A stretch of DNA of 28,892 bases from a virus. A model generated the notes under the pieces. It was given only the letters and a program-made list of their open reading frames with translations, was not told the DNA's origin and searched no databases. Of the stretch, positions 1-28,892 are shown piece after piece. Position 1 is the first letter of the stretch; the number at the start of each line of letters is the position of its first letter. Where the stretch lies: positions 1 through 28,892 of IMG/VR virus record IMGVR_UViG_3300028596_000052. One strand, written 5' to 3'. Made by a program: the position numbers and the translations under genes.

Positions 1-69
1 CGACAGCCACGGGTGTACCGGGCCATCGACCTCATCAAGGCGTACGACGTTTTCTCGAAGGCGGCCTAG
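1..69 (+). CDS. C-terminal end of a rightward gene (partial)
   Basis: From the window edge an open frame of 22 codons runs to a TAG at 67-69. The visible tail reads as an ordinary soluble C-terminus containing VYRAIDLIKAYDVFSKAA, without a recognisable motif, so the function cannot be named. It converges on, and overlaps by about 35 bases, the leftward gene ending at 35. That is typical of the meeting point of a rightward early or replication block and the leftward late block of an actinophage. This is inferred from frame and context only, because the bulk of the gene lies outside the window. Confidence 0.5.
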   Translation, partial: RQPRVYRAIDLIKAYDVFSKAA

Positions 70-295
70 GGAGGCCGTACGTGTCGAGCATGTGGTCCGC
101 GTACTCGGCCGAGTACAAACCATAAAAGTAGCACCACGTCTCGCGGATCTTCCGATCCTCGTCGATCTCGTCCGACCACTCGGCGACAAGGCTTTCGTGT
201 TCGCGACGGTCGCGTCCCCTGAAGCTGCCGGAGTAGTCGGCACCGTACGTGTTCGACACCTTGACCCATGACCGGCTACGCATCATTCTGGCCAT
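35..295 (-). CDS. small hypothetical protein, last gene of the leftward operon
   Basis: An 86-residue charged protein with many Arg, Glu and Asp residues, no membrane segment and no motif I recognise. The ATG at 293-295 follows an AAGG element that overlaps the stop codon of the thymidylate synthase gene upstream (stop at 305-307). It is therefore probably translationally coupled to thyX and part of the same transcript. In-frame ATGs at codons 4 and 5 are possible alternative starts. Its 3' end overlaps the end of the convergent rightward gene. A nucleotide-metabolism role would be only guilt by association with thyX. Confidence 0.6.
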   Translation of the reverse strand: MARMMRSRSWVKVSNTYGADYSGSFRGRDRREHESLVAEWSDEIDEDRKIRETWCYFYGLYSAEYADHMLDTYGLPRPPSRKRRTP

Positions 296-304
296 GCGTC
301 AACC

Positions 305-1060
305 TTACGGGGCAACCCGCCCGTTCGCCACGAAAGAGGCGTGAGTGCTCGGCATCAGCTCACGCCAGAGGTTCTCCATCTTGTCGGCGACCATGTTGAT
401 CTCCTGCTGCGGAGAGGACGTCACCGTCGCGTCCGCGTATTTCGTCCGCAGGCTGAGGAAGTGCATCAGGCTGCGGGCGTTGCAGGTGACGTAGCCGGAG
501 AAGTAGATACCGAACCCCAGGGCCAGGCGTGCCACCTCGCGCGCCACTCCTGCCTGGATCATCGTCTGGTAGGCATCCCAGGACGTCTCGTACGCCCTCT
601 CCAGCTGCTCCACGACGACAGCGTGCAGGGTGCCGTCGTCCGTCTCGAAGTCGTACGCCCCCGCCTTCCCCGTCTGTACGAGGGGGCGGGTCGGCGAGGG
701 GACGTAGAACGTCGGACCCAGCTCGCGGTACCGGCCGGACTCGATGTTGTACGACCAGCCCACCCGGTGCCGGACCGTCTGCCAGAAGACCACCATGGGT
801 GCCTTCACGAAGAAGGTCATGCTGTTGTGTTCGAAGGGCGAGCCGTGCCTGTCCCGCATCAAGTAGTTGATCAGGCCCCTGTCCTTCGGGGTGAACTCTT
901 CCTGCCCGACCTCCTCGATGTCGAACCCCGCGCGCAGCAGTTCTTCCTCGATCTGCTCGCCGAGCGTGGACACCCGGGCGGCCTTGCACACGCCGAGGTC
1001 GGTGGCGTCGTGTCGGACCAGCGCGACGGACACGTCCGAGAGGAATGTCAGATCCGTCAT
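305..1060 (-). CDS. thyX: FAD-dependent thymidylate synthase
   Basis: Flavin-dependent thymidylate synthase of 251 residues, which methylates dUMP to dTMP using methylene-tetrahydrofolate and NADPH. The family signature is visible as an RHR triplet followed by SYNIESGRYRE, then the GPTFYVP stretch, and a C-terminal NARSLMHFLSLR segment typical of ThyX. Compared with the textbook RHR-x7-S signature there is one extra residue between RHR and the serine (RHRVGWSYNIES). The start at 1058-1060 was chosen because a strong AAGGGGAG lies just upstream; the longer frame from 1111 would run through a terminator hairpin. Phage ThyX enzymes raise the dTMP supply during replication. It lies beyond the lysis genes and behind an intrinsic terminator, so it is probably expressed by partial read-through or from its own promoter. 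Confidence 0.95.
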   Translation of the reverse strand: MTDLTFLSDVSVALVRHDATDLGVCKAARVSTLGEQIEEELLRAGFDIEEVGQEEFTPKDRGLINYLMRDRHGSPFEHNSMTFFVKAPMVVFWQTVRHRVGWSYNIESGRYRELGPTFYVPSPTRPLVQTGKAGAYDFETDDGTLHAVVVEQLERAYETSWDAYQTMIQAGVAREVARLALGFGIYFSGYVTCNARSLMHFLSLRTKYADATVTSSPQQEINMVADKMENLWRELMPSTHASFVANGRVAP

Positions 1061-1089
1061 GTTCTCCCCTTCTGTCGGCCACCCCAACG

Positions 1090-1129
1090 AAAAAGAAGGG
1101 GTGCCCGGCAATTCTGCCAGGCACCCCTT
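1090..1129 (-). terminator. intrinsic terminator after the lysis genes
   Basis: On the minus strand a 10-bp perfect stem (AAGGGGTGCC at 1096-1105 with GGCACCCCTT at 1120-1129), extended inside the loop by GGCA/TGCC pairing, is followed by CTTTTTC. This is a textbook rho-independent terminator. It lies directly after the stop of the last lysis gene and about 30 bases before the thyX start, so it should end or attenuate the late transcript. Confidence 0.9.
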
Positions 1130-1130
1130 G

Positions 1131-1343
1131 TCATGCTCCGAGCCCCTGAGCCAGGTACGGGACTGCCATACCGACCAGTGCTGCGGCTCCGCTGGCCATC
1201 CATACTCGGCGTTCGAGCTGGGTGACCCGCGTCTCCAGTTGAGCGATGTCCGCGTCTGCGCGGTCCAGGTGCTTCTCGATGGATGTCAGACGGCCGTCGA
1301 TCCTAGCGAGGCCGACCTCAAGGGCAAGACGGATGTCCTCCAA
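1131..1343 (-). CDS. coiled-coil single-pass membrane protein, holin-associated
   Basis: A 70-residue protein (78 if the overlapping GTG at 1365-1367 is the start). I prefer the TTG at 1341-1343 because GGAGG lies 8 bases upstream. The N-terminal two thirds form a heptad-rich helix (LEVGLARIDGRLTSIEKHL, then DIAQLETRVTQLERR). The C-terminus is one hydrophobic segment, WMASGAAALVGMAVPYLAQGLGA. This build is common next to holins in actinophage lysis cassettes and could act as a second holin, antiholin or pinholin. It directly follows the two-helix holin gene, whose stop codon overlaps the alternative GTG. The role is inferred from position and topology. Confidence 0.75.
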   Translation of the reverse strand: MEDIRLALEVGLARIDGRLTSIEKHLDRADADIAQLETRVTQLERRVWMASGAAALVGMAVPYLAQGLGA

Positions 1344-1366
1344 GGTGCATGCCTCCGAATTCGCCA

Positions 1367-1579
1367 CTACACGCCCCCGGTGAGGGATGCGCTCTCGTTG
1401 TTGCCGACCCTCTTGGCGACGAGTCCCTTCAGAAGTGCAGTAACGGCGGCCACGCCGCCACCGACGGCGGCAAGCCACACGGACTTGTCCGTCATCTCGG
1501 TCACGACGAGCGAGCCCAGGAAGCCCTGGGCGAAGGTCACGACAACGCGCTCGGCGAGGTCGCGTACGTACACGTTCAT
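1367..1579 (-). CDS. holin, two-helix r1t-like type
   Basis: A 70-residue protein with two predicted membrane helices, roughly residues 11-28 (RVVVTFAQGFLGSLVV) and 34-55 (VWLAAVGGGVAAVTALLKGL), and a short charged C-terminus. Size, topology and position immediately after the endolysin match r1t-type holins, which permeabilise the cytoplasmic membrane at the end of infection and release the endolysin. AGGAG lies 7 bases upstream of the ATG and overlaps the endolysin stop. Assignment rests on topology and context rather than a catalytic motif. Confidence 0.85.
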   Translation of the reverse strand: MNVYVRDLAERVVVTFAQGFLGSLVVTEMTDKSVWLAAVGGGVAAVTALLKGLVAKRVGNNESASLTGGV

Positions 1580-1588
1580 GAGGGACTC

Positions 1589-2521
1589 CTAGGATTCGGC
1601 GACTTCCAGGTGGATGGTGACCTTGTCGATCTCGCTCTTGATGCGAGTGATCAGGGCTTCCGCGTCGATCTCCGCCGTGTTGGCGGCCAGCTGGGCGACG
1701 GTCTTCACCAGCTCGTCGATGGCGACCTGCTGTGCCGCCGTACGGGCGTCCAGGGCCCGGACCCGGTTGCCGATGTCCTTGAGGTAGCTCTGCGGCTGCC
1801 ACGTGGCGTTCGTGGCCCGGTCGGCTGCCGATGAGGGTGCGGGCACCCTGTCGCTCAGCCACACCGCCGCGTAGATGTCGTCCTTGCTCAGGCCGGACAA
1901 GCTGTCCTCCTCATCTCCCGGGGTCCAATCCGCCGGGTGCTTGAGACGCTCGGCCACGTCGGCACGGAATGTGTTCATGTCAAAGGAGGGGTCGATCTTG
2001 CGACGCGTCCCCTCCTTGTGGCCGATGATCGAGTGCGCGGTCCAGCCGTGAGCACGGCAGATCGCCGTGGCCCACCGGACGGCGGCGTCGTACTGAGCCT
2101 CCGGGTACGGGTCCTTGCCGTTTCCGAGGTTCTCGATCTCGATGCCGTAGTAGTGCCGGTTGCCGTCCACCGGCTCCGCAGCGTCAGGGCGCGGGTGCGT
2201 CTTTGACTCGGCCACGACGGCGTCGTGTGCGTTCTGCGCGAACGTCCCGGCGTGGTTGGCCCGGCCGTAGCCGACCATCGTCGCCGTGGCGTTCTTGGCG
2301 AGGTGGGTGTGGCAGAGCGGGCCGGGCAGGTCGGCCAGTCCGTTGAAGCACAGGCTCAGGCTGTTCGACCCGGCCGTGTGGTGGATGACGATCCCGTTGA
2401 GGTTGTCCCACTTGCCCTTGTGGTTTCGGTTGTTGGTTCGCCAACCGGAGCGCTCGACGACCATTACGCCCTCGGCGCGCAGCGCGGACACGAGGCGATC
2501 GGCGGACAGGGGGGAGGCCAT
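1589..2521 (-). CDS. endolysin, N-acetylmuramoyl-L-alanine amidase
   Basis: A 310-residue peptidoglycan hydrolase with an N-terminal Amidase_2/PGRP-type domain (about residues 20-195). Expected zinc ligands are visible: His47 in IVIHHTAG, His168 in IIGHKEG and Asp177 in RRKIDPSF, with Lys175 near the active site and Tyr124/125 in RHYYGIEIEN. The C-terminal third (about 205-310) is helical, with NRVRALDARTAAQQVAIDELVKT-like heptads, and may bind the wall or oligomerise. There is no signal peptide, so export is expected through the holin. It is followed by the holin and the coiled-coil membrane protein, forming a complete lysis cassette. It cleaves the amide bond between MurNAc and L-Ala of the host wall. 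Confidence 0.93.
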   Translation of the reverse strand: MASPLSADRLVSALRAEGVMVVERSGWRTNNRNHKGKWDNLNGIVIHHTAGSNSLSLCFNGLADLPGPLCHTHLAKNATATMVGYGRANHAGTFAQNAHDAVVAESKTHPRPDAAEPVDGNRHYYGIEIENLGNGKDPYPEAQYDAAVRWATAICRAHGWTAHSIIGHKEGTRRKIDPSFDMNTFRADVAERLKHPADWTPGDEEDSLSGLSKDDIYAAVWLSDRVPAPSSAADRATNATWQPQSYLKDIGNRVRALDARTAAQQVAIDELVKTVAQLAANTAEIDAEALITRIKSEIDKVTIHLEVAES

Positions 2522-2530
2522 GGGTACTCC

Positions 2531-3052
2531 TTACGCTGCCTGGTAGAAGCCGACGGCGCGGATCGCGTCCGTGCTCGCCCAGGTGAAGGGCGTGACGGCG
2601 TCGACCAGGCCCACGGAGACGGCGGCGTAGCCGCCTGCTGCGCCGGTGGAGCCACCGGTGGTCTCAAGTTCGAGAGCTGCGGTGGACGTGAGGCGGCAGC
2701 GCAGCGGGTACCGAGCGGAGCCGGGTGTTCCGCCGGTCGCGCTGTCCTGGGCTTCGCCGTATCCGACGATCAAGGCGGTGGTGGACGCGGTGACCGGGAG
2801 CGAGAAGCGCCAGTTGTCCGCCGACGTTCCTCCACCGAATGAGGTGGTGGTACCGAACGTGACCTCCAGCCGGAAGAACACGACGTCGCCGGTCTGGCAG
2901 TACGAGCCGGACAGTGTGGCGTTGCCGAGGCTGGGCGTTGCCGAACCGGTCGATGTGGACCACGTCGGCGTCCAGGACGACCAACGCGGTGTTATCTGGT
3001 TCAGCCGGGCGGCGGTGATTCGCTGCCCGGCCTGCCAGGGGGTAACCCCCAT
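2531..3052 (-). CDS. minor tail / structural protein
   Basis: A 173-residue protein rich in Ser, Thr and Gly with alternating short beta strands and no Cys-rich or catalytic motif. The beginning MGVTPWQAGQRITAARLN resembles N-termini of small structural proteins found between the tail-tip protein and the endolysin of many actinophages. AAGGAG lies 8 bases before the ATG and overlaps the stop of the tail-tip gene, so the two are co-translated. It probably forms a small beta-sandwich on the tail tip or fibre. Function is inferred from composition and position. Confidence 0.7.
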   Translation of the reverse strand: MGVTPWQAGQRITAARLNQITPRWSSWTPTWSTSTGSATPSLGNATLSGSYCQTGDVVFFRLEVTFGTTTSFGGGTSADNWRFSLPVTASTTALIVGYGEAQDSATGGTPGSARYPLRCRLTSTAALELETTGGSTGAAGGYAAVSVGLVDAVTPFTWASTDAIRAVGFYQAA

Positions 3053-3063
3053 AAAGCGTCTCC

Positions 3064-6000
3064 TTACAGTGCCGTGATGGCGGGGTAGGCGAGACGCACG
3101 TCAGCACCTGCCGAGTGTGTTTTGACGACCCCATTCATGGACCGAGTCACAGTAAAGGTCTGCGGATTCACGACCTTGAAATTGTCGAACTGTATCTGCG
3201 GGTTCACGCTCGTGTTTGTGGTGTCCCTGTAGGAGCGAATTCCGACACTGTCCACGGTGGTGATGCTGGTGTCGGACGCCGACAGGTTCCAGTCCCCCGG
3301 TTCGGGGGTGGTGAGCTCCCATACGCGAGCGCGAACCGTGCTTCCCGTTACCTGGAATCGCGTGCGGAGGAAGGTGCCACCTGCGTGCGTGACCGGAACG
3401 GTGTACGTAGCTAGCTGGGTACCCGATCCCGACACGCGCTTCTGGAGAGTCGCAATGACGGTGCTGCTCGTCGTGTATTCCAGTCGCAGGTTGTAGAAGT
3501 TGGAGTTGTCGACCGTGCGGATGACAGGTCCCGCGAAGATCGGCCCTCCGGTGGGGATCGTTGCCGTGGTGATGTCGACGTACACGTCGATATCCGCACT
3601 CGGAGCTGTGATCAGTGCGAGCCGAGCGGAGTTGACTGCCGAAGGGGAGATGGCTCCGTAACCGCCGGTCACTGAGAAGTCTGCCGCAGTGCCGGTGGTC
3701 GCCCAGGTCTGCCCGGAATCCGCTGTACCCCAGCCGTTACTTTCGGTGCGACCGAACTTGTCGTACACGCTGCGCGTGCACCCCGTGACCCGCATGACTT
3801 CACCGCCGATACGGATATCGAAAGGGAAGTCATCAGGGAGTTCGTCGTCCACGGTGGGGCGCAGAGTCAGCATGTCGGAATACAGGACGTCGGTTGCCGG
3901 AGGGAAATCCGGGACCGTCGGAGACATGTTGACGTACGCCGCGCTCGCGGGCGCAATCGCCGTCCCCTGGAACCACGTCCATTCACCGGCCGTCAGCGTC
4001 TCGTTGGCTGAATTCGTGGACAGGTAGTTGAACGTGGCGTCGAACCAGTTGATGTTGAGGTCCACGCTGCGCGAGGTCTCGCACATCTGCCAGCCGGAGA
4101 AGGTGTACGACTTCCCGACGGTGACGGCGGTCATGTCGGACCCGGCGTTCGGGTACTGAGTGACCCCGTCCGGTGTCAGCTTCATGGACCAGTCGCCGAG
4201 GAAAGGCGGAATGCCCGGCGTTTCTACGCGTTCGATGGTGCAGCCATTCCCCGCCCAGCCGGTCAGGTCGGTTTCGAACGCGTAGTTGGTGACCAGGGAC
4301 GGGGCTGCGATCACCCATTCCGGACCGGAAGTCACCTGGACATCCACGTCGGTTTCCGTGGTGGTCAGGTCTTCCTTCAGCACGCTGCCGTCGGTGTCCG
4401 CGTGGGTGTACAGGCTCTGCGGCGAGTACGCCTCGTACGCCACGTTGTACGGTCCGTACGGCGTGCAGTTGTACTTGATGGTCCAGTGGTACTGATCGAA
4501 GGACTCCGTGTAGCCCTGAACAAGCAGGTCGATGGTGTCCGGCGGCAGCCACGGCGGCGGGTTGGTGATCTGGAGACGGCAGCCGAAGTCCGTCAGTAGC
4601 GCCGCCGAGACCGTGGCAGGTGCGTTCGCCAGGTCCACGGTGACCTGGGGGAAGCGCGTCTCGTCCCACGTGCCCCGGTGCAGGAGCCAGCCCGCGTGGT
4701 GCGAGGGCTGGTCGTCGCTGTACAGCTGGAAGGTGTACGACGTGTCGTACAGACCGATGCCGTTGGGCGGGCTCTGGGTGGACAGTGCCCCCGAGGTCAG
4801 CGTGGTGCGGGCGAAGGACCCGCCCTCTCGGGTAACGGTGACATCGTTCGTGACGAGCTGGTCGTCGTCCACGGGGTCCAGGGGCGCAACAAGTCCGTCC
4901 GACCCTTCGTAGTTCAGGACCATGGTGGGGACCTGGTTGTACAGGCTGGTGCGCTGCACCAGCTTGACGCCCAGGATGTCCCGCTGCTCCCCGAGGATTC
5001 CCTGGTCCACCTCCTCCGCGTTCCGCATGAGGTCGAGGACTGTGCTGCGGGACTGCACGCCCATCTGCTGATCGCCGAAGGCCGTGGTGTATGCGGTGAT
5101 GTCCTCCTCGACGCCCAGTCGGTGAACGCGGGCGGCAGCCCTCTCGCCATCCCATCCGATGAGCGCGTTGGTGGCGTTGGTGAACGCCTCTGAGTCGTCG
5201 GACAGAGCGAGGTGCCCAAACGCTGTGTCGTTCATCAGGCCGTCTTCACCGAAGCGGACCTGAGTGGCACGCCCCACCGTGTAGCCGGTAAGAGTTCCGG
5301 ATATCGCGCCGCTGACGCTGGTGTTCAGTGTGCTGGTGATGAGGTCGTAGCTGATGAGCCGGTAACTGATATTGCTACCGCTTGTCGTCAGCTCAACTCC
5401 GACGCTCTTCTTCTCGCCGTTCAGGGCGAAAAGGTAGTAGCCCGTGTTGAGGATCTCCGTCCCCTCGGCGTCATACGCCCTGAGTGCTAGCGATCCGTTG
5501 GTGTTCATGAAGACGGACCAGTTCCGCGCCGTACCGGTCTGGGTGAAGGAGAACAGGCGCTGCTCGGCGGCAACACCTGCTGCGGGAACGGCGATGAAAA
5601 CGCGCGTAAAGATGTAGCCCGTCGTCGTGTAGGCGGGGACGTTCGCCCGAAGGGAGCCGGTGCCTACCGTGAGAATGGGGTCCGATGCGGCCCAGTCGCT
5701 GTAGGCGGCGGGCGTGACGGTCCCCTTGATGGACATCGGGGAGTGCCCGTCGAATGCGGAGGCGATGCTTGTCGCTTCGCTTCCATCTTCCATCGGCCAG
5801 TAGGCGATGATTCCCGTGCGGTACGTAGAGGTGTACTCCCGGTACGCCGGAGACTTCGCGGCGACAACACCCTGGGAAAGCCGACGGAGAACACCCGATG
5901 CTTCCACGCGCGTGACGATGTCGTGCCCGCCGGTGTCCCATTCGGGCGTCCACGAGGAGATCTCGCCGACGAAGCGGACCTTCCGTTTGGTGATCTGGGT

Positions 6001-6939
6001 GTCCACGTTGTCGGCGTCGTACACCCATGTCAATCCCGCTTCGTCGACAAAGGAGGCGCTGCCGACTGCCTCGTTCGCGAAGATCGGGTTGGCGACGATG
6101 GTCCCGTCGATGCCGTTGCGGACCTCTGCCGCGTGCACGTAACCGTGAGGCATCGTGTAGGCCGTGCCGTTGTTGGCATTGCCGATATGCAGGGGGGCGG
6201 TGCTGTTGTAGAGGCTGGTCGTTGCCCCAGCGGTCTCGGTGTTGCCCAGCTGCGTCCAGATACCGTCGATCGAGTCGGACGTGTAGAAGCGGCATGTGAA
6301 GCCGCCCGCACCATTGTCGACGTCGAGGGTGGCGCGAACGGCCATTCGCCCGGTGGGCGGGACGGGAAGGACGTCGGAGCAGGTGACGGTGTAGCCCGTG
6401 CTCTGTGTGCCGTCCTCGGACCAGCGGAGAACGAGGCTTCCGTTCTGAACCGAGAGGTACCACGAGCGCTGACTACCGGAGGTCGCGTACTTGCCGATCA
6501 GCTCGGTCAGCACGGAAGTCAGCCCACGGCCGATCATGCCGTCGGCCAGGTGCCAGTTGAAGAGCGTCGCGTCCAGGCGGATGTCGATGTCGCCCGTGAT
6601 GTCGATGGCTGCGGTGTCGAGCACGCTGATGGTGTTGGTCTCCGCGCCGCCGGGCATCCAGAGAGCGGCGTCTCCCGCCTCGACGGAAACGCGGACCGGG
6701 GTGTTGCGCCCGATCTGCCCGTAGAATGGGCTCTCGGGGTTGCGAGGGCTGTATTTGCCGTCGCGGTTGTTCAGGGAGAAGGAACACCGCCCAGGGTCGG
6801 TCTGCTGACCCCAGTCGGACCGGCCCCGCGTGATCTCGATCTGGTCAGCGGCGCGTACGTCGCTGGTGATATCAGTCCACGCGGTGCCGTCGAGGCTTAC
6901 TTCCACGGTTATCGGAAGTGGAGTCTCGGGAAAAGCCAC
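3064..6939 (-). CDS. large tail-tip / receptor-binding minor tail protein
   Basis: A 1291-residue minor tail protein starting at GTG 6937-6939 behind GGGGAGG. Residues 1-90 look like a tail hub start (VEVSLDGTAWTDITSDVR). Two LamG/concanavalin-like beta-sandwiches follow at about 92-290 and 375-590; the second has IIAYWPMEDG. Residues 600-840 look like hub core. A carbohydrate-binding-like jelly roll follows at about 880-1027 (LVTNYAFETDLTGWAG). Another beta-sandwich (about 1058-1257, YDKFGRTESNGWG to FDNFKV) appears inserted between the two halves of a conserved end module, GEVMRVTG and TFTVTRSMNGVVK. The gene sits directly after the tape measure, where tail-tip proteins of siphoviruses lie. 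It likely binds cell-wall glycans of the host. Domain limits are estimates by eye. Confidence 0.85.
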   Translation of the reverse strand: MAFPETPLPITVEVSLDGTAWTDITSDVRAADQIEITRGRSDWGQQTDPGRCSFSLNNRDGKYSPRNPESPFYGQIGRNTPVRVSVEAGDAALWMPGGAETNTISVLDTAAIDITGDIDIRLDATLFNWHLADGMIGRGLTSVLTELIGKYATSGSQRSWYLSVQNGSLVLRWSEDGTQSTGYTVTCSDVLPVPPTGRMAVRATLDVDNGAGGFTCRFYTSDSIDGIWTQLGNTETAGATTSLYNSTAPLHIGNANNGTAYTMPHGYVHAAEVRNGIDGTIVANPIFANEAVGSASFVDEAGLTWVYDADNVDTQITKRKVRFVGEISSWTPEWDTGGHDIVTRVEASGVLRRLSQGVVAAKSPAYREYTSTYRTGIIAYWPMEDGSEATSIASAFDGHSPMSIKGTVTPAAYSDWAASDPILTVGTGSLRANVPAYTTTGYIFTRVFIAVPAAGVAAEQRLFSFTQTGTARNWSVFMNTNGSLALRAYDAEGTEILNTGYYLFALNGEKKSVGVELTTSGSNISYRLISYDLITSTLNTSVSGAISGTLTGYTVGRATQVRFGEDGLMNDTAFGHLALSDDSEAFTNATNALIGWDGERAAARVHRLGVEEDITAYTTAFGDQQMGVQSRSTVLDLMRNAEEVDQGILGEQRDILGVKLVQRTSLYNQVPTMVLNYEGSDGLVAPLDPVDDDQLVTNDVTVTREGGSFARTTLTSGALSTQSPPNGIGLYDTSYTFQLYSDDQPSHHAGWLLHRGTWDETRFPQVTVDLANAPATVSAALLTDFGCRLQITNPPPWLPPDTIDLLVQGYTESFDQYHWTIKYNCTPYGPYNVAYEAYSPQSLYTHADTDGSVLKEDLTTTETDVDVQVTSGPEWVIAAPSLVTNYAFETDLTGWAGNGCTIERVETPGIPPFLGDWSMKLTPDGVTQYPNAGSDMTAVTVGKSYTFSGWQMCETSRSVDLNINWFDATFNYLSTNSANETLTAGEWTWFQGTAIAPASAAYVNMSPTVPDFPPATDVLYSDMLTLRPTVDDELPDDFPFDIRIGGEVMRVTGCTRSVYDKFGRTESNGWGTADSGQTWATTGTAADFSVTGGYGAISPSAVNSARLALITAPSADIDVYVDITTATIPTGGPIFAGPVIRTVDNSNFYNLRLEYTTSSTVIATLQKRVSGSGTQLATYTVPVTHAGGTFLRTRFQVTGSTVRARVWELTTPEPGDWNLSASDTSITTVDSVGIRSYRDTTNTSVNPQIQFDNFKVVNPQTFTVTRSMNGVVKTHSAGADVRLAYPAITAL

Positions 6940-6961
6940 GGTGTTCCTCCCCTGAATTCAT

Positions 6962-9900
6962 TTACTTGCCCAGCACGGCCTGCACATTCCCGCCACGGTG
7001 TCGGATGGACTTGCGCAGGGGGTCGATGATGACTTCGCCGATGCTGTTGCCACCGATGTTCAGCTGAATGACCATCGGTTCGCCGGACCTGCCGCCCGCG
7101 TAACTCGCCCCGCCGGAACTGCTCGCCGGAACGTTGAGCATTGATGTCCAGGCGTGCTCCGGCCGGGAGTTCTTCTCGATTCCGAGAGCGAAACCCTCGG
7201 CCGTGTAGTGCCCGAGCTTCTGCATGACACGGGACGGCGACTTGATGCCGAGCGCTTTCTTGATGGCCTTCTCCATCGACTTGGCGATGTTCAACATCAC
7301 CTTCTCGATGCTGGCCTTTTGCCTTTCCAGACCCTTGACCAGACCTTCGGCCGCCTTGATTCCCGCCGCGTACAGCGCGTCGGCCGCCACATCACCCGCG
7401 TCGTCCGCAGACTGACGGATGCTCTGGTTCATGTCGTTGATCTGCTTGATCTGGGAAGCAGAGGCGCTCATTAGTGCCGTGGCCGTTTCCAGACCGCCAC
7501 CCTCGACGCCTGCCTGAGCAACCTGCTCCAGCACGCGACCCGAGAAGCCGCGCTTCTTCAGGGTTTCGAGCATTCCCGTGAACTGGTTCGCGCGAGACGA
7601 GTCAGCGGTGAGCTGGCTCATGATCGTGTTCAGTGTGACCTGCGAGTCCTCGCGGGATGCGGACCTCGTCAGGTTCAGTTCGCCGATGATTCCCTGCTTG
7701 ATGGAATCCTTGAGCTGGGAAGAGGCATCCTTGAGTCCGTCGAGTTTTTCCTTGGCCTTCTCCAGGGACTTGTTTACCGACGTCAGCTTGGACTGGTACT
7801 TGAGCAGGCCCTTGCCTGCTGCGTCCAGCTGACCGAGAAGGCGGGATTCCGTTCGGCCGCTGGTTGACTTCTTAATGGATGTACGCATCCGGTTCAGGTC
7901 GTCGACCAGATCCTGACGGCTGTCCATCTTCGTCATCGCGGAGATGAACTCGGAATTCTTGCTCCCGGCGAACTGGCCGAACCGGGAAACCGTCAGGTAC
8001 GGAACGAGGTCGTCCCGCGCCTCCCGCATCTTCTTCGCGGCTGCGCTGCCTCCGCTGGCGAACTTCGGAAGCATGCCCAGGTTGATGCGCCGCATGGTGT
8101 CGACGCCGTACTTGTCGACGGCGGCGGCCCGCATCACGAATTCGCCCCTGGAGAGGCGCGCGATGATACCGTCCGACGTCTTCGTGCCCGGCCCTTCGAG
8201 CACCTGGCCAGAGATGCTGCCGCCACTGGCGAAACGCTTCATCGGAAGAGACGAAGCCTTGCCGCCCTGCGCACCGAAAGGCTTTGCCGCGCTGTTGTCG
8301 TACCGGCGCTGCACGTTGATGTACGCCGTACCGACGATGGAGCCCGCGATACCGCCGACAGCAGCACGGAAGGGCCCTGTGTTGGCGATGATCGTGATGC
8401 TCTTGTTGCTGAGCCGGTTACGCGCTGCCTGGGCCCTGGCGATGTTGCCCACCGCGCTGCCGGTCGCAGCCGCAATGGTGATCTTCTTACCCGCGAGCCG
8501 ATCCCTCGCCGCCTGAACGGCAGCAATGTCCGCGCTGGCCGCCCCTGCTTCGGCGGAGATCTTGAAGGACCCGTCAGGCATGCGGGTGACCGTGTAGCCC
8601 AGGTCTTCCAGGATCTTCTGAGCTTTCCCGGTGAGCGCCTCGACCGTGATGGTCTCGGACTCGGGAGTGGCCTCCATCGCCGCGATGACACCGTCGAGGC
8701 TGTTGATCGCCCCAGCCGTCTCCGCCTTGACGAAGACCTCCTTGGACGGCGGCATCCCCAGGATCTGGTCGGCGAGCTGCTGAGCCTGCGTCTTGTTCAG
8801 ACCCCAGCCGTCGGCCATGCTGATGAGGCTCGCGCGGCCTTCCTTCCACCGCTCGTTGATCTGGCTCCACGGGGCGTTCGCCTCGATCGCCTTGTCCGTG
8901 GCCTCCTTGGTGGTACGAGCGATGTTGGACAGCTGCTCGTACGCGTCACGACCGGCCTGACCGTTGCGCTCAAGCTGGCCGTTTGACCAGGACAGCGCCT
9001 CGCCCCACTTGTTCTGCTTCTTCGTGGCGTCGGCGATGGCCTGCTCTTGGGCCGCCTGGGCGTCCATGTAGTTGCGGTTCAGATCCGCGAGGGCCTGGAT
9101 CTGCCCGATCAGCTCCTTGACGGAACCGGCGTGGTTCCGCGTCTCCGAAGCCGCGCGCATCTCCGCGTCGGCGATAGCGCCGACGAGACCCTCACGCTCC
9201 TGAAGGGCGGCGTTCAGGTCACCGTCGGTGGCACCGACGCTGGCGAGGAAGTCGTCACCCTTCGGGCCCTTGGCGAGCGCGCTGTCGCGCGCCTCCTTCA
9301 TCTTGGCGATGCGGACATCGACCTCGGCCAGTTTGTTCTTGAGGGCGTCGACATCCTCGGCGGTGGTCCTGAAGACTCCGCCGAGCCCGTCGATGCGCTG
9401 CTCGAACTTGCCGACACCGCCGATGCTGCCGGTGATCTGACTGAGTACGTCGCCGAACATCCGGTCAAGGAAGGACATGCCGCCCTCGACGATGTGGAGA
9501 ACGCCGGACAGTGCACGGAAGACGCCGACCAGCAGCGCCGTCGCCGTCGCGGACTGCGACATGGCGTTCGTGAACTGACCGATGTTGACCAGCAGGTTCT
9601 TCAGTTCGGTGCCCAGGGTTTCCCAGACCTGCTTGAGGCCCTGCGCTCCGCCGTCCTCCGTCATCGACGCGAACATGTCACCGAGGCCGGAGCCGAGCAT
9701 GCCCATGGCGGTGCGGAAGCCCTCCATGACCGGACCGGACCGGCTCAGAGCCTGCTCGAAGCCCGGCAGGGCGTACTCGAACAGGTCAGTGAGACCGCCA
9801 GTGAAGTCCTTGACCAGCGGAGCCGTTGATGCGAAGACGCGCGTCAACGCGGGCTGCATCCGGCGGGCTGCACCGGAGATCTGGTTCATGCCGCCGACGA

Positions 9901-11446
9901 GAGCCGACTCAAGGGGAATCGCCGACTCCGTCAGGACGTCGTCGAGGGTTCCCCGCATCTGATTGAAGGCGTTCCGCACCTGCGTGCTGCCCCGCAGGGC
10001 GAAGGCACCCAGGGCGATGAACGCACCGCCCAGTGCCGTGACGAGCAGTGCACCCAGTGCCTGGGCGATGGGGCCGATCAGGACCAGAGCAGCGATCAGG
10101 ATCGCCGTCCAGCGACGGTTGATGTTGATGACGCTGCCCATCTGGCGCAGCACACCCAGTAGACCGCCGACGCCGCGCACAGCACCGCGAAGACCGTCCG
10201 TCAGGCCGTCACCCATGCCTCGCATCGACCGGCGCATCAGACCGCCATGACGACTCGTGTCGCGGAGCCTGTGCTGGAAGATCAGCAGGCGCGAGTCGAG
10301 CCGGTCGAAGATGCTCCCGTCGTCACCCAGCAGCCGAAGCTGCGCCCGCAGGTAAGCGATCTCGCGGGAGGTGTCACGGAAGGCACCGCGCGTGAGAGCG
10401 CCTGCGCTACGGAGTCCGCGCGCTCCGTTCGCAGCCTGGGTCAGGCCACGAGACAGGGCGTTGAACTCACGCTGGCTCAGACGTCCGTTACGGGCAGCGT
10501 CCGCAAGCAGGCGGGACATCACGCGCAGGTCCCCGTTGAGAGACTGTGCCGTGCTGCGAGCCCGCGCGTTGCTCGTGCTGACGCCGTTCATGGCGTTGCC
10601 GACGGCCTGGAGTGCGCGGGCCATGCGGTTGAGGTCGTTGCCCCCCAACCCCTGGAACCGGCCCGTCATCCCCTCGTCGTTGTCCCCGATGCTCGCCAGC
10701 CGAGAGACGTGTCGACGGAAGTCGGCCTCTTCCTGGCGGAGTCGGGTGGCAACCTGTGCCGCAAGACGGCGACGCTCGGCTTCGGCGCGGCGGTTACGCG
10801 CCGCTTCCTCGCGGAGGGCAGCGGCGTGTGCTCTGTTGATGCGTCGCTGCTGGCTTACCATCTGCTGGCCGTGTGCCATCTGCTGACGCAGTTCTTCGCG
10901 ACGTGCCGCAGTGTTGCGACGTGCGTTCTCCCGCAGGGCGGCATCGTGTGCGCGGTTGAGCCGCTGCATGAGACTGACCCGCTGCTGGCCGTCGGCCATC
11001 TGCTGGCGGCGTTCTTCGCGCTGTGCCGCCGCAGCATCACGTGCCGCTCGCTGAGACACCGCGTTGTGGCGGCGGATCTCGTTGTCGAGCCGGTCGAACC
11101 CGAGCCGAGTTTCGTCGAGTTCGTCCCGGAGGCGGTGAAACTCGTCCTCGGTCAGCTCGCCCGCCCGCGCGGCCATGCGCAGGTCGCGGCTCAGCAACCC
11201 CATGGACCGGCGCATGTAGTCCATCTCGTGCCCGGCCAGGCTTCCGACGCGCTGCATCTGGCCGAGGCGTCCGGAGACGCCTCGGATGCTGCGGCTCAGC
11301 CGGTCGGCCCGGTCGGACGCGAGGTTGCTGGAGTTCGCCAGCCCACGAATGTCGCCGTCCATGCCCCGCATTCGCCGACGAATGTCGGCGAATTCTCCAC
11401 GGGTCATGTCCCGGACCCGGACAGTAAGAGTGATGTCATCAGCCAT
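6962..11446 (-). CDS. tail tape measure protein
   Basis: The longest gene of the window (1494 residues), as expected for the protein that sets siphovirus tail length. The N-terminus is long, charged and helical with coiled coils. It contains a tandem 40-residue duplication at about 143-222 (REERRQQMADGQQ and REELRQQMAHGQQ). A hydrophobic block follows at about 455-500 (TAILIAALVLIGPIAQALGALL), which could cross the host membrane at DNA ejection. Further on are two copies of a short repeat (AARDRLAGKKITI, AARNRLSNKSITI). The C-terminus has a second coiled coil (LEKAKEKLDGLKD) and ends GEVIIDPLRKSIRHRGGN. It overlaps the end of the frameshifted chaperone frame by a few bases. At roughly 0.15 nm per residue the tail would be near 220 nm. 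Confidence 0.95.
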   Translation of the reverse strand: MADDITLTVRVRDMTRGEFADIRRRMRGMDGDIRGLANSSNLASDRADRLSRSIRGVSGRLGQMQRVGSLAGHEMDYMRRSMGLLSRDLRMAARAGELTEDEFHRLRDELDETRLGFDRLDNEIRRHNAVSQRAARDAAAAQREERRQQMADGQQRVSLMQRLNRAHDAALRENARRNTAARREELRQQMAHGQQMVSQQRRINRAHAAALREEAARNRRAEAERRRLAAQVATRLRQEEADFRRHVSRLASIGDNDEGMTGRFQGLGGNDLNRMARALQAVGNAMNGVSTSNARARSTAQSLNGDLRVMSRLLADAARNGRLSQREFNALSRGLTQAANGARGLRSAGALTRGAFRDTSREIAYLRAQLRLLGDDGSIFDRLDSRLLIFQHRLRDTSRHGGLMRRSMRGMGDGLTDGLRGAVRGVGGLLGVLRQMGSVININRRWTAILIAALVLIGPIAQALGALLVTALGGAFIALGAFALRGSTQVRNAFNQMRGTLDDVLTESAIPLESALVGGMNQISGAARRMQPALTRVFASTAPLVKDFTGGLTDLFEYALPGFEQALSRSGPVMEGFRTAMGMLGSGLGDMFASMTEDGGAQGLKQVWETLGTELKNLLVNIGQFTNAMSQSATATALLVGVFRALSGVLHIVEGGMSFLDRMFGDVLSQITGSIGGVGKFEQRIDGLGGVFRTTAEDVDALKNKLAEVDVRIAKMKEARDSALAKGPKGDDFLASVGATDGDLNAALQEREGLVGAIADAEMRAASETRNHAGSVKELIGQIQALADLNRNYMDAQAAQEQAIADATKKQNKWGEALSWSNGQLERNGQAGRDAYEQLSNIARTTKEATDKAIEANAPWSQINERWKEGRASLISMADGWGLNKTQAQQLADQILGMPPSKEVFVKAETAGAINSLDGVIAAMEATPESETITVEALTGKAQKILEDLGYTVTRMPDGSFKISAEAGAASADIAAVQAARDRLAGKKITIAAATGSAVGNIARAQAARNRLSNKSITIIANTGPFRAAVGGIAGSIVGTAYINVQRRYDNSAAKPFGAQGGKASSLPMKRFASGGSISGQVLEGPGTKTSDGIIARLSRGEFVMRAAAVDKYGVDTMRRINLGMLPKFASGGSAAAKKMREARDDLVPYLTVSRFGQFAGSKNSEFISAMTKMDSRQDLVDDLNRMRTSIKKSTSGRTESRLLGQLDAAGKGLLKYQSKLTSVNKSLEKAKEKLDGLKDASSQLKDSIKQGIIGELNLTRSASREDSQVTLNTIMSQLTADSSRANQFTGMLETLKKRGFSGRVLEQVAQAGVEGGGLETATALMSASASQIKQINDMNQSIRQSADDAGDVAADALYAAGIKAAEGLVKGLERQKASIEKVMLNIAKSMEKAIKKALGIKSPSRVMQKLGHYTAEGFALGIEKNSRPEHAWTSMLNVPASSSGGASYAGGRSGEPMVIQLNIGGNSIGEVIIDPLRKSIRHRGGNVQAVLGK
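10781..11020 (-). repeat. 120-bp tandem duplication inside the tape measure gene
   Basis: Two consecutive units of 40 codons (about 10901-11020 and 10781-10900) encode near copies beginning REERRQQMADGQQ and REELRQQMAHGQQ and ending in NRAH-AALRE. Similarity is clear at the DNA level too, for example in the CATCTGCTG and GTTCTTCGCG blocks 120 bases apart. Gain or loss of one unit would change tape length without shifting frame. Confidence 0.8.
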
Positions 11447-11986
11447 CGTGACCGCCCTTTCTGTCCTTGCCCATTTCGTACAGCTCGACCAGCTGGAGGA
11501 TTTCTACGTCCTCATCCAGAATCTGACTGGGCAGCACATGGAAGAATTGACACAGGGAGATGAGGAGTTCTGCCCTGGCGTATTCCGAAGGCTTCGTTAC
11601 AGGGTTTCCGTCGGAATCGACTCCACCAGGGAAGGCTCGCCAGTCACGGACTTTTTTTCCGTGGCCTCCGGAACGGTGGCGAGAGCCTGCGTCCAGGCGT
11701 TGATGACGTACATGTTCATCACGAAGTCGTTGGTGATGACGCCCTCGTAGGTCGTCGGCACCGGCTCGCCGGTCACCTCGTCTTCGAGGTTCCAGTAGAC
11801 GAGGTGCTCTGCGAACATGCGCAGCATGCCCTCGGTCTCCTGATCTCCCTCAGTGCTGGGGGCACTGAGGGAGATGATCTCCAGGTACTCGCCGGTGGTG
11901 AGGCCCCGGACCTTGACTTCCAGCCCCTCGTACTCGGTGCCGGTGAAGTCGAGGTTGTAGACCTTGCGCTTGCGCTTGAATGCCAT
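11439..11986 (-). CDS. tail assembly chaperone fusion (G-T) made by -1 frameshift
   Basis: The upstream chaperone frame contains the slippery heptamer A AAA AAG at 11651-11657 (codons GAA AAA AAG). Stepping back one base there opens a frame of 70 codons to a TGA at 11439-11441 that overlaps the tape measure start. The downstream frame has no start of its own but reads as real protein, with ELLISLCQFFHVL, then PSQILDEDVEILQLVELYEMG. The fusion has 182 residues: 112 from the first frame and 70 from the second. This matches the G and G-T tail chaperones of lambda and most long-tailed phages, which coat the tape measure and recruit tail-tube subunits. The frame would otherwise leave about 150 bases without a gene. 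Frame and heptamer are read directly; use of the shift is inferred. Confidence 0.88.
11597..11986 (-). CDS. tail assembly chaperone, unshifted form (G)
   Basis: A 129-residue protein in the position of lambda gpG, directly upstream of the tape measure and downstream of the tail-tube genes. It starts MAFKRKRKVYNLDF behind GGGGAG at 8 bases. The central part is an alpha-helical segment (GEYLEIISLSAPSTEGDQETEGMLRMFAEHLVYWNLEDEVTGEPV), as in other actinophage chaperones. Termination at 11597 yields the short form; slipping at codons 110-112 yields the longer form listed separately. It assists assembly of the tape measure and tail tube and is absent from the finished virion in known systems. Confidence 0.9.
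   Translation of the reverse strand: MAFKRKRKVYNLDFTGTEYEGLEVKVRGLTTGEYLEIISLSAPSTEGDQETEGMLRMFAEHLVYWNLEDEVTGEPVPTTYEGVITNDFVMNMYVINAWTQALATVPEATEKKSVTGEPSLVESIPTETL
11651..11657 (-). promoter_or_regulatory. -1 programmed frameshift heptamer A AAA AAG
   Basis: On the minus strand a run of seven A followed by G is positioned in frame as GAA AAA AAG, giving the X XXY YYZ heptamer A AAA AAG, the same heptamer as E. coli dnaX. Both tRNAs re-pair fully after a -1 slip. It lies near the end of the first chaperone gene, the expected place. No obvious strong downstream pseudoknot was worked out. Confidence 0.88.
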
Positions 11987-12010
11987 TGGTTCTCCCCGGA
12001 TAAGGGCATG

Positions 12011-12042
12011 AAGAAGACCCGCCGCAAGAGTGCGACGGGTCT
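12011..12042 (-). terminator. possible weak terminator hairpin after the HNH gene
   Basis: On the minus strand AGACCCGTCGCA pairs with TGCGGCGGGTCT (12-bp stem, one mismatch, 4-base loop) followed by TCTTC. It lies between the HNH stop and the chaperone ribosome site. The T-rich tail is poor, so it may only slow polymerase or protect the 3' end of the upstream mRNA. Confidence 0.45.
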
Positions 12043-12057
12043 GTCCGAGATTGCTAT

Positions 12058-12732
12058 TCAGTTATGTTCGTGGGGACACACTCTGCCGTACCGCGTCATC
12101 GCGTTGCAGTTCCAGCAGAGAAGGCGATATCCGCCCTGCGGCCAGCCCCTCTGGCGCAGGTCGGCGTAGGTGTGACTCCCGACCGTCTTTCGGTGTTCCT
12201 TGCCATCGCCGTTCACGTGATCCAGCGTAAGAAACGCCGGATCCGTTTCCGGACACCACTGACATGCACACCGTCCGCCGTAGACTTCGATCATCTCTTC
12301 GCGGAGGTTCCTCCGCCTCGCAGCCTGTTCGTCGCGAGCTTTCTGCCGATACTTGTCCGGGTCGCCCCAGTAATTCTTCTTGGCGTAGCACTGAGCACAC
12401 AATCCGCGCGCAGATACTGCACGTTCTGGGTGACAAGTGGCACGCTCGGTAGGCAGCACACCCTTGCGGCGCGCTTTTTGGTAACAAGGGCGGCAGAGTC
12501 CCCGGCTGTAGTGATCCTTGTCTGGATGGCATCCAGCACTTCGTCGCTCTTTAGTCGGTGGCTTCCGGTAGTTCGGTGCGTAATCCTCCGAATCCTTGCG
12601 CCTATCCGGACGCCCCTTGCGTCGCGCGTCGTATTCCCGCATGTAACACTGCGAGCAAAGACCTTTTGCCTGATGGGGCCTGTCGGGGTGACAGATCGGT
12701 GGTTCGTCTTTTGCGCGTCCGGTACGTGCCAT
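12058..12732 (-). CDS. HNH homing endonuclease with three zinc modules
   Basis: A 224-residue protein. Residues 14-30, 68-84 and 100-116 are three copies of a C-H-P-x9-C-x2-C-Y zinc module (cysteines 14/26/29, 68/80/83, 100/112/115), probably for DNA recognition. The C-terminal HNH nuclease has CACQWC (155-160), LDHVNGDGKEH (170-180) and CWNCN (206-210). It is a free-standing insert in the tail operon between the short tail-tube gene and the chaperones, a common place for mobile nucleases. It is less GC-rich than its neighbours. There is no ribosome site; the ATG lies in one arm of an 18-bp hairpin, and a -10-like TAATCT lies 6 bases before the ATG. That suggests repression in the long transcript and leaderless translation from a local promoter. 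It should nick or cut an unoccupied homing site in related phages. Confidence 0.88.
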   Translation of the reverse strand: MARTGRAKDEPPICHPDRPHQAKGLCSQCYMREYDARRKGRPDRRKDSEDYAPNYRKPPTKERRSAGCHPDKDHYSRGLCRPCYQKARRKGVLPTERATCHPERAVSARGLCAQCYAKKNYWGDPDKYRQKARDEQAARRRNLREEMIEVYGGRCACQWCPETDPAFLTLDHVNGDGKEHRKTVGSHTYADLRQRGWPQGGYRLLCWNCNAMTRYGRVCPHEHN

Positions 12733-12763
12733 GTCGGAAGATTAACATGGGCACGTACCGGAC
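12717..12763 (-). promoter_or_regulatory. 18-bp hairpin covering the start codon of the HNH gene
   Basis: Plus-strand arms 12717-12734 and 12745-12763 are complementary over 18 pairs with one bulged base and a 10-base loop. As minus-strand RNA, the AUG of the HNH gene (12730-12732) lies inside the second arm. Read-through transcripts from upstream would therefore hide the start. The loop holds TAATCT, a possible -10 box whose transcript would begin at the AUG and lack the first arm. There is no U-run, so it is not a normal terminator. Confidence 0.75.
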
Positions 12764-12769
12764 AGCTTC

Positions 12770-13177
12770 TCAAGACCAGGTCGGGACGACGCCGTCGCTC
12801 AGCTGGCCGGGAACGGCCCAGGTGAGTTCACCGGAGTCCGAGCGGGTCAGCGGGTAGTCGGTGAAGATGCACTCGTTGGCCAGAGTCTGGCCCGACACGG
12901 CGATGCTGACCGTACGGGCGACGGAGGTCGACGGAACCGTCTTGAAGACGGCGTGCGACTTGTCCGCCGCGTCGTTGAACACGCCGTTGAGGGTGATCGT
13001 GAAGTCGGCGAGCAGCAGGAGCCGCTCGAACGCCGACTTGTCGATACCCGTGGTGTCCTGGGTTGCGCGAGGCGTCGCGAACTCCAGGTTGGTCACGTCA
13101 TTCCTCACGTCTTGTGGCGTTCCGGAAGAATCGTCCACACTGAGGGTAGTCCACGCCAATCCTGACTCTTTCGCCAC
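12770..13177 (-). CDS. short tail-tube-like protein, paralogue of the long tail-tube protein
   Basis: A 135-residue protein starting at GTG 13175-13177 behind AAGGAGGG; a longer frame from 13207 lacks a ribosome site. Its N-terminus MAKESGL and the core TGIDKSAFERLLLLADFTITLNGVFND match MAKQSGL and TGIDKSAFERIGGLRDGRIEWTSHFN of the 248-residue protein encoded at 13712-14458, so the two are paralogues. About 22 bases are identical where the shared motif is encoded. The C-terminal half (ANECIFTDYPLTRSDSGELTWAVPG) resembles tail-tube folds. It is either the tube subunit, with the longer one decorated, or a terminal or minor tube ring. It is preceded by a terminator hairpin, so its expression is separated from the upstream genes. 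Confidence 0.75.
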   Translation of the reverse strand: MAKESGLAWTTLSVDDSSGTPQDVRNDVTNLEFATPRATQDTTGIDKSAFERLLLLADFTITLNGVFNDAADKSHAVFKTVPSTSVARTVSIAVSGQTLANECIFTDYPLTRSDSGELTWAVPGQLSDGVVPTWS

Positions 13178-13203
13178 GATAGCCCTCCTTTGTCCGTTTT
13201 GCG

Positions 13204-13239
13204 GCAAAGCAAAAGGCCCACCGGACTGCGATGGGCCTT
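13204..13239 (-). terminator. intrinsic terminator between tail genes
   Basis: Minus strand: AAGGCCCA pairs with TGGGCCTT (8-bp perfect stem, plus-strand arms 13213-13220 and 13232-13239), followed by TTGCTTTG. It lies just after the hypothetical tail gene and before the short tail-tube gene. It could reduce transcription downstream. Confidence 0.7.
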
Positions 13240-13248
13240 CGACTCAAA

Positions 13249-13689
13249 TCAACCCCGCTGGATCTGCTGGGCGACTTTTTCCTGGTTCTCCTGGAAATCT
13301 TCCAGCCAGAATTCCGGGCGGGTGTGCTTCCGGATGTTCCCCGTGGGGTTACCCCGGAAGTCGCCGTCCCTGGCGATGAAGATCTCCTGCTTGTCCAGGA
13401 GCTTGCGGTGCGTCCGGGCCCGGAAGCACGGCTGGCCCGATTCGAAGACGAGCCAGTGTTCGGTCTCCGTCACGTCCAGCTCCGAAAACTTCCGGCCGGA
13501 GGTCTTTGCCGCGTGGAGCATTTCCGGGGGGAGGCCCTCGACACGGAGCCTCCATCCCTTCGTGAACTCCGGGCAGTTCACCTCGGCGCAGGTCGCCGGA
13601 CGCCAGTGCGTACTGACCGGCGAAACGATCTGGTACGTCTTGTAGTCCTGGACCCGGCCCTGCGGCGGAATCCTGTTCATACGCTGCAT
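13249..13689 (-). CDS. hypothetical protein of the tail module
   Basis: A 146-residue protein starting at ATG 13687-13689 because GGGGAG lies 6-7 bases upstream; the longer frame from 13734 overlaps the preceding gene. Visible features are a Cys pair in ATCAEVNCPEF, aromatic-rich segments (HWLVFESGQPCFRARTH) and a C-terminal helix (FWLEDFQENQEKVAQQI). I do not recognise a family. It lies between two paralogous tail-tube genes, so a tail assembly or tube-associated role is plausible but inferred from position. Confidence 0.7.
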   Translation of the reverse strand: MQRMNRIPPQGRVQDYKTYQIVSPVSTHWRPATCAEVNCPEFTKGWRLRVEGLPPEMLHAAKTSGRKFSELDVTETEHWLVFESGQPCFRARTHRKLLDKQEIFIARDGDFRGNPTGNIRKHTRPEFWLEDFQENQEKVAQQIQRG

Positions 13690-13711
13690 GTGCTCTCCCC
13701 GGGTGTGCGCC

Positions 13712-14458
13712 TTAGAAGACGACGCTGGTGTCATTCCGTACGGCGACCACCGCGAAGGTGCACTCGGTGAACGTCCCCGTGGTGGCCACGCGCAGGTACC
13801 GCTCCACGGTCTGGTCGCGTGCCGTCTCGATCCGCTCCACTGCCGGGGACGCCGTCACCTGGGTGAAGGCACCGCCCGTCACTGCCGCGTAGGCGTCCGC
13901 CCCGTCGTCCGAAGACTCCTCGACGGTGAACGTGATGTCCGTGCCGGTGAAGGAGAAGACCTGAAGGTAGAACTGCGCGCCGAACGTGGTCGAGCCGGTG
14001 CCGAAGTCCACCGCCGTACCGTTGGTGGCTGCGGTGTCAGTACGACGTCCGGCAGTGAGGCTCTGGCCCCACTCGATCCCGTACCCGTTCGCCTCGGCGC
14101 GGATCTTCATGCTGATCTTGCCGTCGTCACCGCGCGACCAGTCGTAGTTCAGCTGCTTGCCGACCAGGGCCGCCGCCGGACCGCCGAGAGTCGTTCCACG
14201 GAAGTACATGAGGTGCCGGTCGGAGGACGGGAGCGAGGCGAGTACCTCGTGCTGCTGCCCCTCTGCGGGGTTGAAGTGCGAGGTCCACTCGATCCGGCCG
14301 TCGCGCAGACCGCCGATGCGTTCGAACGCCGACTTGTCGATACCGGTGACGTCGATGACGGCCGGTCCGCCGCCCACCTCGTCGAGCGATGCGGTGTCAC
14401 CGGACATGTTGTATCCGCCAACGTAAAAGTTATCGCCCAGTCCGGACTGCTTAGCCAC
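13712..14458 (-). CDS. major tail (tube) protein, long form
   Basis: A 248-residue structural protein with start GTG 14456-14458 behind AAGGAGG. Residues 1-145 hold the tube-like domain with IDVTGIDKSAFERIGGLRDGRIEW, then MYFRGTTLGGPAAALVGKQLNYD. Residues about 145-248 form a separate beta-rich domain (GTGSTTFGAQFYLQVFSFTGTDITF, AVERIETARDQTVERYLRV) of the kind that projects from tail tubes as surface decoration. The gene follows the tail terminator gene and precedes the chaperones, as expected for the major tail protein. It shares its N-terminal half with the 135-residue protein downstream. Which of the two builds most of the tube is open. Confidence 0.85.
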   Translation of the reverse strand: MAKQSGLGDNFYVGGYNMSGDTASLDEVGGGPAVIDVTGIDKSAFERIGGLRDGRIEWTSHFNPAEGQQHEVLASLPSSDRHLMYFRGTTLGGPAAALVGKQLNYDWSRGDDGKISMKIRAEANGYGIEWGQSLTAGRRTDTAATNGTAVDFGTGSTTFGAQFYLQVFSFTGTDITFTVEESSDDGADAYAAVTGGAFTQVTASPAVERIETARDQTVERYLRVATTGTFTECTFAVVAVRNDTSVVF

Positions 14459-14469
14459 GATGCCTCCTT

Positions 14470-14925
14470 CTAGGGCGATTCAGACCAAACGTCGTTGATG
14501 ATGATCGGCAGCACGATTTGGAATACCCGGAATTCCCGGCCGTCCATGTTCATGTAGCCGACGCGGACACTCAGCGGATTACCGTGAGCGCCGAAGATGT
14601 CGATGTGCCGGGCATTGCTGCCGAGATCGAAGTCGCCGATGTACGCGGTGAAGAGGTCGTCGACCGCCTTCGTGAGATTGGCGTCGATATCGTCGTACGG
14701 TTCCGACATTGTGGAACCGAACAGCCGCATCTGGAGTTCGAGGCGCACGGATGCGCTGGCGAGTCCCGACGACTTGATCGGCACGATGCTGTCCACCCAG
14801 ACACCGGCGGTCATTCCGTTCGTTCCGGACTGCTTGGACTCGTATTCCGTGACGGTCTGGAACCACCCTGTGTTCTGGGCGTGGGTGACGACGATGTCGA
14901 GAATCTCGTTGATGGCGAGAGTCAC
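14470..14925 (-). CDS. tail terminator / tail completion protein
   Basis: A 151-residue protein, start GTG 14923-14925 behind AGGAGG. Helix at the N-terminus (INEILDIVVTHAQNTGWF), then beta strands (SASVRLELQMRLFG), a helix (YDDIDANLTKAVDDLFTAYIG) and further strands. This alpha/beta order is the lambda gpU-like tail terminator pattern, in which a hexamer caps the tail and joins it to the head. Its place between the head-tail connector and the tail-tube gene agrees. Assigned from fold pattern and synteny, not from a catalytic motif. Confidence 0.75.
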   Translation of the reverse strand: MTLAINEILDIVVTHAQNTGWFQTVTEYESKQSGTNGMTAGVWVDSIVPIKSSGLASASVRLELQMRLFGSTMSEPYDDIDANLTKAVDDLFTAYIGDFDLGSNARHIDIFGAHGNPLSVRVGYMNMDGREFRVFQIVLPIIINDVWSESP

Positions 14926-14934
14926 GGGTTCCTC

Positions 14935-15345
14935 CTAGATCAGGCGGCCCCGTGCCTGGTGTTCTCCCAGGACGCGTTCGGCGATCGGCTTCCGGTCGTA
15001 CTTCATGTCCGCCTTGGTGTCCCGCATCGACCAATAGCCGGGGAATCGGGTGACCGGAGAGTTCCTGGACCCCGTACCTTCAAGCCAGTGGCCGTAGATG
15101 ACGTCGTTGTCGTGGATCTTGTACCGGTTGAAGGCCAAGCGCCTGGTTTCGATACGAGTTGTGTAGTACGGGCGCTGGTGCCTCAGCCGTGAATTGAGGT
15201 AAACCAGCCATGCGTTCTCTGCCTCTTTGGCGAGTTCCTCCGCAACGTCCGCCTGATAGTCGTGGACGTGCTTGTGGATTGCGCCGGAAGAGATGGGGCC
15301 CTGAGCCCGGCCCCGGAAACTGATGTGATAGGAAACCGACCCCAT
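14935..15345 (-). CDS. HK97 gp10-like head-tail completion protein
   Basis: A 136-residue protein with start ATG 15343-15345 behind GGAGG. It begins MGSVSYHISFRGRAQGP and has a central helix (YQADVAEELAKEAENAWLVYLNS), then VIYGHWLEGTGSRNSPVTRFPGYWSM. The stretch YGxWLEGTGSRN...TRFPGY is characteristic of the HK97 gp10-like/minor capsid family in actinophages. It precedes the tail terminator gene and follows the head-tail adaptor gene. It probably seals the head-tail joint. Confidence 0.8.
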   Translation of the reverse strand: MGSVSYHISFRGRAQGPISSGAIHKHVHDYQADVAEELAKEAENAWLVYLNSRLRHQRPYYTTRIETRRLAFNRYKIHDNDVIYGHWLEGTGSRNSPVTRFPGYWSMRDTKADMKYDRKPIAERVLGEHQARGRLI

Positions 15346-15356
15346 GCCTGACCTCC

Positions 15357-16433
15357 TCAGATGGCCCGGGTGCGCGCCTTCCGGCCGTAGGTCTGATAGG
15401 TCTGATCGCGGAAGTCCATGAGCGCCTCGACCGTGGCCGCACGCTTTGCCGTACCGCCGAAGATCGACGACGCGGACATGGTGCGGAACCAACCGGTCTG
15501 CTCCTGCATCAGCTCGTGGATCGCCTCGGCGGTCACGTACTGCCTCAGACCGGCCGGGACGCGCCACACCTGGATCGGCGTCCCCGAAGTGTGAGCCTCT
15601 GCCGTGGACCCCAGTGCGCCGCGCTCCACGACCAGCGTGCGCGGGGCGTAGATCGCGGTGCCCGCCGGATGGGTGGAGGAAGTCGATCCCTCGAAGGCGC
15701 GTTCGATGGTGAGCGTGTTGCCCGCGATCTCCGTGATCAGCGCCCGCTCCGCCCCGAGAAGGAGGGTCTCGTCCACCTCGAAAGCCGTACCGTCGGTCAC
15801 GGACAGCGTGGTGTCGCCCTTCGAGGGGGTGAGTCCCGTCCCCCCGACCACCTGGCCGGTGTCGAGCTGACGTCGCTCCGACACCAGCAGACGTTCGTCG
15901 TCGATCTTCAGGATCGATCCGACACCTACCTGAATGGCGACTGCGGCGTCCACGTCGACCGTCGTCTCGGAGTCGTCGAGTGCCTCGATCGTCGCGCCGC
16001 TGGAGTAGTGGTCGTCGTTCCAGCCCCACAGACCTGACAGTGCGATGTCGCGCTGGTGCGTGGACCCGCCGCCGAACGCGGACGACGTGCTGACGTCGAT
16101 CTCAACCCGGGTGTACGGCGGGCCGGAAGTGTTCGGCTCCAGCAGGACGTTCCCCGTGGGGATGTTCGTCCCGCCGGACGTGGCCGCCGTCAGGGAGATC
16201 AGGTCGTTGTCGTCGAGCCACAGACGCCACGGCGGGGCACCCTGCCCACCCGGCCAGTTGAAGTACTTGGTCGCGATGTGCGGGTAGAACGTCCGGTGGC
16301 ACAGCAGCTCGACGTTCCGGGAGGCCGATTCGATGCAGCGGTCGATGTTGCGGTTGTTGCGCGCAACCTCGCCCTGGTCGAGTGCCCTCTTGATCGTCTC
16401 CCGGGTGGTGTAGGCGGGCGTCGTGATGGCCAT
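15357..16433 (-). CDS. head-tail adaptor (gp6-like) with an inserted beta domain
   Basis: A 358-residue protein, long for its family. The N-terminus (ETIKRALDQGE, RNIDRCIESASRNVELLCHRTFYP) and the C-terminus (PAGLRQYVTAEAIHELMQEQTGWFRTM) carry the helices of gp6-like adaptors, which form the first ring under the portal. Between them (about 150-300) are two copies of a beta unit that ends in an acidic ligand-like turn (SILKIDDERLLVSE and ETLLLGAERALITEI), followed by GNTLTIERAFEGSTSSTHPAGT. It starts behind GGAGGG. Position after the head genes supports the call. Confidence 0.8.
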   Translation of the reverse strand: MAITTPAYTTRETIKRALDQGEVARNNRNIDRCIESASRNVELLCHRTFYPHIATKYFNWPGGQGAPPWRLWLDDNDLISLTAATSGGTNIPTGNVLLEPNTSGPPYTRVEIDVSTSSAFGGGSTHQRDIALSGLWGWNDDHYSSGATIEALDDSETTVDVDAAVAIQVGVGSILKIDDERLLVSERRQLDTGQVVGGTGLTPSKGDTTLSVTDGTAFEVDETLLLGAERALITEIAGNTLTIERAFEGSTSSTHPAGTAIYAPRTLVVERGALGSTAEAHTSGTPIQVWRVPAGLRQYVTAEAIHELMQEQTGWFRTMSASSIFGGTAKRAATVEALMDFRDQTYQTYGRKARTRAI

Positions 16434-16446
16434 CTACCCTCCCGGG

Positions 16447-16629
16447 TCAGATCAGTCGCCGCATCTGCGGCCAGGAATAGTTGCCGAGCTGACAGAAGAG
16501 ACGCCCGTCAGGGCCCTGGTCCAGCGGCTCGCCGTCGAAGGGGCAAGCGGTCGGAGGCTCCGACTTCTCCAGCTCGACGTAGGCAATGGCCTCGATGAAG
16601 ATGCTGGTCAGCTGATCCCAGGACCCCAC
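16447..16629 (-). CDS. small protein with a zinc-ribbon-like motif
   Basis: A 60-residue protein, start GTG 16627-16629 with GGAG about 8 bases upstream. It has an N-terminal helix (SWDQLTSIFIEAIAYVELEK) and then CPFDGEPLDQGPDGRLFC, which resembles half of a zinc ribbon. It lies between the zinc-ribbon/SAP protein and the head-tail adaptor and is tightly packed with both, so it is part of the head module. The function is unknown. Confidence 0.65.
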   Translation of the reverse strand: MGSWDQLTSIFIEAIAYVELEKSEPPTACPFDGEPLDQGPDGRLFCQLGNYSWPQMRRLI

Positions 16630-16632
16630 GGC

Positions 16633-17199
16633 TTACTCCTCGTCCGCGCCCTTGAGGCGCTCGATGAGCTGCGCCTTCGTGCCGTAGGTCGGCAGCTGAG
16701 CGGCGTCGGCGGCCGAACGCAGCTCGGCCAGCGTCATCCCGTCGTAGTCGACGGTCTCGACCTCGTCTTCAGCAGCGAACTCGGCGGTCAGCTCCTCGGA
16801 AGTGGAGGGCCCCAGGTCGTCCTCGGCTACGACCTGGGGCGGGCTCGCGTCGGCGACCGGGGAGACGTCCGCCTCGCGAGCGTTTGTGGCACCACCAGCG
16901 GTGGTGATCTTGGGGGACATCGGCTCCTCCTCGGGAGGCCAGGTGACCGGCACCCGGCTACCGCACGAGGCGCAGGCCAGTGTCGGAAGTTCGATGAGTC
17001 CGGACGACACGGAGTGCATCCGAACCGTCCAGGGCCCGCGTCCGCAGTCGGCGCAGGAAACGGTGACGAACAGGGGGAGCCGTCGTGTGACGACCCCCTC
17101 CTGTTCGGCGTAGTCACTGCTGCCGCAGTGCGGGCAGGCGTCCAGATCGAGTGCGTACGCAGTCGAGCAGTCAGCGCACGTCCGCAGGTTTGCAGGCAT
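16633..17199 (-). CDS. zinc-ribbon protein with C-terminal SAP-like domain
   Basis: A 188-residue protein. Residues 1-85 contain four CxxC pairs (CADC, CPHC, CADC, CASC) that would form two zinc ribbons. The middle is acidic and disordered (Pro, Glu and Ala rich). The last 37 residues (DYDGMTLAELRSAADAAQLPTYGTKAQLIERLK) match a SAP/Rho-N-like helix-extended-helix motif, which binds DNA or RNA. ATG follows GGAG at 6 bases. In the head module, a SAP-containing protein may contact packaged DNA or regulate late expression; this is inference. Confidence 0.75.
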   Translation of the reverse strand: MPANLRTCADCSTAYALDLDACPHCGSSDYAEQEGVVTRRLPLFVTVSCADCGRGPWTVRMHSVSSGLIELPTLACASCGSRVPVTWPPEEEPMSPKITTAGGATNAREADVSPVADASPPQVVAEDDLGPSTSEELTAEFAAEDEVETVDYDGMTLAELRSAADAAQLPTYGTKAQLIERLKGADEE

Positions 17200-17216
17200 C
17201 AGTCACTCCGGGTTGG

Positions 17217-17663
17217 TCAGGCTGCGGTCAGGGTTGCGCCGTTGTCGAGCGGAACCCAGGTGCAGTACCACTTGATGACGCCGTCTCCACCGGTCGCGAC
17301 GGTGTGCTCGATGACACCCGTCTCGACGGCGAGCGGGAAGCCGGTGAGGTCGTCGGCACCGAGGGCGATCGAAGCGCCCTTGGTGATGACGAGGATCTCG
17401 CCAGCGACCGTGTCGGTCGTGCCCAGGTCCGTGGCGGTGCACAGATCGGCGCTGGTACCGGCCGTCGGGTTGGCGACCAGCTTGGTCGTGCCCGCGACGG
17501 TGATGGCCGTGGTGACGCGGCCGATCAGCGAGGTGACGAGAACGAGGCCACCGGTGACGGTGAAAACGTTCTGCGTGCCCGCGCCGGACTGGGTGATCGA
17601 CTTGGTGGCCAGACGACCGAGACCGATGTCCCGGAGCTGGTTGCCGCTGATGATCGTGCTCAT
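17217..17663 (-). CDS. small head structural / decoration protein
   Basis: A 148-residue protein rich in Thr, Ala, Gly and Val, with strong beta pattern (NVFTVTGGLVLVTSLIGRVTTAITVAGTTKLVANP) and a C-terminal strand (GVIKWYCTWVPLDNGATLT). No catalytic motif. Typical of capsid decoration or minor structural proteins found between the major capsid and connector genes in Streptomyces phages. GAGGGGG precedes the ATG by about 9 bases. Called by composition and position. Confidence 0.65.
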   Translation of the reverse strand: MSTIISGNQLRDIGLGRLATKSITQSGAGTQNVFTVTGGLVLVTSLIGRVTTAITVAGTTKLVANPTAGTSADLCTATDLGTTDTVAGEILVITKGASIALGADDLTGFPLAVETGVIEHTVATGGDGVIKWYCTWVPLDNGATLTAA

Positions 17664-17675
17664 GTGTCAGCCCCC

Positions 17676-18092
17676 TCAGACCACGTTGCGTGCGAGGTTG
17701 GCGGGCTTCCGCTGCACGAGCAGGTCGTGGATGATCGCGACGCAGATGCCGCCGTCGACCGTGACCTCGACGCAGTTGTAGCCGTCGTCGAGCTGCTCGT
17801 GTCCGACGGTGAACACCATGCAGTCGTTGGTGGCGTCGTCGGCCAGGTCGAACGAAGAAGCCTCCGTGTCAGACATGGCCGTCCAGGTGCCGCCGACGCC
17901 GGGAGCCTTGTGCGGGTATCCCTTGACGGACAGGGCCGCCTCGGACGCGCCGTCGACCGACTGCTTCAGGGTGGCGATCTGCGAGCCCGCGTCCAGGTAC
18001 GTCACGAACGTGACGGCGAGGCCCTGCTTGAGGGGGATGTGGACACCGCTCGCGGCGGCAACCACGTTGAAAACTCGGCCAAGACCCTTCAT
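17676..18092 (-). CDS. small head structural protein
   Basis: A 138-residue beta-rich protein (VHIPLKQGLAVTFVTYLDAGSQIATLKQSVDGA, then DCMVFTVGHEQLDDGYNCVEVTV). The ending ICVAIIHDLLVQRKPANLARNVV resembles small head proteins downstream of major capsid genes in actinophages. GAGAGGACGAGACC precedes the ATG. It follows the major capsid gene after a terminator and hairpin-rich spacer, so it is probably transcribed at a lower level than the capsid gene. A capsid-associated role is inferred. Confidence 0.65.
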   Translation of the reverse strand: MKGLGRVFNVVAAASGVHIPLKQGLAVTFVTYLDAGSQIATLKQSVDGASEAALSVKGYPHKAPGVGGTWTAMSDTEASSFDLADDATNDCMVFTVGHEQLDDGYNCVEVTVDGGICVAIIHDLLVQRKPANLARNVV

Positions 18093-18258
18093 GGTCTCGT
18101 CCTCTCAGTACGGCGCGATGCTTGGCGCAGGGGTGCCACTGCCTGCGTTGCGGCCCCCGGGCGGGGTTCAAGTGCCGCCCGGGGACGGTGATGCCACCGA
18201 ACGGCGGCATCAAAAAACGCCAGCTCACGAAGAACTGGCGTACGTGCTGCGCCCTGAA
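18093..18258 (-). other. hairpin-rich spacer after the major capsid gene
   Basis: No gene. On the minus strand it begins with the intrinsic terminator at 18212-18241, then a short dyad, then a 10-bp perfect GC stem (plus-strand arms 18155-18164 and 18175-18184, 10-base loop) without a T-run. Two stacked hairpins at the 3' end of the capsid gene could stop transcription and stabilise the capsid mRNA. Confidence 0.7.
18212..18241 (-). terminator. intrinsic terminator after the major capsid gene
   Basis: Minus strand: ACGCCAG pairs with CTGGCGT (7-bp perfect stem, 11-base loop) followed at once by TTTTTT (the last T of the stem included). This is a classic rho-independent terminator placed 18 bases after the major capsid stop. 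It would create an abundant short capsid transcript, with read-through for the tail genes. Confidence 0.9.
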
Positions 18259-19620
18259 TCAGGCGCGGGTCTCCAGCCGGACGAACGGCGAGAGGGTGTT
18301 GCTGCCCTGGTTGGGCGTGATGGCGGACTGAATCCAGGGACGTCCGTCGACCCTCTCAATGAACCGAACAGTCGTCTGGTCGTTCTGGAAGCGGTAGTGC
18401 GGCGAGGTGTCCGCCTGGATCGCCTGACGGTCGCCGATCAGGTAGTAGCTGAAGTCGACGAAGTTGATGTCGCCAGCCGCACCGACCGAGTTGACCTTCT
18501 CGGTGAACACGACGGGGCGACCCAGGATCGTCATCGGCGGGCCCTGGACACCGTTGTTCAGCCAGATCGCCGAGCCGCCGGTGCCGACCGAGAGCGCCAT
18601 GGTGGCCAGCTCGGGGAAGGTGTCGATGTGGGCGACCCACACCGCCGAGTCCAGCGAGGACGGCAGCATGCGGGCGTACATCTTGACGATGTTCTCCCAC
18701 ACGATGCTGCCAGCGGCCTGACCGCCCTCCTTGGTGACCTCGACCGTGGCCGAGGCGTTCAGGAAGCCGAGCGGCTCGCCGACGCCGGAGCCGCCGATGA
18801 AGGCGAGGTCTTCGAACCAGGCGATGGCCTCGGGGAAGATCTCGTTGATGAACATCTCCAGGGAGATGATCGAGTCCGCGAACAGCTCGTTCGGGATCTC
18901 GCTGTAGGCCGTGAGCTTCTTGGCCTCCAGCTTGACCCGGCCGAACGTCGGCGAGGAGTCCTGGAGAGACGCCGCCTCTTCGGTCCAGTACGCGGTGACG
19001 CCGCCGTAGATGTTCGACGCGTTCGAAGAGGCGTCGATCATCGGGAACGGAACAGTCAGCGTCTCCATCGGGACGACGCGGGCCCGGCCACGGACCAGCG
19101 CCTTCTCCAGGGCGACGCGCAGCAGCTCGGAGCGCAGCGTCTCGGGGATCAGGAACCCGCCGTCCGCCGGGACCGTGGACCCGAAGGAGTTCTGGATCTC
19201 CTTGATCTTGTGCTGGTTGTTCAGCGCCTCGGCGGTACGGGCACCGTGCCAGATCGCGGACATGAAGTCCGTGACGTTGGAGAAGTGCTCGTCGAGCTTC
19301 GCGCCCGGCGCGTTCTTGTTGTACTTGTCGCCGACGCGCGAACCCTTGGTGGAGTTCGACGGACGCAGGTCCAGTCGGCGGGCGTCGCCCTTCGGGTCGA
19401 TGGACCCGGAGTCGGCGAGGTACTTGAGGATGCCGCTCTGGACCTGGGCCTCGATCTGGCCCTCCAGGTCGCCCTGCGAAGCGGAGTTGAACTGGTTCGC
19501 GTACTCACGGACGAACCGGAGGGCGTTGTCCTTGGAGGCGAAGACCTCCTTGACGGCACTGCCGTCGTTGAACAGCTCTTCCAGTTCGGCGTCGTTGCGC
19601 GGAGTGGTGGGCGTGGACAT
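18259..19620 (-). CDS. major capsid protein, HK97 fold
   Basis: A 453-residue protein, start ATG 19618-19620 behind AAGGAGG and overlapping the protease stop (TAATG). Residues 1-130 form a charged N-terminal delta-like scaffold (DAELEELFNDGSAVKEVFASKD) that the prohead protease would remove. The mature shell subunit follows (STVPADGGFLIPETLRSELLRV; AYWTEEAASLQDSSPTFGRVKLEAKKLTAYSEIPNELF; VWVAHIDTFPELATM; ILGRPVVFTEKVN; YYLIGDRQAIQADTSPHYRFQNDQTTVRFIERVDG). These are family hallmarks of HK97-like major capsid proteins in actinophages. The order portal, protease, capsid is canonical. Confidence 0.95.
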   Translation of the reverse strand: MSTPTTPRNDAELEELFNDGSAVKEVFASKDNALRFVREYANQFNSASQGDLEGQIEAQVQSGILKYLADSGSIDPKGDARRLDLRPSNSTKGSRVGDKYNKNAPGAKLDEHFSNVTDFMSAIWHGARTAEALNNQHKIKEIQNSFGSTVPADGGFLIPETLRSELLRVALEKALVRGRARVVPMETLTVPFPMIDASSNASNIYGGVTAYWTEEAASLQDSSPTFGRVKLEAKKLTAYSEIPNELFADSIISLEMFINEIFPEAIAWFEDLAFIGGSGVGEPLGFLNASATVEVTKEGGQAAGSIVWENIVKMYARMLPSSLDSAVWVAHIDTFPELATMALSVGTGGSAIWLNNGVQGPPMTILGRPVVFTEKVNSVGAAGDINFVDFSYYLIGDRQAIQADTSPHYRFQNDQTTVRFIERVDGRPWIQSAITPNQGSNTLSPFVRLETRA

Positions 19621-20813
19621 TACCAAGCCTCCTTCAGGCTCATGAACACGTCGTCCGCGCTGGGCGACGGTGTGGTGAGGCGGGCGACGAGACTGGACCA
19701 TTCGTCCTTGGGCTCGTCCTCCTCCTCTTCCTCGTCCTCATCGGGCTGAAGGAAGGGAGGCAGCTTCTTGTCGGCGTCCTCGGGGTCGGACTCGTCGTCC
19801 ATCTCCTCGGAGGTCGCGTCCTCGGGCTCTTCCTCGTCCTCCTTCGGAGGCGGGAAGGCGTTCGTGGGCTCCGGCTCGGGTGCCGGTCCGGGCTCCGGCT
19901 CGGGCGGCGGAGTCTCCGGGTCACCCGTCGGGTTCGGGGGTTCCGGCTCGTTCCCCGGCTCGATGGGGGCCATGGCCGTCGTGACGACGTCCCGGATGAG
20001 CGCGACCAGTTCGTCCCGTGTCATGTTCGCGATGGACTCCACGTTGTCGTCCGCCTTGGCGGGTGCCTCGGGCGTCGCCGCAGAGTTGTCGACGACGGAC
20101 GGAGCGGGGGCGTTGGCGCGACCGGCGTAGCGGTACATCGTCAGGTCCCATGTCCGGTTCATGACATCCCTCTGGACAGACGCGGATGCCTCCTGCTTGG
20201 CAGGACGCATCGGGATGAGTTCGTCGGCCAGGCCCATCTCCACTGCCTCCTCGGCGGTGAACCAGGTCTCGGCCTCCATCAGCGCCTGCCACTCGGCGAG
20301 CGGGCGGCCGGTGTGCTGGGCGTACGCCTGAGCGATGTTGAGGGACTGCTTGTCCAGCAGATCCGCCGTCTTGCGCAGGTCGGACGCCTGGCCGTACTCG
20401 GCACCAGACGCGTTGTGGATCATGAACTGCGCCTGCGGCATCATCACGACCCGGTCGCCCGCCAGCGCGATCACCGAAGCGATCGACGCGGCCAGCGAGT
20501 CGACGTACACCGTGACGTTCGCGGGGTGCGACCGAATCGCGTTGGCGATAGCAATGCCTTCGAAGACCGACCCGCCGGGAGAATTCAGGCGGAGGTTGAT
20601 CTTCGAAGTGGTGATCCCGCCGAGCGCCTCGATGAACTCGTCGGCGTACATCCCGAACCATCCGCCGATGGAGTCGTAGACGTAGATGTCCGTCGACTCG
20701 GCATCCTCGGCCGAGTTCTCGATGCGGAACCAGTCCTTGGCGTTCTCAGGCGGCTGCATCCCCGGCGGAGGCGTCGGTGAGCGGCGCTGAGCCACCAGCT
20801 CAATGAATGGCAT
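19620..20813 (-). CDS. prohead protease (ClpP-like) with long acidic scaffold-like tail
   Basis: A 397-residue protein. Residues 30-205 form a ClpP/S49-like serine protease: LNSPGGSVFEG (77-86), the nucleophile Ser110 in DSLAASIAS, His133 in FMIHNASG, and the TAEEAVEMGLADE helix. The usual third residue, an aspartate before the TAEEA helix, is replaced here by Glu182/Thr183 (EAETWFTAEEA). Residues about 270-397 are very rich in Pro, Glu and Asp, with long acidic runs, and end in a helix. They look like a scaffold domain fused to the protease. The ATG lies inside the portal end, behind GAGGAGG. It cuts the capsid N-terminus during head maturation. Confidence 0.92.
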   Translation of the reverse strand: MPFIELVAQRRSPTPPPGMQPPENAKDWFRIENSAEDAESTDIYVYDSIGGWFGMYADEFIEALGGITTSKINLRLNSPGGSVFEGIAIANAIRSHPANVTVYVDSLAASIASVIALAGDRVVMMPQAQFMIHNASGAEYGQASDLRKTADLLDKQSLNIAQAYAQHTGRPLAEWQALMEAETWFTAEEAVEMGLADELIPMRPAKQEASASVQRDVMNRTWDLTMYRYAGRANAPAPSVVDNSAATPEAPAKADDNVESIANMTRDELVALIRDVVTTAMAPIEPGNEPEPPNPTGDPETPPPEPEPGPAPEPEPTNAFPPPKEDEEEPEDATSEEMDDESDPEDADKKLPPFLQPDEDEEEEEDEPKDEWSSLVARLTTPSPSADDVFMSLKEAW

Positions 20814-22113
20814 TGGTCGCCTCCTCGGGCGGCTTGTTCTGTTCTTCCTGAGCAGGCGGCAGGGCCGGTCGCGTGGAAGGGGTGGGAGTGCGAGGTTCCG
20901 GGAGTTCCGTCATGTCGGGCAGGCCGACGGCGGAGAGAATGTCGGACGCTTCCCACAGACCCGTGTCGGCGAGGAACTTGGCGGACTGCGCCTTGCTGAG
21001 CAGCACCTGCGCAGCGATCTCGTCGTCCTCCGGAACCGGGTTCACGAAATCGAATTCGAGTCCCTCGCCAGCGCGCCCGAAGAGGGGGAGCAGCAGGCAG
21101 TTGAGGGCTTCCTTCGTCCGCAGCAGTCGGGGCTTGGTCATCCACCGGGCGAACATGACCTCGCCCGCGTAGGCGTTCGCCTTGTTCACGTCGTCAGTAG
21201 CGCCAGTCATGGCCTTCGGGAAACCGAACGCCTCGCGGATCGTCTCGCGGGAGGCTTCACGCAGTTCCACGAACTGCATGTCGTCCATCGTGTACTTGCG
21301 GTCGACCCACTTCATTCCGGCTTCGAGGATCGCCACGCGGTGCGCGTTCGCGACACCCTTGTGGCTTTCCGCCCACCGCTGCTGGAACTGGTGGAAGTCC
21401 TCGTCCGAGATGTTGTTCTCGGCTTCGATGACACCGCCCGGTGCCGCCGAGTTCCGGAAGAAGTTCCGGTTGTACTCGGTCGCCATGTAGGTGGCGTCGA
21501 GGTCGCCCATGATGGACTGGACCGCGCCCAGGCCACGGTACGGGTCAAGGGGGTGAGGACGGCGAAGGAAGATTACGTCTTCCTTCGCGAGCGGCACGTC
21601 CTCGCCGCCCGGCCCGTGGTAGATGTACCCGACGAGGAAGTTGTTGGAGTCCGGGACCGGCTCCATCCGGTCGGGCCGTACGAACCACAGCTCGGCCGGG
21701 ATGTTGAACCGGCGGACGATGATCCAGTACTGCTCGCCGGTCAGCTCCTCGTGCTGTTGCGTGGACTCGCGGAACGCGGACCCGAAGAAGAACGGGTTCG
21801 GTCGGTGCCACAGGTCGAGCGCCGGATGCTTGGTGACCTCGATCCGGCTGTCCTGGACGCCCGTGGTGCCGCCGCCGTAGCGACGGCGTCCGTCACGCGG
21901 GGTCCGGTACAGCTTCCACTCGACCTGTGAGTAGGCCGTGATGATGCGGTCTACGATGGCGAAGAGTGTCCCGACCTGGCCCTGCGCCTGCATCTGCGCG
22001 ACCATGCCTCCCGTGGAGGCGGTAGTCGGCAGCCAGCCGCGTCCCCGAGAATTGGGAACGTAAGGAACCGGGGCCTTGTTCTTCAGGACCGCGCCGAGCA
22101 ATGTGCGTCCCAT
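20800..22113 (-). CDS. portal protein, HK97 family
   Basis: A 437-residue portal subunit, start ATG 22111-22113 with AGGAG 6 bases upstream. Family stretches seen: VDRIITAYSQVEWKLYRTPRDG, HPALDLWHRPNPFF, EELTGEQYWIIVRR, GPGGEDVPLAKEDVIFLRRP, LDATYMATEYNRNFFRNSAAPGGVIE, EASRETIREAFGFPKAMTGATDDVNKANAYAGEVMFARW and DFVNPVPEDDEIAAQ. The C-terminus is Pro and Glu rich. Twelve copies form the ring through which DNA is pumped, and the protein docks the terminase. It lies downstream of terminase as usual, but is separated from it by two plus-strand genes. It overlaps the protease gene by 14 bases. Confidence 0.95.
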   Translation of the reverse strand: MGRTLLGAVLKNKAPVPYVPNSRGRGWLPTTASTGGMVAQMQAQGQVGTLFAIVDRIITAYSQVEWKLYRTPRDGRRRYGGGTTGVQDSRIEVTKHPALDLWHRPNPFFFGSAFRESTQQHEELTGEQYWIIVRRFNIPAELWFVRPDRMEPVPDSNNFLVGYIYHGPGGEDVPLAKEDVIFLRRPHPLDPYRGLGAVQSIMGDLDATYMATEYNRNFFRNSAAPGGVIEAENNISDEDFHQFQQRWAESHKGVANAHRVAILEAGMKWVDRKYTMDDMQFVELREASRETIREAFGFPKAMTGATDDVNKANAYAGEVMFARWMTKPRLLRTKEALNCLLLPLFGRAGEGLEFDFVNPVPEDDEIAAQVLLSKAQSAKFLADTGLWEASDILSAVGLPDMTELPEPRTPTPSTRPALPPAQEEQNKPPEEATNAIH

Positions 22114-22162
22114 GCGCGCTCCTGTTCACTTGAGATGCTGAGAAGAAAGAAGGAGACAAGCC

Positions 22163-22456
22163 ATGACCACGACCCTTGCCGACCTGCGTAAGCGCGCTGG
22201 GCTGTCGCAGTCCCAGATGGCGAAGAAGATGGGCGTGAGCAACACGCAGGTGAGCCGTATCGAAGCGAGCTATCCGGACGTCATGTTCCCGACGCTGCGC
22301 CGGTACATGGATGCGGTAGGCGTAGACATCCGGTTCGTCGGCGAAGGCGTCATCGACGACGTGTCCGACGAGGTGGAGAAGGATGTCTTCCGGTCCGCCA
22401 CGGTCGAGAACAAGCGCGCCGATCCGAGCCGTGGCTTCGGCCGCAAGAGCGCCTGA
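22163..22456 (+). CDS. XRE-family helix-turn-helix regulator (moron-like)
   Basis: A 97-residue protein with an XRE/lambda-Cro type HTH at about residues 5-50 (LADLRKRAGLSQSQMAKKMGVSNTQVSRIEA). The tail is charged (DEVEKDVFRSATVENKRADPSRG). AAGGAGACAAGCC precedes the ATG. It runs opposite to the late operon and sits divergent from portal with only 49 bases between, so it must have its own promoter there or within portal. Its stop meets that of the small membrane gene tail to tail. The layout is that of a moron gene: possibly a superinfection repressor, a HigA-like antitoxin or a late-operon regulator. No toxin partner is visible. Confidence 0.85.
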   Translation: MTTTLADLRKRAGLSQSQMAKKMGVSNTQVSRIEASYPDVMFPTLRRYMDAVGVDIRFVGEGVIDDVSDEVEKDVFRSATVENKRADPSRGFGRKSA

Positions 22457-22654
22457 TCACTGGCCGGAGAAGAACTGCCACTGGAGCACCGCAGCGCCGA
22501 GACCGGCGGCGATGACTCCCGCAGGGATGTAGATCATCCCGATGCCGAGCGCGACCAGCGCTACGGCGGCCAGGGCCAGAAGGCCCGACATGATCGACCC
22601 TGCTGCCCCTGGTGCCAGCTTGGGCAGCAGGGTCTTCCTTGTTGAAGCGTGCAT
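22457..22654 (-). CDS. small two-helix membrane protein
   Basis: A 65-residue protein starting at ATG 22652-22654 with GGGGAGG about 6 bases upstream. Two hydrophobic helices, about residues 22-40 (MSGLLALAAVALVALGIGM) and 43-60 (IPAGVIAAGLGAAVLQW). Charged N-terminus. It lies between terminase and portal, as small membrane proteins do in several actinophage clusters. It could affect entry exclusion, but nothing in the sequence shows this. The upstream spacer holds the relic of the terminase end. Confidence 0.7.
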   Translation of the reverse strand: MHASTRKTLLPKLAPGAAGSIMSGLLALAAVALVALGIGMIYIPAGVIAAGLGAAVLQWQFFSGQ

Positions 22655-22686
22655 GGGTCCTCCCCGCTTTCGACCCGCCGAGAGGG

Positions 22687-22746
22687 TCACAGGAAACGCA
22701 TTCGTGGCGTGGTGCCGTTGTAGTGCGCGAGCAGCAGGGCGTCAGT
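22687..22746 (-). pseudogene. relic of the original 3' end of the large terminase gene
   Basis: On the minus strand 19 codons plus TGA read TDALLLAHYNGTTPRMRFL, matching the C-terminus of the large terminase encoded 750 bases upstream (ADALLLAYFSGSTPRMRFL) at 14 of 19 residues. It has no start and no connection to an open frame, because the codons before it differ and a stop lies a few codons upstream. The HNH gene begins just beyond it, at 22764 on the other strand. It is best explained as the native terminase end displaced when the HNH element inserted. Confidence 0.85.
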
Positions 22747-22763
22747 GCGATACGATCATCTGC

Positions 22764-23459
22764 ATGGAACCGCCTGCTGAAATTGAGTACCGGGGTGTCA
22801 TGTATAAGCGAAACCCCGAAAGTTCTGAGTGGTCGAAACGGGTCTACTACCTTGCTCCTCGGGGGAGTGGGCGCAGCTACCTTCACCGGGACGTCTACGT
22901 GGACACCTACGGCGCGATACTGGAGGGCCACCACATACACCACCGGGACTTCGACCCGTTTAACAATGTCCCGGAGAACCTCGTAGCTCTCTCGCCCTCG
23001 GAGCACCAGAAGCTACACCGGGAACGCAACGGCAAGTTCGACGAAGAACGCCTTGCGATACACCGTGCGACCACTTTGAAAGCCGCTGCCGAATGGCATG
23101 GCAGCGAAGAGGGACGCGCATGGCACCGCGAGCATGGGAAACGCACCTGGGAAGGTCGCAGCCCGGACGGTGTGTTCACGTGTCCGGAGTGCGGTACAGA
23201 GCACGCCGGGTACTTCGCGAATCGCGGCGAGCCGACGAAGGAGAGGTACTGTTCTTCGTCCTGCCGTCAGCGTGGTGATCGTCGTCAGGGAAAACGCGAG
23301 AACTGGGGTGAAGAGGTTTCCTGTGCGTTCTGCGGCAACGCCTTCAAGCGCATCCCCAGCACGCAACAGGAAACCTGCTCACGGAGTTGCGGTGCGAAGC
23401 TCCGGTGGCAGAGGAAGCGCGACAGCGACAAAGCTACAGAAACCGCATCCTCGGAGTAG
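22764..23459 (+). CDS. HNH homing endonuclease inserted in antisense at the terminase 3' end
   Basis: A 231-residue nuclease read against the late operon. HNH core at residues 54-85: EGHHIHHRDFDPFNNVPENLVAL then EHQKLH, with His56, 57, 59 and 60, Asn72 and His81. Two C-terminal zinc fingers follow: C140-C143-C163-C167 and C187-C190-C205-C209, then a basic tail. ATG 22764 has no ribosome site but a TACGAT -10-like box 7 bases upstream, so leaderless translation is possible. The gene fills nearly the whole segment between the terminase relic (22687-22746) and the replacement terminase end, and overlaps the terminase stop by 26 bases. GC content is lower than in neighbours. It likely promotes its own transfer between related phages. 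Confidence 0.9.
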   Translation: MEPPAEIEYRGVMYKRNPESSEWSKRVYYLAPRGSGRSYLHRDVYVDTYGAILEGHHIHHRDFDPFNNVPENLVALSPSEHQKLHRERNGKFDEERLAIHRATTLKAAAEWHGSEEGRAWHREHGKRTWEGRSPDGVFTCPECGTEHAGYFANRGEPTKERYCSSSCRQRGDRRQGKRENWGEEVSCAFCGNAFKRIPSTQQETCSRSCGAKLRWQRKRDSDKATETASSE

Positions 23460-23493
23460 AACCGGAAAAATAGGCCAAAAGGAGAGCATCCGC
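23434..23493 (-). repeat. recoded copy of the terminase 3' end
   Basis: The last 19 codons and stop of the live terminase gene. They encode ADALLLAYFSGSTPRMRFL, the peptide of the relic at 22687-22746 with five changes. Of 14 shared residues, 12 use a different codon in the two copies; only the single Met codon and the last Leu codon are the same. Base use is also more AT-rich here (CTC CTT TTG GCC TAT TTT against CTG CTG CTC GCG CAC TAC). Confidence 0.88.
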
Positions 23494-24945
23494 GTTATCG
23501 GGACTTCGGCCGCACCGACGGATGATGTCGTCCTTCGCCTCGACCTGGATCAGGCCCTTGGCGTCCAGGTACCAGCGCGGCCACAGAAGCTGGGCGCACG
23601 CGGTGTCCGCGTTCTCCATCTGGGACAGGTCCCAGCCACCGGCCGCCGAGAACTCGCGGCCGATCGTCCACCACATCTCGGCCCGCAGGTTCTTGAACTT
23701 CTTTTTGTCGTGCGGGTTCGAGGAGACGTTCACGCCGACGATCTGTGCGTTGTGCTCGCCCCGGCGGGCCGCGTTGCGCAGCTCGCCGATCACGCCGAAG
23801 CCCACGCCGATCGAGTCGATCTTTACCTTGGTGGCACCGCTGATCCGCAGTGCCCGCAGTACGAGGGGGGCGATCTTCTCGGGTCGGTCCGTCCGGATAC
23901 GCCATTCGCGTCCGGCGAGAACACCGCGACGTTCGCGGATGACCGTCTCGTCGGAACCACCGCCCACGTCCACGCCCAGTTCCACAGGCGAGAGGTCAGC
24001 GGGGGAGTACTTGGTCTCCGGGTCCAGTCGGCAGGCTGCCACATCGGATGCCCTCACCACCGTGTCGGCCGCGTCGACCGAGAACTCGCCGAGCACCTTC
24101 GATCGGTACAGGGCGTTGTCCTCGCCCCAGTCCTGCTTCTTCTCCTCGACCCACACCTGGGAGACCAGGGAGGCGGCCACGTTCTCGCTGACCGGCTCGC
24201 CGGTGAAGTTCGGGGAGTCGAACGCCGAGATGCCCATCGTCTGCCAGCCGGAGCCCGGCTGACAGACCTTGTAGAAGTGCGTGGCCGAGTTGTCCGGGTT
24301 GCCGATCGCGAGGATGCGGCAGTCCGGACCGGTGGCCAGTGCGTCGGCTGCGACCCAGAGCTGCTCCGGTACGCCGCACGCCTCGTCGATGACGACGAGT
24401 ACGTACCGCGCGTGAATGCCCTGGAAGGCGCTCTCGTCCTGGTCGGCGGGCTTGCGACCGTAGGCGACGATCTCTTCGTCGATCAACCATTCGGTTTGGT
24501 TCACGCGACCGGGCAGGCCCACCGACTTGTGGAACCGGCGTACGTAACGCCAGAGAATCGCACGGACCTGAGCGGTGGTCGGTGCCGTCGTTACGACGAA
24601 CGCCTCGCCCGGCGGGTGGGAGTCCAGCCACCAGGAGATCGCCAGCGCGGCGACGTGGGACTTGCCGATGCCGTGGCACGAGTGCACGGCGGTGCGGCGG
24701 TAGTCCCTGACGGACTCCAGGATGTCCCGCTGCTTTGACCAGACGGCCTGCCCGAGTCGCTCGTCGACCCAGAGCGCCGGGTCCGACATGTACTTGGACT
24801 GGCGCACGGTGGACTGCTTGCGGTCGACCGCTGCCTTGAGCTGGTCCCGGACGATCTTCAGCCGCTTGGTGTCGCCGGTGCGGATCAGTCGCTCGACCAG
24901 CTCCTGCATGGCCTGCGGGTCCATCGTCCCGAGATCAGTTGTCAT
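23434..24945 (-). CDS. terL: terminase large subunit
   Basis: A 503-residue DNA-packaging motor and nuclease. ATPase: Walker A HGIGKS (91-96), Walker B VVIDEA (184-189, Asp187 and Glu188), coupling motif AIGNPD (213-218). RNase H-like nuclease: Asp326 in ELGVDVGGG, Asp377 in KIDSIGVG and Asp486 in NADALLLA. The second ATG (24943-24945) was chosen because AGGGGA lies directly against the first and 6 bases from the second. The start overlaps the upstream gene by 11 bases. The last 19 codons are a recoded copy of a sequence left behind at 22687-22746, so the C-terminus, including Asp486, seems to have been supplied by the HNH element. Confidence 0.95.
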   Translation of the reverse strand: MTTDLGTMDPQAMQELVERLIRTGDTKRLKIVRDQLKAAVDRKQSTVRQSKYMSDPALWVDERLGQAVWSKQRDILESVRDYRRTAVHSCHGIGKSHVAALAISWWLDSHPPGEAFVVTTAPTTAQVRAILWRYVRRFHKSVGLPGRVNQTEWLIDEEIVAYGRKPADQDESAFQGIHARYVLVVIDEACGVPEQLWVAADALATGPDCRILAIGNPDNSATHFYKVCQPGSGWQTMGISAFDSPNFTGEPVSENVAASLVSQVWVEEKKQDWGEDNALYRSKVLGEFSVDAADTVVRASDVAACRLDPETKYSPADLSPVELGVDVGGGSDETVIRERRGVLAGREWRIRTDRPEKIAPLVLRALRISGATKVKIDSIGVGFGVIGELRNAARRGEHNAQIVGVNVSSNPHDKKKFKNLRAEMWWTIGREFSAAGGWDLSQMENADTACAQLLWPRWYLDAKGLIQVEAKDDIIRRCGRSPDNADALLLAYFSGSTPRMRFL

Positions 24946-25255
24946 GTTCATTCCCCTGTACTGCGGTCAGCAGGTACAGCGGCGGGTCCATGTCCATGGG
25001 GACGGTGCGCGCCTGTACGTACGCCTCGGCCGGGTTCTCGGGGTCCAGCAGGACGTGACCCTCGGCGTTGGTCCGGTACTCCTCGAAGTCGATGACCCAG
25101 ATGCCGTCGGAGTTCTCGCGGATGATGACCTCGCTGTCGGCGGGAACGAGGTTGGCGTTCACCCCGTTCAGACCGAGCCAGCCCCTGATCTCACCCCGGC
25201 GCAGCTCCGGAGTCTGCTTCCAGAGCGTGCCGTTGGTGACGATCCAGGTGGTCAT
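24935..25255 (-). CDS. hypothetical protein between the terminase genes
   Basis: A 106-residue acidic protein, ATG 25253-25255 overlapping the small terminase stop (ATGA) and with GAGGA upstream. Beta-rich start (TTWIVTNGTLWKQTP) and FEEYRTNAEGHVLLDPENPAEAYVQARTVPM. No motif recognised. It is translationally coupled on both sides, so a packaging accessory or moron-like role is possible. Nothing more can be said from sequence. Confidence 0.7.
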   Translation of the reverse strand: MTTWIVTNGTLWKQTPELRRGEIRGWLGLNGVNANLVPADSEVIIRENSDGIWVIDFEEYRTNAEGHVLLDPENPAEAYVQARTVPMDMDPPLYLLTAVQGNEHDN

Positions 25256-25836
25256 CCGTCGTCCTCGGACGAACCAAGGGCCGCCTTGGTGACGTCCTCG
25301 GTGGCGTTGATCATCGCGATCAGGCTGCTGATCTCGCTGCCGATCTGGTCGGCCTCGACGGAGAGGCGGACCTGCGCGTCCAGACCCAGGTACTTGGACC
25401 GGCGCTCCTTGATCTTCAGGATGCGGTCGAGCGTCTCCAGGACGAAGCGTTCGTCCTGGACGACCTGGCCCTCGACCATGATCACGCGGCCCTGCTGGAC
25501 CAGCACGTGCTCGCGCCGGAGCTGCCCCCAGAGGTGGCGCTCCATCTCGTCGAGGGACTGGAGTTCCTGGAGCTTCGTCTCATCCGCCGTGAAGCGGTAG
25601 ACGGCGGTCAGTCCGCGCCGGATGGCGGTCACCGCGCGGCGGGCGTCCGGGAGTCCGGTCTCGCGGTCGGTGAGGTTGAGGATCTCGGCGATCTCGTCGG
25701 GGCTGTGCCCGATGGCCGAAAGTCGTGAGGCTTCCCGGTCCCGCTTCCAGTTGTGGTAGGCGGGGTAGTCGTCGGGTCGCTGCTCGGGGAAGAACTCCTC
25801 GTTGCCCTGGAACGCGGGCAGATTGTCGTCAGTCAT
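25252..25836 (-). CDS. terminase small subunit (probable)
   Basis: A 194-residue protein, start ATG 25834-25836 with AGGA 5-6 bases upstream; the longer GTG-start frame from 25935 would run through a terminator hairpin. An N-terminal HTH-like part (DREASRLSAIGHSPDEIAEILNLTDRETGLPDARRAVTAIRRGL) is followed by long central helices (LQELQSLDEMERHLWGQLRREHVL, ETLDRILKIKERRSKYLGL) and an acidic tail. This order, HTH then oligomerising helices, is that of small terminases, which recognise the packaging site. It heads the late operon one gene before the large terminase. Confidence 0.78.
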   Translation of the reverse strand: MTDDNLPAFQGNEEFFPEQRPDDYPAYHNWKRDREASRLSAIGHSPDEIAEILNLTDRETGLPDARRAVTAIRRGLTAVYRFTADETKLQELQSLDEMERHLWGQLRREHVLVQQGRVIMVEGQVVQDERFVLETLDRILKIKERRSKYLGLDAQVRLSVEADQIGSEISSLIAMINATEDVTKAALGSSEDDG

Positions 25837-25865
25837 ACGGTCCTGCCGAGGTGGCCGTTTTCGGG

Positions 25866-25904
25866 CAAAAGAAAACGCCCACACGGTCACCGTGCAGGCG
25901 TTTT
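25866..25904 (-). terminator. intrinsic terminator / attenuator upstream of the late operon
   Basis: Stem AAAACGCC (plus 25872-25879) with GGCGTTTT (25897-25904), extended inward by CACGG/CCGTG. On the minus strand it is followed by TTTTCTTTTG; on the plus strand GGCGTTTT also gives a short T-run, so it may work both ways. It lies about 30 bases before the first late gene. Confidence 0.82.
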
Positions 25905-26169
25905 GCATCCCCTGGAGAAAGGAGCGCGCCGACACCGGGGGGTGGTGTCAGCGTGTCCGGATTCCAGTATACGGTCGCTATACGTTTTATAAATAAAGTA
26001 CCTCATGTGTGGTGCGGGTCACATCAGTTACTGACAGGTAGAACGGTTGTTCGACCTCTATGAGGGTTGCCTTCGGAAATGAAAAAATTTCCTGTAGATT
26101 CTTCCCTTGGCCAAAGCTCGCGGGTATACCTTCGGGTGCATCTGAATACATGTCGACTTTGGAGAGCGT
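25905..26169. promoter_or_regulatory. divergent regulatory region between late and rightward operons
   Basis: With the terminator and leader this is a gene-free stretch of about 333 bases (25837-26169). It is AT-richer than the genome. Visible: a minus-strand -10 box TATACT (plus 25966-25971); direct repeats TATACG at 25968 and 25979, 11 bases apart; an A+T block (25985-25998); a dyad GACACC/GGTGTC (25931-25936, 25944-25949); and the dyad GGAAAT/ATTTCC at about 26076-26093. No -35 box is convincing. No open frame with a ribosome site was found inside. Confidence 0.65.
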
Positions 26170-26457
26170 GTGACCGTGACCGATATCTACACCAACGTCC
26201 CTGACGACGAGGATGTCCTGGAAGTCCTTCTGACGCCCCGTGAAGCGGCGGGTGTTCTCGGCGTCACCACGCGCACGCTGAACATCTACGCCGACAGTGG
26301 CCGGTTGCGCTGCACCAAGACGGCGGGCGGGCACCGGCGTTACTTCGCTTCCTCGATCCGTCTCGCGCACGAGGGTCAGTGGGAGAGTGCGGGCAAGGAG
26401 CCGACCGTGGGCGACTTGCTTCCGGAAGAGAAGCACGTCATTGTCCGCGAGGACTGA
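26170..26457 (+). CDS. BldC/MerR-like helix-turn-helix regulator
   Basis: A 95-residue protein starting at GTG 26170 with GGAG about 5 bases upstream (a second GTG at 26176 is possible). Residues 18-58, LEVLLTPREAAGVLGVTTRTLNIYADSGRLRCTKTAGGHRRYFASSI, form a MerR-type winged HTH with the TxGGHRRY wing found in BldC-like proteins and phage excisionases. There is no effector-binding domain. It is the first gene of the rightward operon and faces the regulatory region, so it may regulate both operons or act as a recombination directionality factor. No integrase is seen in the window. Confidence 0.85.
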   Translation: MTVTDIYTNVPDDEDVLEVLLTPREAAGVLGVTTRTLNIYADSGRLRCTKTAGGHRRYFASSIRLAHEGQWESAGKEPTVGDLLPEEKHVIVRED

Positions 26458-27157
26458 CATCCCCCGGCGGCCCCGTCTGCTCGACCTCTTCTGCGGTCAG
26501 TGCGGCGCTGGTTGGGGGTACCACCTCGCCGGGTTCGATGTGACCGGCGTGGACATCCGCCCCATGGAACTCGTCCCGCCGGACATCCGGTTCGTGCACG
26601 GGGACGCCATCGAGTACCTGCGTGCCCACGGGCACGAGTACGACTACATCCACGCGTCCCCCGTGTGCCGCGCGCACACCGTCGCCCGCAACTCGGCCCC
26701 GGTCCGGTACCAGCACACCGACTACATCCCGCCGTTGCGTGCCGCCCTCGCCGCTCTGTGGGCCGACGGGCACCACATTCCGTACGTCATCGAGAACGTG
26801 ATCGGCGCTCCGCTGATCGACCCCGTCATGCTGTGCGGCGCGATGTTCGGACTACCCACTTACCGGCACAGGATTTTCGAGTTCGGTGGTGTGCCCCGCC
26901 CCGACTCCCCAGCGCACCCTCTCCACGTCGCCCGCACCGCGCCCATGGGACGCAAGCCGCGACCGGGGGAGTTCTGGTCGATCGCGGGGAACTTCTCCGG
27001 CGTGGACGAGGCAGCCCAGGCGATGGGGATGCCATGGGCGAACCAGGACGGGGTGCGTCAGGCCATACCACCCGCGTACACCTGGTGGGTGGGAAATCAT
27101 CTGATGCACCAACACCGCTTTCGTCGATGCAGAAAAATCGCTAAAGTGGTTGCATGA
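26441..27157 (+). CDS. cytosine-5 DNA methyltransferase-like protein
   Basis: A 238-residue protein. The likely start is TTG 26441, with GAAG 7 bases upstream and overlapping the regulator gene. Motif I LLDLFCGQCGAGWGYHLAGF binds S-adenosylmethionine; motif IV is ASPVCRAHT; motif VI is PYVIENVIGAP; motif VIII-like FGLPTYRHRIFEF follows. The catalytic Cys is kept, but the usual SPPCQ is SPVCR. Family members in actinophages are this short, without a separate target-recognition domain. It could protect phage DNA from host restriction or alter bases. An ATGA overlap couples it to the next gene. Confidence 0.82.
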   Translation: MSARTDIPRRPRLLDLFCGQCGAGWGYHLAGFDVTGVDIRPMELVPPDIRFVHGDAIEYLRAHGHEYDYIHASPVCRAHTVARNSAPVRYQHTDYIPPLRAALAALWADGHHIPYVIENVIGAPLIDPVMLCGAMFGLPTYRHRIFEFGGVPRPDSPAHPLHVARTAPMGRKPRPGEFWSIAGNFSGVDEAAQAMGMPWANQDGVRQAIPPAYTWWVGNHLMHQHRFRRCRKIAKVVA

Positions 27158-27480
27158 CAGCCAAGCCCCCTCGGGTGCGTAAAAATGTGTCCCTGACCAG
27201 CGAAGATCTGGACGACCTCACCGAGCTGAAGGCCGGAGACAGCACCAAGGCTCAAGCCTTCACCGCGCTCACCGGCCTGCGAATCGGGGCGCGCACCTCG
27301 GAATCCGAAGTGCTGCACGGACTGATCGACCTCGGCCGCTCCCTGCTGCGAGAGAAGGAACTCGACCTCGCCTACAAGCGGGCCGCCGAGGTGGACGCGG
27401 CAGACCCGGAACGGCTGAAGTGGCGCGCGTGTATGCGCAGGAACCGCGTCCGGCACGTCACGGACGGGAACCCCGCGTGA
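27154..27480 (+). CDS. possible ribbon-helix-helix DNA-binding protein
   Basis: A 108-residue protein. RKNVSLTSEDLDDLTELKA and SESEVLHGLIDLGRSLL look like the strand, first helix and second helix of a ribbon-helix-helix fold, with a longer linker than usual; a basic tail (KWRACMRRNRVRH) follows. The ATG overlaps the methyltransferase stop and has no good ribosome site. Upstream, TAAAGT lies 6 bases from the ATG with TTTCGT 17 bases earlier, so a leaderless promoter is conceivable. The fold call is by eye. Confidence 0.6.
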   Translation: MTAKPPRVRKNVSLTSEDLDDLTELKAGDSTKAQAFTALTGLRIGARTSESEVLHGLIDLGRSLLREKELDLAYKRAAEVDAADPERLKWRACMRRNRVRHVTDGNPA

Positions 27481-27818
27481 ACATCACCCTGGTCCGCGCG
27501 GTGCAGACGTCCATGGGTCTTCCTTCGTCGTGGAACGCCTGGGACACGAACGGTCAGTACTACTATTTGCGCTACCGTCGTTCCCGTGGAACCGTCCACT
27601 CCTTCCCCGACGAGGACTACACCCAGTGGAGTTGGGACGACTGGCACAACCCCGTCGCCCGCTTCGAGTACGGCAACCCCATGAGCGGCGTCATCACCTT
27701 CGACCAGTTCTGCCGACTCGCCGGACTCGCGGTCGCCCCCATGATCGAGTACGAATGCTGCGGCCGGTACTTCAACGGCCACATCGAAGACATCCTGAAG
27801 GAAATCGGCAAGCTGTGA
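27477..27818 (+). CDS. hypothetical protein
   Basis: A 113-residue protein starting at GTG 27477, which overlaps the upstream stop (GTGA). Aromatic-rich (NGQYYYLRYRRSRGTVHSFPDEDYTQWSWDDWHN) with IEYECCGRYFNGHIEDILKEIG at the end. No family recognised. It is coupled on both sides by 4-base overlaps, so it is part of the rightward operon. Confidence 0.68.
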   Translation: MNITLVRAVQTSMGLPSSWNAWDTNGQYYYLRYRRSRGTVHSFPDEDYTQWSWDDWHNPVARFEYGNPMSGVITFDQFCRLAGLAVAPMIEYECCGRYFNGHIEDILKEIGKL

Positions 27819-28138
27819 GCATCATCGAAGCCCGGTACGGCCACATCTACCGGCTGTGCCTCGACCAGGATGTCACCGTGCTCGGCATCATCGTGTCCAA
27901 CGACAGGCTGAACGCGCTCTACGACGAGTACATCACCGCGCAGGTGGCGACCAGCAAGGAACACGACGGGACCGCTGGAGCCGTCCGGCTCAACCCCGGT
28001 GACCCCGCTTTCGGTTACATCATCTGCCGGGACATCGGCATGGTGCTTCAGGAAGAGCTGAAGGAAGACCTCGGCCCGGTGAGTCTGGAGACCCGGGTCG
28101 AAATGGAGCAGGCCCTGCGCCGAGTACTGGGCCCGTAG
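27815..28138 (+). CDS. hypothetical protein
   Basis: A 107-residue protein starting at GTG 27815, overlapping the previous stop (GTGA). Mixed alpha/beta (HIYRLCLDQDVTVLGIIVSNDRLNALYDEYITAQVA, then FGYIICRDIGMVLQEELKED). No motif recognised. It ends 13 bases before the next gene. Belongs to the same operon as its neighbours. Confidence 0.68.
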   Translation: MSIIEARYGHIYRLCLDQDVTVLGIIVSNDRLNALYDEYITAQVATSKEHDGTAGAVRLNPGDPAFGYIICRDIGMVLQEELKEDLGPVSLETRVEMEQALRRVLGP

Positions 28139-28151
28139 CGAAGGAGACACG

Positions 28152-28625
28152 ATGGAAGACGGCCCCGCCCCCGAGGGGAGAGAGTCGAAGTACCGGCGGA
28201 TCGTTCGGCATTTCGAACAGGCCATCGACTGCGGCGACCTGATGCCCGGCCAGAAGGTGCCCCCTGTGCCGAGGATCGCCGAGACGTTCGACGTGGCCGG
28301 GGAGACGGCGGCCAGGGCGGTCCGGGAGCTGCGGGACAACGGGTACGTCCACACCACCGCGCACGGCACGTTCGTCCTCGACCGCATGAGGGTCGGCGTC
28401 GAGGTGCTGCCGTACTTACACCCGACCGGCTGCCGCTCCACGATCCACTGCGCCAACTTCGGTTTCTGTCACCGCTGTTCGCCGGAGCTGGCGCGGGCCT
28501 CCTCCTTCGCGCTCCTGGCGCTGAAGGAGGTGGGCCGGGAGTGGGACGGAGGGCTGTACGAGAAGGTGATGGTGACGATTCGCGACGGTATGGGCGATAT
28601 GTCGGAATCTTCTAGAGGGTCGTAG
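28152..28625 (+). CDS. GntR-type regulator with a Cys-rich C-terminus
   Basis: A 157-residue protein with AAGGAGACACG before the ATG. Residues 13-76 form a GntR winged HTH (KYRRIVRHFEQAIDCGDLMPGQKVPPVPRIAETFDVAGETAARAVRELRDNGYV). The C-terminal part is not a usual FadR or UTRA effector domain: it has CRSTIHCANFGFCHRC (Cys94, 100, 106, 109, with His90, 99 and 107 nearby), a possible zinc site, then a helix (ASSFALLALKEVGREW). It stands directly before an array of palindromes that could be its operators. Plausibly a phage developmental regulator. Confidence 0.82.
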   Translation: MEDGPAPEGRESKYRRIVRHFEQAIDCGDLMPGQKVPPVPRIAETFDVAGETAARAVRELRDNGYVHTTAHGTFVLDRMRVGVEVLPYLHPTGCRSTIHCANFGFCHRCSPELARASSFALLALKEVGREWDGGLYEKVMVTIRDGMGDMSESSRGS

Positions 28626-28665
28626 AGGGTGCAAAAATTTCGCGGGACCGCGCGCCAGGACCCCC

Positions 28666-28844
28666 GCTCATTTGAGCAAACTCCTGCTCGTATGAGCGCT
28701 CACATGAGCACCCCCTCCGCTCACATGAGCACCGCTCATATGAGCACCACCCCTCTCACGTGAGCGCTCACATGAGCGCACGCCGGCTCACTTGGTGTCA
28801 ACGCCGGTTGACGCTCAGTTGAGCATGGGTGTGCTCACATGCGT
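28666..28844. repeat. array of ten GCTCAnnTGAGC palindromes
   Basis: 12-bp palindromes start at 28666, 28686, 28698, 28719, 28734, 28754, 28766, 28786, 28813 and 28833. Six fit GCTCAnnTGAGC exactly, those at 28686 and 28754 have one mismatch, and those at 28786 and 28833 are degenerate on the right side. Starts are often 20-21 bases apart (two helical turns); two pairs abut exactly. No open frame with a ribosome site lies here. An operator cluster, partition site or iteron-type origin would all fit. Confidence 0.85.
28797..28812. promoter_or_regulatory. dyad GTCAAC-gccg-GTTGAC
   Basis: A perfect 6+6 inverted repeat with 4-base centre, between the eighth and ninth palindromes. It differs in sequence from the array unit, so a second protein may bind here. 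Confidence 0.5.
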
Positions 28845-28860
28845 GTGACGCACGTCACAC
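28843..28860. promoter_or_regulatory. CRP-like palindrome TGTGA-N6-TCACA
   Basis: GTGTGACG-CA-CGTCACAC is a perfect dyad, and 28844-28859 fits the TGTGA-N6-TCACA consensus of CRP/GlxR proteins, which are present in actinobacteria. It overlaps the end of the last array unit by a couple of bases. Binding is inferred from the match only. Confidence 0.5.
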
Positions 28861-28892
28861 CGTTTTATCTCGACGTCAAGACACTTCCGGCC

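Follow-up and report, generated by a model that had tools for sequence, protein, structure and literature searches.

A putative homing element in phages that couples an HNH nuclease gene with a replacement 3′ end for the large terminase gene

Organization of the terminase locus

The window (the whole stretch of DNA analysed here, 28,892 bases) corresponds to an IMG/VR-class virus record that lacks an annotated genome and may be a fragment. Its large terminase gene (TerL) lies on the minus strand and is followed by an HNH endonuclease gene on the plus strand and then by a second, startless copy of the TerL 3′ end, here called the relic. The features of the locus are listed below; labels such as L003 denote the loci with which the window was compared.

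24951–23434, minus strand: TerL gene, whole; 505 aa; matches the PHROG terminase large subunit.
23509–24951, minus strand: TerL body, codons 1–481, native to the window phage; PHROG terminase large subunit, 1e-36; 95% amino-acid identity over the body to the HNH-less L003, with ordinary codons.
23434–23508, minus strand: carried TerL 3′ end, codons 482–505 plus stop, in frame and containing the nuclease-motif Asp488; codon-usage outlier, with an equivalent block in L327 and L358.
22764–23459, plus strand: HNH endonuclease gene, 231 aa, with an HNH_3 domain and then two four-cysteine zinc fingers; PF13392, E = 1e-8; PHROG HNH, 1e-30.
23434–23459, no strand assigned: antisense overlap of 26 nt between the HNH 3′ end and the carried TerL tail, from the coordinates.
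22747–22763, no strand assigned: far end of the element, where the relic meets the HNH start; contains the hexamer TACGAT, 7 nt upstream of the ATG; read from the sequence, with a promoter role inferred.
22687–22746, minus strand: relic, the displaced native TerL 3′ end, startless; 80–85% nucleotide identity to native ends and codon usage normal for the gene.
22457–22655, minus strand: next native gene, encoding a small hydrophobic protein; in the HNH-less L010 and L016, a homologue comes immediately after the native TerL end.

The live TerL tail reads DALLLAYFSGSTPRMRFL followed by a stop and ends at 23434, and the relic reads (T)DALLLAHYNGTTPRMRFL followed by a stop. A preliminary description, made without comparison to other genomes, had placed the two tails at these positions in the same orientation, and this held, both being on the minus strand. 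Its claim that the HNH gene fills the space between them held in part, as the gene, running from its ATG at 22764 to 23459, also overlaps the last 26 nt of TerL in antisense. The relic was recovered by tblastn within the 28.9 kb window (E = 9e-7), and a second TerL tail was present at only 2 of the 81 loci compared, the window being one of them. The Asp of the nuclease motif, which we take from established knowledge of these enzymes to be the third metal-binding residue, is residue 488 when counted from the ATG at 24951 and 486 from the ATG at 24945; the earlier statement that Asp486 lies in the replaced part thus held, with a number that depends on the start chosen.

The HNH protein of the window passes the curated cut-off of PF13392 HNH_3 (35.1 bits versus 24.8), and the His/Asn catalytic and Cys zinc-finger columns, invariant across 19 members of the HNH family, are intact in it. 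This was its sole match in a profile search, which returned no match to the intein-derived WHO/HO/VDE nucleases. A PDB sequence search with the protein gave no match, nor did a scan of genome contigs. A TANNNT hexamer lies 6–7 nt before the HNH start, as TACGAT in the window and TAGAAT in L327, and is less clear in L358; hexamers of this form at such a spacing are as found in leaderless promoters. Elsewhere in the window, another, different HNH gene occurs among the downstream structural genes (12058–12732, minus strand), and a Cro/C1-type HTH regulator gene between the portal gene and TerL (22163–22456, plus strand) runs antisense to the head genes around it.

The relic is the native terminase end

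Each of the 14 close TerL relatives (73–95% amino-acid identity) ends in one native tail only, which reads NADALLLAYYNG..PRMRFL or nearly so and is written in GC-rich codons. This native end is joined straight to the next gene, which in L010 and L016 is homologous to the next gene of the window, and an HNH family gene near TerL is absent from all 14. Across 94 TerL relatives (the 14 close and 80 wider ones, the sets overlapping), the native end is single and the HNH family is absent in all but one. Compared with the native ends of L003, L005, L009, L010 and L016, the relic has 80–85% nucleotide identity and the live tail 61–67%. The relic thus resembles the ends of close relatives, unlike the live tail, and this identifies it as the displaced original: the native end of this gene has been pushed aside, and what remains beyond the HNH gene is the original TerL terminus.

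The preliminary description had predicted that relatives lacking the HNH gene would carry the relic-type end with nothing between it and the upstream codons. This held, with the same gene downstream in L010 and L016. It had also named the finding that would refute its reading, HNH-less relatives carrying the live version natively, and this was not met; the best live-tail match among the 80 wider relatives is L327, which itself bears the element.

The live tail is written in foreign codons

Comparing the live and relic tails, 12 of the 14 shared residues use different codons, and only the ATG and the last CTG are identical, exactly as had been counted in the preliminary description. Relative to L003 (95% amino-acid identity), synonymous differences affect 110 of 429 comparable codons in the TerL body and 14 of 15 in the tail (Fisher, 1.2e-7). 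When scored under the gene's own codon usage, the live tail falls below all of 20,000 simulated tails (20,000/20,000; P about 5e-5), and none of 468 body windows is as codon-odd (0/468); the relic scores like the body. The GC content at third codon positions falls from 0.89 in the body to 0.50 in the live tail, compared with 0.83 in the relic.

The odd-codon block starts at codon 482–483 (about 23508), roughly six codons upstream of the point at which the relic starts, so neither copy retains the bases of the original site that lay between the two joins. The earlier placement of the start of the replaced part at 23493 therefore held only in part, the block beginning earlier. Antisense overlap with the HNH gene was considered as a cause of the odd codons and ruled out: the overlap covers 26 nt of the 75-nt block in the window, only 2–3 nt in L327 and none in L358, and with overlap nearly nil in these two loci it does not explain the codon usage.

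The origin of the tail is less certain. L302, an HNH-less TerL, has a tail (around 3900–3970) that is 81% identical to the carried tail of the window and is the most similar among HNH-less ones; it may represent the source lineage of the captured tail, a cured site or a resistant allele. Given this match, it is also possible that the live tail is merely a captured piece of a divergent TerL, or the product of natural divergence, and no resistance feature. We thus use 'recoded' only to describe the live tail. The claim of the preliminary description that recoding alters the nuclease target goes beyond the evidence, as there are no cleavage or resistance data and codon-based resistance to cutting is inferred.

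Three divergent terminases share the HNH gene and tail as a unit

Two other loci, L327 and L358, whose TerL proteins are 67% and 52% identical to that of the window, have the layout of the window, with an odd-codon tail, an antisense HNH gene and a relic, and with HNH proteins 58–59% identical to the window's. L327 was found among the 80 wider TerL relatives. Its HNH gene (58% identical to the window's at the protein level) is antisense and directly follows TerL, and beyond it lies a relic, SDALLLAFYSGTRMRVRWL, with codons of its own that differ from those of the live tail. L358 was found by a scan with the L327 HNH; its tail is 81–83% identical to the window and L327 tails, and its relic is interrupted by an internal stop, that is, decayed. 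All three members of this window type are metagenomic or environmental contigs.

Kinship among the tails follows the element and not the TerL body. Over the tail block of codons 482–497, the window and L327 share 85% of nucleotides versus 69% for the body, and none of 446 body windows reaches so high (0/446). Among the 80 wider relatives, L327 is the closest to the window by tail and only the 59th by TerL body, and the nearest relatives by body (95%) rank only 67th–68th by tail. The HNH proteins also disagree with the TerL bodies: L327 and L358 share 76% identity in HNH and 51% in the TerL body, whereas the window and L327 share 58% in HNH and 67% in TerL. From this discordance we conclude that the HNH gene and the tail move horizontally as one element.

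These comparisons bear on two alternative explanations of the locus. One is tandem duplication, in which the TerL 3′ end was doubled, the HNH gene landed between the two equal copies and one copy later diverged. In its favour, copies of the tail do flank the HNH gene on both sides. Under this scenario, however, the live copy, being under selection, should look native and the free copy should decay, and the reverse is seen; further, the identical kind of foreign tail recurs in L327 and L358. Tandem duplication is thereby all but excluded. The other is a chimera of metagenome assembly, which the status of the window as an IMG/VR-class contig, possibly a fragment, would allow. Against it, the arrangement recurs in the independent contigs L327 and L358, the reading frame is unbroken through the junction and relatives match the flanks on both sides, leaving almost no room for this explanation.

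Tail-type elements recur in unrelated terminases

Arrangements of this type are also present in TerL genes unrelated to that of the window. In L077 and L160, the TerL tail is followed by an HNH gene in sense orientation and then by a relic tail; in L018, a strongly odd-codon tail is followed directly by the HNH gene, without a relic. The relics begin within about 3 codons of the same TerL Asp. Tail codons are outliers in the window, L327, L358, L018 and L160 (each P about 2e-4); in L077 the bias is weak, with 22 of 382 body windows as odd as the tail. Tail-type elements thus recur in unrelated terminases. Two candidates were rejected as cases of tail exchange: L037, which has normal tail codons (P = 0.10) and no convincing relic, and Shemara (L034), in which HNH-less relatives match at 90–93% almost to the TerL end. 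In L359, an HNH gene (2922–3663; 43% identical to that of L327) lies directly after a TerL that ends in QHDDQVDALSDAFAALLGSKKAHVIDW.

In a tree of the HNH family, the window and L327 are sisters (support 99), L037 branches next (90), and the remaining tail-type members are scattered among intein-borne HNHs. Well-supported branches force at least three changes of the tail-type label, whether gains or losses. This is a quick maximum-likelihood tree, for which a careful search was unfinished, and L358, found later, was left out.

A third alternative is that two unrelated events are superimposed at the locus, an ordinary free-standing HNH gene having landed after TerL and the tail having been exchanged separately by homologous recombination. 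Free-standing HNH genes beside TerL are indeed common, Shemara has an antisense HNH gene after TerL without tail exchange, and L037 likewise has no unusual tail. Yet the tail, the antisense HNH gene and the relic occur together in three TerLs that are 51–67% identical, with tail kinship tracking the element, and homologous recombination would leave no relic. We regard this explanation as very unlikely.

Most members of the HNH family lie out of frame within terminase inteins

At 75 of 103 HNH loci, the gene lies inside an open reading frame whose TerL sequence is interrupted by an intein at the same nuclease Asp motif. The HNH gene is out of frame in the intein region, with the intein frame at +1 relative to HNH in 71 of the 75. 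Intein examples checked in Pfam matched Hint_2 and, in some cases, also Intein_splicing. The combined probability of the frames staying open by chance is about 1e-96 under codon shuffling with loci treated as independent, a value that is overstated because some of the loci are related. The GC content of these loci spans 0.31–0.69. The regions appear to be dual-coding. The intein class was assigned automatically with visual checks, and exact splice junctions are unresolved in some loci. Out-of-frame HNH genes within a TerL intein reading frame were observed in L017, L019, L020–L023, L027 (Tetrasphaera phage TJE1), L031 (Acinetobacter phage Highwayman), L036 and most of L038–L115.

At ten further loci, the intein at this motif appears to be split, its two halves flanking the HNH gene: L030 (Lactobacillus phage CL2), L035 (Vibrio phage 1.238.A), L060, L063, L066, L067, L068, L073, L083 and L105. 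Insertion points vary by a few codons between TerL families and stay around the catalytic-Asp motif, where the tail-type relics also begin; that the HNH family sits mostly at the same TerL motif implies a conserved target. Two loci depart from these arrangements. In L025 (Exiguobacterium phage vB_EauM-23; 2270–3180), TerL stops just before the motif and is followed by the HNH gene and then by a CDATRYAMEMD continuation; we found no intein signature and no Rfam intron match in this interruption, which could be an undescribed intron. In L026 (Acinetobacter phage vB_AbaM_BP10; 2489–3130), the HNH family member is free-standing, just upstream of the gene for the terminase small subunit, and TerL is intact.

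The genomic setting of the family bears on a fourth alternative, in which the HNH protein is a packaging partner of the terminase (of the HK97 gp74 type), kept for the benefit of the phage, and not a homing nuclease. HNH genes beside terminases can aid packaging (PMC11855218), and the HNH gene of the window does adjoin TerL. Against this, the gene is missing from every one of the 14 close relatives, the family is mostly found out of frame inside TerL inteins, a setting of mobile elements, and the HNH gene moves between divergent TerLs. A packaging role as the reason for its presence is therefore improbable to a high degree.

Proposed mechanism

We consider it very likely that the locus holds a homing element composed of an HNH nuclease gene and its own copy of the last ~24 TerL codons. 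That the element carries its own TerL end and that the relic is the displaced original had been proposed in the preliminary description, and both are supported by the comparison with native ends and by the co-travel of HNH gene and tail in L327 and L358. The cutting itself, its position, resistance to it and the setting of co-infection are inferred. In the proposed mechanism, the HNH protein would cut an uninterrupted terminase gene at the codons around the conserved Asp (DN-ADALLL), and the double-strand break would be repaired from an element-bearing genome during co-infection. Repair would join the upstream codons of the recipient to the tail of the element and insert the HNH gene, leaving TerL intact and in frame. 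The relic of the donor may supply the downstream homology, as has been suggested for the FBA1 fragment of WHO elements (PMC7282813), and the recipient's own TerL end would become the new startless relic. Renewed cutting at the new junction is not expected, given the different codons of the live tail and the loss from the relic of the bases before the Asp.

Relation to known homing systems

In the yeasts Torulaspora and Lachancea, WHO elements target FBA1, the aldolase gene, for homing; they substitute its 3′ end and leave fragments behind (PMC7282813). The window element resembles them in that a nuclease gene follows an essential host gene, whose 3′ end is replaced in frame by an element-borne version without splicing, and in that the old end is pushed downstream, where its frame is dispensable and it is free to decay, as a displaced native fragment beyond the nuclease in the window and L327 and with an internal stop in the L358 relic. 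In both systems, the nuclease may be oriented opposite to the host gene, and the 5′ and 3′ parts of the host gene conflict in their ancestry, seen here as the disagreement between TerL rankings by body (5′) and by tail (3′). WHO nucleases, however, are intein-derived relatives of HO/VDE with zinc fingers and reside in yeast nuclear genomes, whereas the window element has an HNH_3 domain with zinc fingers and resides at a phage terminase. Moreover, the tail in the window is only ~24 codons long, and allele-specific cutting, which has been proven for WHO elements (PMC7282813), is inferred for the window.

Fungal mitochondrial mORFs, known for example from Allomyces and Glomus, carry foreign C-termini of atp6, cox2, nad3 and other genes (PMC3630166). 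The window meets this pattern of an endonuclease reading frame with an inserted foreign C-terminus and the native C-terminus displaced downstream, including high nucleotide divergence with near-complete protein identity. It does not share the mitochondrial setting with a LAGLIDADG or GIY-YIG nuclease: mORFs encode nucleases of these families in organelle genomes, often in sense and in phase with the host gene, whereas the window has an antisense HNH gene in a phage. Because the nuclease family differs, the window element is a member of neither the WHO elements nor the mORFs.

The nearest phage precedent is the ShiLan-type insertion, in which a phage methylase gene conceals an HNH gene in another frame (PMC11855218). 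It too is an HNH homing insertion in a phage gene that is not a standard intron, its HNH is out of frame like those of the TerL-intein relatives, and some of the inserted sequence is similar to the adjoining host gene. Unlike the window element, it interrupts the gene internally without breaking the frame and probably stays in the protein, with neither 3′-end replacement nor a relic. TerL inteins with a homing endonuclease have the HNH family and the TerL motif in common with the window, which differs in lacking a splicing domain; here a replacement end, and not protein splicing, spares the host gene. Tests for known classes in the window were negative: the 505-aa TerL reading frame contains no insert and gave no Hint match, arguing against an intein, and a group I intron found no support, with no Rfam match and with TerL reaching its own in-frame stop ahead of nearly all of the HNH gene. 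Nor does the locus fit a free-standing homing endonuclease gene of the T4 seg/mob type, as the neighbouring TerL end has been exchanged and the original displaced.

In the open-access literature searched, we found no report of a phage homing element that replaces a 3′ end or of out-of-frame HNH genes in TerL inteins, which is not proof of absence. The strategy of 3′-end replacement is known from yeast and fungal mitochondria, and, as far as this literature goes, the phage case appears new.

Implications

A bolder reading takes in the whole family. We judge it likely, as a single proposition, that one HNH family is specialized on a single site in unrelated phage terminases, the last catalytic-Asp motif, and has repeatedly evolved routes that spare the host gene: inteins encoded together with an HNH gene in another frame, split inteins whose halves flank the HNH gene and, on more than one occasion, a 3′-end replacement brought by the element, with displacement of the original. 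The window would be of the last kind, a phage counterpart of the yeast WHO elements. With native, occupied and relic ends all available, the mechanism is directly testable with one purified protein and three short DNAs. Terminase is a common marker in phage phylogeny, and the element gives a mechanism for abrupt sequence changes at the terminase end. If the proposed reading is true, 3′-end replacement would be a general, convergent way of homing without splicing, extending to phages and to an unrelated nuclease, with apparently several independent origins and with relics preserved.

What the first reader, a model, noticed from the sequence alone, without database searches (positions are those of the whole stretch)
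28666..28860. Dense palindrome array next to a GntR-type regulator
Ten GCTCAnnTGAGC-like sites in 180 bases, two pairs abutting and many starts separated by two helical turns, followed by a GTCAAC dyad and a CRP-like dyad. Such density goes beyond a simple promoter operator. It could be a cooperative operator for the adjacent GntR protein, a centromere-like partition site for a plasmid-like prophage, or a replication origin.
Basis: partly seen in the sequence, partly recalled or inferred. Interest (0 to 1): 0.72.

Follow-up and report, generated by a model that had tools for sequence, protein, structure and literature searches.

The report
Palindrome array before phage early promoter
A cluster of ten copies of one short mirror-image DNA word sits at the end of a fragment of a Streptomyces-type phage genome; related phages keep it, with the same spacing, just ahead of the promoter of their early genes, so it is most likely a multi-site docking strip for a still unidentified regulator of early transcription.

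Summary
Ten GCTCAnnTGAGC-like sites lie in 28666-28844: six perfect, two with one mismatch, one with two, one half-site. Shuffles of the same intergenic DNA give 0.02 sites with at most one mismatch (largest 2), against 8 observed.

The window is a 28.9-kb fragment of an uncultured phage from a ~100-kb group. In relatives G001, G002 and G003 the array occupies the same non-coding slot with the same 20-12(-20) bp steps. In G014 and G019 it is reduced to one site beside other 21-bp repeats. In all five a TA(G/T)ACTnGGG promoter-like motif and the early genes follow. The window stops before that motif. In G001 (102 kb) TANACTGGGG occurs only there.

Best reading: a dense multi-site operator or upstream activating array for early transcription, bound by dimers in helical phase (about 0.7). 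The cognate protein is not identified. The adjacent GntR-like gene does not travel with the array, and the motif lacks the usual GntR GT...AC core. Partition, packaging and origin readings are weaker.

Unexpected: relatives carry 5-32 host-type parS sites in their early regions, two encode ParA, and none of those searched encodes a recognisable ParB.

The parts
28666..28677 (.). site 1, GCTCATTTGAGC (perfect); first site of module 1
28686..28697 (.). site 2, GCTCGTATGAGC (1 mismatch); middle site of module 1
28698..28709 (.). site 3, GCTCACATGAGC (perfect), abuts site 2; module 1 = 28666-28709, layout 12-8-12-0-12
   Evidence: module aligned in relatives
28719..28730 (.). site 4, GCTCACATGAGC (perfect)
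28734..28745 (.). site 5, GCTCATATGAGC (perfect); first site of module 2
28754..28765 (.). site 6, TCTCACGTGAGC (1 mismatch); middle site of module 2
28766..28777 (.). site 7, GCTCACATGAGC (perfect), abuts site 6; module 2 = 28734-28777, part of a 54-nt duplication
28787..28798 (.). half-site GCTCACTTGGTG (3 mismatches), 21 bp after site 7
   Evidence: read from sequence
28797..28812 (.). second motif: GTCAACGCCGGTTGAC dyad; relatives have GCCGGTTCAC repeats in the same array
28813..28824 (.). site 8, GCTCAGTTGAGC (perfect)
28833..28844 (.). site 9, GCTCACATGCGT (2 mismatches)
28844..28859 (.). TGTGACGCACGTCACA: CRP-type dyad, or the stem of an intrinsic terminator (T-run follows to ~28870)
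28600..28656 (+). conserved element upstream of the array (TGTCGGAATCTTCTAGAGG...GGGACCGCGCGCC), shared with G001, G002, G014 and partly G003; overlaps the 3' end of the gntR-like gene
28152..28625 (+). GntR-type winged-helix protein, 157 aa, with C-terminal Cys-rich part; candidate but unproven binder
26170..26457 (+). BldC/MerR-type small DNA-binding protein; conserved in G001, G002, G014; weak match in G003; none in G019
22163..22456 (+). XRE-type regulator, conserved in G001, G002, G003, G014 and G019; another candidate binder

Best explanation
The array is a multi-site cis-regulatory element, an operator or upstream activating array, for the main early promoter of a ~100-kb Streptomyces-type phage group. 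Shown by computation: the 12-bp palindromes recur in the same slot in relatives, with fixed 20-12(-20) bp steps, immediately upstream of a TA(G/T)ACTnGGG promoter-like motif and the early gene block. Inferred: a dimeric protein binds each palindrome; neighbouring dimers contact each other along one face of the DNA (steps of 12, 20 and 21 bp lie near whole turns; steps of 15 and 26-27 bp swing the next group to the opposite face); and the filled array represses or activates early transcription, with the second motif (GTCAAC/GTTGAC) and possibly the CRP-type dyad as further inputs. The binding protein is not identified: the phage GntR-like, XRE-type or BldC-like protein, or a host regulator.
For: Density far above chance. 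The same slot (conserved upstream element, array, TA(G/T)ACTnGGG, early genes) in G001, G002, G003, G014 and G019. Steps 20-12-20 in G002 and 20-12 in G003, as in the window and G001. The motif TANACTGGGG occurs only twice in 102-kb G001, both just after the array. In G003 and G019 roughly 15-17 kb lie between the array and the terminase gene, yet the array stays beside the promoter motif. Mismatches in the arms are uncompensated, as for protein sites rather than RNA stems. Sites are confined to this one locus of G001 apart from chance-level singles.
Against: The window ends before the promoter motif, so its presence there is inferred from relatives. No binding protein, transcript or start site is shown. 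G014 and G019 keep only one perfect site, so the array turns over quickly or is not essential as an array. The spacing statistics were partly made after seeing the data.
Confidence: 0.72

Rival explanations
1. Same function, with the adjacent GntR-like protein as the binder: a cooperative operator through which GntR shuts the early promoter.
For: Adjacent gene; window and G001, which encode it, have the richest arrays. Compact palindromes suit GntR dimers. Its nearest solved relative is 1v4r; the same domain sequence lies in a GntR-family gene of plasmid pSN22 divergent from traA, where the intergenic DNA holds several AAGGTAC/GTACCTT copies, a multi-copy precedent.
Against: G002 keeps the array without a GntR domain; G014 keeps one site without it; in G003 and G019 the GntR genes are 7-13 kb from the array. 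The motif lacks GT...AC (PMC4494728). No site upstream of the gntR operon itself.
Confidence: 0.25
2. Same function, with a host regulator as the binder: the phage carries copies of a host operator so that early transcription responds to host state.
For: The same palindrome occurs in otherwise different phages (Dennebes, L024, L025, L028). Pairs exactly 32 bp apart, the site1-site3 distance of the phage module, are conserved upstream of WXG100 (esx-type) genes in about ten Streptomyces genomes. A CRP-type dyad lies in the window, Dennebes and L028.
Against: Only 9 exact sites in one 8.9-Mb Streptomyces genome against 3 for the control. The middle site of the phage module is absent upstream of the esx genes. 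No paper linking a regulator to this motif was found.
Confidence: 0.2
3. Replication origin: the palindromes are initiator sites like iterons, next to a long non-coding region.
For: Repeats at about two helical turns; about 1 kb of non-coding DNA follows in G001.
Against: In G001 the array is not at an extreme of cumulative GC skew and is only moderately AT-rich (0.42-0.45 against 0.36 on average). The phage has its own polymerase, primase and helicases, and no initiator gene is paired with the array. Sites lie directly upstream of a promoter motif.
Confidence: 0.1
4. Packaging site (terminase-binding array near the genome end).
For: In Dennebes one site lies 7 bp inside a terminal direct repeat of about 250 bp and others lie within 100 bp outside it. 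In L024 and L028 the pair precedes a terminase-like gene.
Against: In G003 and G019 the array is roughly 15-17 kb from the terminase gene but still beside the early promoter motif.
Confidence: 0.06
5. Partition centromere of a plasmid-like prophage.
For: Clustered sites; some relatives carry ParA and parS-like sites elsewhere.
Against: No ParB match in six records searched, no ParA or integrase in G001. The variable centre is unlike parS CACGTG. ParA-bearing G003 and G019 have the poorer arrays.
Confidence: 0.04
6. A structured RNA element (folded 3' UTR or leader) rather than a protein-binding DNA array.
For: The region folds much better than shuffles (z -7.55), with a terminator-like hairpin at its end.
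Against: Any set of repeated palindromes folds well. Arm mismatches are uncompensated and the 2-nt centres make poor hairpin loops.
Confidence: 0.05

Closest known systems
Multi-site operators upstream of phage early promoters (lambda OL/OR type)
   Same: Several closely spaced dyads next to an early promoter, helically phased, suited to cooperative dimers
   Different: About ten sites, with abutting pairs and a repeated 12-8-12-0-12 module; binder unknown; no immunity repressor recognised beside it
GntR-family operator arrays of Streptomyces conjugative plasmids (pSN22 TraR)
   Same: GntR-type winged helix (nearest solved relative 1v4r), and several repeat copies in one intergenic region
   Different: The plasmid copies carry GTAC (AAGGTAC/GTACCTT) and lie upstream of the regulator gene; phage sites lack GT...AC and lie 3' of gntR
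Mycobacteriophage cluster A stoperators
   Same: Many copies of one short repressor-type word in an actinophage
   Different: Stoperators are asymmetric and dispersed over the genome (own knowledge); here palindromic and clustered at one locus
RedRock-type phage parS loci (PMC7157519)
   Same: About eight repeats of one short word in an actinophage
   Different: 8-bp direct repeats linked to parA/parB; here 12-bp palindromes, no parAB

Membership tests
GntR-family operator | Palindrome with conserved GT...AC (PMC4494728) | tested here: not met
   Arms are GCTCA/TGAGC with free centre; no GT/AC pair
GntR-family operator | Cognate GntR gene found with the site across relatives | tested here: not met
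   Array without GntR in G002, one site without it in G014; GntR genes remote in G003, G019
GntR-family operator | Specific binding by the protein | not testable with these tools
   Needs EMSA or footprint
Phage early-promoter multi-site operator | Sites lie beside the early promoter and keep that place in relatives | tested here: met
   Met in G001, G002, G003 and, with one site, G014, G019; the promoter motif itself lies beyond the end of the window
Phage early-promoter multi-site operator | Occupancy changes early transcription | not testable with these tools
   Needs reporter assays and RNA-seq
Cluster A stoperators | Dispersed copies over the genome | tested here: not met
   Single cluster in window and G001
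parABS centromere of an extrachromosomal prophage | parA and parB linked to the repeats | tested here: not met
   No PF02195 in six records; PF13614 only in G003 and G019, far from the array
Bacterial parS | GTTTCACGTGAAAC core with CACGTG centre | tested here: not met
   Centre variable (TT, CA, TA, GT...)
Iteron replication origin | Initiator gene linked to the repeats, AT-rich unwinding element, skew change | tested here: inconclusive
   No skew extreme and no clear AT-rich element in G001; initiator and replication not tested
Terminase-binding (cosB/pac-like) site | Stays beside terminase gene or physical end | tested here: not met
   Not met in the window's group (roughly 15-17 kb away in G003, G019); Dennebes sites do flank its terminal repeat

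The most novel reading that the evidence does not exclude
The palindromes are copies of a host operator: several unrelated actinophages independently collected arrays of a Streptomyces regulator's site (the word that lies as a 32-bp pair upstream of host esx-type genes), so that early phage transcription is gated by that host regulator.
Probability: 0.15. Interest if true: 0.65.

Novelty: new member of a known kind. Interest (0 to 1): 0.42.

Why it matters
If right, it marks the main early-transcription switch of a group of large Streptomyces-type phages known here only from metagenomes, and supplies a ready, compact bait (the 44-bp three-site module) for finding the protein that controls it. 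It would also give a natural example of helically phased, high-density operator grammar. Should the binder be a host regulator, it would show how such phages read host physiology.

Tried and rejected
GntR as cognate by linkage: not consistent across relatives. GntR structure prediction without an alignment gave pLDDT 34.7, unusable, so no fold search was run. Sequence match to solved structures gave only GntR-type DNA-binding domains. pSN22 and pJV1 intergenic repeats read for the same word: none within 3 mismatches; GTAC-containing copies instead. sps palindrome of Streptomyces plasmids (PMC4170104) considered from the paper's description; its sequence was not compared. Looser pattern scans of IMG/VR for more arrays: 0, 2, 2 and 2 stretches; L186 is an AT-rich unrelated contig. 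L009/L015 are a satellite-like 12-bp tandem repeat, not operators. Actinobacterial chromosome hits of the pair pattern include sites next to a regulator reading-frame of SorC-like appearance and sugar-kinase-like genes; no SorC gene seen in the phage. Rfam on the G001 leader gave only sub-threshold eukaryotic families, treated as chance. GC-skew test for an origin: no extreme at the array in G001.

Full report
WHAT THE WINDOW IS. The window is a complete IMG/VR contig of 28,892 bases, with no integrase, ParA or ParB match. It carries a ThyX-like gene, tail and tape-measure genes, capsid region, terminase and, at the right end, a small rightward operon: BldC/MerR-type protein, DNA methyltransferase, small proteins, a PemK-like protein and a GntR-type protein. 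Nearest isolated phages share only the ThyX or endolysin genes at about 70-80% DNA identity, with Streptomyces phages. Terminase relatives in IMG/VR number 14, including two contigs of 102 and 104 kb (G001, G003) and one of 117 kb (G019). G001 has the same genes in the same order through the window's region, many at 80-95% protein identity, and overlapping ends, so it was probably assembled as a circle.

THE OBSERVATION. Eight sites have at most one mismatch. Chance gives 1.28 in the whole window and 0.02 in shuffles of the intergenic stretch. Part of the array is a 54-nt duplication.

CONSERVATION. In G001 nine sites lie at 94775-94944, in G002 four at 10831-10894, in G003 three at 58258-58301. 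The start-to-start steps are 20-12-21-15-20-12-47-20 (window), 21-12-20-26-20-27-20-12 (G001), 20-12-20 (G002) and 20-12 (G003, read in the orientation of its early genes). MAFFT aligns a three-site core, layout 12-8-12-0-12, in these four; G014 matches it only partly. The window has this module twice (28666-28709, 28734-28777). The middle site of each module is always the imperfect one. G014 and G019 have one perfect site each, beside repeats of another word, GCCGGTTCAC..., at about 21-bp steps in G019; that word also appears in the window (28797-28812) and G001. A random-placement test gave 0.001 for the window and 1e-5 for G001, but the accepted steps were chosen after seeing the data, so only G002 (3 of 3, 0.017) and G003 (2 of 2) count as partly independent.

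POSITION. In all five relatives the order is: conserved upstream element (weak in G019), array, TA(G/T)ACTnGGG, early genes. TANACTGGGG occurs at only two places in G001, 95014 and 95122, both directly downstream of the array. In G001 about 1 kb of non-coding leader follows before the first called early gene. In G003 and G019 roughly 15-17 kb separate the array from the terminase gene, yet the array stays beside the promoter motif. This is the main reason to prefer early-promoter control over packaging. The window itself ends 33 bases after the last dyad, before the promoter motif, so for the window the link to the promoter is inferred.

NATURE OF THE SITE. Arms are fixed and centres are free (TT, TA, CA, GT, CG and others). 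Where an arm changes, the other arm does not change to match, which fits a protein-binding DNA site better than an RNA stem, although the stretch folds well as RNA, as any set of repeated palindromes would. Phases on a 10.5-bp helix put most sites on one face and one group on the opposite face, in both the window and G001.

WHO BINDS. Not settled. The GntR-like gene next to the array is a real GntR-type domain (Pfam E 1.8e-8). Its best solved match is 1v4r, and that domain's sequence is found in a GntR-family gene of Streptomyces plasmid pSN22, divergent from traA; I take it to be pSN22 TraR (own knowledge). Against it as binder: the array persists in G002 without a GntR domain; GntR genes in G003 and G019 are remote; the motif lacks the family's GT...AC core (PMC4494728); no site lies upstream of the gntR operon. 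By eye, the helix equivalent to FadR Thr44-Arg45-Thr46 reads Ala-Gly-Glu in the window and Ala-Thr-Glu in G001, so altered specificity is possible. The XRE-type protein at 22163-22456 is the only one of the three small regulators with a clear relative in all five. A host regulator is possible: the same palindrome occurs in unrelated actinophages, and about ten Streptomyces genomes have a conserved pair 32 bp apart upstream of WXG100 genes, the distance between sites 1 and 3 of the phage module; but the match of distance could be chance (one of 26 allowed gaps), and one Streptomyces genome has only 9 exact sites (control 3).

ALTERNATIVES. Partition: no ParB match in six records, none of ParA or integrase in G001. 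Origin: no support from skew or AT content in G001, not excluded. Packaging: Dennebes sites flank its terminal repeat, but the window's group does not keep array and terminase together.

SIDE FINDING. Relatives carry host-type parS sites (GTTYCACGTGRAAC): G001 15, G003 32, G019 24, G014 5. One Streptomyces genome has 20, of which 19 lie on one contig, with a reversed-pattern control of 0 in every record. Many lie 11-30 bases before a gene start. G003 and G019 also encode ParA and a tyrosine recombinase. No ParB_N match was found in the window, G001, G003, G014, G019 or Dennebes; a divergent ParB cannot be excluded. Use of host ParB is a hypothesis only, but in my view it is more novel than the array itself.

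Noticed in passing
G001 (IMGVR 3300042934_000619), G003 (3300044694_000082), G019 (3300037518_000322), G014 (3300024287_000102): 5-32 copies per record of host-type parS (GTTYCACGTGRAAC) in the early regions, many 11-30 bases before a gene start; the same word clusters on one contig of a Streptomyces genome. No ParB_N match in these four, the window or Dennebes.
   Followed up: partly
G003:23080-23616 (-), G019:90915-91454 (-); G003:72241-72810 (-), G019:26046-26627 (-): Chromosomal-type ParA and a tyrosine recombinase in two relatives that also carry the parS-like sites; absent from G001.
   Followed up: partly
L059, L062, L077, L080, L083, L091, L095, L106, L132 (Streptomyces): A conserved pair of GCTCAnnTGAGC palindromes 32 bp apart in about ten Streptomyces genomes; in those whose genes were listed it lies upstream of WXG100 (esx-type) genes. 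No regulator known to me.
   Followed up: partly
L060, L085, L102: Pairs of the same palindrome next to kinase-like and regulator-like reading frames (SorC-like by appearance) in Bowdeniella, Dermabacter and Rhodococcus fascians; genes judged by eye only.
   Followed up: no
Streptomyces phage Dennebes OR253913.1, both ends (L029 1-345, L039 1-255): The record has a terminal direct repeat of about 250 bp; one palindrome lies 7 bp inside it and two within 100 bp outside. A perfect TGTGA-N6-TCACA dyad lies ~110 bp before a TATACTGGGG motif.
   Followed up: partly
L030 ~5287 (G001 leader): TTGAGAACTGAACAGCGTG in the long non-coding leader resembles the boxA-like stretch of actinobacterial rRNA operons (own knowledge); possible antitermination element.
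   Followed up: no
window:28152-28625 and G002:10159-10698: The C-terminal Cys-rich part (STIHC...FGFCHRCSPEL) is shared, while the N-terminal part is GntR in the window and unrelated in G002: a domain swap at the array's edge.
   Followed up: partly
window:27815-28138 (+) and L030:3621-3938 (+): PemK/MazF-like protein in the same operon (Pfam E 8.9e-9 in G001; weak, 0.0037, in the window), no antitoxin looked for.
   Followed up: no
window:22542-23456 (+): HNH endonuclease-like frame lying between structural genes on the opposite strand, a possible homing-type insertion.
   Followed up: no
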